From Sporisorium sorghi (Eukaryota; Basidiomycota; Ustilaginomycetes; Ustilaginales; Ustilaginaceae): a stretch of 64,000 nucleotides of DNA. The stretch spans positions 1 to 64,000 of the forward strand of contig JALCCG010000075.1 in the NCBI GenBank assembly GCA_023212695.1, in the 5' to 3' direction. Under the pieces are notes generated by a model that was given only the letters and a program-made list of their open reading frames with translations, was not told the origin of the DNA and made no database searches. Below, piece after piece: positions 1-64,000 of the stretch. A program made the translations under genes and the position numbers. Each line of letters opens with the position of its first letter. Positions within the stretch are counted from its first letter, which is position 1.

Positions 1-981
1 GTGCGCGTCTGCAAGCACGGCGCCAAGGCATCGTCGTCGACCTCCGGGTCTGCTGACCTGCTCATGTCCCTCGGCATACCACTTCTGTCCCTCCCCGCCT
101 CGCAACTGCCCGGCGTGCTGAGGAGGAGCAAGTTCGCCTTCCTCTTCGCCCAGCTCTACCACCCCGCCCTGGCGCCTCTCGGCCCCATCCGCCGCTCGCT
201 CGGCTTCCCGACCATCTTCAACGTCCTCGGTCCGCTCATCAACCCCGCCCGCCCCCAGCGCTGCATCCTCGGCGTACACTCCTATTATTTGGGTAGGATC
301 TTCGCCGAGGCGCTGCTCAAACGCGGCACGCAGCGCGCCTGGATCGTGTGCGGCCAGGAAGGGCTCGACGAGATCAGCCCCGCGGGCAAGACCGACGTCT
401 GGGAGCTCCACAACGGCCACATCAGCGAGTTCACCATCGAGCCCGAGGACTTTGGGCTGCCGAGGCATCCACTGGAGCACGTCGGTTCGCACTCGGCAGA
501 CGAGAACGCCGCGATCGTGCTCAAGATGTTCAGCACCCGGGACTTGGCGCAACTGCCAGCGGAGCCGTTGCGAGTCAACATGCCGCTTGACCCTGCGTGC
601 TTTGCAGGCTTTGCGCCAGAGACGCTGGTGCACGTCAGATCGCTCCCCTCCATCCCCAAACACACCCGTATGCAGGCGCTGAAGGACTATACCCTGCTCC
701 AGTCCGCTGCGCTGCTCTACGTCGGCTCGTACGCACCTTCGCTCAAGCAGGCCACTGAGTTGGCAAGAGACAGCATCGAGTCCGGCGCAGCGCTCAGAGC
801 AATGGAGACGTTCCGCGACGAATCCAACCTCGCCATCGCCCGTTTGGAGGAAGAAAAAAAAAAGGCAAGCCAGAAAGACAGAGACGCGAGAAAAAGCATC
901 GAGGAGTCGGTGCGCAACCAGGACCAGTACAGCTACCTCCCCGAGATCAGGCAGGACGTCTCGGTCGGCACCGAGGATTGA
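1..981 (+). CDS. TRP4: Anthranilate phosphoribosyltransferase, 3' part (5' end off window)
   Basis: Transfers phosphoribosyl from PRPP to anthranilate, the second step of tryptophan synthesis. The frame is open from base 1 and ends with TGA at 979-981. The window opens inside the gene: the first residues (VCKHGAKASSSTSGSADLL) are the conserved KHG-R-SS-GSAD block of the TrpD/TRP4 family, which lies in the middle of the protein, so the N-terminal helical domain and the glycine-rich PRPP loop lie to the left. The initial GTG is an internal valine codon. The family motif around FNVLGPLINPA follows, then the C-terminal nucleoside-phosphorylase-like fold. The last 60 or so residues form a charged Lys/Glu-rich tail (EEEKKKASQKDRDARK) longer than in bacterial TrpD. 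It is convergent with the TPP2 gene, whose stop is 73 bases away. Confidence 0.93.
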   Translation: MRVCKHGAKASSSTSGSADLLMSLGIPLLSLPASQLPGVLRRSKFAFLFAQLYHPALAPLGPIRRSLGFPTIFNVLGPLINPARPQRCILGVHSYYLGRIFAEALLKRGTQRAWIVCGQEGLDEISPAGKTDVWELHNGHISEFTIEPEDFGLPRHPLEHVGSHSADENAAIVLKMFSTRDLAQLPAEPLRVNMPLDPACFAGFAPETLVHVRSLPSIPKHTRMQALKDYTLLQSAALLYVGSYAPSLKQATELARDSIESGAALRAMETFRDESNLAIARLEEEKKKASQKDRDARKSIEESVRNQDQYSYLPEIRQDVSVGTED

Positions 982-1053
982 GCTCCCCACTCCACGCACT
1001 CTCTGTCACGCTTGAATTTCAGAAAAACCTTTGTGTCATTTCGTTTGTGTGGT

Positions 1054-4000
1054 CTAGAAAGGAGCATACGCCTTGGGCGCAGCCACGCACTCCAACCTCT
1101 CCAGATGGCTCGCCCACAGCGGCCAGTCCAAACCCTCCTTGCCGACGAGTTTGAGCTCGAGCGCTTTGATCTTTTCCAGCTCCTTGAGGCTGTCCGCGCT
1201 TCCGGCGCCGAGATCCTTCTTGAGTTTCTGCACCGCCTGCAGCGCGAGCGCGTACCGCTTGTGCAGGATCGACCAGCGCACATACAGCTCGATGTACTCT
1301 TTCGCTTTCGTGTCCGGGGCAAAGTACGAGCGGTACGTCTTCCAGCTCTTCTCCAGGTCTGACGAGCCGGACGCCGAAGACGACTCGGCTTCGGTCATGA
1401 GCACGCGCGTCTTGCGGTTGAGCGCGAGAACGAGCGCCTTCTTCTTGGCCTCCATCTCCTTGTTGTGCTTCTTCTCCTCGTCAGTCTGTTCCGAGGCAGG
1501 CGGTTTCTGGGTCGCCATCCACAGCTTGACTTGGGTCTCATCGATGAGCGCCAGCAACTGGTCGGCGGTGGCAACAACCTGCTTGCGTTTGTCGGCGTCC
1601 TTGTCGTCGGCATCGAGCGCTTCGAGCTTGGCTACAAGCGCACCGAGGTACTTGGGGTAGTCGGCGATGAGCTTGTCCATGAACTCGAGCTTCTCTTTGG
1701 GGTCTTTGATCTTCTTGGCCGTGGCGGTGAGCAGCTCGGGGATCTCGTCCTCGTTCTTTCCAGACGCGGCGCCGTCGTCGGAGCTCTCGTCTGCATTCTT
1801 GACAGCAGGAGGTACAATGTAGCGGATCTGACCCTTGCCTTCAGCTGCAAAGCCAAAGGTGCCGACGAGCACGTCGCCTGGCTGCGCCTCTTTGGGCACT
1901 GCATCGCCCTCGAGGTTCAAGTCGAGCGTCAGCACGATCCGCTCACCAGGATGCAGCTTGACGCCAGCGTACTTGGCAGGCGGGGCCTCCGAGTGCAGAT
2001 CAACATGGTTGTCGTACAGCTTGAGCGCCGCCGAGTCGGGCTTGGAGAGCTTCTGGTCGATCATGAGCGTGACGTTCTTGAGCGACTCGAGCACCTTCAA
2101 GTTCTCGTTGAGCAGCTGCGCCTTGAGCACGTAGTCGCCCTTGGGCAGATCGATCTCCTTCTTGTACACGTCGCCAAAGTGCACGCGCTTCTTGCGCAGG
2201 TCGAACAGCTGCGTGAGCAGAGGCACGCTCGAGTCGTACAGGTGGTTGCCCAGCGCGGGGAACGAGTAGCTGAGCTTGTTCGAGTCCTCCTTGGCCGAGA
2301 TGTTGTACGTGGTCACGAGCTCGAACATGTGGTTGCCACTGGGCTGCAGATCTCGTGGCGTGGCGAGGGGGCGGATGGTCGACGACGACGGGCGGTGGAA
2401 GGTGCGGCGAGTGTCAAAGGTGATGCTGGGCTTGAAGTCCTCAATGCGAACCGTCGACTGGCACTCCACCTTGGCATGACCCTGACCGCCGATGAAGGTG
2501 AGCTCCTGACGTCCGCTAGCCGGAACAAGTGAAGCAGTGATGCCGTGGAACTCGATATCGAGATCCAGGTCGAAAGCTGACTTGTTGGACCAGAACTGCG
2601 CAGAGCAGACCTCCATGGTCATGCCGCCGCGAACGTTGAACTTCTTGGTCACAGGCTCGTTCTCCTGCAGTGCGAGCACAAACGCCTTCTCCACCTCGCT
2701 CAGACGTTGCAGAGGCTCGAGCTGGACACAGTGGAGCCAGAATCGAGCGCTGGTGTTGGCGGACGAGTGGTTCGAGCTACGGACGGTGAGCTGAGCCCAG
2801 GTGGCGCCCTCGGGCACCGAGATGAAGCGCCTCCCGATCTTGCCAGCCTCGAAGCGGACCGTGTCAAACTTGACGGTGGGCGATGGGAACACCTCGGGCT
2901 TGGCAACGGTGACCGGAATGTCGAACAGCTTGTGGCCGGGCTTCTCCGTGTCGTACGCCTCGATCCAAGCGTGGTGGAGGCCGGGCGCCAAGTCGGTCGG
3001 ATCGACCCTGACCTCAAAGGTACGACCGTTTCCTCCGAGCAGAAGAAACTCGGGAACCTGAACCCAAGGCTTAGTAGCGGCAAGAGCACATCGGAGCTCG
3101 AGGTTGAACGCCTTTTCGGTCTCTCCTTGCTTGAAGGTGGGTCGCACCGTCACGTTGGCCTGCTGCACGTGGTGGGTCTCTTCCTTTTCGCGGAGATAGA
3201 TACCGCGCTTGTCCATACGACCGAGCGCCTTGCCGGCACGGGTGACAGCGACGCGGTACTCGGCATCCTGCTCGACGCGGTCCTTGTTCTGGACGAGGTA
3301 GTCCCAAGCGGCATCGACGCGGATGAAGGGGACGCCAAGCGGATCGTTGACATCCTTGCCTGTGGCTCGGACGGCGTTGAAGACGCGAGCAGGAGTGATG
3401 GGGATCTTCTGAGCCTTCAAGCCAGAAAGAAGGAGAGCGATGGAGCCACAGGCGTTGGGCGAGCTCATAGAAGTTCCGTTCATGAGCTGCGTCGACTGGA
3501 GGCAGTAGCGTGGGATCGAAGTGATGGCAGCACCGGGGGCATAGATCGAAACACCGCGGTCACCGTCGGCAGTGGGACCTCGGCTGCACCAGGTGGTGAC
3601 GCTGTCGGGGACGCCCTTTTCGACGAGAGCATACTCTGCCTTCTGCATGGCACCTGCATTGACGTAGGCGCCGACGCTGAGCACAGACGAGGTGGTACCA
3701 CCGGGCTGGCCCACCGTAGTCAAGGCGGGACCGTTGTTGCCAGCACTACTGACGAAGAGAATGTCGCGTTGGCGGATGACGATGTCTCTGAGCGCCTTGG
3801 CGAAGGCACCCTTGTCTTCGGCACCGAATGCGCCATCTTCACCGTAGCTGAGATTGGCAATGTCACACTTGGTGTCGATGAGCGCCTGAGCTGAGCGAAG
3901 CATGGCCTGGCCCTGCTCCATGCTGCCGAGGCGGGCATCGCCGATCTTCATGCTGACGATCTCGCAACCGGGCGCGACACCGTTGAGCTCGGGCTGCTCG

Positions 4001-5172
4001 TCGTGCCTTGCACCGACGATGCCGGCGACGTGTGTGCCGTGACTGCCTGCCAGAGTGACGAGGCTGAGCAGATTGCCATTGTCTTCGATGTTGACGGTGT
4101 AGGTGAGGAGATCCTGCTGACCAAAGCTCTGCCATTGACGCTCGATGCGGAAGTCGGTGATGGGCTCGACAGCGGTGAGGTCGAGCGTTTGGAGCTCAAG
4201 GGGTTTGAGAATGTCCTGAGGTTGGCCGGTGGATGGGTCGTGTGTGTCGCCCTCGCCACCGCCGACGACGGCATACCAGTGCTTGCCGTTGTGGAAGACG
4301 ATCGCCTCAAGAAGAGGGCCGTCGTCCTTGTAGGAGGCGGCGAGGTCCTTGAGGGCTTGGATGCGTGCCTTGATCTCGTCCTTCTTGAGCTTTGCGTTTT
4401 CGGTGGAAGCGCTCTTGTCTGTGCTTGGCGTGGCAGAGTCGGAAGATTTGGAAGCAGCAGGGGCGTCAAGGGCATTGAGCTCGCTCTGAGCCTGGCAGAG
4501 CAGAGCTTGATGGGAAACGAGGAATGCCTTCTGCCTCTCTGCAGAGCGACGGCGCTTGAGCTCACCAGGCCAGAGGTCGTAGGCCTTCTTGAATCCGATC
4601 TTCCACTCGCCCTTGGGGTTGCTCAGCTTGGACGAGAGGCGGAGAGTCCTTCCGGTGAATGGAGACTTGAACTCGATGTGACCCGAGCTGCTGGCGTCGC
4701 TACCAGAGACCGGCTCGATGGGTTGAAGGGGGATATCGCCAGCACCCGTGCAGTCAATCACGTCGACGACCTTTCCTGGCTGATTGAGACCGATGGCAGC
4801 AGGGTCGACACCGGTGTCGAGGATGGCGACACGGACATTGCGGCCGTCGTATTCCGGGTACTTGCGAAGAAAGCTGAGCGCCTCCGTGGTGTCCTTGGGC
4901 AGAAGGCCTCCGAGCGGAAAGGGCTCGCTTGGCAAGGCACGAGTGGAAGGCATGACGGAAGCGGAAGCGGAAGCGTCTACAATGGAAGCAGAGCCGTGGA
5001 CGCGCGAGGTGGTGGAAAATGAGTGGACGAAAGTGTTGCGTGTATGCGTAGCGGTCGTGCTGCGGGTCCGGAGAGGGGAAGCTGCCGAGTTGAAGGAGCG
5101 ATGAGTTGCCACTGTGCGAGCCTTGTCACGGAGCAGACGTGGAAGGGCAAGGCTGCGCGGCACGAGTATCAT
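1054..5172 (-). CDS. TPP2: Tripeptidyl-peptidase II (subtilisin-family giant peptidase)
   Basis: Serine exopeptidase that removes tripeptides from peptides released by the proteasome. It is a single exon of 1372 residues counted from the first in-frame ATG at 5172. The subtilisin triad is visible: Asp119 in AILDTGVD, His381 in GSHGTHVAGI and Ser568 in NGTSMSSPNACG. The Asp-His spacing of about 260 residues is the insertion that marks TPP2 among S8 peptidases. The long C-terminal beta-rich and helical part ends at KAYAPF. The first 73 residues, before a second ATG at 4953 (MPSTRALPSEPF), are rich in Arg, Ser and Thr with very few acidic residues and resemble a mitochondrial presequence. The conserved protein proper starts near the second ATG, so either start could be used. 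It shares a 529-bp divergent upstream region with NOP4. Confidence 0.93.
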   Translation of the reverse strand: MILVPRSLALPRLLRDKARTVATHRSFNSAASPLRTRSTTATHTRNTFVHSFSTTSRVHGSASIVDASASASVMPSTRALPSEPFPLGGLLPKDTTEALSFLRKYPEYDGRNVRVAILDTGVDPAAIGLNQPGKVVDVIDCTGAGDIPLQPIEPVSGSDASSSGHIEFKSPFTGRTLRLSSKLSNPKGEWKIGFKKAYDLWPGELKRRRSAERQKAFLVSHQALLCQAQSELNALDAPAASKSSDSATPSTDKSASTENAKLKKDEIKARIQALKDLAASYKDDGPLLEAIVFHNGKHWYAVVGGGEGDTHDPSTGQPQDILKPLELQTLDLTAVEPITDFRIERQWQSFGQQDLLTYTVNIEDNGNLLSLVTLAGSHGTHVAGIVGARHDEQPELNGVAPGCEIVSMKIGDARLGSMEQGQAMLRSAQALIDTKCDIANLSYGEDGAFGAEDKGAFAKALRDIVIRQRDILFVSSAGNNGPALTTVGQPGGTTSSVLSVGAYVNAGAMQKAEYALVEKGVPDSVTTWCSRGPTADGDRGVSIYAPGAAITSIPRYCLQSTQLMNGTSMSSPNACGSIALLLSGLKAQKIPITPARVFNAVRATGKDVNDPLGVPFIRVDAAWDYLVQNKDRVEQDAEYRVAVTRAGKALGRMDKRGIYLREKEETHHVQQANVTVRPTFKQGETEKAFNLELRCALAATKPWVQVPEFLLLGGNGRTFEVRVDPTDLAPGLHHAWIEAYDTEKPGHKLFDIPVTVAKPEVFPSPTVKFDTVRFEAGKIGRRFISVPEGATWAQLTVRSSNHSSANTSARFWLHCVQLEPLQRLSEVEKAFVLALQENEPVTKKFNVRGGMTMEVCSAQFWSNKSAFDLDLDIEFHGITASLVPASGRQELTFIGGQGHAKVECQSTVRIEDFKPSITFDTRRTFHRPSSSTIRPLATPRDLQPSGNHMFELVTTYNISAKEDSNKLSYSFPALGNHLYDSSVPLLTQLFDLRKKRVHFGDVYKKEIDLPKGDYVLKAQLLNENLKVLESLKNVTLMIDQKLSKPDSAALKLYDNHVDLHSEAPPAKYAGVKLHPGERIVLTLDLNLEGDAVPKEAQPGDVLVGTFGFAAEGKGQIRYIVPPAVKNADESSDDGAASGKNEDEIPELLTATAKKIKDPKEKLEFMDKLIADYPKYLGALVAKLEALDADDKDADKRKQVVATADQLLALIDETQVKLWMATQKPPASEQTDEEKKHNKEMEAKKKALVLALNRKTRVLMTEAESSSASGSSDLEKSWKTYRSYFAPDTKAKEYIELYVRWSILHKRYALALQAVQKLKKDLGAGSADSLKELEKIKALELKLVGKEGLDWPLWASHLERLECVAAPKAYAPF

Positions 5173-5701
5173 GCCCCAAGGTACGATGCAGTGCCTAAGA
5201 GTCGAGTCGAGAGAGGTCGAGAAGGTCGTGATGGTGGACGAGATGGAGGAAGTGAAGATCAAGATCGAATGAATGCTGAGCAATGCAAAAGGACGTGCGT
5301 TTCTGACTTTTCTTTTTTTTTCGAGTTGCGTGTGCTGCCCCAGTGCGCTTCTGCTCTCTCTCAGATCTCTCAGCTCTCCCCACAGAAACGTCGATTTCGG
5401 CGTTTTACCGAGAGCCGGAAAGCGCTTCAGCAAAAAAGGCCACGACAGCCAAAAGGCGATCACAAATTTTTCAAATGTGTTACACCGCTAGTTTCAGTGC
5501 AGCGAAAAAAATAATAATCAGAATCTCGGAAATCGCATCTGAGTTTCGTCGAAAAGGAAAAAAAAAAAAAAAAAAGGAATTTTTTCGAGTTTCTCACGGC
5601 GCAAAAAAAAGGAACGGAGAAGACCCTTTCGACAGCGTCCAGGCTGCTCTCACCCTTCCACCACCGTCTTCCACATATTCCCAACCCAGAGGTCGCCGAA
5701 G
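5173..5701. promoter_or_regulatory. Divergent intergenic region between TPP2 and NOP4
   Basis: 529 bases between two divergently transcribed start codons, presumably carrying both promoters. It holds an 18-base poly(A) run at 5558-5575, further A-rich and T-rich stretches, and pyrimidine-rich segments close to the NOP4 ATG. I see no clear TATA box or gene. Confidence 0.5.
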
Positions 5702-8700
5702 ATGCCACCCAAACGGTACTTTGAGCAGGGCGATTCTGCTCCAGAGGTGGAGGTGGCTGCTACTGCTGCCTCCTCGTCCGAGGTAGCGGCTGAGACTGCC
5801 GCTGCAGCCGACTCCACCACCAAAAAGAACCCAAGAAGCAAGAACAATGCCACGCTCTTCGTCTCGAGACTTCCCTATACCGCCACGACCACGGACCTGC
5901 AGACCATGTTCAGCGAGATCGGTCCCTTGAAGCGAGCTTTCGTCGTCATCGATCAGGCTACAAAGAAGTCCAAGGGTGTTGGTTATGTCACGTTCGCCAT
6001 CCCCGAGGACGCCAACACCGCGCTCGAACAGCTGCAGGGAAAGTCGCTCGACGGTGGTAGCAGAAAGATTCAGATCACCTTTGCCGACCAGAAGGACCCT
6101 ACTGGCAACAAGCGTACACCTGTCAAGGCCGATCCCGACTCGCCCTCCTCGTCAAAGCGACCTCGCACCGAAGCTTCCAAGCCCGCTCGTTCCAACGCCG
6201 CAGCAGTTGTTGAGAAGGATGCAGATGCCGTTCGCACCGTCATCCTCTCTGGTCTCGCCGGTTGCTCCCCTGCACCTGACTCGAAGCAGATCTACAAGCG
6301 AGCACGAAAGATCGGCGACGTCGAAAACGTTATCTACCCTCACACCTCGTCTCCCAACCCTAACGATGTCGCTCACGTCATCTTCCGCACACCCAACCAC
6401 GCCATGGCCGCCGTCGAAAAGCTCCACGCACACGTCTTTAAGGGCGTCCAGATCAGCGCCATCCTCAAGAAGCGCGCCGACAACGCCGCCAGGATCGCCG
6501 CCCACATGCGCCCAGAGACGTTGGCAAAGAGGGAAAAGATGCGCCAGGCCGTCGAAAAGAACAGCGGAAAAGGGTCGATGCCCGTGCTGCTTTCCGAGAT
6601 CGACAAGTCGAGCAGGTTGATTATTCGCAACCTGCCTTTTGATGTCAATGAGGCCGATCTGCGATCCATCTTCTTGCCCTTCGGTCCGGTGTACGAGATC
6701 ACCATTCCCAAGGTCAAGGCCAAGGGATCTGCTGCTCAGGATGTTTCGGAAGTCAAGGACGAGGACGAGGCGGAATCATCTTCTGACGCTGCGGTAGAGT
6801 CGACTCAATCCGACGACGACGCTGAAAGTGACGATGCCGAGGAGAGCGATGAGGAAGAAATTGACGAGGACGCAGAAAACGAGGAGGACGAGGATCAGGA
6901 CAGCGAAAGTGAAGATGAAAGTGGAAGCGAAGCAGAAGAGGAGGAAGCAGCAGAGGAGCAGAAAGAAACCCCGGAAGTGTCCGACGACGAAGCATCCTCG
7001 GACGACGAATCCGAAACCGCTGCTGTCCCTGCCTCAGACCTCGTCGTCAAAACCGAGGAAGACGACGATGCCAAAGCGCTCACCGCTCCCTCTCCAGCCG
7101 CTGCCACCTCCAAGCCCACTTCGACCACCTCCACACCCAAGCAACCGCTCGAGAAAGGTCGTGGCTTCGCCTTCGTCTGGATGGTCTCGCGCAACGACGC
7201 CGCTCGTGCCATCGAAGCCGTCAACGGCAAGACCATCCAGCACGGTGCTGCTGAGCGTGCTGCCTACAAAGCGGCCCTCGGCTCTCGAGGTCGTCGCGTC
7301 GCCAAAGCCGCACTCGACCGCGTGCGTGCCAACGCCCAACCCGAACGAACCGTCGCCGTCGACTGGGCGCTCAGCAAGAAGGACTGGGAGGCCAAGGCGG
7401 ACGAGTCTGAAGTCGACGACGACCCGGAAGACGCCGACGCAGCCAGCGACGACGAAGACGAGCCGGCCGAACGGCCCCAACTGCCCGCGCCCGAGGAAGG
7501 CACCACGCTGTTTGTCCGCAACCTGCCGTACCAGGCGACCGAGGAGGAGCTGCGCAACCTCTTCCGCACCTTCGGCCCGCTCCGCTACGCCAAGATCACC
7601 ATGGACAAGGCGACCAACCGCAGCAAGGGCACCGGCTTCGTATGCTTCTGGCAAGCCTCGTCCGCCGACGCCGCCCTCGCGCAGGCCAAGATCATCGAGC
7701 GCGAGTCCGGCGTCTCGGGCTCCAGCTCCGCCTCGACCTCCGTCGCCAACCAGAAGAACCCGTTCGCCATGCCGTCCGTGCTCACCGCCGACCCGGCTGC
7801 ACCCCTCACCGCGAGCCTGAACCTGCACGGGCGCGTGCTCAACGTCATCCCCGCCGTGGCGCGCGACGAGGCGTCGCGCCTCGAAACAAGCGGGCGCAAG
7901 GAGCGCGAGCGCGGCGACAAGCGCAACACGTGGCTGCTGCGCGAAGGCGTGCCCTTCCCAAACTCTGAATTCGCCGCCAAACTCGCACCGAGCGAGGTCG
8001 AGAAGCGGCTGCAGTCGTTCCAGGTGCGCAAGGCGCAGATGGGCGCCAACCCGTCGTTGTTCGTGAGCAAGACGCGTTTGTCGGTGCGCTCGCTGCCGTT
8101 GTTCGTGTCGGACCGCATGCTCAAGCGGCTCGCGATTCATGCGATCAAGGCGTTCGGCAGCGAGGTGCGGGCGGGCGAGCGGGAGGATCTGGACGCCGAC
8201 GAGAAGGCGGACCGCACGGTGAGCTCGTCGGTCGAGAACCGCAAGCGCAAGCCGGGCGAGCGGCCGACCGCAGTGGTGCAGTCCAAAGTCGTGCGCCAGC
8301 ACGACCGCGTCGAGGCGCTGACGGGGCTGGGCAAGTCCAAGGGCTACGGTTTCCTCGAGATGAAGTCGTTCAACGAGGCGCTCAAAGTAATCCGCTGGGC
8401 GAACGGCAACAAAGCCGTCTCGAAGCTGTTCGGTGAATGGTGGAGCGACGATCTGCAGCAGCAGGTCGACCGCATCGCCACGCAGATCCACTCCAAGACC
8501 AAAACGCTCGAAGACGCCAAACCAGGCGAGGCGGCCGACGCACTGCGCGCCGAGATCGACGACCTCACCACGCGTCGCCAGCGGCTGCGCGCCAAACTTG
8601 CCGAACTCGCTCAAGGCGACACGGGCGAAAAGGAACGCGGCGGCATGCTGATGATCGAATTCGCCATCGAAAACGTCGTCACCACCAAGAAGCGCGCGGA

Positions 8701-8908
8701 CAAGCTCAAGGCGGTGAAAGAGTCGCACGAGCGCCGCAAGCAGCGCGAGGAGCACGACGCTGAAGTAAAACAGGCCCAGGCTGAACAGCAGCGGCGCTCG
8801 GCCCAGGCGGCGAGGAAGATCGAAGCCGACAAGAACAAGCCCAAGGGCTATGCGCACGGCCATGTCATCGGCAAGAAGAGAAAGGAGCGCAAGGCTCGAC
8901 GTGGTTGA
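5702..8908 (+). CDS. NOP4: Nop4/RBM28-type nucleolar RNA-binding protein
   Basis: Multi-RRM protein of the Nop4 (yeast) / RBM28 (animal) family, needed for 60S ribosomal subunit assembly in the nucleolus. One exon, 1068 residues, ATG at 5702. RRM1 lies at about residues 50-130 (TLFVSRLP and KGVGYVTF motifs). A degenerate RRM2 is at about 175-255. RRM3 starts at about 302 (LIIRNLPF) but is interrupted by an acidic Asp/Glu/Ser-rich insert at about 343-455 before its second RNP motif (GRGFAFVWM, about 485). RRM4 is at about 600-680 (TLFVRNLPY, GTGFVCFW). A divergent fifth repeat is near 785-900 (RLSVRSLPLFV, KGYGFLEM). The C-terminus is Lys/Arg-rich with a bipartite-like nuclear signal (GKKRKERKARRG). 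The family is usually about 700-750 residues, so this copy is long because of the acidic insert and linkers. Confidence 0.92.
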   Translation: MPPKRYFEQGDSAPEVEVAATAASSSEVAAETAAAADSTTKKNPRSKNNATLFVSRLPYTATTTDLQTMFSEIGPLKRAFVVIDQATKKSKGVGYVTFAIPEDANTALEQLQGKSLDGGSRKIQITFADQKDPTGNKRTPVKADPDSPSSSKRPRTEASKPARSNAAAVVEKDADAVRTVILSGLAGCSPAPDSKQIYKRARKIGDVENVIYPHTSSPNPNDVAHVIFRTPNHAMAAVEKLHAHVFKGVQISAILKKRADNAARIAAHMRPETLAKREKMRQAVEKNSGKGSMPVLLSEIDKSSRLIIRNLPFDVNEADLRSIFLPFGPVYEITIPKVKAKGSAAQDVSEVKDEDEAESSSDAAVESTQSDDDAESDDAEESDEEEIDEDAENEEDEDQDSESEDESGSEAEEEEAAEEQKETPEVSDDEASSDDESETAAVPASDLVVKTEEDDDAKALTAPSPAAATSKPTSTTSTPKQPLEKGRGFAFVWMVSRNDAARAIEAVNGKTIQHGAAERAAYKAALGSRGRRVAKAALDRVRANAQPERTVAVDWALSKKDWEAKADESEVDDDPEDADAASDDEDEPAERPQLPAPEEGTTLFVRNLPYQATEEELRNLFRTFGPLRYAKITMDKATNRSKGTGFVCFWQASSADAALAQAKIIERESGVSGSSSASTSVANQKNPFAMPSVLTADPAAPLTASLNLHGRVLNVIPAVARDEASRLETSGRKERERGDKRNTWLLREGVPFPNSEFAAKLAPSEVEKRLQSFQVRKAQMGANPSLFVSKTRLSVRSLPLFVSDRMLKRLAIHAIKAFGSEVRAGEREDLDADEKADRTVSSSVENRKRKPGERPTAVVQSKVVRQHDRVEALTGLGKSKGYGFLEMKSFNEALKVIRWANGNKAVSKLFGEWWSDDLQQQVDRIATQIHSKTKTLEDAKPGEAADALRAEIDDLTTRRQRLRAKLAELAQGDTGEKERGGMLMIEFAIENVVTTKKRADKLKAVKESHERRKQREEHDAEVKQAQAEQQRRSAQAARKIEADKNKPKGYAHGHVIGKKRKERKARRG

Positions 8909-9060
8909 AGAGTCATCGCTACGCTATATCTGTTCCATTGTGCTGCTGCAATCACATGTCCATTCCATCCCCATCTCGCTGGCTCTCTCGCTCGTTTGCT
9001 CCATTGATTCCTGATATTGAGATTAGACAAAACGCAATACAAACCCACCCACACCTCTGC

Positions 9061-10140
9061 TCACCACCACCCCGGCCCAGTCCCCGTCTCCGGCCCCTCC
9101 TTGTCCGCCGCATCAATTATAAGCCTAAACTCCCCGCCCACTCCCTCCGGCAACAGATCCAGCGCCAGCATCCGCCTCTCCAACCCATCCTCCGCGCCGA
9201 AATGCTCCCTCACCGACACCGCCGCCGCCGCCGACCCCAGCGCATTGCTAATCACCACACCCTGAGTGAACATCTTCTGGTAATCCAGATACAGATGCAC
9301 CGTACCCGGCTGCATAATCGTCGCATGGAGCGAGACCTGCCGCGTCTCTGGGTTGCACGAGAGATACTGTAGCGCGATTCTCGCCTGGCGGTCGATGAGC
9401 ACGGGCGGCACGCCGAACGTGAGCAGCATGTCGCGCAGACGGATGACGCACTTGGGCAGCTCGCTGTGCAGCGTCGTCAGGATGTAGTTGGGAATGGGCG
9501 CTGCCAGATCCACATGTCCAATGTACGTGATGTCGCACCCGCCATTGCGACTCTCGAGATAAAACGCCGCTTTGAACACTTTCGCCCTGACACACCCCTC
9601 GACCTCGGCCGGAATCCCGGGCACCTCGTCCAGGCTCTGATAGCCCAGCACCAGGCTCGTCGTCGTAAAGTCCGGGATGCTCTGCAAGTTCCCCGCGGCA
9701 TCCCAGCACCGCAACGCCTGGATGCCACATATATCGCGCGGCTTGTAAATCGGCCCAATGCCGCGCCACACGAGATAGAAGAGGAACTCGTGCATCGAGA
9801 AAGCCCGCATGATGTGCGCCGATTGAACACGCGTGTCCCACATCATCCGGAAGCCCGTCATGCGGATGCCCGTAAACACCTCGAGCGGCGTCAGCCCCGC
9901 TGCGTGCGTCTTGCCGCGGAACATGGGCATCACCGAAAACGGATCGTCCGGATTGCGCGGATAGATGGCAATGTCACAATTGTCCGTGGTCGACCGATGC
10001 TCCCAGCCACCCTCAGTGTCTTGACGGAGGGTGAGGAGCATGTTCATGAGCTTGTCGGCGACAGGTTGCCATTCGTTGGCCCAGTAGCCCTTTTCGGCGG
10101 GGCGTTCGGGGATGACGGCGATGTTGCCGGGTGTGGTCAT
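9061..10140 (-). CDS. START-domain (lipid-transfer fold) protein
   Basis: Predicted 359-residue protein resembling the StAR-related lipid-transfer (START) fold: a WEHRSTTDNCDIAIYPR entry strand, a WDTRV motif, a KPRDICGIQALRCW strand and a VDLAAPIPNYILTTL stretch leading to the C-terminal helix that caps the lipid cavity. START proteins bind a sterol or phospholipid; the ligand here cannot be read from sequence. I chose the ATG at 10140 because in-frame sequence further upstream (to 10224) has no ATG. That upstream sequence begins just after a possible splice acceptor (TTGGCAG), so an unseen 5' exon is possible. No signal peptide or membrane segment is seen. It is convergent with NOP4, with 152 bases between the stops. 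Confidence 0.75.
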   Translation of the reverse strand: MTTPGNIAVIPERPAEKGYWANEWQPVADKLMNMLLTLRQDTEGGWEHRSTTDNCDIAIYPRNPDDPFSVMPMFRGKTHAAGLTPLEVFTGIRMTGFRMMWDTRVQSAHIMRAFSMHEFLFYLVWRGIGPIYKPRDICGIQALRCWDAAGNLQSIPDFTTTSLVLGYQSLDEVPGIPAEVEGCVRAKVFKAAFYLESRNGGCDITYIGHVDLAAPIPNYILTTLHSELPKCVIRLRDMLLTFGVPPVLIDRQARIALQYLSCNPETRQVSLHATIMQPGTVHLYLDYQKMFTQGVVISNALGSAAAAVSVREHFGAEDGLERRMLALDLLPEGVGGEFRLIIDAADKEGPETGTGPGWW

Positions 10141-11145
10141 GGCGTCGGATGCGTTACTGCCGCCGAAGTGAGGGCAGCTTTTGATGTGATTGTTCCTCTG
10201 GTGCTGTGGGGTATGGTCTGCCAACGAGCTCTGCTGCGTGGGGATGCACTCAGAGTGGCATGTTCGAGACCAGCTCGGAAACGAAGCAGTGGAGCAGGGA
10301 GAGTGTCAAAAAGGAGCGTCGTGATGCGTCGAGGGGCAGAGGTATTGGCGAGTAGACCGGCGTAAGAAGGGCCTTTCAGGAAAAGGATGGTGTTCGGGAG
10401 CATCGTCCTCAGAGCCGTTCCATGCTCAAAGCATCTCAGCTTGAAGTCACAGAGATTGGCGGCGCGCATCATGTGCTCGTTTAGCGGTACAGTGTACGAG
10501 CGAGAGCTGCCTGCAAGATCAGCTCACTTGGGCGCTCAGCTCTCTCCTTTTTGCCTTCGTTAGCCGAAGCATGTTGTGCGGAGTTGCACTTTGATGTGTC
10601 CCTTGGACTTGGTTGGCTTTTATCGTTAGCGCTCGTTTCACCAGCTGATCTGTGTGCGCTCGCTCGGGGGAAAAACAAAAGGCGAAATGCACTCTCATCG
10701 CTTAAGCGATATCGGGCATGGGAAAAAGTGGGTTGAGTAATTCACGCTTGACACTCGAAGGCGGCAGGCAATCGTCTCGAATCGTGGGCGGTATCGAGAT
10801 CGGCTTTTGGTCTGCCACCCGATTCGTGACCCTCTTTCTGCTCACTTAACCGCCTCTGCCTCTGTCAGGGTCCAGATAGGCATTTCAGATCGGAAAGCGC
10901 TGGCCTCGAATGAATGCCGCTCTGAAATGGACAGCCCGGCTCAGCTCGTTCACCGCGCTCATCTGCTGTAACAACGTCCCCCTCAATCACCACCACCATC
11001 ATCTCGCCTCTTTCGCAAAACACCTCGCTTCAAAGGCACCTCAAGCCCGTCCTTCCCCTGCTGCTGCACTCCTGCAAAGCATAGGCAAAGCCGCGCGCGC
11101 GCGCGCTCGCCGCAGGACCACATCAGCGCCATAGACTCGCTTGCC
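10141..11145. other. Intergenic region upstream of the START-domain and transporter genes
   Basis: About 1 kb between two divergent genes. It has short open frames only. One minus-strand frame at 10137-10472 begins with two ATGs but overlaps the START gene start in another frame, shows no recognisable family and was not called. A run of alternating GC (GCGCGCGCGCGC near 11094) and a pyrimidine-rich leader precede the transporter ATG. Confidence 0.5.
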
Positions 11146-12846
11146 ATGCGGCCGCTTCGAGGGGACGAGGAGCAGGGACTCCTCGCCCGATCCCACCACG
11201 ATGGCATCTCATCGCCCACGCACAACGAAGACGACGGCCCAGCAGAGCCGCTCATCAAAACAGGCGTCGAGGGTGCACTCGCTTGGGCCCAAATGTCATC
11301 ACAACAACGCACGCTGGTCTACGTCACCTTCGGCTTGCTGGGCATGGGTGTGCTGCTGCCGTTCAACTCGCTCATCACGCCGGCCGAGTACTTTCGCTCG
11401 TCGTTTGCGCGTACGCCGTATGCCAACACGTTCAGCAGCTGGATTACGGTGTCGTACAACGTGATTAGCATTTTGGTGGGCATCCATGCCACGGCGACGG
11501 GTGGGTTTGAAAGGTCGAGCCCGCGTCGGAGGATCACGCTTTCGTCGACCGCCATTATTCTTTCGGTGTTCTGCTTTGCGCTCTCCACAAGGGTCGGCGA
11601 GGCCACCTCTCGCACCGGTCACCGCGACGACGGCTCGGCACCACCAGCAGCTGCACCCAGCAACACGTATTTCTACTTCACCTTGCTGCTGGGCGCACTC
11701 CTCTCGAGCGCGTGCGCATACTTGCAGAACAGCGTCGTCTCGCTCAGCACGGCGTTTGGCGGCGGCGGATCGTTCATGGGCTCGATGCTGGCGGGGCAGG
11801 GCGTGGTGGGTGTGGGCATCTCCATTTTCGGCTTCGCTTCGGCGTGGTCGCAGCAGGCCGTACGGGATGGCAGCGTTTCTGCGGTCGACGACAAAGCGGC
11901 GCAAGAGACGTCACGCAGCATCGCTCGAGCGGCGACGCTCTTTTTCGGCATGAATACCATCCTCATGATGGTGGTGCTGGCTGCGTTCCTGTGGCTCACC
12001 AACACGCCGCTGTATACGCAGGTCATGGCCAAGCAGGTGGCGACCGTCGACAAGATCCAAGACGACCCGCACGGCGACGATGACGACGATGACCTCGAAG
12101 ACGGTGTTGAGCATGCGATGGTGCAGAGCTGGCACTCGATCCGGTCCGTCTCGCACCCGGGCTACCGCTCGTGGCTGCAAAGCGTGCCTGGCTTCTACGC
12201 CTTGTCGCCGGCGACGCGCGAGTCGCTGCTGCGCATCCCGCTCGTGCAGTCCAAGGTCAAATGGGACTGCGCCGCGGTAGCGTTCGTGTTCGTGATCACG
12301 CTCAGCATCTTCCCGGCGCTCACATCGTCCGTGCAGAGCGTCTACACGGGCTCCACCTCATCCACGAGCACGCTCGACCTGACGTCGCCACAGCTGTTCG
12401 TGCCGTTCCACTTCTTCCTCTTCAACTTGTCCGACTTGGTGGGGCGGACGCTGCCGAGCGTGGTGCCCGCGGCGCTGATCCGCAAAGCACGCGCGCTCGT
12501 GTCGCTCTCGCTGCTGCGCTCGCTCTTCGTCCCGCTCTTCATGGCGTGCAACGTCGTGTCGACGAGTCAGAGGACGGGCCCGATCAGCAGTGCAGGCGCA
12601 CCGGATGGATGGCTGGCCAGGTTGATGCAGGCGAGCGATGCACCTTTCTTTGGGCTCATGCTGCTGCTCGGGTTTTCGAACGGTTTGGTGAGCACGTGCA
12701 TCATGATCTCGGGCCCGAGCAGGAGCAAGCTCGTCAATTCCAAGGGGGCGAGTGAGGGGCCGTTGGCCGCGACGTTGCTGTCCTTCTGGCTGTGTGTGGG
12801 GCTGGCGATCGGGAGCGGGTTGAGCTTCCTCACTGTCAAGGCGTAG
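11146..12846 (+). CDS. Equilibrative nucleoside transporter (ENT / SLC29 family)
   Basis: 566-residue integral membrane protein, single exon, ATG at 11146. It begins with an acidic cytosolic tail. The first membrane segment carries the ENT signature GLLGMGVLLPFNSLITPAEYF, in which the proline-asparagine pair is typical. About eleven hydrophobic segments follow, with the large hydrophilic loop near residues 305-365 (Asp-rich, DDDDDDLEDGVE) expected between TM6 and TM7. The second half contains FVPFHFFLFNLSDLVGRTLP, matching the conserved FNxxDxxGR motif of TM8. ENT proteins move nucleosides down gradients across the plasma or vacuolar membrane; yeast Fun26 is the vacuolar example. The C-terminal segment (LLSFWLCVGLAIGSGLSFL) matches the usual last helix. 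Confidence 0.92.
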   Translation: MRPLRGDEEQGLLARSHHDGISSPTHNEDDGPAEPLIKTGVEGALAWAQMSSQQRTLVYVTFGLLGMGVLLPFNSLITPAEYFRSSFARTPYANTFSSWITVSYNVISILVGIHATATGGFERSSPRRRITLSSTAIILSVFCFALSTRVGEATSRTGHRDDGSAPPAAAPSNTYFYFTLLLGALLSSACAYLQNSVVSLSTAFGGGGSFMGSMLAGQGVVGVGISIFGFASAWSQQAVRDGSVSAVDDKAAQETSRSIARAATLFFGMNTILMMVVLAAFLWLTNTPLYTQVMAKQVATVDKIQDDPHGDDDDDDLEDGVEHAMVQSWHSIRSVSHPGYRSWLQSVPGFYALSPATRESLLRIPLVQSKVKWDCAAVAFVFVITLSIFPALTSSVQSVYTGSTSSTSTLDLTSPQLFVPFHFFLFNLSDLVGRTLPSVVPAALIRKARALVSLSLLRSLFVPLFMACNVVSTSQRTGPISSAGAPDGWLARLMQASDAPFFGLMLLLGFSNGLVSTCIMISGPSRSKLVNSKGASEGPLAATLLSFWLCVGLAIGSGLSFLTVKA

Positions 12847-13277
12847 CAGTTGTGCATATGTGCTTTTGTATTCACTCTTTCTAGACGACGCAGATCCGCA
12901 ATCTTAGCATCTCTTTGCATCGCTTTCTGCTCCTCACAGTGGTCATTGAAGATATGAGTCGGGACTTCGCTGAGTGCTGCTGGAAGGAAAGGCACGTTCC
13001 TGGTGTTCGTGAATTACGCCGCGCACGGTTCACTGCGAGGCTGTGTGCCTTCTCCAACTCCACTTTTTCTGGTTGCCCCACAGCAGCAGCAGCAGCAGCA
13101 GCAGCGAAGATCGAATTCAGGCACACACATCGACTTTCGACTTTCCATCCACACGTTCACCATCATCCTTTCTCTCTCGCAATACCTCATCTTCCACCAC
13201 TTTTCAAACCATTGAGGTGTCAAAGCGCAAGACGGAGCTACTCGACTGTCTCCTCCCACGCACTCGCGCGCCCCACA
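12847..13277 (+). promoter_or_regulatory. BRO1 upstream region with (CAG)8
   Basis: 431 bases between the ENT stop and the BRO1 ATG. It carries a perfect (CAG)8 tract at 13081-13104 and pyrimidine-rich sequence close to the ATG. The BRO1 frame stays open upstream to 12915, but the only initiator there is a TTG, so this is read as 5' leader and not protein. Confidence 0.5.
13081..13104. repeat. (CAG)8 trinucleotide tract
   Basis: Eight perfect CAG units about 175 bases upstream of the BRO1 start codon, in the presumed 5' leader. Confidence 0.95.
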
Positions 13278-16200
13278 ATGACAGACGCACACCAGTCACC
13301 ACTGCTGCTCTTGCCGCTAAAGACAACCGAGGAGGTGGATCTCGGCTCGGCGGTCAAGTCGCTCATCACCAACAGTTACGGCGAGGATCCCAAAAAGTAC
13401 GCCGAGCAGACGTCGCAGCTCAATCGCGCTCGTCAGGATGCTGTCAAGGGCGCTGCCTCGGATGCCACGGGCAGGGATCTGCTGTTCAAGTGGTTCCACA
13501 TGCTCGAGATGCTCGAGCTGCGTTTCCCAGAGCTCCGCGTACCGTTTCCGTGGAAGGACGCATTCACGCAAAAAGCCATCTCGCAGTCCAGCTTGGCGTA
13601 CGAAAAGGCCAGCATCATCTTCAACATCGCCGCGACGCTCTCGTCGCTCGCCGCGTCCCAGCCGCGCATGTTTGGCAACGCAGACGGCCTCAAGCGTGCC
13701 TACGCTGCGCTGCGCCAGGCTGCGGGCATGCTGAGCTACATCAACGAGAACTTCTTGCATGCTCCCAGCACTGATATGAGCAAGGACGTCGTCAAGTGTC
13801 TTGTGGGCATCACGCTTGCCCAGGCCTCCGAGGTGTTCTTGGAAAAGACAATAGAGGAGAAGAAGGGCGCTGGCCTCATCTCGAAGCTCGCCAGCCAGAC
13901 CGCCGCTGCTTATACCGGGCTGGTCGAGGACTCGCGCGAGAATGTGACGAAGGGCATCTTCGAACGATCCTGGACGTACCTCATTCAAGTCAAGGCGAGG
14001 CACTTCACTTCGGTCATGCACTACTACAAGGCGCTGGCGGACGACGCTGCTGGCTCGCACGGGTCCTGTCTCGTGCGTCTGACGGTCGCAGAGACAGCAG
14101 CCAAGGAGGCTCGTAATCTGTTGGCGACTTTTACTGCATCTGCTGCTGCGAGTATCGCTGCGGACCGCCCCTCGCTGCCCAGCGATGCAGGTTCCGCACT
14201 GGTCGCCATCGTCAATGCTCAAGTCACGCGATGCACCGAGCGCAAAGAGACGGCCGTCAAGGACAACGACCTCATCTACCACGACATCTTGCCGTCAGAG
14301 TCATCGCTCCCTGCTGTCGACAAGCTCGTCGCTGCTACTCCTATTGCGATTCAGGAGATCTTTGCAGCTCCTGAAATGCAGCGAGTCATTGGTCCTGATC
14401 TGTTCCAGAACCTTGTGCCGCTCGGCGTTCACGAAAAGGCGTCTCTGTACTCGGAGGAGAAGGCAAAGATCGCCCGCGCTGAGTCGGAACGCCACGACCT
14501 TGCGACTGGCGAGCTGCAGGCCTCGCTCGATTACCTGGGTCTGCCTGGAAGTCTCAAGAAGTACCGTGCCCTCGCTCAGGGTAGCGGCAGCGATGCGATG
14601 CTCGATTCGCTCGCCGATCCCGGCTCCGAGGTCATGCGGTGGTCCAACGAGGAAGCCGAGGGCGGAGGCGGTCGAGGCGCTGACGGTCTTGGCGTCGGCG
14701 CGGCCGGTGTCGACGCTGCCCTCCAACGCATCGAGAGCCTCAAGTCGCGGGCGGCCAGCGACATCGACGCGGCTCTGGCTGCGCTCGATGACGAAAACCG
14801 CGAATGCGAGAAGCAGCGCGTCCGCTTCGGGCACAAGTGGAACCAGGATCCCGCTGGGCTTCACACCAAGGATATGCGCCAGAACCTCAAGGAGAACAAA
14901 GAGGCCATGCAGCAGGCTTCGCAGAACGACGCGCAGATTGGCGAGCTGTGGCGCTCGATCCGCCAGGATGTGCAGCTGCTCGTCTCCGGGCGGGAGGCGC
15001 TCGAGGCTGCGTTTGCTGCTGAACTCACTGGTCAGACTGGGTTGTACGGCGGGGCTGGTGCGCAGACATCGCTGATCGACGTATTTGCTGAAGAAGAGAA
15101 AGCGTCTGAGACCGAGATCGCCGCGGTCAAAGCCAAGCTCGCTCAAATCGACGAAGCGCTCACCAAGCTCCACAAGATCAAAAAAGAACGCGCCGACGTC
15201 CTCGCCGACCTCAAAGAAAAAATCCAAACCGACGACATCTCGCAGGTCCTCGTGCTCAACCGGCGCGCCCAAAACGTCGACTCGTCCATCTTTGCCGCCG
15301 AGCTCGAAAAGTTCAAGCCGCACCAGAACCGCATCGCCGTCAGCCTGCACCACCAGCAAGCGCTCCTCGCCGAAGTGAACTCGGCGTTTGGGGAGCTGGC
15401 CGAGCTGCGCGCGAGCAAAGTGGCTGGCGCGAAGTGGGACGAGAAGGAGAAGGCGCGGAATAAGCTGGTGGCAAGGTTGCGGCGGGCGCGGGACTCGAAT
15501 GCACAGGTGCGGGCCGGGGTAGCGAAGGGGCTGCAGTTCTATGCGGATCTGCAGGAGATTGTGAAGGGCACGAGGGGGAGTGTGGACCGGTACGTGGCGG
15601 ATCGGAAGGCGGAGAGGCTGAAGATGGTGTCGGAGCTCGAGTGGGAGGAGAGGGGGTCGGAGAGGTTGACCTCGTCGATGGCGGGTTTGAGCGGGCTCGG
15701 TGGTGGGAGCGGAGGAGCAGGTGGACCGCCTGCTCCGCCACCGCCGGCACCGCATCGACAGCCGAGCTACGGGAGCGCGTATAGTGGGGGTGCGCTTTCG
15801 CCTGGCCCTCCGCCGGCGTCGGCGCCTGGAGCGAGACAGCCGAGCTTGCCTCCCCCGCCACCTCTGCCGCACCAGCAGCCGGCGTACCAGCAGTCGCAGC
15901 CCGCGCCGCCACAGCAAGCGGCTCCGGCGCACGATCCATACAACTCGATGTTCTCCAGCGGGCCGTTTATGGATGCACGCTCGTCGCCGGCGCCTCAGCA
16001 GCCGCCTCCTCCGCAACAGCAACAGCGACCACCTGCACCCTACTGTCAGCTCAGCTATGGATCTGACGGTCTCACCGCTCAACCGCAGCGCGCGGGGTCG
16101 GGAGGCCTGCCTCCCCCACCTCAGCAGTTCCAGAGCAGCTTTGCCACCGCAGGAACGTCGCCGACACAGGCGCGGTACACGTCGCCGCCCCCTCCGCCGT

Positions 16201-16463
16201 TGTCAGGTTCGCGTACGGGCCAGCAGCCTTTCGGCGCGGGGTACGGGATGCCCCCTCCGCCACCGCAGCAGCAGCAGGGGTATGGAGGGTACGCCCAGCA
16301 GTACCCGGCGTACGGTGGGGCGGGTCAGCAACAGGGGTATGGGGCGAGGGCGCCGCCGCCGCCACCTGCGCAGCAGCCGCAGCAGTATCAGTATCAGCAG
16401 CCCCCGCCTCCGCGGCAGCATCAGCAGGGTGGGTATCCGGGCAGCGACCAGCCTCCGTATTGA
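13278..16463 (+). CDS. BRO1: BRO1 / ALIX-like ESCRT-associated protein
   Basis: 1061-residue protein, ATG at 13278 within CCCACAATG. The N-terminal Bro1 domain covers about residues 5-385 ([54 protein letters not shown]), the boomerang-shaped fold that binds ESCRT-III Snf7/CHMP4. A coiled V domain follows to about 780. The tail of about 260 residues is Pro/Gln/Gly/Tyr-rich with many PPPP runs, as in ALIX. Bro1 recruits the deubiquitinase Doa4 in yeast and acts in multivesicular-body sorting. The paralogue PalA/Rim20 shares the architecture; the N-terminal match and long Pro-rich tail favour Bro1. The third-position base composition changes little across the tail, so it looks native. Confidence 0.9.
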
Positions 16464-16720
16464 GAGGCGGGTGTGAGGGAGAGAAAGGAAGGCGCAATTC
16501 GACGAGACGATTTTGGGAAGCTGTATCACAGACAGGGTGTGCGAAAGGGTTCTGGTTTCCGAGTGTGTGTGTGCAGTGATCGAGGTGGATGTGCATGTGA
16601 CGGTGTGATTATACAAGACGTGTGTGAGAGAGCCTTCGACGCAAGCTGTGCCTCAAGCGAGCGTGGACGCAGTGCAAGCATGAAGCCGTGCAGGCGCTCC
16701 TTGCTCCTTCGAACGCGAAC

Positions 16721-17551
16721 CTACGCCGACTTATGATCGTACTTCAACCCATCCAGACCCAACAACTGGTTCTCGCTCCTGCTGATCCACGTCTCCATGA
16801 CCAACATCGTCCCCAACACCGCGGGCGTAAACGCGAACCACCCGGCATTGCTAAAATTGCCCGCGCCAAAGATCAACAACGGCAGCGGGCACCCCGCCAC
16901 AAACAAGAACCACAGATACAACAAGCGCGGATTTGCCAGGGAGTCGTGGAGCGCTTTGCTGTCGGAGTTGACTTTGGCGGGCGGGGCGTCTGCGCGTTCG
17001 TTGAGGTTGACCTTGTTGCCCGTGGCGATGCGGATGTCGGAGAGGATGTTGACGAGGTAGCGCGGGGCAGTGCCGAAGGGGTGGCTGCGGTACAGCGCTG
17101 CGTTGCTGCGCATCACGCGGCTGAGCAGCGCGTCGTGGCCCATGAGACTGAGCAGCTCGAGCGCCGCCAAGTAGAGCAGGTAGCCCTGGCATCCGAAGAA
17201 CACGAGGTAGATCGGAAACGCCGGGAGGTAGGTGAGGTGCTCTTCGGTGCCGATCACGTGCACGCCGTGGTGAAACAGTGTCAGGTGGTTCTCCGGATGC
17301 GAACCGTCGATGTACGATGGGATCGGCGTCAGGTACAGCACGAACACGAGGAGCACCATGAAGAGTAGGGCGAAACGGTAGATGTAGTTTGACGCATCGT
17401 TGCGCGTTTTGAGCTCGCGCAGGAGGGCCTCTTGCTCTTCGGTCGGGATGGGCTCGTGCAGGTCGTCGTACCGGTCGAGCGTGTCGGCGTGCATTCCTCG
17501 TGTGTCTTTGGACGTGCTCGAGGTGGCGCGCGATTGCAGTGTGGACGCCAT
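16721..17551 (-). CDS. Four-pass membrane protein, family not recognised
   Basis: 276 residues, single exon, ATG at 17551. The first ~55 residues are hydrophilic and cytosolic-looking (Ser/Thr, then acidic EEQEALLRELKTRND). Hydrophobic segments lie at about 57-76 (FALLFMVLLVFVLYL), 110-132 (FPIYLVFFGCQGYLLYLAAL), 208-230 (LLYLWFLFVAGCPLPLLIFG) and 236-252. A soluble loop at about 133-207 separates the second and third segments. No catalytic motif, signal-peptide cleavage site or ER-retention motif is obvious; the protein ends DHKSA. I do not recognise the family and assign no function. It is divergent from MED6, with 349 bases between the start codons. Confidence 0.75.
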   Translation of the reverse strand: MASTLQSRATSSTSKDTRGMHADTLDRYDDLHEPIPTEEQEALLRELKTRNDASNYIYRFALLFMVLLVFVLYLTPIPSYIDGSHPENHLTLFHHGVHVIGTEEHLTYLPAFPIYLVFFGCQGYLLYLAALELLSLMGHDALLSRVMRSNAALYRSHPFGTAPRYLVNILSDIRIATGNKVNLNERADAPPAKVNSDSKALHDSLANPRLLYLWFLFVAGCPLPLLIFGAGNFSNAGWFAFTPAVLGTMLVMETWISRSENQLLGLDGLKYDHKSA

Positions 17552-17900
17552 CTTCGAGATCGATGGGTGGCGATGGTGATGGTCGGGAAGACAAGTGGTG
17601 TGCGTGGGAACGCCTCGTGAGTTCTCGGCAAGTGCGAAATCTGGCTCTGCCGTTGCTTTTGCAGGTGTTGTTGTTGTTTTTCGGCACGTCCGCGTCACTT
17701 TTTTCCTTCTGCATCGGTATCTCCGATCCATGTTCTCGAAGTTTTTCGGTCGCACTTGTCCGAAAAGCACGAATCAAGCGCACGGTCGTCCTCGATCCAT
17801 CTCATGACCCTCTCGTCGTCCGAATCCGATCATCGTCTCAACCACACACCCGAACCAACACCGCTCATCAGCACCGCGCGCCGCTGGCCTCCAAACCACA
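17552..17900. promoter_or_regulatory. Divergent promoter region, membrane protein / MED6
   Basis: 349 bases between two outward-facing ATGs. It contains T-rich stretches near 17670-17710. No convincing TATA box is seen. Confidence 0.45.
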
Positions 17901-18826
17901 ATGTCGGCTCCAGCACCGGCCGAACCCACCCCCAACCTCCTCCACGTGCAGTTCAAGAACCCAGAATACCTCGCGTTCCTCTCGCACCTCCAGGCCACGG
18001 GCCAGATCCCCGCTGACCCCTCTGGCACCAAACCGGACCCTGCGCACCCTCTGACCGAGTCGAACGTGATGTCCTACTTCGCCACCTCGCCCTTCTTCGA
18101 TCGACGGAGCAACAACGAGCAGATCCGCATGCAGAATATCGCCAACGGCATCGTCAACGGCATGGGCGCGCGGCAGGAGGAGCAGGAGCTGCGCCGCTTT
18201 ACGGGGTTGGAGTACGCGCTTGTGCATGCACGCGCGCCAGCGTGCTTTGTCGTGCAGAAGCGCTGGAGGACGTCTGCGACGGAAGGTGAGTATGCGGTGG
18301 AGTGGGTGAGCAGAGGAGAGGTGCTGATGAAAAGACGTTTGTGACCAACAGCAACGCCGCTCGCTGCGTACTACATCGTCAACGACTCGATTTACCAGGC
18401 GCCTGATCTGTACTCTGTGCTGGCGACTCGTTTGGTAAGTCCGCAATCGCGACAATGCAGCTTGGGTGTCACTCTGACCAAACTTCCTCTCGACTCGGCG
18501 ACCGTGAACAACAGCAATCTACAGTGTACGGCCTCAAATCGTCGCTCTCGACCCAACGCCGGGCGCGCCCCTCGTTCGACCCGCGCCGCGGACACCACGG
18601 TCGGTTCATCGTCCCCGACCCTGCGCCCACTGACACTCAAAACAGCGACAGCAAAGCCAAACACACCGACACTGCACAGCACGACGAGCTATCGGACCCA
18701 GAAGACGACGATGACGCGGAGGACAAGGACGACGACGACGACGACGACGACATCGAGCTGGAAGACGTCCCTTCTCAACCCACCTCCACTGCTGTCCCGG
18801 TCGCAAAGCGCGCGCGCTTCGACTAG
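17901..18826 (+). CDS. MED6: Mediator complex subunit 6 (three exons)
   Basis: Head-module subunit of Mediator, linking activators to RNA polymerase II. Exons are 17901-18285, 18352-18434 and 18515-18826, giving 259 residues; introns are 66 and 80 bases with GTGAGT and GTAAGT donors and AACAG acceptors. Joining them restores the Med6 core: LTESNVMSYFATSPFFDR, then FTGLEYALVHARAPACFVVQK, then TPLAAYYIVNDSIYQAPDLY, which crosses the first junction in frame. The C-terminus is acidic (a run of eight Asp) and ends in a basic motif AKRARFD. The family is about 200-300 residues in fungi, so the length fits. The junctions are inferred from frame and motif continuity. Confidence 0.92.
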
Positions 18827-19268
18827 ACCCTCGCCTCACACATGTACTTGTACCACAATATACCCATGGCGCAACAGCGCTCTCTACACTGCCACACGTT
18901 GAACCTGAATCGCGGCGTCCGCGTGCATGCAACAGTTCATGCGGTGTATATTCGTTTGAGTTGGAGAAGCGAAAGAACAGAAACAAGAGGGAAGAGGAGG
19001 TGAACGACGAACAAAAAGCGTCAAGTGCGAATGTGAGAGGTACATATCCGATGTGCGGCTAATCCCGCCCTGAGCCACAAGATCGACCGGTGGGCGATAG
19101 GCCCCCAACGGGGTGCGACGACCACTTCGACACGATCGATGCGTGACCCTGGGTGGTGGATCAAGGTATGCGTGTGTGATGTTGAGAAAGTAGGTGCTTT
19201 GCGAGCGATCAAGACCGACTCCGCCCCTTACCGGCGCGGGCCATCTTATTCCATCCCAATGCACACCC
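18827..19268. other. Intergenic region between MED6 and VMA3 3' ends
   Basis: 442 bases between two convergent genes, expected to hold both 3' untranslated regions. I see no further gene or structured element. Confidence 0.5.
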
Positions 19269-20200
19269 TTACTTGAGCAAGCACCCGAGCGGGTCGTCTT
19301 GCGAACGCGTGTTCAAGATGAGCGCCACAATGAGCCCGTACAGACCCAAAACCTCGGCGAAAATGAGGATGAGGATCATACCAATGAACAAACGCGGCTG
19401 CTGAGCCGTACCGCGCACACCGGCGTCACCGACAATGCCAATCGCAAAGCCAGCCGCCAGACCGGCCAGACCGACCGAAAGACCAGCACCCAGCTGAATG
19501 AACCCAGCATAGAGCGACATGGGCGTCTTGATGTCACCGGAGATGAGCACGCTAACCACGAGACCGTAGATGGCAATGATACCGGCCATGATGACGGGGA
19601 TGACACACTTGATCAAGAGGTCAGGTCGGAGAACACCCATGGCCGAGATACCGACGCCGGACTTGGAGGTACCGTACGATGCACCGAGGCCTGAGAGAGG
19701 GAACAAGGCAGTATGCGCAGAGGACAAATGACCATTCAGGAGACGAAGTCAGTCGATCGAATGATCATCCAATTGGGTTCGGGGACCAGGACAGACCAGA
19801 AGGTCCACTTTGGTGTGGATACGTACAAGTGAAGACGATGGCAGCCGTGCATCCCTGTTGTCGGTGACAATTTGGCGAGTGTGGCGAGATTAGGAGAACA
19901 AGTAGACGAAATGGTAGGTCAGCGAGCTGAAGCTGGACATCTGATGCGTGCAGACCTTGGTCTCGAGTGTCTAGTGTCGAACGATCGGAAGAAATGAAGC
20001 ACAGCGGCTCGTAGACTGTTCCTTCGCCGACACAGCAGCTTGGCTCACAACACTCGCCCTAGCCACGGAGGTTGATACGTGTGGGGACAAGATGCTGGTC
20101 CAGCCGCATATCGAGCTGCAGTTGCGACTCTACTCACCATAGCGCCAAAGAAGGGGGCGTAGACGGGGCAGAGCTCGGTGTTGATCTTGGACGGATCCAT
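19269..20200 (-). CDS. VMA3: V-ATPase proteolipid subunit c (three exons, one a 28-base microexon)
   Basis: Proton-carrying ring subunit of the vacuolar H+-ATPase Vo sector. Exons on the minus strand are 20200-20138, 19854-19827 and 19690-19269; introns are 283 and 136 bases. The spliced product is 170 residues and matches Vma3 closely: N-terminal [13 protein letters not shown], then [20 protein letters not shown] across both junctions, then [37 protein letters not shown] and [17 protein letters not shown], whose glutamate is the essential proton-binding residue of helix 4. Four membrane helices are predicted. Exon 2 is only 28 bases (GGA TGC to ACT T) but is needed to complete helix 1. The match to yeast c is better than to c' (Vma11) or c'' (Vma16). 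Confidence 0.95.
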
Positions 20201-20937
20201 CTTGTCGATATTGGATCTGGGGCGAAATGAAAAAGAGTGTCGATGGAAGAAGGACCAACAAAGAAAAGGTTGTCGGCAAGAGAGGTAAGGATGATGGTGG
20301 AGGAAGGAGATAGACGACGTCAACGACAACGACGAACTGTGAGTGACTGAGTGAGAAAGTGCGCGCGTGCGTCGTTGCAGTCAGCCCAAGACGGTCGGAC
20401 ACTGCGAATTCCAGAGCGAGACAGAGCCAGAATCTCGAAAAACGCAGGAGCCACCTCTTCGAAAAATGCAACTCGCTCTTCACAGCAGCTTGGCACAGCT
20501 TGCTTTGACCTGCTGCTGCTGCTGCTGCTGCTGCTGCAATCGGGTTGGCTAAGTGATTTGCAGAGCTGTCTGCCGCCCCTTTCTTTCGAACTGAGCTGCC
20601 ACCGCTCTGTTCATCATCATTTTCCTCAACGTGGATCGATTTTCAAGACTCAAATTCGCTTGAGCTTCAAGTTTGAATTCGATCACATCCAAAATTTGTA
20701 TTTCCATTTGAATTTCGAGAATTTTGACTTTGCATTGTCGATTTCACCGACGTAACATCTTGAAATTTTCGGCCCTCCTCTTCTCAGCTCGTTCTTCCCT
20801 CACCAGCTCGCTCATCGGACAGCCGCTGGCAGTCTCATCACGCTGAAGCAACCTGTCGTCACGCATCCCTTCAGCAATGACAGCTCTGATACGAACATAA
20901 GACAAAGAAGGTTTGAATTTCCGCTAATGCCGTCTAC
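20201..20937. other. Intergenic region with (CTG)9 and an AT-rich block
   Basis: 737 bases between the VMA3 start and the 3' end of the seven-segment membrane protein gene. It contains a perfect (CTG)9 tract at 20510-20536 and, at about 20636-20765, an AT-rich block with repeated AATTT/TTGAA words that stands out from the GC-rich surroundings. No gene is seen. Confidence 0.5.
20510..20536. repeat. (CTG)9 trinucleotide tract
   Basis: Nine perfect CTG units about 310 bases upstream of the VMA3 start codon (CAG on the VMA3 sense strand). Confidence 0.95.
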
Positions 20938-23739
20938 TCACGAGCGTTCCATGCTCGGATGTGAAGCCATGCGAAGTCGCATCTTGGCGTCCTCCTGCAT
21001 CAGCACAGGATCCGGCTGTCCGCTCGCCCACTCGGACGTTGCTGACCACGGCGTTGACGATGACGACGGAGACGACGCCGCCATCGCGATGCCCAGCCCT
21101 ACAGAGTCGCTGCTGCTTGCATTGTTGCCGGATCGCGACCAGGGAGGCGGTCGCAGCCCGCCGTCCGGGCGCGTTCGGTCGACTACGAACTCTTCCGCTT
21201 CGTCGGCCTTCGATGCGTCGTGCGGGCGAGGCGAGAGCCAGTCCTCTGAGCCGTGCTCTTTACTTCGACTCTTCGCCATCAGCGGCCTGGTCGATGCCGG
21301 CGTGGAGGGCGTCCACGCCGTCGCCGGCGTAGTCGGACTATCAGCCCACGCGCTTCCATGATCCGAAGTAGGACGGCCAGATGTGGCAAACACGCCGTCG
21401 AGCGAGTAGGGCGTGTACAGAACGTGCTCCGACACATCCGACCTGGCGGACGGCGACGGCTGTGCTGCTCTCGCCGGGCGCTCTACTCGAAAGTACTCCT
21501 CCACCGCCGGATCCTCGACGATGGTGCTCACGGTCTGCTCGACCATCACGCCGGTCTTGCCGACCTTGCTGCTGGCCGGCACGCTCGGCGCCGCACTCCG
21601 CAATGAGCGCTGCTTGCCGCTCGAGTCGCTCGAGGCCTCGAGGTCGGGCGTCGCGGAGCCGTACATCGCTCGGCGCGAAGCCGGCGCTTGGCTCGCCGTG
21701 GGACTGGCTGGAGTCTGCTCTGTCGCCGGCGAAGCGCGCTCGCCATCCAGCTCGGCATACGCATGCATCGACGCGCGCCCCACGCCCGACAGAGACCCGG
21801 CGCGGCTGCCCCTGCGCACGTTCTCCAGCCCAATCTGCGCCGCGCGTCGCTCCTCGTCGCTCGACAGCTGCGTCAGCGTCGTCACCACCCACGCCTTAGC
21901 ACCGCTCAAGCGTCTCCCCGACCTCTGCGCCACATTAAAATTGCTCGTCAAGCTCGCCCTGCGACTGCCGCTCCCCCTCTCCGGCCCCACCGCAGCACCC
22001 AGGCCCGACAGCACCGGCTCATACGTCCGACTGAGGATGGCAAAGATAATCACGCTCGCCAGCGCAACCGTCACCCAGCACACGACGAGCAGCGCGATCT
22101 GCAACGCCGACGCAAGGTCGTTCGCCTCCCAGGCGGCGTACCACGTGGTGATGAGCTTGCCGCAGAAGACGACGAAGAAGAGGATGCACAGCGCAAGCCC
22201 GATGAATTGGACGATGAAGTTGATGTAGAACTTTTCGAGGTAGCGCTTGTGTGCGTTTTCTTTGCCTGAGAGCGACTGGGCTTGCGTGTTGGGCCGCTCG
22301 AATGCTGACGGACGCACGGGCGGGAAGAAGCTGTTGCTCGGCTGGTCGACGTTCTCGAGCTCTTCGCGCGTGAAGTACATCGAGCGCGTTTGTTCTTCCT
22401 GGGTATCGTGTTCGTCGGAAGGGACCTGCTGTGGGGCAGCAGCAGGCACGGGTTGGGCAGCGACAGGATCGTTGGTGCTTGCGGACCGCTTGAGGCTAGT
22501 GCCGCCCGTGGTGAGCGTGTTGTTGTCCGAAACGCCCGAGGACGTCGACAGCGAGCGTTGTGGCGGCGCTTGTGCTGACAGCAGCGCTGGTGTCGATGGC
22601 GCCGTCGTCTGTTTTTCCACGTCGACATCGTTCTGCGCCGCCACCGTCGGCGCATCACTCGGACGTCTTGCATGCGCAGCAGCCTGCTTGTTCTGCACCG
22701 CAAACGACTCGCTAAACGATCGGTTCTGCTTCAGCGTCCGGAGCGTCTGCAGCTGTTCCCGCAGCGTTACAATCAGCGATCCGCCCGCTAGACAATAACA
22801 AATGAACAGCCCACACACCCATGCCTCCCACACCACCATGCAGATCGAGATGTAGTACGCGGCATCGAGCACGTCGAACCAGATCTGCTGCGCCTCGAGC
22901 AACACCCCGCGCGTCAGGCCGCTTCCCGGCTGCACCGCCGCCGCCCAGCGCTGATGCTTGTCAAACGCCCGGCTGAAACGCTGGTGCGCCAGCACGGCAG
23001 GCACCACCACGCTGACGATCTGGATGACGGGGATGAGGAATACGAACAGGTTGACGACCAGGGGCGTGATGCCCATGCGCAGCGCTAAGCTCGGCGGCTT
23101 GCCCGGCTGAGGGGAGACAAAGCTGAGCGCATCGGGTCGGGCGTAGAGGATCCCGACGGTGGTGCACCATGCGCCGAGGATGAGAGGCAGCCATGTGAGG
23201 CTGATCCAGAGGATGATGCGTTTGGGCGAGTGGCCGTCTTGGAACCATGCGATGACGTTCCAGCATCTGAATGAGCGAAAAAGAACGGAGAACAAAGTGT
23301 TCAGCAAGGCATGCCAACAACTCATGAGGTTGCAGAGGGGCAGAAAAACTTACAAGGCAATCAAAAGAATGGCAAACGCACTCTCGATAGCAACAAACGC
23401 CGTGATGGCATTGGGCACCAGCAGCGTACCATTGCTGCGCCGCACCAGGCGGAACAGCCAGAACGACTTCTCCCACAGTCGTCGTACGATGATAAGAAAG
23501 ATCCAGATGCCGATGATGGCCGTGAGCACCGACAGCGCCTTGAGCTGTATGAACGTGCTGTTGCGCAGACTCGGATAGAAGAGGATGCGGATGAAGTGCT
23601 TCAACGACCCAACAGGGTCTTGCTCCGCGTCAAAGTCTGGGAACCACGCGCGACCAGCCTCGTTGCCAACGGTGGAGAAGACGCTCTTGGGCGGTGGCGG
23701 CGGCAGGTTGTATCGGTTGTTCAGCGTCGCGTAGGACAT
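20938..23739 (-). CDS. Seven-segment membrane protein with large cytosolic regions (two exons)
   Basis: Exon 1 is 23739-23354 and exon 2 is 23266-20938, separated by an 87-base GTAAGT...CAG intron; 904 residues. Seven hydrophobic segments can be read: VLTAIIGIWIFLIIV, AITAFVAIESAFAILLIAL continuing across the junction into CWNVIAW, IILWISLTWLPLILGAWC, PLVVNLFVFLIPVIQIVSVVV, ISICMVVWEAWVCGLFICY, FIVQFIGLALCILFFVVF and ALLVVCWVTVALASVIIFAIL. A loop of about 180 Ser/Thr/Pro-rich residues separates segments 5 and 6, and the last ~400 residues form a Ser/Pro/Ala-rich tail with many possible phosphorylation sites. The topology suggests a receptor-like protein, but I see no signature of a known fungal receptor class, so the role is open. 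Confidence 0.8.
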
Positions 23740-24763
23740 GATGGCTGTGTGTCCGATCAGTGTGCGCAAGGCATGCCGAAGCCTTATTGTCGTCGCTGGA
23801 CAATCTTGGAGCTAGACAGCTGGATTGCGGCAGTGAAAGGAAGAGAGAATGTTGATCGAGGTGTCGAAAGCGGTGGATGAAGGAAGGTGCTGTTGATGTG
23901 TAGCTGCTAGCGTGTTTGGCGTGTGTAGGATCTTGAGTGGCGCTAGCGGTGTGGGGGTTTTCGATGAGGAGCTGGCTAGTTTGCCAAGCGAGTATATGAG
24001 AGCTCGAGAGCTTGAGGGATGTCCTGCTAACAGAGCTGTCAAGCTCAGTCGTGCAGCGGAGGTGAGAGTATGAGTCGAAGCTAGGTGTCCCCGCAAGGGC
24101 CGCCGTCGGATTGATCAGGTGTATGGCACACGAGCCGTGAGCGGTTCGCTTGTGTCAAGCTCGATTACGATGAGCGGCAAGTCGAGCGAAATAGGGGGGA
24201 AACACCGTCCCTGTCACTCATCTGAAGCAGACAGAGAGAGAGAAGAGAGTTGAAAGGAGAGAAGGAGGGCCAAGTGCAGTCGAAAGTGGCGCAGTTGAGA
24301 GTGCGGATACGCTTGTTCATGCAAACAAGATATTTGCTCGTTTCTGGAAGCTATGGGTCTCAAAGCCACCAACGAAAAGAAGGAATGGCGAGAGGGTCCG
24401 TGATGTCGCTTAGGCCTCTCGATGGGGACAGCCGAGGTCGCAGCGAAACTTGAGAGCAGCTTCAAGATGTGCGAGCAGCTTTCATCCAACCTCGTCGCAT
24501 CGTCCGCCTTTCGTGGCCATCTCACACTCCGACCGTATCCGAAGACACGGGCCATGGTTTGGTGGCAACCGGGGCTACACACGGCAGGCGGAGAGTCGGA
24601 CGACGTTGTCTTCCGAAAGTCGTCAGAAATCAAAGAGACAAAACGAGGGTACCAATAACACCTGACCTTGCTTGGTTGGGCGTAGCGTCGGAACGAACTC
24701 GGAAAGCGGGGCAACGCGATGATTGGCGGCAAGGATCACGAAAGTCTGGAGAGGCGGATCTCT

Positions 24764-24766
<3 letters not shown>

Positions 24767-24823
<57 letters not shown>
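24767..24823. repeat. (CTG)19 microsatellite
   Basis: Nineteen uninterrupted CTG units, the longest simple repeat in the window. It lies in no recognised gene. Frames through it encode poly-Leu, poly-Ala, poly-Ser and similar runs, all without flanking protein-like sequence. Confidence 0.97.
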
Positions 24824-24826
<3 letters not shown>

Positions 24827-25387
24827 GCCGACACAAGCACGTTAAGCGAGACCTTGAATTTTCTTCCCAAGCAGAAGCAAGCAAAAGTCCCAACACCTGC
24901 CAGACGCCCATCGTCAAACAAACGGACGCCGACGACGGCCCGACTGTCGCGGGAGGAGGCATGGGAGCACGGGAGACATGCGAGTCGCCCGTGTGACCCC
25001 GACGCGAACCAAAGAGACGCCGCGATGTCACAGAGTGTGACGTGCTGTTTAGTGGCTGTCAAAAAGCTAATCTACGCGCAGTTCATCACACAACACAATG
25101 GCCATCTGGGATGCGACGTTAACTTAGCGTGGAAAAGCATGCAGGCGGAGGCGTTCACGCAGGAAGGCTGGCAGGCAGACACCCACACAAGAGGGACACA
25201 GCGAAAAGGTCGATAAAAATGTCTCTAGAGAAAGGCCGGTCCGAGGCAGCGAGAGAGAGAGAGAGAGCGGCGCTTCTAAGCGAGGTTCTTGCATAGCACC
25301 GACCTTTTTCCAAGCGAGCTCCCTCTCTCTTTCTTCTTCTGATCATCCAGACTTGCCTTTTTCGAATGATCTTGCGCTTGACATCGA

Positions 25388-25850
25388 TTAGGATCTCTTC
25401 TCGATGTGCTTATAGGAAGTGAAGCGAGGCAAGATCGCCAACGAACCAAGGTCGGGCAAAAAGATCGCCGTTTGGTTGGCGAAGGATACTGCCGAGCCAA
25501 GCAGTGCATGAGCGCATCGTTTGGCGTGCCGAAAGCTAGCCTTCTTGATCTGACCTCCAAATAATGTCAAGGAAGCTTGGATTCTGCTGAAGTCCGGTCG
25601 GCTAGCAATGAGAGCAGAGATGAACATACACGATGCCGACGAGGACAATGCCTAACTGCGAAAGACTGCAAGAGCTGCGAGGGTTGACAATGAATGGGTA
25701 TTGGTAAGTTAGTCGCTGCCGAAGTTTGACAGGCTGCCGCTGGGAGACAAAAGAAGACAAAGATGAGAGACCCTTTCTGGCCTTTCTTGGAACATCATGC
25801 CATCTGTTCCCACTGCGACGATGGAGCAATTCGAAACAATAGCGTTGCAT
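25388..25850 (-). CDS. Weak candidate: small hypothetical gene with one short intron
   Basis: A possible two-exon gene on the minus strand: exon 1 25850-25630, intron 25629-25587 (43 bases, GTATGT donor, CTTCAG acceptor), exon 2 25586-25388, stop TAA. The junction is in frame and gives 139 residues. The N-terminus is basic and Ser/Arg-rich (CFELLHRRSGNRWHDVPRKA), and exon 2 reads RIQASLTLFGGQIKK, then GSAVSFANQTAIFLPDLGSL. I recognise no family. Support is limited to the good donor, frame agreement across the intron and protein-like composition; the intron is shorter than the others here. It may be a chance frame. Confidence 0.22.
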
Positions 25851-26605
25851 CGGTGAAACACTTCTGCGACCTCTTTGTGATCAAAGACACCGAAGCCGAA
25901 ACTACCACCGGTGACACCATTGATGACTTGCTCCGCTTCTGCCCCTTTTACAGCAACCATCAAAGCCCAAGCGAACGAGTTTAATACGATCGGATCGGAT
26001 CTGCGGAGGTCGGCAAGCGGCAAGGTTTGCCATGCATGCTGCCTCGTCCTCGCACTCCGGTTTTTGACCATATGAAAACTCGGCTTGGACAGCGTTGACA
26101 GATACAGCAGCCGAGTTGCGCTTACTAGCGTGTGCTTGTGCATGCTCGCTGTGCTTCCGAGGAATGCATGTTTCTTCTCTTTCTGGTCGACGACTCTCTT
26201 TGCCCCGCCCGTCAAAGTACGTAGAAGCATCAATCCTCGTAGCGAGCAGTACAGCCTGGGAATCTTTCCTCTCATGCAGCTTTCCTCGACCTTCCCCATT
26301 CGGCTGCCTCGGCCTTGCTCAACAAGCACGCATTGTGGAGCCGCGGCCCATTCGCATCATTCGCATCGACGACAACACTACTGATTGGCGCCAGTGAATC
26401 ATCTGATAAAAGTACAACGAGCCCTTCCACCCAGGCGCTTGTGAACATCGCAGCTCGGTCTGCAGCCGATGTTTGTCTATGTGCGACAGCCGTGCATTGC
26501 TCCCGAGTTCATTTTGGTAGACATGCGAGGCGCAGAAGCATGGCTTGCATGATTTCGATGCGGACGCAGCCTCGCTGTGATCCCGTCCCGCGCGGAACGA
26601 GCCTC

Positions 26606-27802
26606 TCAATCCAATGGCTCCTCGTCGACGGCCATGGGCGCTGATCTTGACCCGTTGACCGGAGTCGCCGCAGAGTCGATCACGAAGAAGTCCGAGTTCC
26701 GAAGTGGCCTCGACTCGATCTTGGATGCGGGCGAAGCAGCGCCCACCACGTCGCCTTCCGAAGGTGTCAAAGTACCGTTGGGTGTAGCATCGCTGCTTGC
26801 CCTCCCGTTAACACTTGCACCCGCAGCAGCAAGACGTCTTCTTTCCGCCACCGACTCGCGACCTTGCTTGCTGCGCAGGAACTCGCGCGCCGGACGCATG
26901 GCTGCGTTTCTGCACAGCTCCTTCAAGTCGCTGCCGCTGTATCCTTCGGTTCGCTTCACGAGCTCGGCCATCTTGAAGTTGGGATCGAGCGGTGTGGCTG
27001 CCAGCATGATGGAGAGGATCTTTTCGCGCTGCGCAGCGTTGGGCAGCGAGACTGCGTACCGTTTCGGCAATCGACGCAGGATGGCCGAGTCAATATCGTT
27101 GGGTCGATTCGTGGCACCCAGCACCATGATGCGGTCGGTCGAAGAGGTCAAGCCGTCCCACAGCGTCATGAACTCGGCCTTCATCATACCGGTCACCTCG
27201 TGGTCTCCCGTAGCACGCTCGCGGAGGAAGCTGTCGATCTCGTCGATAAAGATGATGGAAGGCTGCAACTTGCGCGCCAAGCTGAACAGGGCGGCTACGA
27301 GCTTGTTCGACTCGCCGAACCACTTGTTGGTGAGGGTGGAGACGTGCATGTTGATAAAGGTGGCGCCGCTTTCTTTTGCCAATGCCTTTGCCAGCATAGT
27401 CTTGCCTGTTCCTGGAGGGCCGTAGAGCAACACACCCTTGGGTGCTCCCAGCAGACCGCTGGCGTTGGCAAAGAGCTCGGGATAGCACAGCGGAGCGATG
27501 ACGCTCTCTTGCAACGACGAAATGATTCCGTCCAGGCCGCCGACGGATGCAAAGTCGACAGGGATGTCTTCTGGCAGGATGAGCTCGGCAGAGATCTGCT
27601 CCTCGTACTCGTTGAGCTGGAGGTCCTTGCCGCGTAACCCGAGCTTGCCCAGCTTGGCGTCGGCGACCTTTTTCGAGTCCTGACGCTTCTGTCGATTTGG
27701 ATCGAGAGACGACATGACGTATTTGAAAGCGTAGTAGAAGGCGACCTGGCTCATGGCAAAGACGGCCACGTCGGTCATCATTTTTCGTGTGACCTCCTTC
27801 AT
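26606..27802 (-). CDS. MSP1: Msp1/ATAD1-type AAA ATPase (mistargeted tail-anchored protein extractase)
   Basis: 398 residues, single exon, ATG at 27802. Membrane-anchored AAA ATPase of mitochondrial outer membrane and peroxisomes that pulls out mislocalised tail-anchored proteins. An N-terminal membrane segment is at about 11-30 ([20 protein letters not shown]). The AAA domain has Walker A GPPGTGKT at 128-135, pore loop NKWFGES at 159-165, Walker B IIFIDEID at 183-190 and the sensor/second region [10 protein letters not shown]. The usual C-terminal helices follow ([15 protein letters not shown]). The family is about 360 residues; this copy has an extra Ser/Ala/Pro-rich stretch at about 330-398 ending EEPLD. 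The start region is divergent from the proteasome beta-3 gene. Confidence 0.95.
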
Positions 27803-28472
27803 CTTGACTTGAGAGTGCAGTGGTGGTTAGCACGGCCAGTCGTGGTGTACACCGGATGGACTACGCGTGCTCTGGCCTTTTTTTTCTTTTTTTTTTCCGC
27901 CTGCTGTTGTTGCCGTTGCCTGGCGAGAAGTAACTCGATGGTGGTCGTAGTGGTGGCGGTGTGAGTGGATGAAGTGAAGCAAGGTCAGACAGTCGGCAAA
28001 AGATAATGCAGAAACGGCTTTGTTTTTCTGTCACCGCTTTCAACGTGCAGCGAAAGCTGAGCTGGAAGACAGGAAAAAAAAAAAAGAGAGCCACGACTCA
28101 GCCACGCGTGGATTATTTTTTTTTGCTTCAAGTTGTTAGAGTCACGTTTCCATGCTGGCTTGGACTGGCCAAAAAATCACGGAAAGTGGAGAAAAGCAGG
28201 GTCGATCACCGCTCAGAAGTACGCAACGCTCAGACGCGCAAGGACCCTCTCGCAAAACGATTCACACACATACACACTCTCTCTCATCTTCTCGACAAAC
28301 CTGCATTACCACCTCACACGATATCAGCACTCTCGGCATCGGTCTTGTGACACTATCAAGCACCCTACTCATCCCGCCTCGCTTGCCTGCATCGACCATC
28401 TTCGTCGCATTCAACCCTCCTTCTCATCTCGGTCCGTGACGACCCACGTCACACAGCGCATCATAACCAGCC
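27803..28472. promoter_or_regulatory. Divergent region between MSP1 and proteasome beta-3
   Basis: 670 bases between two outward-facing start codons. It includes T-rich and A-rich runs (27877-27896, 28074-28085, 28113-28121) that form long near-complementary blocks and a CT/CA-rich leader (about 28260-28330) before the proteasome gene. No gene is seen. Confidence 0.5.
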
Positions 28473-29360
28473 ATGAGTATCATGGAATACAATGGTGGCA
28501 GTGTGGTGGCGGCCAAGGGCAAGAACTGCGTCGTCATCGCTTCGGATCTTCGACTCGGCCAGCAGGCCATGACGGTCGCGTGCAACTTTGACAAGGTCTT
28601 TCGCGTCACCGAAAAGACATACGTCGGTCTACCAGGCCTGGCGTCCGACGTTGCGACACTCAAGGAACGCTTCCGATACCGTGTCAACATGTACAAGATG
28701 AAGGAGGAGCGCGATATCGAGCCAGAGATCTTTGCCAACCTCGTCAGCTCGACTCTTTACGAGAGAAGGTAAGTTGACGCTCGACTGCTCGTGCAAGCGA
28801 CCCGCCCTGCTCTCAGGTTGTACTGACTTGTCGCTGCTGTCGACACTTTTATGCTCAGATTTGGACCCTACTTCATCGAGCCAGTCATTGCCGGCATCAA
28901 CTCGAAAAACGAACCCTTCATCGCAGCATCAGACGTCGTGGGATGTCTCAACTTTGCAAAGGACTTTGTGGTCAGCGGCACAGCAGCCGACAAGCTCTTC
29001 GGTATGGCAGAGGGTCTTTGGGAGCCTGATCTTGTAAGTCTTCTGGTCAGCCAGTCGAAGAAGAAGCCATCGAGCGGACAGCTGACTCGTCTCTCCCCGG
29101 CACTTTGCATCTACAGGGACCCGAGGAGCTCTTCGAAACAGTGGCTCAAATCCTTCTTGGGGCGCTCGAGCGTGACGCACTATCAGGTTGGGGCGCCATC
29201 GTCCGAGTCATGTAAGTGTTCCTTTCTGCTCGGACAAACATAGCTGGTACTTTTGCCTTCCAAATACTGACGCCATTACGACTCTGTTTCGTCAATTTGC
29301 GCAACAAACAGTACACCAGACAAGGTTATCGAAAGGACTCTCAAAGCCAGGATGGATTGA
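28473..29360 (+). CDS. PUP3: 20S proteasome subunit beta-3 (four exons)
   Basis: Non-catalytic beta subunit of the 20S proteasome core. Exons are 28473-28768, 28859-29033, 29117-29211 and 29312-29360, with introns of 90, 83 and 100 bases, all with GTAAG donors. The product is 204 residues, the family length. It starts MSIMEYNGGSVVAAKGKNCV and lacks the propeptide and Thr1 of active beta subunits, as expected for beta-3. Family landmarks include ASDLRLG, GLPGLASDVATL, RFGPYFIEPVIAG (across junction 1), AASDVVGC and SGWGAIVRVI. The final 49-base exon encodes TPDKVIERTLKARMD. Each junction keeps the frame and restores a continuous alignment with Pup3/PSMB3. Confidence 0.95.
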
Positions 29361-29695
29361 TGAGCCCATACGCGTAAACAGCACCATCTCTGCATGAACT
29401 TTGCTCCACAGCTCTTTTCTCTTTGTACTTGTCCCTGTCAGCAGAAAACCTTATACAAACTAACGTCCGTGTGATTGTCAAAAGCGGCGTTGCAGCGTCC
29501 GTGCGTGCATGCTTGGAACGAAAGGGCTTGTGAGCACACACTAACTACTTTTGTGCCGTGGAGGCGCTGGTAAAGCAGCACAGACTCGCACCCTACACGC
29601 AACTCCCTGCCTCGGTATCAGGCACAGCATCAGGCAATCAATGGCAGGAGTCTAACGTATCAATGGAGCAGCAGAGAAGAGTACATAGGCATATT
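29361..29695. other. Intergenic region, convergent 3' ends
   Basis: 335 bases between the stops of the proteasome beta-3 and NDUFS4 genes. I see only presumed 3' untranslated sequence. Confidence 0.5.
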
Positions 29696-30474
29696 CTACT
29701 TTGTGTGGTGGATCCTGAGCTTGCCGGGAACGTGGTTGTAGTTGGCGGCGTAGCTCTTGGGTGGGATGCGTGCCACCTTGGGCTCTGTGAGGTGGTAGTC
29801 CCAGCCCTGCTTCTCGCAAAAGTGAATGGCGTCTTCCTTGGAGCGGAACTTGAGCGAGGTGCCCTGCATGTAATCGCCCCTGTCGAGTGGAAAGGTGAGG
29901 AGGGATCACAAATGATTTGGTCAGCATGTCAAGACTGTGGCATTGGGTTGGTGTGCCTGTTCTCGCGGTGGATACGTACGAAGAAGCCCAGCCCATCAGG
30001 GGGTTCTCCCATCGTGCGGAGCCTTGAAGGATGTCAAAGTCGACACGCCACACCTTGGTGCCTGCCTTGCCGGACGAGTTGGCCGTCTTGGCAGGGCGGA
30101 AGATACGAACGGTACGCTGGTGCAGCTCCTCTGCAAACGTTCAAGAAACATCAGAAAGACCATTGATTCAGGCGTCAGCTTCGTTACTTCTAGGACAGCA
30201 TCTTTCGGCTCGCAGTGACGTTGCCATATGCCACTCCACTGCTGTACGTACCAGGTGCGCTGCTGACGAGGTCAGCGGTGACGGCCTGCTCGTGGCGCTT
30301 GAGCTGCTCGGCAGCAAGGTCGCGGCCCTGGTTGTCAGTGCGCTTGACGGGTGCTGGCGAGGTGTTGGGGTGAGCTGTGTTGCGGAGAACAGACGAGGTG
30401 GACATCCATCGTGCGCTCGAGGATGCGGTGGCGGCAGCACGGAGCGCCTGGGTCGATTGACGGAGAAGCGACAT
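29696..30474 (-). CDS. NDUFS4: NADH dehydrogenase (complex I) 18/21-kDa subunit, NDUFS4 (three exons)
   Basis: Accessory matrix-arm subunit of mitochondrial complex I. Exons are 30474-30252, 30130-29980 and 29879-29696, introns 121 and 100 bases; 185 residues. The N-terminus is a typical presequence (SLLRQSTQALRAAATASSSA, with ARWMS a likely cleavage area). The conserved part reads ELHQRTVRIFRPAKTANSSG, VWRVDFD, ARWENPLMGWASSGDYMQG (across junction 2), SLKFRSKEDAIHFCEKQGWD and a C-terminal YNHVPGKLRIHHTK. The ENPLMGW and KEDAI..CEKQGW blocks define the family. A functional complex I is expected in a smut, unlike in Saccharomyces. The gene is divergent from RPAP1. Confidence 0.95.
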
Positions 30475-30882
30475 TGCGTATGAATGTGCAGTTGTGTGTG
30501 TGGCTGATCCCCGAAAGTTGATGTGGATGTGGATGAGGGAGATGGTGTTGAAGATGCTGCTTGATGCGAACAACGAGATGGTGCAGCTTCAAACCGTTTC
30601 CGCTTGATTGCGAATCGCCTCGACAAATTCGGCTCCGAGTCGACGGTCTAACAAATTTGAACTTTCGAAAAATCCACCCAACTTTTGGCCGAATTCCGAG
30701 GCTGAGCCTTATTTGTTTTTTTTTTTTGGAAGGATTGAACGGTTCGATGCTTTCAACACGAACATGTCCAACCACCATCTCTGTTCTTGGTCGAGGCACT
30801 CTCGATAGCCGGATCGAGCGGCCTGTCTCGTTCAGTATCACGCTGTCTGTCTGCTCTCATCGTCGCGAAGACGTAGCCGAAA
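30475..30882. promoter_or_regulatory. Divergent region between NDUFS4 and RPAP1
   Basis: 408 bases between outward-facing ATGs, with an AT-rich core at about 30650-30730 that includes a poly(T) run near 30715-30728. No gene is seen. Confidence 0.45.
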
Positions 30883-33800
30883 ATGACTTCACAACCACCT
30901 CCCATGGACGAGCGGCAAATGCGCAAACAGCAGATTCGGCCTCGATTCGTCGATCTGGCCGAGCTCGATGATGGTTTTGCCGATGACGGCTCCTTTGAAG
31001 CAAGCAGTCGCAGAGCTGCACTTGACTCTATCAGCAATTGGCCACCAGCTGCTACGGTCGTCCGCAAGAAACCTCCTGCCATCGCCTCTTCCAGCAAAGC
31101 AGCAACGTCAACTTCGACCGCAGAGGCACCGAAAGCCTTGAAGAAGGCCACAGTAGACGACGCTGAGGACTCAGCGCCAGAACGCGCTTCTTCTTCGTCG
31201 AGTGGCAAGGTGCGACAGACCTCGGACCGAACGCAGGACCAACCACGAGCAAAGACCGTGCGTTTCGATGCCGAAACATTGGAGGCAGACGACACAGCAG
31301 CAGAGCCCACACCTCCACCACGAGCAACGCTGAATCTCGCAGGATCTATGATCGGTAGCATTCAGGAGCGACCGGCCGGAGAGAGGAGATCAAAGCCAAA
31401 AGACTCGTCCCGATCCAAACCTTCCGCGTCCCGCTTCGTAGTCAGGAGAAGGATGGACGAGGACCTGCAGAAGCACGAAGAGCAGCGACAACAGAGGCTC
31501 CAGCAATTGGAAGCTCCCGAAGGACAAGAGCCCGGCACTGGCTTCCCTGTGGTATCGCACCGCGACCAGATCACACCCATCCTCCCACCTTCTGTCAACA
31601 GCCGCAAGCAACAGTACACCGAAGACATTGACGCCGTCGAGGCCCCACAACGAGATGCTCTAGCAACGCAGACAGCCTTGGCCGAGGCGAAGGCAGATGG
31701 GACTCACACAGCGTCCAGCGCCGCAGAAGGCCAATCTGCCACGCCAGCTGAAGACGAGGAATGGCTCGACGAGGCCGGCAGGCCCATGTCGGCCTTCAGA
31801 AAGTCGCGCCTACTTCGACAAGGGCAACGACCACCGTCGGTTCGATCGAAAGCCAAGCACCAAGCAAGCGTAACGCAAGATGCCCGAGATGTTCCAGCCT
31901 TCAAGCCAGATCCATCGAGGGATCCTGGTGGAGGTGCCGATATCGACGTCATCAACGCAGTGCTGTCCGACGTCTCACGGGAGAATGACCAGAAACTGCG
32001 TCAGATGAGCGCGGCCGAGGTCTCCGATGAGCTTCGAAGTCTCGAAAGCCTCTTTGGCAAAGACATGCTCGAGGCTCTCCGCAATCGAAAGAGCGCCAGC
32101 ACTTCGCAGCAATCTGCACAGAGCACCAACAACACCGCAGCATCCAACCCACCGCAGGCGAAGCCAAACTCAGCAGGCGTTAAGAGCATGCCTTCTCAGG
32201 AGGAAGACGAGGACAAGGAGGGTCCGCTTGCGATCAAGCGTCAATACTTCCCCTCCGAGCCTGAAGGGCCCAACCCTTCCATCGAGTGGATGATGCCAAA
32301 GCCTTTGCAAACATCCACGTCTACCGATTTGCGCTTCAACTTTTCCGGCAAACTCTTGCAACGAGGCGTCCAGACTGACGAGACGTATCTGTCTGGACTG
32401 CATCACCATGGCGACGATCAGGACACTCCCGGCTACACCTTTGCTGAGCTCATCCACCTGCTGCGAAGCACCGTCGCAGCGCAGCGACAACTCGCTCTCA
32501 ACGTTCTTGGTCGAATCTGCGAAGAGCATCCGGCCTTTGGTGGGACTGACAACACTGAGGTAGCCCCTGCAACAGCCTTGTTGAACGAACATGCTTTGTT
32601 GCTGAGGGCAAGAGTCATCTCCCTCTCGCGTTGGCTGTTGGGCGATCGGCACTTCACCGTACGAGCAGCGGCGCTGCGATGCCTCGCCAGCGCAGTCAGA
32701 TCGCTACCTTCAGGTATCTCGATTCCCCTTGGTTCTGGTCAGGAACTCAACTTCAATCGCCTGATGCGGAAGAACAAGGAAGATTTCGAGGATCAAGACG
32801 ATCATGCCGACGCGAGCGAAGTAGAGCGTAGCATTCAAAAGGATTGGGCCAACGTGATGCTCGAATCCAATCTCGTCGACCTGTTCCTGGACCGCACGGA
32901 CAGCGTCATCACTTCCAAGTGGGAAGCGGAACTCGCATTGGAGTTGCTGCTCCGCATTGCATCCTGCTCGGCATCCCATGCAACGCGGATGTTCGAGAAG
33001 GATCCACGAAAGCTGTCGGACTTTGTCATCCACCTCGGTCTTAAGGTATCTTGGCCGCCAGTGCCAGCTGAGGCCTCCTTGGCTGATGTAACAGCGCCAC
33101 GACCGAGCTCGTTGCCCTCGATCACAGCTGTGCGACTGCTGCACCAAGGCATCCTCAGCGACCGCAAGATTGCAGAGGAGATTGTACTGAATGGCAGCAT
33201 CGAGCATCTCCTGCGCTTCGTCGTGACGCCGCCGTGGAAGGTTGAGGGCGATTGGGTATCTGACGATGTAGCTGGCGACGCAATCGTTGTGCTGGCTTAC
33301 CAGATCTTTGACGAGGTGCTTCAGCTGTTCGTCTCGCTGGCGTCGTACGGCTTCTTTGCATCGGTCGTCGCAAGGACCTGGGACTTGTGGCAAGAGAGCA
33401 GCTCGTGGGCTATCAAGCAGCTGATGGGCAACGACGAGGCCGCCTCGACCAAGGACTGGATCCTCGAAGCGAGGAGCACGGCGGCGCAGCGCATCTTTGA
33501 GGTGCTTGCCGCTTGGACGCGCTGTGCCTTGGATCCGCACGAGCTCATGACTGCGCACGACATCACCTGGACGCAGGTGCGAGACTGGATCGAACCGATA
33601 CAAGATGCTGCTCGAGATTCGGCCAATCGAGGCGTAACACGGACGTCCGTCCAGGCGCCAGCCTTCGGAGCTCTTTGTGCCCACGTTGACGCCTGGCTTC
33701 GATGTGCGATCGGCAAGGAGCCTGTCCTTCTTCAAAAGTGTCTCGAGTCGTGTAAGAAGGTCGTCTCGCAGTGTCAGCAGCCCATCTCGCAACACCTCCT

Positions 33801-35589
33801 CAACGTGCTCAGGCTCTTCTCGTCGGCTCCAACAGAAGCCGTGGCACTGGACGAGGCCGAACAAGCCTGCCGTGCCTGTCACAACTACCTCGACCTCACC
33901 GAGACTCTGGCTCGCGCCGAGCACGTCATGTCGAGCCAAGCACCCGGAGAGCCAAATTCGTCCACTGCAGCACGCACGGCCATGAAGCAAGAGAGTCTAG
34001 CTCTGATCGCTTGCGGCCCGGTGTGGCAAGCCTTGCAGAGCTTGGATTCGCGGGCATCGGGACGACACGTCTATCGACAGACTTTCTCTGACTTTGTCGC
34101 TGCAGCTTTGACAGCGTCATCTGGAGATGGAAGCGATCTTGCAGTGGAGCTGGCCGCCATCACACGTCTTGATGTGCGCCATGCTTCTCGAGTTGCTCGG
34201 ATCGTACTGCGTGCCGCGGAGACACTCGCTGGAGCTGAGATCGCTCAGATTTTGCGGCCTTTCCTGTTGGAGTGTATCCTCGGCGCCAATCGCTTGCCTG
34301 AAGCGGACCAATCAAGGACGGTCGAGCGCCGCGATGCCTTGCCGCTGTCACAAGTTCGTTCTTTGTTCAGGCCGAGCAGGAGCGAAGGTGATGATGTTGC
34401 TGCTAAGCCCGCGGCTCGCGAGGACGTTAACGACGACGCCGACGATGAGGATGACGACGACGACGAAGAAGAAAAGGATGTCGACCCCATCGCGGGCTCC
34501 AAGCTGTGGAAATGCCCAGCAAGCGGCCTGCCCCTTCGCGCTGACTGGCCGCTGCTCGCACTCGACGACCTGCTGCACAGCGCCAACACGGCCGTGTTCA
34601 ACCGCCCCGACAACCTGGAAGAGGGTTGGAAGCCGAGTGAGCTCGACATGGTGCAAGCGTCTCTCCAGCTTGCTGTGGCTGTTTTCCGGAGCCTGCTCCT
34701 GCGATCCAAAGCCCTGGACGCTGAGGGCGACGACGGCACGGCGACGGCCGAAGCGAGCGCGATCCTCAGCAGCCTCCCCAGCCCCGAGCAGATCCTGCTG
34801 GGCGTGATGAAAGTATTCATGCTTGAAAAGGACCAGCCGGACACGTTCACCGCCAAAACCGCTGCCGGCCTCAAGCAGCAAAAACCAACGGGGTCACTCA
34901 CGGGCCGCGACCTCTTCCGCGAGCCCGCGATCGCATCCGAGCTCACCGCTCTGCTCGACATCGCCGAGGAGCTGGTCTCCCTCCGCCTCGTTCACACCCA
35001 CAATGCAGTCATGAGCACGGTGACGCTCGACGCGTGGACGGCGCGCACCTACTCCGGCGGGTCCATGTCGTTCTACCAGTTCTTCACGGACCTCGTAGGG
35101 CTGTGGGACGCAGTTTCGTTCGGCGACGCCAACTTTGCGCGTGCTGTTATGACAATTGCCAACGCGGGGAAGAGCGGTGCGCTGGAGGGCGCGGGCGGTA
35201 TAGCGGTGGATTTCCGCAGGCTCGTGTGGAATGATTACAGCGACAGCCTGCGCAGTGTCCCGAGTGGGCGGGTGCCAGGGTGGTTGTTGCGCTGGACGGA
35301 GACGGACGAGGATATGCTCGAGCATTACTGCAGGTATCTGGTGAGCGCGAAAGGGGGGAGGTCGATGGCGTGGGATGTTGCGAAGCATCATGTGGGCGAA
35401 GCGCTGAGGAGGGTGGATCAGGCGGGCGCGGAGGCGGAGAAGAGCGGCTTGAGGAGGACAGTGGGGATCGTGAGGTCGCTATTCGCGGCTAAGGGTGAAG
35501 GGTTGCTGCGGGAGGTGCTGGGAGGGGAGGATGAGGCGCTGGTGCAGCGTTTGGTTGCGCGACTGGGTGTCTCTGGAGCGGCTCAGTGA
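30883..35589 (+). CDS. RPAP1: RNA polymerase II-associated protein 1 (RPAP1-like)
   Basis: 1568-residue single-exon protein, ATG at 30883. RPAP1 (yeast Rba50) works in cytoplasmic assembly and nuclear import of RNA polymerase II. The N-terminus is disordered and charged. The RPAP1 N domain is at about residues 357-405 (VSRENDQKLRQMSAAEVSDE, then LESLFGKDMLEALRNRK). The RPAP1 C domain begins near 480 with DLRFNFSGKLLQRG, the family hallmark, followed by YTFAELIHLLRSTVAAQRQL. The rest is a long helical-repeat-like region to the end, broken by an acidic Asp/Glu block at about 1185-1205. The length is close to animal RPAP1 (about 1400), far longer than yeast Rba50, which retains only the short conserved parts. 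Confidence 0.9.
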   Translation: MTSQPPPMDERQMRKQQIRPRFVDLAELDDGFADDGSFEASSRRAALDSISNWPPAATVVRKKPPAIASSSKAATSTSTAEAPKALKKATVDDAEDSAPERASSSSSGKVRQTSDRTQDQPRAKTVRFDAETLEADDTAAEPTPPPRATLNLAGSMIGSIQERPAGERRSKPKDSSRSKPSASRFVVRRRMDEDLQKHEEQRQQRLQQLEAPEGQEPGTGFPVVSHRDQITPILPPSVNSRKQQYTEDIDAVEAPQRDALATQTALAEAKADGTHTASSAAEGQSATPAEDEEWLDEAGRPMSAFRKSRLLRQGQRPPSVRSKAKHQASVTQDARDVPAFKPDPSRDPGGGADIDVINAVLSDVSRENDQKLRQMSAAEVSDELRSLESLFGKDMLEALRNRKSASTSQQSAQSTNNTAASNPPQAKPNSAGVKSMPSQEEDEDKEGPLAIKRQYFPSEPEGPNPSIEWMMPKPLQTSTSTDLRFNFSGKLLQRGVQTDETYLSGLHHHGDDQDTPGYTFAELIHLLRSTVAAQRQLALNVLGRICEEHPAFGGTDNTEVAPATALLNEHALLLRARVISLSRWLLGDRHFTVRAAALRCLASAVRSLPSGISIPLGSGQELNFNRLMRKNKEDFEDQDDHADASEVERSIQKDWANVMLESNLVDLFLDRTDSVITSKWEAELALELLLRIASCSASHATRMFEKDPRKLSDFVIHLGLKVSWPPVPAEASLADVTAPRPSSLPSITAVRLLHQGILSDRKIAEEIVLNGSIEHLLRFVVTPPWKVEGDWVSDDVAGDAIVVLAYQIFDEVLQLFVSLASYGFFASVVARTWDLWQESSSWAIKQLMGNDEAASTKDWILEARSTAAQRIFEVLAAWTRCALDPHELMTAHDITWTQVRDWIEPIQDAARDSANRGVTRTSVQAPAFGALCAHVDAWLRCAIGKEPVLLQKCLESCKKVVSQCQQPISQHLLNVLRLFSSAPTEAVALDEAEQACRACHNYLDLTETLARAEHVMSSQAPGEPNSSTAARTAMKQESLALIACGPVWQALQSLDSRASGRHVYRQTFSDFVAAALTASSGDGSDLAVELAAITRLDVRHASRVARIVLRAAETLAGAEIAQILRPFLLECILGANRLPEADQSRTVERRDALPLSQVRSLFRPSRSEGDDVAAKPAAREDVNDDADDEDDDDDEEEKDVDPIAGSKLWKCPASGLPLRADWPLLALDDLLHSANTAVFNRPDNLEEGWKPSELDMVQASLQLAVAVFRSLLLRSKALDAEGDDGTATAEASAILSSLPSPEQILLGVMKVFMLEKDQPDTFTAKTAAGLKQQKPTGSLTGRDLFREPAIASELTALLDIAEELVSLRLVHTHNAVMSTVTLDAWTARTYSGGSMSFYQFFTDLVGLWDAVSFGDANFARAVMTIANAGKSGALEGAGGIAVDFRRLVWNDYSDSLRSVPSGRVPGWLLRWTETDEDMLEHYCRYLVSAKGGRSMAWDVAKHHVGEALRRVDQAGAEAEKSGLRRTVGIVRSLFAAKGEGLLREVLGGEDEALVQRLVARLGVSGAAQ

Positions 35590-35702
35590 GCGCCAGTCAA
35601 TGTCACACCACAACTGACTGAAGAGAATGTGGTTTTGAAAGATACAAGTACAACAGGAGCTCGAGAGCTTGACCCTGCATTGAATGCTAGAAACGAAACC
35701 GC

Positions 35703-36695
35703 CTATGCAGGCTGGACGGAGGACCTCGCCGACCCAGCTCTCGAAGCAGCCGCACCACCCTTTGGCTTCCCTTTCCCCTTCCCTCCACCGCCCTTCCCGC
35801 CCGCACCACCCTTCGCTTTCCCCTTGCCACCCTTGCTCGGTTTCCCGCCATCCTCATCATCGTCGACGTCCAAATCCTCCAAATCAGCGCCCTGTGACGC
35901 TCCCTCCGTATTCGACGTCGGCGGCGGCAGGTTATCCGTCTGCATAGCACCCGCACGCTCCGCGGCCTCTTCGACACCACCCACGCGTCTCGCTTCCGTC
36001 ACCACCTTGTCCGCATACAGCAGCTGCTCCATACGTCCCAGTTTCTTAGCCTCGACATCCTTGCGGAGCGCATGGCGGAAGTCTTCCAGCTTGAGCCGCA
36101 GCCGATGCGGCGCTCTTGGAGGCAGGGTATGCGGCACACCGTCCACATCGTTAAGCACGCCGTTACTGGGATGCTGGGACTGCTCGAACGTGGCGCCGAA
36201 CGCACTGGAGCTGTCGCTGATCGCACCGGTGCCCAGCCCGAGCGCATACGGGCTCGGACGTGCGCGGCAGCAGAGGTCGGTGATAAAGTCGACCGTCATC
36301 TCCTCCATGAGCGCAACCGCGTCCGGGTCCGGATTGGGCGCATCGCCGTACGCGTACATCAAGTTGCGCAGATCGCGCGCGAACAGGTTGCGGTGGTTGA
36401 ACGGCCGCCGCCCGCGGAGCTGCGCTGCTGCTGCGGGGGGAAGATCGGACGTTGTTGATGATGAGGGGAGGACGCCGGAGGAGAGGGCGAGGGCGGGATG
36501 GACGAAAGGCACGGCGGTGGCGCCGTGCGTCTGTGTCGGTTTGGCGCCTCGTGCTGGTTGGGCAGATGAGCGGCTACCGCCTGTGGCTGCGGCGGCGATC
36601 GTGCTGGTGGCGGGCCCGGATTGCGGGTGCAGCGAGGAGCCCTGCCTTTGACGAGCGCCGCCGCGCTGTACCGTGCGCGTCGGGGTCGGAGGCAT
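35703..36695 (-). CDS. TAF13: TFIID subunit TAF13 with an interrupted histone fold
   Basis: 330 residues, single exon, ATG at 36695. TAF13 pairs with TAF11 through a histone fold and binds TBP. The first half of the fold is at about 100-145 (HRNLFARDLRNLMYAYGDAP, ALMEEMTVDFITDLC) and the last helix is at about 199-225 (LKLEDFRHALRKD, KKLGRMEQLL). Between them sits an insert of about 45 Ser/Gly/Pro-rich residues absent from short TAF13 proteins. The N-terminal 95 residues are disordered, and the C-terminal ~60 residues are acidic then Gly/Lys repeats (GKGKAKGGAGGKGGGGKG). Typical TAF13 is about 125-170 residues, so this one is about twice the usual size. It is convergent with RPAP1, with 113 bases between the stops. 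Confidence 0.88.
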   Translation of the reverse strand: MPPTPTRTVQRGGARQRQGSSLHPQSGPATSTIAAAATGGSRSSAQPARGAKPTQTHGATAVPFVHPALALSSGVLPSSSTTSDLPPAAAAQLRGRRPFNHRNLFARDLRNLMYAYGDAPNPDPDAVALMEEMTVDFITDLCCRARPSPYALGLGTGAISDSSSAFGATFEQSQHPSNGVLNDVDGVPHTLPPRAPHRLRLKLEDFRHALRKDVEAKKLGRMEQLLYADKVVTEARRVGGVEEAAERAGAMQTDNLPPPTSNTEGASQGADLEDLDVDDDEDGGKPSKGGKGKAKGGAGGKGGGGKGKGKPKGGAAASRAGSARSSVQPA

Positions 36696-37743
36696 GTTGG
36701 ATGGTGGATGTGCGCGGCCGACGCGGCTCAGCGGCGAAGAATTCGGGAAGGGTCGAATGGAGGTCGGATCAACAGGCTCGCATGCTGGAGTGAGATAGAA
36801 TGAATGTCGAAGAGAAGAAGCAAGTGAAGACGCAAAGATGCAGCTCGAGAACTGACAGTCTGGTTCGGAACTCGGCCTCGGCATTCACTCGCACGGGAGA
36901 GCTGACTAGGCAGAATGACGAATTTCTGCGCGCACGGGGCTCGCACGACCTCTGTCTTTCCACGGAAACTCAGCACCATTGGTCTGTGAAATGAAGCGGG
37001 CGCGCCAAATTTCACACCAAAACAAAAGTTGCGCTTTTCAGGGTCCACTCTGCGCTGATAACGACAACGCATGAGAACCCTGCATGGCAAGAGAGAGAAC
37101 ACAGGTCGGCTGCCCTTGCTTGACTCGGATCCCAACCAACACTCGGGACGTTGACTATGGCGCACCTTGCTTGCGACTCTGACGAGCTCCTGAGATTTGG
37201 CAAGAAGCGATCTCCTGTGCCGCCAGGAGTCGCATATAAATTTACTGTATGCGATCGTGTGATTATTGTCTGAATTGGCCAAGCCGAAGTGTGTCTGTGT
37301 GTGTTCAAAAAGGGGCTGCTGCGCCAACAAAGGAAAAGCCTCGGCACTCGTCTGGTCTCCGGCCAAAGCGTTGTGTGATTAGCCAGTTGATCAGCTTTTT
37401 GGCACATTGATCGGCTGTGATTCGGTGGAGAGTGAGTTGATCGACTGCGCCTGCCCTCTGCGTCGTTCACGCATTCAAGCGTGTGCAACCCTAAGCCACG
37501 TCTCACGGCCTCTCTCTCTCTGCTCGAAGTGAAAAGCTGAGTCGAGATAACCTCACCGGCCTCGAACACAGCGCGGAACTCGCATTGCGCCTCTCTCTCA
37601 CTCTCTCTTTCTCTCGCTCTCTCGCTCTCACTTCCACTTCCTCCTTATCCTACCAAATATATACACATTCTCAACCCCGCATTCACCCTTGCTTCAGCAT
37701 CACCATAGCGCCTCCATCTCTTGAGAGCGTCGCCAATCCGACC
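36696..37743. other. Divergent 1-kb region between TAF13 and the FHA gene
   Basis: About 1.05 kb between outward-facing ATGs. It contains a TATAAA at 37235-37240, a CT-rich tract at about 37590-37630 and a TATATA at 37659-37664. A minus-strand frame at 36728-37366 spans part of it but has no protein-like features and was not called. Confidence 0.5.
37659..37664 (+). promoter_or_regulatory. TATA-like motif 80 bases before the FHA-protein ATG
   Basis: TATATA in the context AAATATATACAC, just downstream of a CT-rich tract. The spacing to the ATG at 37744 is short, so it may be leader sequence instead of a core promoter. Confidence 0.3.
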
Positions 37744-39354
37744 ATGTCCGCTCCCGCCTCTACCACCGGCTATGAGCTGGTGTGGGTCAACCCGTCGCCC
37801 ACAGGACCCACCGAGCGCACCCGCCATGACCCGCAGAACTACTCGGTCATTCGCATCCCTCCTGGCAAGACCAAAATGGTCTCCCGCACCAGCGTCGAAA
37901 CCACCACCGTCCCCGTCAACGACCTCGGCGATACCATCTCTTTCCCCGGCGCCAAGGTCGTATCCCGCGAGCATGCCAGGTTCGAGTGGCAGGATGGCAC
38001 GCTCATCATCAAGGACCTCGGCTCCACCCACGGCACCTTTGTGTCTCATCGCCGTGCCAAGTTTTCCGACAGCGATGTCATCGTCGAGACGGCTCCGCAG
38101 GCGAGCAAGAAGCGCGTCGAGGGCATCCTTGCTCTTCAGGATGGCGATTTGATCGAGTTTGGTCGCAACTGCGTTCGCTCTGACAGCACGTATCACCCCG
38201 TCCGATGCTATCTCCGTCTCGCTGGCCAGCCCGCTCCTGCCCCAAGCATTGCCCCCTTTGCCAGGAGCGGAGCTTTCCGCGTCCCTGATGATGTGCTCGA
38301 CTCTGATTCCGACGTCGTCAGTATCCCCGGTGACGTCTTCAAGCGCAACGAGATTCCCGTTTTCATTACAGAGGCGCAGCGCACCCCACGCATCGAGGCT
38401 CCTGTGGCGCCCGCAGCCCCCGCACCTGCGGCAGAGACGCCTCGCGAGATTGTCGATCTGACCAGCGACGACGAAGATCAGGACCCCGACAGCTACGATC
38501 TCACCTTTGACTCGGACGCATCCGAGGATGAGCGCGCCGCCGATTCGGACGGATCGGCCTCCGACGGCCACGATGATCTCAACGCCAACCTCTTTGACGA
38601 TACCGACTCTGGATCCGACATTGACGACCCATTCGACTTTTCCACTGTGCCCTGGCGCCACGAAATCGACGAGGTCGCCCGCGAGCAGGCGGACCTCCAG
38701 CGCGAGGCTCTGGATGCTCGAAACCAGGGCGACGCCTACATGGCTCGATACAAAGCTCAGGTGCCCGACTCGCCGGCCACCTCTGTCGAAGCCGACTCTC
38801 CCACTCTCGACGCCGCAAAGAAGAGAAGCGTCAGTCCCCTGGCCGCGCTGCCGAAGCTGATTGACAGCGTAGCCGAAGCATCCGCCCCTAACGATGCTGC
38901 TGTCGCCACAACGGAGCCTGAGAATACTGCTCAGCCGAAGGAGACCGAGCCTCTCCTCTCTTCGCCCCAGAAGCGAAAGCTGGACGCTGAAGACACTGCA
39001 GAGGCGACGGGCGAGACAGCTCGGCCTGTATCTGCGACGGCCGCTACTGCCAGCCTCGGGGCTCCTCAAACGGTCGACGGACCGCGAGGCTCAGGCTCCT
39101 TCTCTTCGGCTTGTACTTCCCTTTCCCCCTCGCCCAGCAAAAAGATGCGCCTTTCGAACGATAAAGCTCAAGACGACGACGAGACCCGCACTGGCACGAC
39201 TCCGTCTCGAGCCCGCAGGATTGGAGCGATTGCGGCCAAGACGTTCCAGGTGACCAGCCTCCTCTCTGCTGGCTTCTTGGCCGGATCGCTCTTTACATTC
39301 AAGAGCATGATGAATGCCGCTGCTGCTGCCAACGCTGCTGGATATGGCAAGTAG
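37744..39354 (+). CDS. FHA-domain protein with possible C-terminal membrane anchor
   Basis: 536 residues, single exon, ATG at 37744. An FHA phosphothreonine-binding domain occupies about residues 33-165. Its conserved core reads VSREHARF (the SxxH turn, 73-80) and GSTHGTFV (93-100), with LQDGDLIEFG later; the last loop has THGT where most FHA domains have NGT. A long acidic and Ser-rich middle follows (DLTSDDEDQDPDSYDL and similar). Near the C-terminus a basic patch (SRARRIGAIAAK) precedes a hydrophobic stretch, QVTSLLSAGFLAGSLFTF, that could be a tail anchor. SLMAP and yeast Far9/Far10 of the STRIPAK complex combine FHA with a tail anchor, but their long coiled coil is not evident here, so orthology is not claimed. 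Confidence 0.85.
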   Translation: MSAPASTTGYELVWVNPSPTGPTERTRHDPQNYSVIRIPPGKTKMVSRTSVETTTVPVNDLGDTISFPGAKVVSREHARFEWQDGTLIIKDLGSTHGTFVSHRRAKFSDSDVIVETAPQASKKRVEGILALQDGDLIEFGRNCVRSDSTYHPVRCYLRLAGQPAPAPSIAPFARSGAFRVPDDVLDSDSDVVSIPGDVFKRNEIPVFITEAQRTPRIEAPVAPAAPAPAAETPREIVDLTSDDEDQDPDSYDLTFDSDASEDERAADSDGSASDGHDDLNANLFDDTDSGSDIDDPFDFSTVPWRHEIDEVAREQADLQREALDARNQGDAYMARYKAQVPDSPATSVEADSPTLDAAKKRSVSPLAALPKLIDSVAEASAPNDAAVATTEPENTAQPKETEPLLSSPQKRKLDAEDTAEATGETARPVSATAATASLGAPQTVDGPRGSGSFSSACTSLSPSPSKKMRLSNDKAQDDDETRTGTTPSRARRIGAIAAKTFQVTSLLSAGFLAGSLFTFKSMMNAAAAANAAGYGK

Positions 39355-39887
39355 CGAACGAGCGAGCGACCGAGCTCGCACCGCTCCGCCTCTGTTCGTA
39401 ATTGTTTCGATTGATGTCTGTTTTCTCGTGATGCTTCTTGGTGGCACTTACTCGCTCTGGTCGTGCCTTTCCCACTCTGTTCCCCTTGTTCCGTTCCGCT
39501 TGTTCTCGAATCTGTCCGATAGTCCCCGTGTAACGCAATGCCATCCTGTATCCTCGTGCCTCTGGTGAAGCAGCTTGCCTGATGACGTTGTGCATGATCC
39601 GTGCCGATGCGGGCCGAAATGCAGCTGAGGAGGAGCCTACGGTGATGGTGCTTGGGCCCTGTGCATGGTGGGCACAGGCCCCTTTGTGACTCGTGTGTGT
39701 GTGTGTCACAGCCTTTTCTTTTCTTGCCAGACTCTCATCAGTGCTGCGGCCACAGGGTGCGTTTCCCGTCGGTACTTCGGTGCAGCTCAGCCTGGATTCA
39801 CGATTGTTCCGCAGTGGCTTCCACTTGCAGCCCGGCTGCAGAGTTCTCTGTACCCGATCAGCCCGCCAGTTTGGCCAGGAACCTCTC
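39355..39887. other. Intergenic region upstream of the first zinc-knuckle gene
   Basis: 533 bases. It contains a (GT)n run near 39690-39706. The downstream frame is open back to 39693 but has no ATG before 39888, so this is read as leader and promoter. Confidence 0.45.
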
Positions 39888-40589
39888 ATGCCATTCGACC
39901 AGCTTCCACCTCACGAGCACACGAGCAGGGGCCGAGACCTCGGTCCGGGTGTTCTCCTTTTCGTAGTCCCCAAGACAGTCAAAGTGCCCGACCTTGAATC
40001 CAAGATGAATGCCGCAAAAGCTCTTCACGAGCAGCTCGAACGGCTTTACCCCACCGTCGAATGTGGAAGTGTACACTTCGACGAGTATCCCCAGGTGACG
40101 CTGGTGGAGATCAGCTGGCGCAGCGTTTTCGATCGAGACACGGTGCTCGAGCTGCAGGGCGTGCCTCTCAAATTCCTGGCGCGGTCTGCTATCACTCATC
40201 GTAATGAGATCACTGTTGTCGTCTCCAAGGTGCGCGAAAACGAAATCGAGGCGGTGAAATTCGGAATGGTGCCAGCCTTGCGGCCACATCAGATCGTCGA
40301 CGTTTGGAAGACGGAGGCGCAGTACACGCTTCCCATCACGGGCAGGCTGCAGACCAACTTCACAGGCGACATCTACCTGCTCGTCCGGCTCACTACCGGC
40401 GAAGGAAGCGCCGATCCAAGGGGCATCGCCTCCACGCTTCCCGGTTTCGCCAGGGGCCGATATCCCGATGTGGCCCGACGTGAGTATAAGCTCAGCTACG
40501 CCTTTCGTTTCAAGGACCATTGCACACGCTGCAAAAGGACACGTTGTGGCAGACCCCATACCTACATGAGTTGCCCAATGCGCAACTGA
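39888..40589 (+). CDS. Zinc-knuckle protein A, paralogue of the protein at 42929
   Basis: 233 residues, ATG at 39888. The N-terminal half has an alternating helix/strand pattern (TVKVPDLESKMNAAKALHEQ, VTLVEISWRS). The middle carries a block shared with the 42929 gene: ITVVVSKV, then HQIVDVWKTEA, then GDIYLLVRLTT. The C-terminus has a YPDVARREYKLSYAFRFKDHC segment (partly shared) and ends in a cysteine cluster, CTRCKRTRCGRPHTYMSCP, resembling a CCHC zinc knuckle. It lacks the second, canonical knuckle and acidic tail of its paralogue and stops a few residues after the first. The layout resembles Gag/ORF1 proteins of retroelements, so it may be a domesticated or decaying element gene. Function unknown. 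Confidence 0.6.
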   Translation: MPFDQLPPHEHTSRGRDLGPGVLLFVVPKTVKVPDLESKMNAAKALHEQLERLYPTVECGSVHFDEYPQVTLVEISWRSVFDRDTVLELQGVPLKFLARSAITHRNEITVVVSKVRENEIEAVKFGMVPALRPHQIVDVWKTEAQYTLPITGRLQTNFTGDIYLLVRLTTGEGSADPRGIASTLPGFARGRYPDVARREYKLSYAFRFKDHCTRCKRTRCGRPHTYMSCPMRN

Positions 40590-41428
40590 GTGTTGACGGC
40601 TACGCTTGTCGATGCGTCCTGCGGAAGGTGGATCCCGCTCGACGACCCGCTCTTGTAGGGGTGAAGACGGCTCACTGAGTCTTGCTATCCCTGGTGTTGA
40701 CACTCTTGGATATGCTAGACCGCTTTTTCTGTCTCGAATCATCACATGTATAGGCTCTTTGGCTGCTTGATCTGAAATCGACAGTTCGCTATGTGCGTAT
40801 TCGAGTGTGTCCCGTCTGTTTGTTTGAGCGACTCGCATCACTGAGACCCAAGAAGAGCAACCCTATGGGCCGAAGCTCGATGGACAACGACTGCGCCTCC
40901 TAGTCACGACAGCTCTGCTCGCGATGCCTGGGCTTCATCCATCCTCTCGCTCTTCGATGAGCACCAGCAGTCGTTCATCTTCGCACCGGAACGGCCACCA
41001 GCCACCGGGCGCAGTAAGCCGCACATAGGCTCTTATGTGGTAGCGCATACACCTCCTACCATACGAAGATGTAAAGTCCAATCGAATCCAGCTCGTCTAT
41101 GGCCGCATTCTCTTTCTTCGACGAAGGGACGATTCGCACATAGCCACGTGCAAATGTGGCCAGCTGGACTCAATTGCACACGCCATTCTCACCTGCCCAT
41201 TTCTGCAAGACATTTGGCACCATGATCTCGATCTCTCCGCTGCTTGGACTCCATCAGAGGACATCGCACCGGGACCGGCGCTGATGTTACATGCTCTTGG
41301 ATGGCCGACATTGTTGGTGGCTCTATGTCCTCACAGCCCAAAATTTTCATTCGCAACATCCTAGCAAAGGGCTTATATATGCTTATGGTTCCCGAGATTG
41401 TATGAAGTAGTAGATCAGCCCGAGATCG
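40590..41428. other. Region between zinc-knuckle gene A and tRNA-Ala
   Basis: 839 bases. The second half carries a frameshifted protein-like remnant (40890-41364, separate entry). A TATATA at 41374-41379 lies 50 bases upstream of the tRNA. The first 300 bases show nothing beyond presumed 3' flank. Confidence 0.5.
40890..41364 (+). pseudogene. Decayed retroelement-like coding fragment (candidate)
   Basis: Two successive frames read as protein. The first, to about 41090, gives SARDAWASSILSLFDEHQQS, then KPHIGSYVVAHTPPT. The second, open 41044-41364 in the next frame, gives SHIATCKCGQLDSIAHAILT followed by CPFLQDIW. The order GxY, then C-x-C-G..., H...-CP matches the zinc-binding tail found after reverse transcriptase/RNase H in some fungal non-LTR elements (pattern CxCG-x(n)-H-x(4)-CP). 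Neither frame has an upstream start and a shift separates them, so this is a remnant at most. The match is by eye, from memory of the family; the fragment is short and could be misleading. Confidence 0.35.
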
Positions 41429-41532
41429 GGGACGGTAGCTCAGTGGTAGAGCATCTCATTTGCAATGAAGGTTACATCTTCATCTTCAATACAACCTTGA
41501 GAAGGTCTGGGGTTCAATCCCCCACCGTTCCA
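41429..41532 (+). tRNA. tRNA-Ala (anticodon TGC) with a 32-base intron
   Basis: The cloverleaf can be drawn completely. The acceptor stem pairs 41429-41435 (GGGACGG) with 41525-41531 (CCGTTCC), including the G3:U70 wobble that marks alanine tRNAs. D arm GCTC/GAGC is at 41438-41452. The anticodon stem pairs TCTCA (41454-41458) with TGAGA (41498-41502), with anticodon TGC at 41461-41463. The intron, 41465-41496, sits after position 37, the usual place for eukaryotic tRNA introns. The T arm is at 41508-41524 with TTCAATC loop, and the discriminator base is A41532. A T5 run follows at 41538. Confidence 0.97.
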
Positions 41533-41537
41533 TTCCC

Positions 41538-41542
41538 TTTTT
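41538..41542 (+). terminator. RNA polymerase III T-run terminator of tRNA-Ala
   Basis: TTTTT six bases after the discriminator base of the tRNA, with a second, longer T-run a few bases further on. Confidence 0.8.
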
Positions 41543-42928
41543 GAGTTTTTTTTTCTCTTTTTGCTCGTGCTGCAGCATTTTTCTCGCACTTTTTGACACC
41601 TTTTTCCCCTCCTTCCAACAGCTACACCGCCGTCCATTCCGTAAATACACAAGAGCCGAGCTGGACAGCATCTCCGGACCCAACCAGCGATGTTCTCGAG
41701 CTTGATTTGATTGGCCGCTAGCGGCTTTTTGCTGTGCATGCTGCATTTATCCGGCCGCAAAACGTATGTGCTCTTACTTCCTGGTCGACCATGCGTCTCT
41801 GAGCACTGGTTTATTGGCGTCTTGCTTCGTGTGTGACCCTTCGGCAGTGCTGAGCGCTCAGAGGCGCGGCGTCTGTGAGACTGTTTGCCGAAGAGGTGTC
41901 AATGTCATCGATTTCCTTCATACGGATCGCAAGCTTGTTTCGGGCCAGCCGCTGTCTGCATTTGAGGTTCGCTCCGCAGCGACACGGAGCGCTGGAGCTT
42001 TGAAGACACGCTTCCTGCACGTGTGTGCTTCTGCGCAAGATTTGCCGTTGCAGAACGATCCAACTTAGCCGCCGCATGTTGTTTCCTGCGCCTTTGAGCT
42101 GGCGAGCCTGGCTTCCGAACGAGAACGGGAGTTGGAGCTGCGCACCGCTTCCAGTTGCTCTAGAAGCGACATGCGCAGATTCCTTTCATGCTTTTCTGCA
42201 ATTTGTCTTCTTGACTCCAATTTTCCGCCCTTCGAGCCTGTCGAGCTTGTACCTCAGCTGTCCACCTCCGCACATGCACGGAAGCTGATGGTTGATGCAG
42301 CGCCGAGCATGAATTGTCGTTCCCTCCCGTACATTCCTTCCCTACTCGCCCTGTGCCCGTACGCCCTTTCATCCCACAACGATCCGCAGCGAACGGTGTC
42401 AAAAACCCGCACAGCTCGGTCGTCGAGACAAATTTTAAAGTCGATGTCGTGGGACCCACCAGCGCGCAGCTGCGCATCTCATCACCCTCGAAAAGTCGAA
42501 ATGAACCCGCTCAAAGAGTCTTCTTCGGAAAGCTCATCTCATGTGGCTGAGCACTTGCGAGGCTCAGGGGAGTGCGCTCGGGCCTCTGCTGCTTTCTGCC
42601 ACTTCTCCACTCACTCGTCTGCTGAGCACACGACACACAGGGTTTTTTGTGGTATGTGGACCAGCAATAAGCGTAAAAGCTTTACTGCGCACGCACACGA
42701 AAGGGCCGAGTACGCTCGTCTGACTCTGACGAACGGCTAAAGGCTATTTCTACGCATGGGCCGCAAGGAAGACATACTGGCTATAATAAGAGCACAGTCC
42801 CTGGCCCTCGTCTTTTCCTCTCTCCTTTCCCCCAGCCAAGGCTCTCTTCTTCTTCGGATCCACAACGATCGGCTCTTCCACCACTTCTTCACCTCCATCC
42901 ACACCACTCTCTGCCGATAACATCAAAT
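41543..42928. other. Region between tRNA-Ala and zinc-knuckle gene B
   Basis: About 1.4 kb. Short frames occur on both strands, the longest 42132-42740 (plus), but they lack domain signals and I did not call them. A TATAATA at 42782-42788 lies about 145 bases before the ATG at 42929 and is a plausible TATA element, followed by a pyrimidine-rich leader. Confidence 0.5.
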
Positions 42929-43924
42929 ATGGGCGTCGACTACAAGCACCGCCTTCTCTACTCGAAAGGCGCCGAACCCTTCATGAGCGGCCAGGATCTG
43001 CACGAGGAGCTCGAGACCAACGGTATCCCTCCTGGCGGCGTCCGTTGGCAGTTCTCCACCCGCTACCGACCCAGCAAGTCGAGCTATCGCGACGTGCTGC
43101 TCGAGAGTATCCTCGACATGTCCAAGCAGCACAAGCTCACCCCCATCGAGATCCGACACCCGCTGACGCAGGGCGGCCGCGGCTTCGTCGACGTCATGTT
43201 TGCCAAGTGGGAAGACGTGCTCAAGGTGTACGAGGGCGAGATCACTTTCGACTTTTACGGCTCCAAGCCGGAGCTCGTCGACCGCGCCATGCCTGTTCGC
43301 AAGCACCTCGCCTTGTGCATCCAGACTCTGCCCTCTTCCGCCAATCTCGTCGAGGTAGTTGCTGCGTTGAAAGCCAATGCGAAGATCCAAGAGGCCGGCA
43401 GCATTGTCGACGTGTGGTCGCTGCACTGCCGCGACTCGGGCAACTTCAAGGGCAAGATCCTGGTGCTGCTCGAGCTGGCCAGCCAGAACCACGTCGTGAC
43501 CCTCAAGGCGCGTGCTTCGATCCCCGGATGGTTTGTCTTCAATGATGTTGCCTACTTGGTGCGCTACGCCGATCGACCCGCATGGTGCTTCAATTGCCGT
43601 TACGACGAAGCTGGATCGTTCCATAGCATGCATACGTGCCCCAAGAATCCGTGCAGCTCGTGCAAGAAGAGTGGTCACGCTGCAATCGACTGTGCCAAGC
43701 GTCGTGCACAGATTGCGAAGAAGAAGCGAGGCAACACCAGGGCTGATGCATCTAGCGACGACGAAGATGATGATGACGACGACGATCGCAGGCCAAGGGC
43801 GGTGCGCGCATCGATGGAGCGACGATTCGCCGAGCTTGGCATTCGAGGCGGTAGCGCTGAGGCTGAAGAGCTGGCGCGTGACTTTGGCGTGCTCGCTCTG
43901 TCGGAGAGCGATATCAGTAACTAG
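42929..43924 (+). CDS. Zinc-knuckle (CCHC) protein B
   Basis: 331 residues, single exon, ATG at 42929. An N-terminal region of about 215 residues shows a mixed alpha/beta pattern, including HLALCIQTLP, GSIVDVWSLHCRD and GKILVLLELAS, which parallels the central block of the gene at 39888. A divergent first knuckle follows (CFNCRYDEAGSFHSMHTCP), then a canonical CX2CX4HX4C zinc knuckle (CSSCKKSGHAAIDC), a basic stretch, an acidic run (SSDDEDDDDDDD) and a short helical tail. CCHC knuckles bind single-stranded nucleic acid. The layout recalls retroelement Gag/ORF1 proteins, but the intact frame, TATA-like element and normal codon use suggest a host gene. The stop overlaps that of the convergent gene on the other strand. 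Confidence 0.7.
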   Translation: MGVDYKHRLLYSKGAEPFMSGQDLHEELETNGIPPGGVRWQFSTRYRPSKSSYRDVLLESILDMSKQHKLTPIEIRHPLTQGGRGFVDVMFAKWEDVLKVYEGEITFDFYGSKPELVDRAMPVRKHLALCIQTLPSSANLVEVVAALKANAKIQEAGSIVDVWSLHCRDSGNFKGKILVLLELASQNHVVTLKARASIPGWFVFNDVAYLVRYADRPAWCFNCRYDEAGSFHSMHTCPKNPCSSCKKSGHAAIDCAKRRAQIAKKKRGNTRADASSDDEDDDDDDDRRPRAVRASMERRFAELGIRGGSAEAEELARDFGVLALSESDISN

Positions 43925-44880
43925 TCGTGTAGGGGGTTGGAGCCTTGAATTGAAGAATGTCGTCGAAAGATAAGTTGACAGTTGGTCGTGACCACCCCTC
44001 GAATCGAAACAAAGTCTTGCTTGTCCATCAATGCGTCTGTGGACTCTCTTGCAAAGCTGCCATGTGGTGTTTGACGTGCATCGAGAGCTCCTCGGCAGGT
44101 GCATACGAGCGTTGCGCGAAGGGGGTCTGATACCGGACTGCTGCTCATCGCAGCATCAGTGCTCTTGTTGACAGCTATCGACGTGAGCGCGGTCCGCGCT
44201 CGTGCCGAAGATCTAGAAAGCGGTGTCGGCGAAGCAGTCGTGCTGCCCGGATCCGTAGGCAAACGCTTGGGCGGCTTCTTGGAGCTATTCCTCTCCGGCG
44301 CAATGATATTCCCAACCGACAAGCTCGAGAACTGCTCTGCATCCAGCACATGATCCAGCATATCGCCCATCTGCAACGACCGCGAGTTCGGCAGCGGCGA
44401 CGTCGAGTGCGTATCCTGCCGGAGCGGCGTATGGTCGATCTTGCCAAACACGTCTTGATCGTTGTGGCTGGTCTCAGTGTGCACTTCGCCGCCATGCAGA
44501 ACGTGAGATGGGGTCGGCGAGACCAGCTCGGCGGCGCCCACTTGCGGTTGCTGCTGCTGCGAGGGAGCGGTGGGCGTGTCGTGAAACAGAAACCGCGACG
44601 GTTGGTGGAAGGAAGGGCTGCTCTCGATGCTGCTGGTGCTGGTGCTGGTGCTCATCTCCATGAGGATGGGGTTGTGCATGGGTTGGAAGGGTGAGATGGT
44701 CGGTTGACGTGAGGATTGCGGCGATAGTGAGGCTTGTCTGCTGTTGCTGTTCGTGGTTGTGCGTGATGAAGATGCGATGATCGGGGGTGGCGATTCGAGG
44801 GTGGCGGTGGTCATGGTAGCTTCGGTAGGTCCGTCGAGGTGGCTGTGGCGAGACGAGGAGGCTCCGACAGCGTTTTTCAT
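43921..44880 (-). CDS. Low-complexity Ser/Thr/Pro-rich hypothetical protein
   Basis: 319 residues from ATG at 44880; a second in-frame ATG is at 44812. The first ~180 residues are Ser/Thr/Pro/Gln-rich and disordered. A less simple segment near the middle reads SLQMGDMLDHVLDAEQFSSL and continues into a basic KKPPKRLP patch, which could be a short binding motif and nuclear signal. No domain is recognised, and function is unknown. The stop codon TAG occupies 43923-43921, so the frame overlaps the stop of the zinc-knuckle gene by four bases (CTAG). The length, the ATG and the absence of stops support a gene, but composition alone cannot exclude a chance frame. Confidence 0.45.
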   Translation of the reverse strand: MKNAVGASSSRHSHLDGPTEATMTTATLESPPPIIASSSRTTTNSNSRQASLSPQSSRQPTISPFQPMHNPILMEMSTSTSTSSIESSPSFHQPSRFLFHDTPTAPSQQQQPQVGAAELVSPTPSHVLHGGEVHTETSHNDQDVFGKIDHTPLRQDTHSTSPLPNSRSLQMGDMLDHVLDAEQFSSLSVGNIIAPERNSSKKPPKRLPTDPGSTTASPTPLSRSSARARTALTSIAVNKSTDAAMSSSPVSDPLRATLVCTCRGALDARQTPHGSFARESTDALMDKQDFVSIRGVVTTNCQLIFRRHSSIQGSNPLHD

Positions 44881-45675
44881 GGTTTGAGAACGTCGATGAA
44901 TGCTGCAGCTTTGGACCTTGTGATGCCGGTCGGGAACCTTCGGCGTATGCGCTGTATGCTAGGGTGAGGGCGTCTCGAGATCGGTCGTGGAAGAGAAGAA
45001 GACAAAGGCGTGAATGGAAGAGCCGAAGCAAGCAAGCCAAGAGCTAAACTAGTGCGTGTGTGATCGTCGGGCGTGCCGAGCAGCTGATTCAATGCAACCG
45101 ATCGGAAGGCACTTTCTTGGTCAAAGTCACGCTGCGAGCTGCAACAAAAGTCAGCTTTGAAGCTCGCTACGAGTCGAGTGCAGTGTCTTGTGTCAAACAA
45201 TGGTCAAATGCAGGGTTCAGTTCGAGCGAGGTTCGGTCTTGAATGCAATGCAGCATGGAGAAAGCGAGCGCTGTGCTGTCCGATCGACTCTTGCGGTACA
45301 AAGTGTGAGGCACGAGAGAGCAAGCAAAGCGCTCCTGTGAAAATTGATGGCAGACCAACACAAGCTGCAGCAGAACAACACTCACGCTCTCGGGCTGCAG
45401 CGCCGAACGCATCAGGCACGTCGCGTGCCCATCGTGATCTGCGAGGAGAAGCAGGCAACAACAAACACTCGCGTTGCGGCTGCAGAAATTGAATTTTCGT
45501 TTTGCTGACTGCCGATCCGCTAGAATTTTCTCCCGATCCTGGTTCACAGCCGTTGCTGTTGGACCCTGAAATTTCTTCTTCTTGACGTCGACAAGAAGCT
45601 TTTCTTCCTGGCCATTCCAGCTAGGTCTGCAAGGATGAAGACGCTTTGAACACTGCCTAGCCTCGACGACCCAGT
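44881..45675. promoter_or_regulatory. Divergent region, low-complexity gene / JMJD7-like gene
   Basis: 795 bases between two outward-facing start codons. I see no clear TATA box or repeat; short frames only. Confidence 0.45.
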
Positions 45676-46878
45676 ATGGCGCAGCCAAGCGAGGATGTCG
45701 ACGACCCGTTCTTGCTGCTGCTTCGAGAACGAGCGATCCAGTCGCGGAAGCAGCAGGGTATCCCTTTCGACCAACACAGCCAAGGGCAGCACTGGCCTGA
45801 ACGTCTCGCGCAGCCTCCTTCTCCTAACGAGTTTCGAAGGACAATCGAACAGCATGTCCCCGTGCTCATCGATGCTTGCGTGAAAGATCGCCCAGGTATC
45901 GCTAAATGGAAGGACACAAGCTATCTCGAAGCATGTATGGGTCCTGATCGAAGCGTGGTGGTGGCCATCACTCCGGATGGCAGGGCGGACGATCTCATTT
46001 TGCATCCTCAACATGGCAGCCCGGTCTTTGCGCTTCCCTTGGAGCAAGAGATGCCCTTCTCGGAGCTACTGGATCGACTATCGAAGCAGGCGCAAGGCAA
46101 AGGTGACACCATCGCCTATCTCCAATCTCAGAACTCGAACCTAAGCGTGCAAGACTATGGAGATCTGTCGCCTCTCTTGCAGGATCTCGAGCTGCGCACA
46201 TCCTCGCATCAGCCCAACTCCGAGAACGAGGGCCGCGGCGACTTGGCATGGGCGACAGAGGCCATTGGCTACGCACCCGAAGCGACCAACATCTGGATCG
46301 GCACGTCTGCCTCTCGCACCTCGATGCACAGAGACTACTACGAGAACCTCTTCACAGTCGTACGAGGATGGAAGGAGTTCACCGTCTATCCCCCTGCTGA
46401 AGCTTGCTTCTTGTGCGACGATGAAGAGTATCCCGTGTACAAGTACGACATGGATTCCGAGCAGCAAGGTTGCGACACGGAGCGGCTGAGCCTGCAAAAG
46501 GACGCCGAGGGTGCAACCACAAGATGGATCCCCATCGACCCGACGTTGCCCAAGCAAGCGGATCGCAACGCGCCATTCGTCCACCGCGACCTCAACTCGA
46601 CTTCGTCGCCAGGAACACCGGTGCGCGAGCACACTCCGCAGACCAAGTACGGCTACGCTCTACCTGCGCTCAAGATCCGCGTCCACGAGGGCGAAACACT
46701 CTATCTTCCGAGTGGCTGGTTTCACCACGTTGCACAGCAACAGGACGAGCAGATCGTGACTATCGAGGGTCAAACTCCCACCGATCGGGGCATTTGCCTG
46801 TGCCTCAACTGGTGGTACGAGATCTCGGACGACATGGCCATTCAGCTGGAGGAGACTAGCCTGTCAATACCGACCTGA
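45676..46878 (+). CDS. JmjC/cupin-8 oxygenase, JMJD7-like
   Basis: 400 residues, single exon, ATG at 45676. Fe(II)/2-oxoglutarate oxygenase of the JMJD7 type; the human enzyme hydroxylates lysine in the GTPases DRG1/DRG2 and has also been reported to cleave histone tails. The iron-binding triad is visible: His218 and Asp220 in SRTSMHRDYYENLF and the distal His350 in PSGWFHHVAQ. The flanking NIWIGTSASRTS, FTVVRGWKEFTVYPPAE and CLNWWYEI blocks fit the family. Compared with human JMJD7 (about 316 residues), it has an extra acidic insert around 130-190 and another between the two metal-binding halves (about 250-310). No signal peptide or targeting motif is seen. Confidence 0.9.
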   Translation: MAQPSEDVDDPFLLLLRERAIQSRKQQGIPFDQHSQGQHWPERLAQPPSPNEFRRTIEQHVPVLIDACVKDRPGIAKWKDTSYLEACMGPDRSVVVAITPDGRADDLILHPQHGSPVFALPLEQEMPFSELLDRLSKQAQGKGDTIAYLQSQNSNLSVQDYGDLSPLLQDLELRTSSHQPNSENEGRGDLAWATEAIGYAPEATNIWIGTSASRTSMHRDYYENLFTVVRGWKEFTVYPPAEACFLCDDEEYPVYKYDMDSEQQGCDTERLSLQKDAEGATTRWIPIDPTLPKQADRNAPFVHRDLNSTSSPGTPVREHTPQTKYGYALPALKIRVHEGETLYLPSGWFHHVAQQQDEQIVTIEGQTPTDRGICLCLNWWYEISDDMAIQLEETSLSIPT

Positions 46879-47625
46879 CGTTATTTGCCGGTCGAGGCGT
46901 TGGAAGGACGATCAGATGCTCCTTTGCGAGAGCCAGAAGAACAAGACGTCGCACGCGACAGCAAACTCCGGCAAAGGTCACATGACGGCCAGAAGCAAAG
47001 AAAGTGCTCGGTGGCGCCACAACTCAGAGGCAAGAGTCAAGCGGGATCGGAACACGAAATTTTTGGTCGAGCAGGAATGCGGGGAAAAGGAAAAGGGTGC
47101 TTGTTTTTCTTCTACCGCGGTTTAGCTTGCCTTTCTCGACGACCACCAGACTGCGACACAGACACTGACACACACTTGGGCCTCTTGGCGGCCTTTGCTC
47201 CTGCTGCACCTCCATTTCATTGTCCTTTGACATATGGAGCCTGAAGGAGATGCGGGGCTCCAACACCCCTCCGCCAGGTATGCTCTGCTATACACTTTGC
47301 ACAAGGAAGGAGCAACGGTCGATAATCGAACCACTCTAGCTCCTTCACATCTCTCTTTTTCTGCAGATGTCATTTTCGGCAAAGGACCAGCTCCTCGGCT
47401 AGAGTGCACCAGCAGAGCAAAGCCGCTCGAGCCACAACTCACTTCGAAATGCAACTCCGCGCTTTAAGCAATTTGTGCATGGATTCGTGCCCGTCATACT
47501 CCACGCAACGTTGCTGCTTTAGCGAGTCTTGTTTGCGGGATGACGATGATGTCGACAATGTCGTAGTTACTTTAATGCGCCCACGACCAAGTGCCCAGCA
47601 CAGACCCTCTATGAATGCTTGACCA
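46879..47625. other. Intergenic region left of the MITE
   Basis: About 750 bases downstream of the JMJD7-like gene. I see nothing beyond short frames. Confidence 0.5.
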
Positions 47626-47627
47626 TA

Positions 47628-47724
47628 ACGTGTATCACGTAGATGAGGAATGCACGTAGATGTGGAATTTTGACACAATATAGCTGTGTGCAGCCACTTT
47701 TTTTAAAATGGACCATGATCACTT
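47628..47724 (+). repeat. Left terminal inverted repeat of the MITE
   Basis: 97 bases, pairing with 48038-48117; longer than the right arm by one 17-base internal duplication (AGGAATGCACGTAGATG). Confidence 0.9.
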
Positions 47725-48037
47725 TGAAGGCTCCTGACCATAAGAACAAAGTCCTCCAATTGACCTCAAACTTCACAGGCATGTAGATGAGATCTTTAAG
47801 AGTACAGCAGTGAGGTTTCCTGGGTAGATCACTGACACAAAGCAGCCAAAAATGCGAACAAGTGAAACTGTGCTGCTACAAAAATCGACTTTTTTTCTTT
47901 CTTTGCAATTTTTGACATTGGCTACAACTCAACCATGCCTGATATTGGTATGTGCGCATTCTTTGACATCCAGGCTACAAGCCTATGCCGTTAGATAGGA
48001 TGTGGTGAGTCTTGTGTCACCAAGAAAAATGCTGTTG

Positions 48038-48117
48038 AAGTGATCATGGTCCATTTTAAAAAAAGTGGCTGCACACAGCTATATTGTGTCAAAATTCCAC
48101 ATCTACGTGATACACGT
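48038..48117 (-). repeat. Right terminal inverted repeat of the MITE
   Basis: 80 bases, the reverse complement of the left arm without the 17-base duplication. Confidence 0.9.
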
Positions 48118-48222
48118 TACGTTGGGGATCCGTGTTGCTGCTTGGAGTGGTGCTTGCATTATCGAGAGGGGCTTGAGCTACGAATGCAGGCCAAGCGATT
48201 CATATCGCATTGTTCCTTCCGG

Positions 48223-48288
48223 CAGCGGCTCCCACCGAATGCTTCGTGACAGCAGCAGCGGCTCCCACCGAATGCCTCATGACAGCAG
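48223..48288. repeat. Tandem duplication, 2 x 33 bp
   Basis: Two adjacent 33-base copies beginning CAGCGGCTCCCACCGAATGC that differ at two positions (CTTCG versus CCTCA). Confidence 0.85.
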
Positions 48289-48525
48289 CCGCTGCAGCGA
48301 GACTGCAGCTGCACGACTCCGCACCAGCTTGCTGTTTTCGGAGTGCGCGCCAAGCGAGCAGCTATGCGAGACAATGCCCTCCGCTGGGGACTTTCCCCCC
48401 TTTGATGGAAAACTGGCTTTCCTCAGTCTTGGCTCCGGTCATCAGCCAGGTTGGACGCCGCTCGGATCGCCCTTGCACGCATGCGCTGCATCTGCAGGGC
48501 AGATCGTGCCCGCTCATGGAGAATG

Positions 48526-48531
48526 TATATA
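48526..48531 (+). promoter_or_regulatory. TATA box candidate of the CRAL-TRIO gene
   Basis: TATATA in GAATGTATATAGGC, about 200 bases upstream of the ATG at 48734. Confidence 0.45.
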
Positions 48532-48733
48532 GGCTAGTTTGCGCAAGATCAACGATGCTGAGGTGGTCCTTCTTCCCTCACCCCCACATCATACAGACGT
48601 CGATTGGCTAGATCCACCTTACCATCGACCAGCGCCGAATCCGCTACTCTACACGACATCAATCTACTCCAATTCTAACGCATACATCGCCGCCTTACGA
48701 TCGAGCGACGCCCGTCCGTCAAAGCCTTTCATC

Positions 48734-50756
48734 ATGGTCGCCGAAATCGGTCAGAAAGAGGTCGAGATCCAGCCCGGATATGTTGGTAAGTACAGCTCCG
48801 AATACCGCCATCTCTAGTGATGCCGCTGCGATGCTCAGCGGCCTTGCAGCTGTCCATCAGACCGCGAAGCAGCATCCCAGCAGCAGACGACGTGCAAACA
48901 GAAGCACAGAATCACTGACAGACATATGACCTGCCTCTTCCAATTCGACACTCTGACACTCTGCAGGCAACCTGACGCCGGAACAGGAAGAAAAGCTGCA
49001 GGAGCTCTGGCTCAAGTTCTTTGAAGTCTGCGAAAACGCTTCTGACGATGACGACACCAACGTCACGGCCAAAAGCAACGGTGGCGATCTCGGCGGCTGG
49101 GACGAGAAAAAGTCCGGGCCAGACGGCGCAGGCATCCCCAAGGACGACAAGGCCAAGGACGAGCTCAAGGCGCAAGAGGAGCAGGCGGCGCTCGACGAGC
49201 TCCTCCAGACCTACGGGCCCTCGGCGCTACGCAACACGTTCTGGAAGTTTGTCAAGATGGACAACCCGGACACGGATGTATTGCGCTTCCTGCGTGCACG
49301 CAAGTGGGACGTCTCGCGTGCCTTTGCCATGATGGCCGGGTGCATGAAGTGGCGTCTGGACAACAACGTCGAGGAGCTTGCCGAGAACGGTGACTTGGGC
49401 AATGCGAGCATCGAAAAGTTCCTCGACCAGCAGCGCAGTGGCAAGACGTATGCCATGGGAACCACGGACAACGAGATGCCCATCGCCTACATTCACGTCA
49501 AGAAGCACTTGACGTGGGGACAGCCGGGTGCTTCGATGTCCAAGTACGTCATCTACGCCATGGAGTCGTTCCGCCTGCTGATGCAGCCTCCCAATGACAA
49601 GGTGGTGCTCCTGTTCGACTTGACCGGATTCGGCTTGAAGAACATGGACTGGAACTGCATCCTGTTCATCGTCAAGTGCCTCGAGGCCTACTATCCCGAG
49701 TCGCTCGGCACGCTCTACATCCACAATGCACCGTGGATCTTTTCGGGCATCTGGAAGCTGCTCGGCCCCATGCTCGACCCCGTGGTGCGCAGCAAGGTCA
49801 AATTCACCAAGAAGCCCGCCGACCTCGATCTCGTGCCCAAGGAGCGCCTGCTTTCCAACATGGGCGGCGACAACGTCAACGAGTTCGAGTTCGTCGAGCC
49901 CAAGGAGGGCGAGAACGACCAGACCAAGGACGAGGAGGGCAAGAAGCGCACGTGGAACAACTACATGTCGGTCGCCAAGCAGTACGAGCAGGTGACGCGC
50001 AAGTGGTGTGAGACCAAAGGCAAGGACAAGGACGTTGTTAAGCGGCGCGACTTGCTCGTCAAGAAGCTGCGTGTGGCGCAGTTCGAGCACGAGCCGTACT
50101 TCCGCGGCAAGACGGTCTACCACCGCGACGGCACGATCGATGGTCAGGGCATTGTGACGTGGAACTACAAGCAGAAGGACGGCGAGATCATCCGCCATGT
50201 CGTCGGTCGCAGGTCGTGTGTCGCCACACTCAAGAAGGAGATCGCCGAGATTGAGGGTGGTGCGGATCCGGAAGAGGTGGAGAAGCGCATCGGTGCGAAT
50301 GCCGACAAGCAGGCCAGTGAGCAGGATAGCTCAGCCGGTGCTGCTGCGGGTGCGGGTGCTGCTGCCGCTGGTGGTGCCGCAGCCGCAACAGCCGCTGCGG
50401 TTGCTGCCGACGACGACGACGAGGATCAGGCCTTCCACGAGGCACCTGTCGCCTCGCCAGCAGCGACAAAGGAGGCTCTCGACGTCAACACCGTCAAAGT
50501 CATCTCGCACGACGAACAGGCCGCCAAGGAGGCCTCACCTGTTGCGAATGGCAACGCCAAGGCTAACGGCAACGGCGACGCGGCAGGTCACAAACAAGCC
50601 ACCAGCGAGGCCGACTCGGAAAAGACGGCTGCCACCACCGACTACAAGACCGAAGACGCCTCGGCAGACCGCCACAGCATGAAGAAGAGCGGAAGCATCA
50701 AGTCGATCAAGTCGTCTGGCATGGCCAAGCTCAAGTCGGTCCTTAACAAGGCCTGA
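48734..50756 (+). CDS. Sec14-like CRAL-TRIO lipid-transfer protein (two exons)
   Basis: Exon 1 is 48734-48785 and exon 2 is 48967-50756, joined across a 181-base GTAAGT...CTGCAG intron; 613 residues. A charged N-terminal stretch is followed by the CRAL-TRIO N domain at about 85-150 (DNPDTDVLRFLRARKWDVSR) and the lipid-binding domain at about 165-305 (PIAYIHVKKHL, VVLLFDLTGFGLKNMDW, YYPESLGTLYIHNAPWIFSG). A conserved extension follows (EPYFRGKTVYHRDGTIDGQG), then an Ala/Asp-rich tail ending in a basic Ser/Lys-rich segment. It resembles yeast Csr1/Sfh2, a phosphatidylinositol-transfer protein, more than Sec14 itself, judging from the FWKFVKMDNPDT start. The first exon encodes only 17 residues. 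Confidence 0.92.
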
Positions 50757-51593
50757 TTGCAACACACTCCGGATGCGAACAATTGCCCGCTCTGTAGCTC
50801 AGCTTTCTCTTTAATGTGTACGTTTCTCCTGCTCCAGTAGTTGTTGAATCTTCAGATACCTTGCTCTTGTTGCTGTATATCGCTAGTGTGTGGGACGCTC
50901 TCTGTTTCGGCAGCGAAGCAGCGACACCTTGGTATTCCTAGGGCGATGATTGGCTGTGCGGTGAGAGGGTGACCAAGCACGTTATCGGCTGCAGCGGCCT
51001 CTCACTGGCAAGGTCGTGGTTCAGAGATAGGCGCCACAGACCGACGGTTGAGCGATGTTTTGTGTGGGGGCAGCTCTAATGAGGGCCTCGAGATTGGTTG
51101 GCGTGAGCACGGCTGCGGTTGCTATCACCGTGAGGGTCCTCGAATTTCAATTGACTCGCCTCTAATTCGTCTGGCCGTCGCCCGCCCGTGCGGGTCTGCT
51201 AATTTTGGCCTTGTTTGACAGCCTCGGAACGCTTCAACGCCGTCTCCTTCTATCTATCACGAACTTCGCTTCCTGCGGTTATCGCTACGGCAGTAAAGAG
51301 GGTATGGCATGACGGCGAAGCCTCCTCGACCAGCAGGGTCGTCTTGGCCGACCTTCCTGGTCAGACCAAGCGCTTTTCCTCGACATGCAAGACTGCTTCC
51401 TCAACGCGCAAAGAGGCTTCCACAGAGCAGGAGTGGTCTCCCGAACGGAATGGCAGCAAGAGAGGATCCTGTCGCTCGACAGCCCCTCTCGGCGCCTTCA
51501 AAAAGGTTCGTAGCTCCTTCTAAGCATGCCTATCGACTACAACGCCTTCATCGTGCTTTGTTTCCATCAGTGTCCAACACAAGCCTAGACAAG
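50757..51593. promoter_or_regulatory. Upstream region of the HIT-CobW gene
   Basis: 837 bases. The HIT-CobW frame is open upstream to an ATG at 51309, which would add 95 residues rich in Arg, Pro and Ser, almost without acidic residues. The part before 51309 shows nothing notable. Confidence 0.5.
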
Positions 51594-53831
51594 ATGGCGC
51601 CCATCGCAGTCTCTCCAAAAGCAGCTCCTGCTGTTCCTGCCGGCAAATCCAGCATCAGAAAGGCAGCAAATGTCGAGCAAGTCAAGTTTGCATCGTTCGA
51701 TGTGACGGATCAGGTATTCTACCGCTCGGCAGACGCATCCTGCTGTGCCATCGTCAATCTCAAGCCCATCGTCCCCGGCCACGTCTTGGTCATCCCCACC
51801 ACGCCCTACCACAGGCTTTCTGAAGTGCCAGCACACATCATCGCCTCCCTCTTCCAAAGCGTCCAAGGGATCGCGAAGGGACTCGAGAAGGTGTTTGAGG
51901 CTGATGCGCTGACCGTCAGTGTTCAGGATGGCGAGGCTGCGGGCCAGACGGTACCTCATCTGCATGTGCATATTCTGCCTCGAAAGGCGGGCGATATCAC
52001 GCCGAAAGATCTGGTGTACGTGCATTTGGAGCAGTGGGGGTTTGACATCAAGAAGCTGCTCAACAAGGATACGGAGGTCTGGGTTGACGCGGGCGAGGAT
52101 AGAAGGCCGAGATCGAAGCCAGAGATGCGCAAGGAAGCCGAGTTCCTGAGCTCGTTCTTCGGCCTCGATGGTACTTTTGACGCTCAACAGCTCGAGATGC
52201 TGCAGTCAAAGTCGAGCAAGCGGGCGTTGGATGCCTCTGCGCCTGCCAAGCAGAAGCGCTCGCGCGTAGACCGACTCCCCGTCACACTCCTCAGCGGCTT
52301 CTTGGGAGCCGGCAAGACGACGCTGCTGGAACACATTCTCACCTCCAAGGACCACGGACTCCGTGTCGCCGTCGTGGTCAACGACATGGGTGCGCTCAAC
52401 ATCGACGCGTCGCTGCTCTCCAACCACCGCGTCACGCAGGCCGAGGAGAAGGTGGTGCAGATGCAAAACGGCTGCATCTGCTGCACACTTCGCGGGGATT
52501 TGCTCGAGGAAGTTGCCGCGCTCGCCGAGAATCGCGAAATCGACTACCTGCTGATCGAGAGCACGGGCATCTCGGAACCCATGCAGGTGGCCGAGACGTT
52601 TTCGGAGGAGTTTGCGGACATGTACACGCAGATGGCGGACGAGCTGGAGGACGAGATCCGTGCGGATCCGCAGAAGCGCGAGGAGCATGCCAAAGTGGCT
52701 AAGATTCTGAAGCAGGGTGGTCTGCCGGCGGTGGCGCGGCTCGACACGTGCGTCACTGTGGTCGATGCGGTGAACCTGTTCAACGACTACAACACGACCG
52801 ATTTCTTGGTCGACCGCCACAAGGACGACCACGATGTGCCCGAGGAGGACGACCGCAACATCAGCGACCTCCAAACGGACCAGCTCGAGTTCGCCAACGT
52901 CATCCTGATCAACAAGTGCGACCTGGTGAGCAAGGACGAGGTCGAGCGCATCCGTGCGTTCATCAAACTGCTCAACCCGGACGCCAAGATCATCCCGACG
53001 ACTCGAAGCCGTATCGACCTCAAGGAGATACTCAACACGAACCTGTTCAGCTACGAAAAGGCGGCGCTGGGCGCGGGCTGGCTCAAGAGCCTCAACGAGG
53101 AGATCAAGCCCGAGACGGAAGAGTACGGCATCGGCAGCTTTGTTTACCGGGCGCGCAGGCCGTTCCACACTGCGAGATTGTGGGAAACGATCCGCGAGGT
53201 GTTTGTCGTCATCCAGAGCGAGTACATCGACGACGGCGAAGACGAGGACGAGGACGAAACCGTGGCTAGCGAGGACGAAGCAGACGAGGACGACAGCATG
53301 GAGGTGGACCAAGAAGACGGTGTTGAAGCCCAACCCCAGCTCAACCCTCAAGCACGACTGGAAGCCAAAAACGCCAGCGAGACCTTCGCACCTCTCCTTC
53401 GCTCCAAGGGCTTCGTTTGGCTCGCGACCCGCCCACTCATGTTTGGCGAGTGGTCACAGGCGGGCATCATGCTGACGCTCCAAGGCGGCGCGCGATGGCG
53501 CTGCGAGCTGGACGAAGAAATGTGGCCTCAGGACAAAGAGATTGTCGAGGCGATCAAGAAGGACTTCGTCGCGCCTTGGGGTGATAGAAGACAGGAGATT
53601 GTGCTGATTGGCAAGAACATGCGCGAGGGTGCTGAAGAGAAGCTTCGGGCTGCGCTCGACAGCTGCTTGCTGACGGATGCAGAGATGCAGCAGTGGGAGG
53701 AGATTATGAAGGATTCAAGCCTCGGGGGTATGAAAGAGAAAGAGGCCAGGCTGCAGGAGATCTTTGAGGATGGGTTCGAGGACTGGCCGGACCACGAAGA
53801 TCCCGAGGCTCATGAGGGTCACAACCACTAG
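51594..53831 (+). CDS. HIT (Fhit-type) domain fused to a COG0523/CobW GTPase
   Basis: 745 residues from ATG 51594, one uninterrupted frame. Residues about 28-190 form a HIT domain of Fhit type: PGHVLVIPTTPYHRL, GQTVPHLHVHILPRKAGD with the histidine triad at 122/124/126, and a Fhit-like end. Fhit hydrolyses diadenosine tri- and tetraphosphates. After a Ser/Lys-rich linker a complete COG0523 G3E GTPase begins at about 228: Walker A GFLGAGKTT (235-243), the CxCC metal motif in NGCICCTLRGDL (294-297), ESTGISEP and NKCDL. A His/Asp/Glu-rich insert follows, then a CobW C-terminal domain (GFVWLATRPLMFGEWSQAG, GDRRQEIVLIG) and a His-rich end (HEDPEAHEGHNH). COG0523 members are metallochaperone GTPases, often for zinc; the C-terminal motif resembles the bacterial YciC/ZigA branch. 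An upstream ATG at 51309 would add a basic leader. Confidence 0.92.
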   Translation: MAPIAVSPKAAPAVPAGKSSIRKAANVEQVKFASFDVTDQVFYRSADASCCAIVNLKPIVPGHVLVIPTTPYHRLSEVPAHIIASLFQSVQGIAKGLEKVFEADALTVSVQDGEAAGQTVPHLHVHILPRKAGDITPKDLVYVHLEQWGFDIKKLLNKDTEVWVDAGEDRRPRSKPEMRKEAEFLSSFFGLDGTFDAQQLEMLQSKSSKRALDASAPAKQKRSRVDRLPVTLLSGFLGAGKTTLLEHILTSKDHGLRVAVVVNDMGALNIDASLLSNHRVTQAEEKVVQMQNGCICCTLRGDLLEEVAALAENREIDYLLIESTGISEPMQVAETFSEEFADMYTQMADELEDEIRADPQKREEHAKVAKILKQGGLPAVARLDTCVTVVDAVNLFNDYNTTDFLVDRHKDDHDVPEEDDRNISDLQTDQLEFANVILINKCDLVSKDEVERIRAFIKLLNPDAKIIPTTRSRIDLKEILNTNLFSYEKAALGAGWLKSLNEEIKPETEEYGIGSFVYRARRPFHTARLWETIREVFVVIQSEYIDDGEDEDEDETVASEDEADEDDSMEVDQEDGVEAQPQLNPQARLEAKNASETFAPLLRSKGFVWLATRPLMFGEWSQAGIMLTLQGGARWRCELDEEMWPQDKEIVEAIKKDFVAPWGDRRQEIVLIGKNMREGAEEKLRAALDSCLLTDAEMQQWEEIMKDSSLGGMKEKEARLQEIFEDGFEDWPDHEDPEAHEGHNH

Positions 53832-54526
53832 CTTCTTCGTCGCTACACACAACCTTCCAGCACTTTCCGTTTTGACACCAAAAAGCTTCGTCTAGAAAGC
53901 ATCTCTGTTCTCGTATCGTCGTTTCTTTGTGGTCATGGGCTGTGTCGTGACGAATGCGTGTGTGTTGGTTTCTCTGAACAGAGCGCCGATCGAAATGACA
54001 CCCCGAACGTCTTATTCTGACCCGAGAGACGCATCAAAGCTTTCCTCGGAGAATGAATAGAGCTTGCTTCGGCGTTCGAGGTCCCCGCTTCTCGTCGCCA
54101 TCTCGCTTTCAATCCGGGACGCTGTACAGTATGCGGTGAAAGCCGTAGTTGGAGTGATGCTATTTTCAGCATGACATTCGCAACTCGAGCTTCCACGAAG
54201 CCAGGGTCGATCAAATCGGAGCTGTCCAGCCGCAAGCGAGCAAGATTTGGGCTCCTCTACCCCTGCTGGGCACGACCAGCGCCAATCAACTCGGCATGAG
54301 CCGTCCAGGGACAGGTAAGGCCGACTGCTGCATCGGGGAATCGGAGTGAGAGGGAGACAGCAGAGACAAAGCGACAACGAAGCCCGATTCCATCATTATG
54401 CGTTGCTCTCGAAGAGGCAATTGCAAATTCCAACGCACGGAGCGGAACGTCAAAAGTTCCAAAAATAAGACGTGGCCATTGTCTGCACTGGGCTACCGGT
54501 AGCGAGGAGGCTGTCACGTTGAGCAC

Positions 54527-54534
54527 TGACGTCA
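54527..54534. promoter_or_regulatory. CRE/ATF palindrome TGACGTCA
   Basis: Perfect 8-base CRE, the binding site of ATF/CREB-type bZIP factors, about 1.08 kb upstream of the CsbD-like ATG. A match this short can occur by chance. Confidence 0.45.
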
Positions 54535-54946
54535 TTTTCGAAGAGGTGGAGGCGAAAATGAAAAGAAACGTGGGGAAACAGACTGTGAGAGTCACGCCCA
54601 GCAAGCACTCACCGATCGAACCGTGCTCATCGGAGACATTAGACTCTACTTCACACGGGAGCTTGTGACGTTGTAGACGCTGGTGACGCTGTCGAGCATC
54701 GACTCTTTCGTGGCTTGCAGTCCATCAGCGCATAGACTTCGTTGCGCTGCATCCCGCTGAAAGGGGCTTAATGATGGTTTCGTGATGGCACCCTGCATCT
54801 GTTGCCACCGCGCTGAGCTGGAGCATCAGTGATTCGAGCGGAAGCGAAGCGAAAGGGTCCAGAACGTCTGTGGGATGTACCGCTTAGCCATTGCTTTTCG
54901 AGCGCGTGTCTCTTCGCGGGGCGAACACTGGCTATGTAAATAGCGA

Positions 54947-54954
54947 TGACGTCA
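54947..54954. promoter_or_regulatory. CRE/ATF palindrome TGACGTCA (second copy)
   Basis: Second perfect CRE in the same intergenic region, 420 bases from the first and 658 bases upstream of the CsbD-like ATG. Confidence 0.5.
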
Positions 54955-55499
54955 AGCGAGGCCGACTCTCTGGGCTGTGCTGGTGAGTGCTCGTGTCATG
55001 CTCGCTGTCAGACGGTCGAGACCCGTGAAGCGAATCCTAGGCGCCATTGTGTTGAAAGCGGGCTAAGCCTGTCACTCTCTCGGCATCCGAAGTGGTGACG
55101 AAATGATAAAAGCAAAATCCGGACGAGATGCCGATGCAGAATGATCCATTGAGCTTTCAGGTGGGCGACAAGCTTGGCAGTTGCTCGGAGTGTGATGAGT
55201 GTAGACAATAGAGTGTGTCTACGTGGCATCGCTTCCATCGGAGAAGAGGAATGCAAAGTGACGGTGTGTTGTCAGGTATGTCTAGCCAAGGATAAACTGC
55301 GGACAGCAAAGGGGAGGCGGAGTTGCGATCTGAGGATGCAGGCTTACTGTTGCAGTCGTAGCCACTGAGCGCTGTAGGGTCCGTCTCGAACCCTAGGTCT
55401 ATCTCTCCTCCACACTCGTGAGCGTCCTCAAGGGTCACGGGGTAACGCTGGAGCGCTGACCGAGCTTACGACCCGAAACGTGCCCCTCGTCGAAAAGCA

Positions 55500-55505
55500 T
55501 ATATA
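55500..55505 (+). promoter_or_regulatory. TATA box of the CsbD-like gene
   Basis: TATATA in GCATATATACC, 107 bases before the ATG at 55612, followed by a CT-rich leader; the arrangement of a strong fungal core promoter. Confidence 0.6.
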
Positions 55506-55611
55506 CCTCGACCCTGACCCATTCCTCCGTCCTCATCCACCACATCACAACAACACTTCTCTCTCTCTCTCTCTCTCAAACACCAACCCACCACACACAA
55601 CTTTAATCACA

Positions 55612-56003
55612 ATGTCTGAGCCTTCCAAGCTTAACGGGTAGGTTCCCTTCCTTCTTTCCGGGCTCCCATCTCGCTGACTACCGAACGGCAAGCTGACCCC
55701 ACCTCCTTGACGCTTGCTCCACTTATGCTCCACAGTAACTACAACTCGGTCGCCGGTACCGTCAAGGAGACCATCGGCAACGCCCTCGGATCCGCTGAGT
55801 GGCAGAAGGCCGGCAAGGAGCAGCACGCCGAGGGCGAGGGCGAGATCAAGGCTGCCCAGGCCAAGGCCTACGCTGAGGGCACCAAGGACCAGGTTTCGGG
55901 CAAGATCGACAACGTTGTCGGCGCCGTGACTGGTGACAAGTCCAAGGAGATGCAGGGCAAGGCCCAGCAGGAGTCGGGCAAGACCCAGAAGGAGCTTGCT
56001 TAA
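55612..56003 (+). CDS. CsbD-like (UPF0337) stress-response protein (two exons)
   Basis: Exon 1 is 55612-55637 and exon 2 is 55736-56003, with a 98-base intron; 97 residues. The spliced start is MSEPSKLNGNYNSVAGTVKE, and the product consists of two amphipathic helical repeats: NYNSVAGTVKETIGNALGSA and a later VSGKIDNVVGAVTGDKSKEM. This K/E/A/G/Q-rich pattern is that of CsbD, a small hydrophilic protein induced by general stress in Bacillus and found in many fungi, where its role is not defined. The upstream region has a clear TATA box and two CRE sites. In-frame codons before exon 2 (ATG at 55707) would give an alternative start lacking the family N-terminus. Confidence 0.9.
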
Positions 56004-56194
56004 ATGCAATCACTCCCCCTTCAAATGGACTCTCTCCGCACGTCCTCGTGATGTAGCGTGATCAATACAAGATACCAATTCAACAATCACTTTTGGTCGT
56101 CCGTGTTGTGTTCGCTTTGTTGTGAATTCTGCTGTTTCTGATCTGTTCTGGTGCTCGTCAACGCTATCTGATTGTTCGTACACATGAAGCACCA

Positions 56195-56975
56195 TCAATA
56201 TGTGTGTCGGCCGGAGAGGATGACGGCGGTGGCTGCAACCACAAGTGCACCGGTAAGGAAGGCTATGGTCGAGACTATTCCTCGGAAACAAGGCAATCGT
56301 CAGCGTCGCACGTCAGATGTGGCTAAGGCGAGGAATGATAGGATGCAACTCACTTCCGATTCTAGAGGGTATAAACTTGCCGCGAACCAGCGTTGCTTGA
56401 ACGGCAAAGTAGCGGTAGCATCCGAGCAGGAGCGCTATCACTCCGAGAAGGATGAATGAGCCGCCTAATGGCTTGCCGCTGCAGATGTGAAGGGTAATTC
56501 GGATTGGAAGGGGTCAGAGTCAGTATAGCTTGACGCGCGACAGGGCGTTATAAGGCGGTGACTTACAGCTTAGCAATGCTAGCTAGTCGCTGTGATAGGA
56601 GAATGTGGGGTGCGTCTTCGGACCAGTCGAGAACGGGATCACGCTGAAAGTCGAGGTAGTTGGCCCCATTTCCTCTCCTATCTGGTGTGCCGACGAGCGA
56701 AGGGAGCTGGAAGAGCTGGGTCACAGCGCTGTGGTGTTGAATGAGAGTATGGATGTGAGTAAATCCTCTCAACTCGTTGAAGAGGTTCGGCGCTCTCGCT
56801 GCAAGACTCACATGCCAATGCTGACCAGACTGAGGCTGGTGCGAAGCCATGCTAGAAAGGTCCTCTCGGAGGCCAGGTGGTCACGGGCGACGCTGCCTTC
56901 GTTCTGCAACTCGAGGCTGAACGCTCCGTGGACGCGGTTCAGAGCCGCCTTGGCGGGGCGTAAAACTGCCGACAT
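56195..56975 (-). CDS. DUF202 (YidH-like) small membrane protein (four exons)
   Basis: Exons on the minus strand are 56975-56812, 56728-56567, 56478-56354 and 56280-56195; introns 83, 88 and 73 bases, all GT-AG. The product is 178 residues. The DUF202 signature VARDHLASERTFLAWLRTSL sits at about 29-48 and leads into the first membrane segment (SLVSIGIAVTQLFQL across junction 1). Two further hydrophobic segments are GGSFILLGVIALLLGCYRYF and AFLTGALVVAATAVIL. Three helices and the ERTFLAWxR motif define the family, which includes the vacuolar Vtc1 and bacterial YidH; this one is not obviously Vtc1. No single exon is long enough to be seen as a gene by itself, so the model rests on motif continuity and frame. 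Confidence 0.87.
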
Positions 56976-57652
56976 GTTGGATATCGCCGGTGGTGGTGGT
57001 GTTGGTGGTGAGCGTGATCGTCTATTCGCAGTGTGATTGGTGTCTGTAACTCATGTCGACGTTGGATGGAATCAGGTGGATGGGAAGGGGAGCGATAGCT
57101 GATCTCTATCTCGACGAAGATGGCGTCTGCGAAAGGGCCATCGGTAATACGGCTAATACGGCTTGCAACTCAAGCGCCAAGCTCTAAACTGCAAGGTCAA
57201 TCGAGCAAAGCACGCCAGAACGTTTCACGATTCCGAAGCTTCGTGTCAAGACCAGACGCAAGCGAAGACGGTCCAGACCCTTGCCAAAAAATGCTAAGGT
57301 GTTAGACCGTTGAACCAGGAAGCTGCAGAGAGAGGTCACCAGACCGCCTTTTTTTTTTTTTTTTTCAACGTCCAAGCCTCCACCGCTCAGCTGACTTGGT
57401 CCGTGCGCTGTCTGCCGCTCCGGCCTCTGCTCAGGGGTCACAGTCACAGCACAGCCGCGCTGCGCCGCCAGTTTTCTGAAGTCACAATTCTGTGCCTGTC
57501 CCCAGGTCTCGTCGTCGACTGTTCAACACGATCGTCCCTTTCCACTTCAGCATTTCAGTGCAACATCACTCTGGATCATCGCTCCTTGCCATCTTTCACA
57601 ACACAAGGTGTGATCGTGGCAAAAGGCGCTCCCAGAACATACAACCATCACC
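56976..57652. promoter_or_regulatory. Divergent region between DUF202 gene and BBC1
   Basis: 677 bases between outward-facing ATGs, with a 15-base poly(T) run at 57351-57365 and a pyrimidine-rich leader ahead of BBC1. No gene is seen. Confidence 0.5.
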
Positions 57653-60600
57653 ATGCCGGCGTTTCCATACCTTGCCAAGGCGACGATCAAGTACAAGAGT
57701 CCTCACAAGCAAGACCTCACGTTCGCCAAAGGCGAGACCATCCGTGTCACCGGCGTGGCTCCCAAGACCGAGCAAGATGAGGACGATGATGATGACGACG
57801 ATGACTGGCTAGTGGGAGAGACGCTCGACGGTACCAGAAGCGGAACTTTCCCTGGCAGCTTCGTCGAGGCTTCCGACGAGGTCGAAGCGACACCATCACA
57901 CGAGGCGGAAGCCAAGATTGCTGAAGCTACCTCTGCTCCTTCTGCTCCCGGCGCCATCCCTGCGGAAGTGCCCGACCAGCTCCAGAGCTCTGTCGTCGAA
58001 GAAACTCCCACGCACCAAGCTGAAATCATCCCCGAGGCGGCGCGAGAAGCAGCTCAGAAAGGCGACACAGAACAGGCTGGCTTCGGTGCCCCTCTGCCTC
58101 CCCGCCCACCTTCTCCCGACGAGGATGACGACGAACAGATCGCAGAACCGAGCCCGGAACAGACCAGCGCTGCTGAAACTGCACCTGCCATCAAGACTGC
58201 ATCCGATTCGACCGAAGGCGCCAGCGATGTTTCCAAGGCTGCTGCAGGTGGAGCAGCTGCTGTGGGAGTCGCAACCGGTGCTGCTGCCGCTGCAGCTGCA
58301 AAAAGCGACGCTGCCAAGGCGGAAGCAAGTCCCTCCTCAGCTGCCTCGTCGCCGGTCAAGTCTCCTCCTGCAGTGGCATCCAAGCCTGGTGGAATGTCGA
58401 GCTCCTTCCGTGATCGACTCGCCGCATTCAACAAACCCGCTGAATCAGCTGCTCCTCCACCGCTTCCCAAGGGCAAACCCGGAGGATGGAAAAGGCCCAC
58501 ACCCGCATCGACCGAGGCTAAACCCTTGCTTCCGGGTGCCCCACCATCCGCTTCTAACGCCGCCGCTCCCAAGCCGGTGCCCGCCGCTCAGCCAACCGAG
58601 ACCAACGAAGCGCCGACTTCGTCCGAACCATCGAGCGGTGGTGGCGGTGCCTTCAGCGCTGCCGATGCGCAAACGAGCATCAAGATGAGCTTGAAGGAGA
58701 GAATGGCTGCTCTTCAGCGTAACGAGGCTGCCGCTGCTGACGCCGCTCCCCAACTCAAGCCCAAGCCTTCGGTACCTGGCAAGATTGGAGCCGATCGTCG
58801 CAATGTCGCCATGCAGGGCATGGGTCTCGCTCCAGGAGCCCCTGTGCCGGTTCGAAAGTCAAGTGTCGAGTCTGGCAGGAGCGCTGACGACCCTGTCGCC
58901 GAGACTGCTGCTGCGACACAGGAAGGCTCGGAATCAGGCGCTGCCGCCATCCCTCCCGAGGAAGCGGGTCAGAACGCTACTGCCACTGCGACACAGGAAG
59001 CAGATGCAGTAGAAGAGGGCCAGGACCGGCCCGAAGAATCTGGCGAGCCCAAAGAGGCTCTTACAGAAGAGGAGCAGGAGGCTGAGCGACGTGCGGCCAT
59101 TGCGAGACGTATGGCAGCGCTCGGAGCACGTCGCATGGGTGGTGCACCGGTGCCGTTTGGGGCACCTGCACCTCCAAATCGCACCAAGACGTCTTCAAGC
59201 GTCGGATCCGCCGAAGGCACCTCGTCTGAGCCAGGAATCGCGATTCCCACCGAGTCGTCAGCCCAAGCAAGCAACGACGATGCCAAGGAAGAAGCTGCTC
59301 CCTCTGCGACTGCTGCTGCTGGCGAAGACGAAGGTGCTTCTGTCCGATCGCCGGTCAGTGCAGAAGCTGACCAAGAGCCAAAGGTGCTCGCAGTGCCCAG
59401 GAGAACCGCTGCTCCACGCAAGAGGAAGCCCGTGGCCCAGACCGCCGCAGTCGCTGCTGGTGCTGCTGGCGCTGCAGCTGTTGGAGGTGCAGCTCTTGCC
59501 GAAAGCAGCGAAACCACCACACCTGCTGCTGATGATGCTACTGCTGCTGCTGCTGCTGAACCCGCCGAGTCAGCTAGCTCCATCACCAAGGAGGAGGCTA
59601 CCAAAGCCGGTCTTGATGACGACAGAGTCGACCTCGACACGACTGCCACCCCATCTGCCGATCCCCCCCACAAGCTGGCATCCGACGACGTTGCCTCACA
59701 CAAGGAAGCAGCTGCTGAGCAGCTCGAAGAGAGTGACCCGGAAATTGCAGAGAATCAGCGACAGCTCGAAGAGTACCTACGAGGCGAGGGCTTCTATGAG
59801 GACCAGATTCAGCCTCCAGCCGAGCATGAGCCTGAAGCTGCTTCGGCAGCTCTCGGCTCCGACTCTGCGGTTCCTGTTGCCGAAGCCGAGCCTGAGTCGG
59901 TTGCTGACGCCGAGACGGTGCCACGCGAAGATGTCACGTCTCCAAACCCACCCAGTCGCCCGGCGAGCACTCGCCCGCCCATCCCCAAGACTAGCCTTCC
60001 GCCTCCACCCGTCGCGGCTGGCCACGACGATGCTCTCGCTGCGCGTGCATTGAGCCCACCAGTGCCTGCCGTTCCAGCATCCTTGTCACGCCCTGCAAGC
60101 GTGGCCCCACCAGTGGCGACCTCGGCTCTGCCCGTGCCGGCAGAGACGGCTGACGAGGAGACCAACGACCTCGAGCTTGAGAAACACGAAGCTGAAGACG
60201 CTGCAGGTCCCGTTCTGGCTGCTCCCAAGCCTCGTATGGCCATCCCTACGGAAGATCCAGAGGACGAGGAGCTCCTGGCTGCTGCTGATACTCCGGCTGC
60301 CGCTGAAGAAGAACAAGCACCTGGTGCGGCTGCAGAGGAACAGCCGGAAGAGCAAGAGCTCACGGAAGAGGAGCAGGAGGCGCAGCGACGCGCCAATCTT
60401 GCTCGCCGCATGGCTGCGCTTGGCGGTCAGAGGATCGGTGCCTTCCCCGGCATGGCTCCCCCTCCGATCATGGGCGCACCCATGCCTGCCAGAAAGGCGC
60501 CTGTACAGGCTGCTGAAGAGACCGAGGATGCGAGCAGGGAAATTGAAGAGGAAGTCGAACAAGAAAAGCCACTCTCTCCTATCCGAGGTCCACCTCGAGG

Positions 60601-62107
60601 CGGGATGGCCATTCCTGGGCTTACGGCCGCACCAGGCATGAACGCCGAGCAGGCCGAAGGCGACGCTTTGGAGCGAGCCAAGTCGCCTGGTGCTGCCAGC
60701 GTTGATGCCCCTGCACGTCTTGCAAGCCCGCCACCTGTGCCTATGGGTGTGCCGTCCAAGCCGACCTCTCCACCACCTCCTGCTCGACCTCTTCCCACAG
60801 CGGGTGGCAGCGAGTCGACGCTCCCGCCCACGCTTCCACCTGGTCGACCGTCCAGCACGGCGCCTATGCCCAATCTGGACGAAGCGATTCGCTCTGCTAG
60901 TCCGGCCAACAGCAGTTTGGGCCGACGTGGCTCGATGAAGCCACCTGTGCCTCAGGGCTTTAGTGCGCACTCTCGCGAGAGCTCTGCGGTTGTGGGGCAG
61001 GAGGCGGCGGCTGAGGACCGGGAACTGGCAACGAGCCCACCACCTCTGCCCGTGAGCCCGCCGCCTCTGCCGGTGAGCCCACCTCCCCGTCCCTCCTCGA
61101 GAGCTCCGCCGTTGCCGGGACATGCCAGCGTTCCGCCGCGTCGACAGGGTTCGTCAGCGTCGTACGCTGAGATGGGAGAGCCCGCGGTGCCGTCAGCTAC
61201 AACGACACCTGCGGCTGAGCTGCCCACCCCTGCTGCTGTGCCGGCAAGGACCGAAGCGAGTCTGCCGCCGACGCCTGCTGCGTCCGGTGCACCGATAAGC
61301 GTCAACGTGGGAGCCCGCCAGTCGTCCCGCGATCTAGACTTGATGCCGAGCAGCCGATGGTGGCGCCACGGCGTCAACCCGCTGCGTCTGCCGCCCACCG
61401 TGGCCGGTCGACCGGATGCCATCTTGTACGCCGACACGTCCTCGAGCAACGACACGGGCGTCGCCGTGCACCGTGCGGACATCTACATGCTGTTCGAAGA
61501 CTACTCCACCACAGTCATCTCGCTGTCGTTCCAGGAGGACGATCTCGAGGAGACGCACACGTCGCTTTCGCAGCGGCACAATTTCGCACCGGCCAAGCCG
61601 TCGAGTGGCGAGCTGAAGCAGTGGTCGTCGTCGATCGGGTCGGCGATTGCCAAGCTTGCGTCGGACGCTGTCAAGCAGTCCGCTGCGCCGGTGGGGGACG
61701 GGTCGGCGCGCGCGTTTGTGCAGCACGTGCTTGCGTCGGTACCGCACGCGCTGCCGCCGGTGGGCGCGTCGTTGGGTGCGCTAGTGCTGACGCAGGTGGG
61801 ACCGACGGTGATGGAAGCAGCCGCCGACGAGGTCCGGCCCGGCGACGTGGTGCTCTGCAGCCAGGCGGATTTCAAGGGCAAGAAGGGCCTCGCGCCGTAC
61901 CATACTACGCTGGGCACCGCTGAGCCTACACAGGGTGTGGTGGTCGAGGTCGAGAGCAAGAAGAACAAGCTCAGGTGCGTGCTTCAGTCGCCAGGGACAC
62001 GCAAGGGCTTACCCGAGGAGGTCAGTCTTCGCCTCGACGACCTCAAGAGTGGGATCGTTAAGGTGTTTAGGGTGCCGCCTAGGCAGGGGTGGGTCGCGGA
62101 TTGGTAG
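57653..62107 (+). CDS. BBC1: Bbc1/Mti1-type SH3 protein of cortical actin patches
   Basis: 1484 residues, single exon, ATG at 57653. Bbc1 binds type I myosin and the WASP homologue and restrains Arp2/3 activity at endocytic actin patches. An N-terminal SH3 domain is at about 1-75 (ATIKYKSPHKQDLTFAKGE, GTFPGSFVE), with an acidic DDDDDDDDW insert before its tryptophan. A very long disordered Ala/Glu/Pro-rich middle contains two copies of a motif, TEEEQEAERRAAIARRMAAL near 470 and TEEEQEAQRRANLARRMAAL near 903, each followed by a Gly/Pro-rich patch, and a related LKERMAAL near 345. Proline clusters (PPPLPVSPPPLPVSPPPRP) lie near 1128-1155. The C-terminal ~260 residues form the conserved globular Bbc1 domain (RWWRHGVNPLRLPP to RQGWVADW). 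Confidence 0.9.
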   Translation: MPAFPYLAKATIKYKSPHKQDLTFAKGETIRVTGVAPKTEQDEDDDDDDDDWLVGETLDGTRSGTFPGSFVEASDEVEATPSHEAEAKIAEATSAPSAPGAIPAEVPDQLQSSVVEETPTHQAEIIPEAAREAAQKGDTEQAGFGAPLPPRPPSPDEDDDEQIAEPSPEQTSAAETAPAIKTASDSTEGASDVSKAAAGGAAAVGVATGAAAAAAAKSDAAKAEASPSSAASSPVKSPPAVASKPGGMSSSFRDRLAAFNKPAESAAPPPLPKGKPGGWKRPTPASTEAKPLLPGAPPSASNAAAPKPVPAAQPTETNEAPTSSEPSSGGGGAFSAADAQTSIKMSLKERMAALQRNEAAAADAAPQLKPKPSVPGKIGADRRNVAMQGMGLAPGAPVPVRKSSVESGRSADDPVAETAAATQEGSESGAAAIPPEEAGQNATATATQEADAVEEGQDRPEESGEPKEALTEEEQEAERRAAIARRMAALGARRMGGAPVPFGAPAPPNRTKTSSSVGSAEGTSSEPGIAIPTESSAQASNDDAKEEAAPSATAAAGEDEGASVRSPVSAEADQEPKVLAVPRRTAAPRKRKPVAQTAAVAAGAAGAAAVGGAALAESSETTTPAADDATAAAAAEPAESASSITKEEATKAGLDDDRVDLDTTATPSADPPHKLASDDVASHKEAAAEQLEESDPEIAENQRQLEEYLRGEGFYEDQIQPPAEHEPEAASAALGSDSAVPVAEAEPESVADAETVPREDVTSPNPPSRPASTRPPIPKTSLPPPPVAAGHDDALAARALSPPVPAVPASLSRPASVAPPVATSALPVPAETADEETNDLELEKHEAEDAAGPVLAAPKPRMAIPTEDPEDEELLAAADTPAAAEEEQAPGAAAEEQPEEQELTEEEQEAQRRANLARRMAALGGQRIGAFPGMAPPPIMGAPMPARKAPVQAAEETEDASREIEEEVEQEKPLSPIRGPPRGGMAIPGLTAAPGMNAEQAEGDALERAKSPGAASVDAPARLASPPPVPMGVPSKPTSPPPPARPLPTAGGSESTLPPTLPPGRPSSTAPMPNLDEAIRSASPANSSLGRRGSMKPPVPQGFSAHSRESSAVVGQEAAAEDRELATSPPPLPVSPPPLPVSPPPRPSSRAPPLPGHASVPPRRQGSSASYAEMGEPAVPSATTTPAAELPTPAAVPARTEASLPPTPAASGAPISVNVGARQSSRDLDLMPSSRWWRHGVNPLRLPPTVAGRPDAILYADTSSSNDTGVAVHRADIYMLFEDYSTTVISLSFQEDDLEETHTSLSQRHNFAPAKPSSGELKQWSSSIGSAIAKLASDAVKQSAAPVGDGSARAFVQHVLASVPHALPPVGASLGALVLTQVGPTVMEAAADEVRPGDVVLCSQADFKGKKGLAPYHTTLGTAEPTQGVVVEVESKKNKLRCVLQSPGTRKGLPEEVSLRLDDLKSGIVKVFRVPPRQGWVADW

Positions 62108-62354
62108 GGCGGCCTAAGGCGCATAACAATTCGATTCTGTGGTTCCAAGTCTTGGTGCTGGTTCGTGGTGTGTCGTTTGGAGACGAGGTGAGTTGAGGTG
62201 GGTTGACTGGAGCTGAGTTGAGCTGTGCCGTGGTGCGTTGCGATGTGTCGAGTTGGTGTTGGGACGATGTGACTTGTGTGGGACGATGTGCGCACGACTT
62301 CAGTGAGCATCAGATGCAGTGGTGGCCGAGTGTGCACGAGAGAGCGTCGTGTGT

Positions 62355-62426
62355 TGGTCGAGTCGAAGAGCTCCAGACGGCGGTCGAGCATGTCGAAAGA
62401 GCTTGAGATGGTGGCCGAGCACGCAC
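62355..62426 (+). repeat. Direct repeat copy 1 (72 bp)
   Basis: Begins TGGTCGAGTCGAAGAGCTCC and ends in GGTGGCCGAGCACGCAC; pairs with 62543-62614 at an offset of 188 bases with about ten mismatches. Confidence 0.75.
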
Positions 62427-62542
62427 AAAACAACGCCGTGTGTGTGTGTCGACTCAAAGAACGCCATGTGCTGGCTGAGTCGAACAGCTTCAGACTGGTG
62501 TTCTATAGAGTGGAAGGGCCAAAGATGGTGTTCGAGTCGAGT

Positions 62543-62614
62543 TGGTCGAGTCGAAGAACTTCAATCGGCGGTTGATCGTGTCGAAAAAGCTTCAGATGGT
62601 GGCCGAGTGCGCAC
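62543..62614 (+). repeat. Direct repeat copy 2 (72 bp)
   Basis: Begins TGGTCGAGTCGAAGAACTTC and ends in GGTGGCCGAGTGCGCAC; second copy of the repeat at 62355. Confidence 0.75.
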
Positions 62615-62809
62615 GAAGAGCGTCATGTTTCGGTCGAGCGTCGCGACGAGTGTGTTGGTTGAGCCGAGGAGTTTCGGACAGTAGTCGAGTGAAAGAGCTT
62701 CAAAAGGCAATCGAAAAGAGCACCATAGCGTGTCTAGGAGACAAAACGACAAGCTGCAATTCAACGAAACGATACGAGAATAGAAATACAAGGAAAGCTA
62801 CGCCCCTCC

Positions 62810-64000
62810 TCAAGGATCAGACACCGGCCCCGTGCCAGCGCCCATCTGCGGCCCAGCACTGCCCGGCTGCGACGCCGTCCAAGCATTGGCAAAGTCGGTA
62901 AAGTCATACAGCGGCGCACCGAGGAACGACTCGAGCCCAAAGCCGGCACTCGGTGTGCCCACGGATACGACCCCGCTAGTCTTCTGCGATTCGGGCGTGG
63001 CAGGGAACTGGTACGCCGCCGACGTGTTGACGTTGTTACCGACCTTCGCAGGTGGAGTCGATGAAGATCCGAGCGAGCTGGGTGTTGGGTAGCCGTGCGT
63101 CTTTGAATCATTAGTAGTGGTAGTAGAAGTGTTGTTGAAAAATCCATTGGGACCGAGGAACGGCGTGAGCCCGCTGTGTGCCGACTGTGGAGTGGGCGGG
63201 AGCGTCGACGGTGCTGGATACTGCATTTGACCTTCAGAAGTCGACATTTGCCCGGCGCTAGGCTGCTGTTGCTGTTGCTGCGGCTGCGGCTGCGGCTGCT
63301 GCACCATCACGGGCGCTGCTTGCGTCGGATGGGCCGCCGTGATCCCGTTGGCGCCCTGCGTGATGATCCAGTTCCAGAACGAGTCCATGTCGGTCGTCGC
63401 ATCCGCACCTGCGCTGGCCGGCGAACTAGCCTGCGTCGTCGAAGCAGCCGCTGCTGCATTATTCTGAAGCATGCCGTTTCCGAGCAAATTGCCCGTTGCA
63501 CTGGCTTGCAGATGCTGCTGCTGTCGACGAATCGCCTCCTTGGTCAGCAGCGGCTCGCCGAAGCTCGACACGCTCGTGTTGTCGGTGCCGTCGCTGTTGC
63601 TGCTGCCGCTGCCAAACACCGAGCCGGAAGCCTTGTCGTCCAGGCCCGACACATCCGACGATGTCGAAGCCGAGCGCTCGTCGTTGCCAGATGAAGTGCT
63701 GATATCGGTCGAGCTGCCTGGCGAGCTGGTCACCTGCTCCAAGAAGGCAGCCAAGTCGAACGACTGGCCCTCCGGAGGCGTGACAGGGTTGGTGAGCATG
63801 AGGTCGACACCGTTGGGTGGCACCATGCGCTGCGACGCATCCGAGCTTGAGCTTTCAAAGCTGAACAGGTTGCTAGGGAAGGACATCGTCTGCAACATCT
63901 GGGGGAAGGAGACGTCGTCCGCATTGCCGCTGGCTGGCATAGCAAACGGACTGGGTCCAGATGCCGGCAGCGTAGTGTTGTTCATGCGGATCAATGAGGC
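62810..64000 (-). CDS. Ser/Gln/Asn-rich protein, C-terminal part (start off window)
   Basis: Open from the right edge to TGA at 62812-62810, at least 396 residues. In-frame ATGs occur (for example at 63985), but the frame continues to the edge, so the start is undetermined. The sequence is low-complexity: Ser/Thr-rich, a Gln/Pro run (QPQPQPQQQQQQP) and recurrent TPP/PATPES motifs, with isolated hydrophobic/acidic patches (SFWNWIITQG, LESFLGAPLYDFTDFANAW) like transcription-activation segments. No DNA-binding domain is visible in this part; one may lie to the right. I suspect the C-terminus of a transcription factor but cannot name a family. Confidence 0.65.
   Translation of the reverse strand, partial: ASLIRMNNTTLPASGPSPFAMPASGNADDVSFPQMLQTMSFPSNLFSFESSSSDASQRMVPPNGVDLMLTNPVTPPEGQSFDLAAFLEQVTSSPGSSTDISTSSGNDERSASTSSDVSGLDDKASGSVFGSGSSNSDGTDNTSVSSFGEPLLTKEAIRRQQQHLQASATGNLLGNGMLQNNAAAAASTTQASSPASAGADATTDMDSFWNWIITQGANGITAAHPTQAAPVMVQQPQPQPQQQQQQPSAGQMSTSEGQMQYPAPSTLPPTPQSAHSGLTPFLGPNGFFNNTSTTTTNDSKTHGYPTPSSLGSSSTPPAKVGNNVNTSAAYQFPATPESQKTSGVVSVGTPSAGFGLESFLGAPLYDFTDFANAWTASQPGSAGPQMGAGTGPVSDP

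Follow-up and report, generated by a model that had tools for sequence, protein, structure and literature searches.

Does a single gene of the smut fungus Sporisorium sorghi encode two enzymes known elsewhere as separate proteins, and if so, what might their union do? The window, by which we mean the whole 64,000-nucleotide stretch of DNA analyzed, holds an uninterrupted frame of 745 codons plus a stop (Table 1), and Pfam recognizes in its product a HIT domain (E 8.5e-25), cobW from residue 229 in two stretches (E 4.4e-50), and CobW_C (E 1.5e-16). An earlier note on this DNA had proposed a single-frame fusion, and the open frame, both sets of domains, and relatives matching over the full length now confirm it: a complete Fhit-type HIT protein is followed by a complete COG0523 GTPase in one intronless frame. 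The same frame also reaches an upstream ATG at 51309. The in-frame stretch 51309–51593 was considered as part of the protein and dropped, because 12 of the 14 named full-length relatives start at a MAP matching the ATG at 51594; the start differs in Testicularia (P0017, upstream) and Malassezia cuniculi (P0024, downstream).

Table 1. Features of the fused gene and its upstream region (positions in the window; residues of the fused protein)
Feature	Position	Strand	Basis
Fused Fhit-type HIT and COG0523 GTPase gene	51594..53831	+	745 aa, intronless CDS with stop; relatives match full length
N-terminal leader MAPIAVSPKAAPAVPAGK...	51594..51674	+	Resembles stand-alone COG0523 leaders more than Fhit
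HIT domain (Fhit type), residues 38-132	51705..51989	+	Pfam; Foldseek match to Fhit structures
Histidine triad HLHVH, residues 122-126	51957..51971	+	H122, H124, H126 invariant in alignment A1
Fhit C-terminal helix motif RSKPEMRKEAEFL, residues 173-185	52110..52148	+	Region in which stand-alone fungal Fhits naturally end
Linker, residues 186-227	52149..52274	+	Length comparison; pLDDT <50 at 210-223
Predicted bipartite nuclear localization signal KR-x10-KRSR, residues 209-224	52218..52265	+	Pattern match
Walker A GFLGAGKT, residues 235-242	52296..52319	+	Alignment; pattern in 32/32 fusion rows
Metal motif CICC (CxCC), residues 294-297	52473..52484	+	Alignment; pattern in fusion rows
NKCD guanine-specificity motif, residues 440-443	52911..52922	+	Translation; pattern in fusion rows
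Acidic insert between GTPase and C-terminal domain	53226..53321	+	Translation; as described for MchC
CobW C-terminal domain, residues 592-692, with R-x-K motif (LRSKGF)	53367..53669	+	Pfam; alignment
His-bearing C-terminus DHEDPEAHEGHNH	53790..53828	+	Translation
ZafA-core CAAGGT site	50854..50868	-	3 mismatches to 15-bp ZR consensus; candidate only
ZafA-core CAAGGT site	50922..50936	-	2 mismatches to ZR consensus; candidate only
ZafA-core CAAGGT site	51004..51018	+	3 mismatches to ZR consensus; candidate only
ZafA-core CAGGGT site	51329..51343	+	2 mismatches to ZR consensus; candidate only

The check proposed at the time, a search of smuts and other basidiomycetes for proteins matching both Pfam HIT and cobW, was positive. 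A homology search with the fused protein found both domains in 32 of the best 120 of 7980 matches, and a search with the HIT part found both in 30 of 33 matches among long proteins. Relatives that carry the two halves over their full length are present in Ustilaginales (among them UMAG_12104 of Mycosarcoma maydis), Violaceomyces, and Malassezia, and 32/32 aligned fusion rows match the patterns of the HIT triad, Walker A, GCxCC, LRSKGF, and NKxD (first residue N or S). Because other genera show the same full-length layout (52–58% identity in the Malassezia-type rows P0021–P0032), chance, mis-assembly, or a gene-model error is very unlikely as the source of the fusion. The S. sorghi assembly does contain bacterial-looking contigs (distinguished from fungal-like ones by GC and gene content read by eye), and one related record (P0133 and P0119, both given with a 55,153-base contig) is frame-broken, both of which would fit an artefact of assembly or annotation. 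However, GC around the fused gene (57–59%) agrees with that of the window (58.6%), and the recurrence of the layout across many genera, in genomes independent of one another, in effect refutes this explanation, to which we give almost no credence.

Outside this group the halves are apart, in line with what the earlier note said of model fungi: Tilletia, Tilletiopsis, Sympodiomycopsis, and rusts carry Fhit and COG0523 as separate proteins. A search of the fungal-like contigs of the S. sorghi assembly turned up no further gene of the Fhit or COG0523 type, and it is supported, though not proved, that the fusion replaced both single genes in this genome. A passage in one article calls ZNG1 near-universal in eukaryotes (PMC10642216), and the missing second COG0523 gene may therefore reflect an incomplete assembly.

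The first half is an Fhit by several measures. The triad sits where the earlier note had placed it, within the Fhit-type context GQTVxHxHxHxLPRxxxD, and the nearest solved structures and sequences of the HIT half are those of Fhit (9uch, 1fhi). The RSKPEMRKEAEFL-type helix motif is found in 93 of 119 stand-alone Fhits, at a median of 10 residues from the C-terminus (range 4–29). Judged from its sequence, the fused Fhit is complete, with active-site motifs intact and a complete C-terminus, and since His122, His124, and His126 are invariant, hydrolysis is probably kept.

The second half carries the whole COG0523 motif set (Walker A, GCxCC, a Walker B ESTG at residues 322–325, NKxD, RxK, and the CobW_C domain), and the description of it as a complete CobW-family GTPase holds at every motif that had been named. 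The best profile for the fused protein was ZigA, at 448.9 bits vs. 116.7 for the next family, below the family cut-off of 600; the same profile also stays under that cut-off with a stand-alone fungal protein (P0038, 443.3) and a bacterial one (L008, 561.2). The last 40 residues include four histidines, so that “rich” would be a modest description beside the His-rich end of MchC. The N-terminal CPELVP-type motif is the client motif of ZNG1 for methionine aminopeptidase, and a pattern search found it absent from 32/32 fusion rows. By profile, the GTPase half appears nearest to the ZigA/ZagA/MchC zinc-starvation chaperones, with a score under the cut-off. MAP occurs in the leader of 26/31 fusions, 41/85 stand-alone CobW proteins, and 1/106 stand-alone Fhits, and the narrower MAPx[AV][VIT] in 24/31, 5/85, and 0/106, respectively. 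In the best explanation, the leader of a ZagA/MchC-type COG0523 zinc chaperone is followed by a complete Fhit and then by the body of that chaperone.

How often the fusion arose was addressed with trees of each part. For the HIT part, a clade made of the fusions alone was rejected (p-AU 1.8e-7), and one clade that includes nested stand-alone copies was tolerated by the AU test (p-AU 0.41); for the CobW part, one fusion clade was also tolerated (p-AU 0.24, from a quick tree). The fusion may have had two separate origins, as the free CobW tree does not place the Malassezia and Ustilaginales fusions in one clade, but the AU tests tolerate one clade for both parts. We therefore regard as supported, but not proved, a single old fusion that predates the divergence of Ustilaginomycetes from Malassezia and came apart again in some lineages. 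Stand-alone Fhit halves in some Malassezia-type and some smut-like records (P0125–P0132) are nested within the fusion clade, with three stand-alone Fhit rows vs. 17 intact fusion rows in the Ustilaginales clade. The earlier view that a split gene is unlikely is upheld for the S. sorghi genome, but those records carry the Fhit half alone, and the physical link would be dispensable in some lineages, unless these records are split by gene models or introns.

The two halves are joined by a linker of 34–43 residues in P0001–P0018 and P0020, and of 9–22 residues in P0021–P0032 and P0077. A bipartite nuclear localization signal pairs two basic residues with a basic cluster that follows after a spacer of about 10 residues, and the signal predicted in the linker has this layout. 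The strict pattern KR-x10-KRxR is found in 17/17 Ustilaginales-clade fusions and in 0/15 other fusions, 0/87 CobW proteins, and 0/119 Fhits; a looser bipartite pattern is found in 9/87 stand-alone GTPases, 2/119 Fhits, and 1/15 other fusions. This predicted signal is the sole pointer to the DNA-stress role suggested in the earlier note. The locus might also yield an additional, separate zinc chaperone, whether from an internal start, by cleavage, or from a second promoter. Within the C-terminal helix of the Fhit half, Met178 does not vary in alignment A1, and in Malassezia-type rows it lies ~16–29 residues ahead of the GTPase part (the linker length plus the last seven residues of the helix motif), which would suit such a second product. 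However, Met178 is part of the Fhit family motif, and no conserved Met was found in the linker (7/32 fusion rows have any), so we hold a second product to be improbable.

An AlphaFold2 (AF2) model built from a 75-row alignment (A2) reached pLDDT 79.1 and pTM 0.64, with residues 261–300, which include the CxCC motif, at pLDDT 57–61; it replaced a poor model from 32 rows (pLDDT 60.3, pTM 0.38). The best Foldseek matches of the model were YjiA (1nij, E 1.9e-13) and Fhit (7p8p), and the Fhit structures 3fit and 4fit matched with TMt of 0.93 and 0.92; the YjiA match was poor overall (TMt 0.49, rmsd 10.3). No contact between the halves could be read from the AF2 output values. The partly low-confidence linker (210–223), its variation from 9 to 43 residues, and the Fhit halves standing alone in Malassezia-type rows inside the fusion clade would all suit a fusion that is a historical accident, in which two independently working enzymes happen to be made from one transcript as one chain and are coupled only by co-expression. 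On the other hand, the tested catalytic motifs of both halves are kept in 32/32 rows, and intact fusions outnumber stand-alone Fhits in the Ustilaginales clade, although both observations are also expected if each enzyme is simply needed. We consider such an accident a serious possibility, somewhat short of an even chance.

Overall, the best explanation, which we put at about an even chance, is an old fusion in which a zinc-starvation chaperone carries its own Ap3A/Ap4A hydrolase; from this we infer that alarmone turnover and metal delivery may be coupled. The idea of zinc limitation in the earlier note receives indirect support from the ZigA/ZagA/MchC-like GTPase half (parts of PMC12584730) and from the upstream ZafA-core candidates. 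The same parts report a ~2,600-fold rise of Aspergillus fumigatus mchC in the absence of zinc and connect mchC with GTP cyclohydrolase I (PMC12584730), and a passage in another article notes a Zap1/ZafA sequence in U. maydis (PMC2837044). The four candidate sites are short and were found post hoc, and none (0/4) is exact to the ZR consensus. The 64-kb window has no copy of the strict ZRE palindrome ACCTTNAAGGT, the looser pattern ACCNTNANGGT has one match, at 51127, and other looser zinc-element patterns showed nothing specific to the fused gene across the window.

Under zinc shortage, then, a Zap1/ZafA-type factor would switch the fused gene on, and the GTPase half would hand zinc, gated by GTP, to clients such as GTP cyclohydrolase I, a gene for which lies on a fungal-like contig of the S. 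sorghi assembly. The Fhit half would accompany it in a constant 1:1 ratio, in Ustilaginales as far as the nucleus, and would remove Ap3A/Ap4A formed under the same stress; this removal might protect the GTP supply (e.g., via IMPDH) needed by chaperone and client. In published excerpts, S. pombe Aph1 cleaves Ap4A, Ap4A–IMPDH binding is described as apparently conserved among eukaryotes, and some tRNA synthetases are stimulated by zinc to make Ap4A. Zinc shortage might therefore lower rather than raise Ap4A, which would weaken the proposed reason for the link.

The Fhit half could alternatively act mainly as a sensor, with a bound dinucleotide altering zinc delivery by the GTPase half, by analogy with ZTP and ZagA of Bacillus subtilis. 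Excerpts describe ZagA as activated by ZTP (PMC10882993) and report that tumor suppression by human FHIT needs Ap3A binding rather than hydrolysis (PMC7705103); the invariant histidines argue instead that hydrolysis is probably kept, and we find a pure sensor unlikely. A bifunctional version, induced by zinc starvation and nuclear in smuts, in which the Fhit half reads or removes Ap3A/Ap4A and so gates zinc hand-over by the ZagA/MchC half, is doubtful but conceivable. Equally tentative is the analogy that such a switch would be the eukaryotic counterpart, using another nucleotide, of the Bacillus ZTP–ZagA link. If this switch is real, Fhit, whose cellular role is unsettled (a review, in the part available, calls the cellular action of Ap3A binding by Fhit elusive), would gain a direct partner pathway in zinc and folate/GTP supply, and there may be a eukaryotic parallel to the bacterial link between nucleotide alarmones and zinc delivery. 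If the fusion is no more than an accident, it still shows that the two enzymes are expressed together and serves as a lineage character that smuts share with Malassezia. For the preferred reading, a chaperone with its own hydrolase, the one-protein build in smuts and their Malassezia relatives hints that both jobs belong together under zinc shortage.

In the literature searched, no published description of an Fhit–COG0523 fusion or of UMAG_12104 was found. A survey of GTP-binding structures, in the part available, mentions the HIT domain and CobW for different proteins. With the Fhit/Aph1/Hnt2 hydrolases of the HIT superfamily the fused protein shares the fold, the histidine triad, Q111, and the C-terminal helix motif; stand-alone Fhits have 120–233 residues among the best 120 listed, whereas here Fhit fronts a GTPase and follows a leader rare in Fhits. 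ZagA (YciC), ZigA, and fungal MchC share with it Walker A, CxCC, NKCD, and RxK, ZigA being its best profile by far at a score below the cut-off, and MchC, as described in part of PMC12584730, likewise has an acidic insert in its C-terminal half and a His-bearing end; these are stand-alone proteins, and the fused protein has a whole Fhit at its N-terminus. ZNG1, the eukaryotic COG0523 protein serving methionine aminopeptidase 1, belongs to the same superfamily as the GTPase half and differs in its CPELVP-type motif; in A. fumigatus, MchA and not MchC is reported as closest to Zng1 (excerpt of PMC12584730). Natural fusions are among the few clues to Fhit partners, and a conserved chain of Fhit and a ZagA/MchC-type zinc chaperone points to a definite partner pathway that can be tested in a fungus amenable to genetics. 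The earlier such clue, invertebrate NitFhit (PDB 1ems), also holds Fhit within a natural two-enzyme chain; there Fhit is joined to a nitrilase and matches at the C-terminal side (chain residues 292–408), whereas in the fused protein Fhit comes first and a zinc chaperone follows.

The earlier note had proposed that a Fhit-type HIT protein and a COG0523/CobW GTPase are encoded in one frame, and this was borne out: the gene at 51594-53831 on the forward strand reads as 745 codons followed by a stop, with no intron, its product carries the Pfam domains of both families (see table), and the arrangement is conserved in relatives. The fusion is a real, conserved architecture that joins two known families, and we found no description of such a Fhit-COG0523 arrangement in the literature searched. 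The solved structures nearest to the first part are those of Fhit (9uch, 1fhi), and for the second part YjiA is nearest. A structure model built on 75 aligned rows (pLDDT 79.1, pTM 0.64) predicts the Fhit core well and most of the GTPase part with good confidence; confidence is low at residues 1-24, 210-223 and the acidic 544-578, and pLDDT is just 57-61 around CxCC (residues 261-300). The top Foldseek match is YjiA (E 1.9e-13), yet with a TMt of 0.49 and an rmsd of 10.3 across both YjiA domains; Fhit ranks second, with TMt up to 0.93.

Pfam domains of the fusion protein
Domain	Residues	Evidence
HIT	38-132	Pfam, far above cut-off
cobW	from 229, two stretches	Pfam, far above cut-off
CobW_C	592-692	Pfam, far above cut-off

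With the whole fusion protein as query, HIT and cobW occurred together in 32 of the 120 matches listed (7980 found). Carriers among these include Sporisorium scitamineum, S. reilianum, S. graminicola, Mycosarcoma maydis (UMAG_12104), Ustilago trichophora, U. loliicola, U. bromivora, Melanopsichium, Moesziomyces, Kalmanozyma, Testicularia, Violaceomyces, Malassezia sp. CBS 17886 and M. cuniculi, the Sporisorium proteins being nearest at 88-90%. The same 120 best matches hold GTPases without Fhit from Tilletia, Tilletiopsis, Sympodiomycopsis, rusts, Sporobolomyces and many ascomycetes, and stand-alone Fhits, among the best 120 of 909 matches, come from Tilletia, Tilletiopsis, Exobasidium, Sympodiomycopsis, rusts, Wallemia and mushrooms. 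When the HIT part was compared with proteins of ~410-1300 residues, 33 of 553 candidates matched; 30 have both domains, one (P0122) combines HIT with CobW_C, and the remaining two are other proteins. The search for relatives recovers only proteins sharing exact words, and a more distant fusion may exist elsewhere. P0122, filed as Cichorium endivia, is frame-broken, resembles the fusion of Moesziomyces and is likely fungal contamination in a plant genome. One smut record has the Fhit and GTPase parts as separate entries (P0133 and P0119), both listed with a 55,153-base contig and with internal frame breaks, which suggests either a low-quality assembly or decay of the copy.

The junction indicates that two whole proteins were joined, because a complete Fhit end motif precedes the GTPase start in every fusion. 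A motif near R[ST]xxxMxxEAx[WF]L lies a median of 10 residues from the end (range 4-29) in 93 of 119 stand-alone fungal Fhits and is retained in 32/32 fusions. The GTPase LPVT then follows 34-43 residues later in Ustilaginales and the rows close to them, and 9-22 residues later in Malassezia-type rows. The fusions begin with MAP-x-A-V/T, which is atypical for Fhit. MAP is present in the leader of 26/31 fusions, 41/85 stand-alone GTPases and 1/106 Fhits, counts for which Fisher values overstate significance as the rows are kin; the narrower MAPx[AV][VIT] is found in 24/31, 5/85 and none, respectively, and four of those five GTPases read MAPIAV, MAPVAV, MAPVAI or MAPIAI. On a simple reading, the Fhit frame may have been inserted after the start of the GTPase gene, whose 5' end the fused gene would then retain; this is a lead only, since MAP may partly reflect start-codon context. 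The frame is also open upstream of the ATG (51309-51593), and part of this stretch, VAPSKHAYRLQRLHRALF, aligns with the stretch preceding the same ATG in P0133 (score 79, with 0 of 500 shuffles as high); an upstream start may add an Arg-rich N-terminal extension here, or the stretch may simply be a conserved 5' UTR. The upstream neighbour (49257-50756, forward strand) is an intronless ORF of 499 aa that by eye looks like a Sec14/CRAL-TRIO lipid-transfer protein.

A clade made up only of fusions is rejected for the HIT parts (p-AU 1.8e-7), since Malassezia-type stand-alone Fhits (P0128-P0132, including M. yamatoensis) and three smut-like rows (P0125-P0127) nest among the fusions in the HIT tree. 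The CobW tree separates Malassezia from Ustilaginales fusions, but one clade is not rejected either for the CobW parts (p-AU 0.24, quick tree) or for the HIT parts with the nested copies included (p-AU 0.41). A single fusion followed by later splits is the simplest account, though two separate fusion events are possible; the apparent splits may be true fissions, or may reflect introns or broken gene models. Two of the Malassezia-type Fhits, P0128 and P0129, have conserved N-terminal stretches ending in RTFATM before a second in-frame Met, which by eye resemble mitochondrial presequences.

Within this assembly, the fusion seems to be the fungus's sole Fhit and sole COG0523 gene, because the other COG0523 loci lie in low-GC stretches and the fungal-like HIT loci look non-Fhit. 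The assembly search found seven HIT loci including this one, and four further COG0523 loci (contigs C1, C36, C123, C331). These four, like the HIT loci of C1 and C441, lie in stretches with 43-50% GC, against 54-60% for fungal-like HIT loci. The HIT loci on fungal-like C11, C118, C64 and C442 by eye resemble HINT-type and aprataxin-type proteins, and none was recovered with the fusion as query. A second COG0523 or Fhit gene may have been missed, as genes were searched exon by exon, the assembly may be incomplete, and ZNG1 reportedly occurs in nearly all eukaryotes (PMC10642216). The assembly seems to include bacterial contigs: stretches with 43-50% GC (on C1, C36, C123, C189, C331, C426, C441; loci L001, L004, L008-L011, L014, L015, L024) carry bacterial-looking HinT, COG0523 and FolE genes and, by eye, ArsR-like (C1), MoeA-MobB-type (C189) and Ffh (C331) genes. 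Of the COG0523 genes, those of C1 and C123 look ZigA/ZagA-like (C123 by profile search).

The linker of all 17 Ustilaginales-clade fusions (P0001-P0017, with P0007, P0008, P0010, P0011 and P0013 assigned by the HIT tree) contains KR-x10-KRxR with ten variable spacer residues, a predicted nuclear signal laid out like a classical bipartite one. This strict pattern occurs in 0/15 other fusions, 0/87 GTPases and 0/119 Fhits, and by chance in 3 of 20,000 shuffled linkers and 1 of 5,000 whole-protein shuffles; a looser bipartite pattern occurs in 17/17, 1/15, 9/87 and 2/119, respectively.

Zinc control is conceivable from the upstream region. The sequence bound by ZafA is DYYVYCARGGTVYYY (PMC6070888), and a Zap1/ZafA alignment in PMC2837044 includes a U. 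maydis sequence. Within the 837 bases upstream of the gene, CAAGGT occurs three times and CAGGGT once; among 837-base stretches sampled every 10 bases outside this region, four such sites never occur together and 1.3% have three CAAGGT. Of the eight sites in the 64 kb that differ from the full ZafA consensus at no more than two positions, two fall in the upstream region. These candidate sites are no more than suggestive of ZafA-type control, because about 1.3% of all hexamer pairs are present at least three times there.

As the most likely mechanism we infer that zinc shortage would induce the fused gene, the GTPase half would supply client proteins such as GTP cyclohydrolase I with zinc, and the Fhit half would hydrolyse Ap3A/Ap4A at the same place and time. 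GTP supply is a possible rationale, since Ap4A-IMPDH binding is said to appear conserved across eukaryotes and GTP serves the chaperone as well as its client. A counter-argument is that zinc boosts Ap4A synthesis by some tRNA synthetases, so that Ap4A could change either way at low zinc. The idea of a coupling of alarmone turnover and metal delivery suggested in the earlier note is plausible, and now sharper.

With the NCBIfam ZigA profile the fusion scores 448.9 bits (next-best profile 116.7) and the stand-alone GTPase P0038 443.3 bits, both below the profile's cut-off of 600. For ZagA of Bacillus, activation by the alarmone ZTP has been described (PMC10882993). In a study of three Aspergillus fumigatus COG0523 proteins (PMC12584730), MchC is said to be a much closer relative of ZigA and ZagA than MchA is; MchC, which combines an acidic domain with a His-rich end, is a direct ZafA target that rises ~2,600-fold without zinc and is linked with GTP cyclohydrolase I. 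In this assembly, a GTP cyclohydrolase I gene lies on a fungal-like contig (C171, 57% GC), and the fusion protein resembles MchC in its acidic stretch and His-bearing end.
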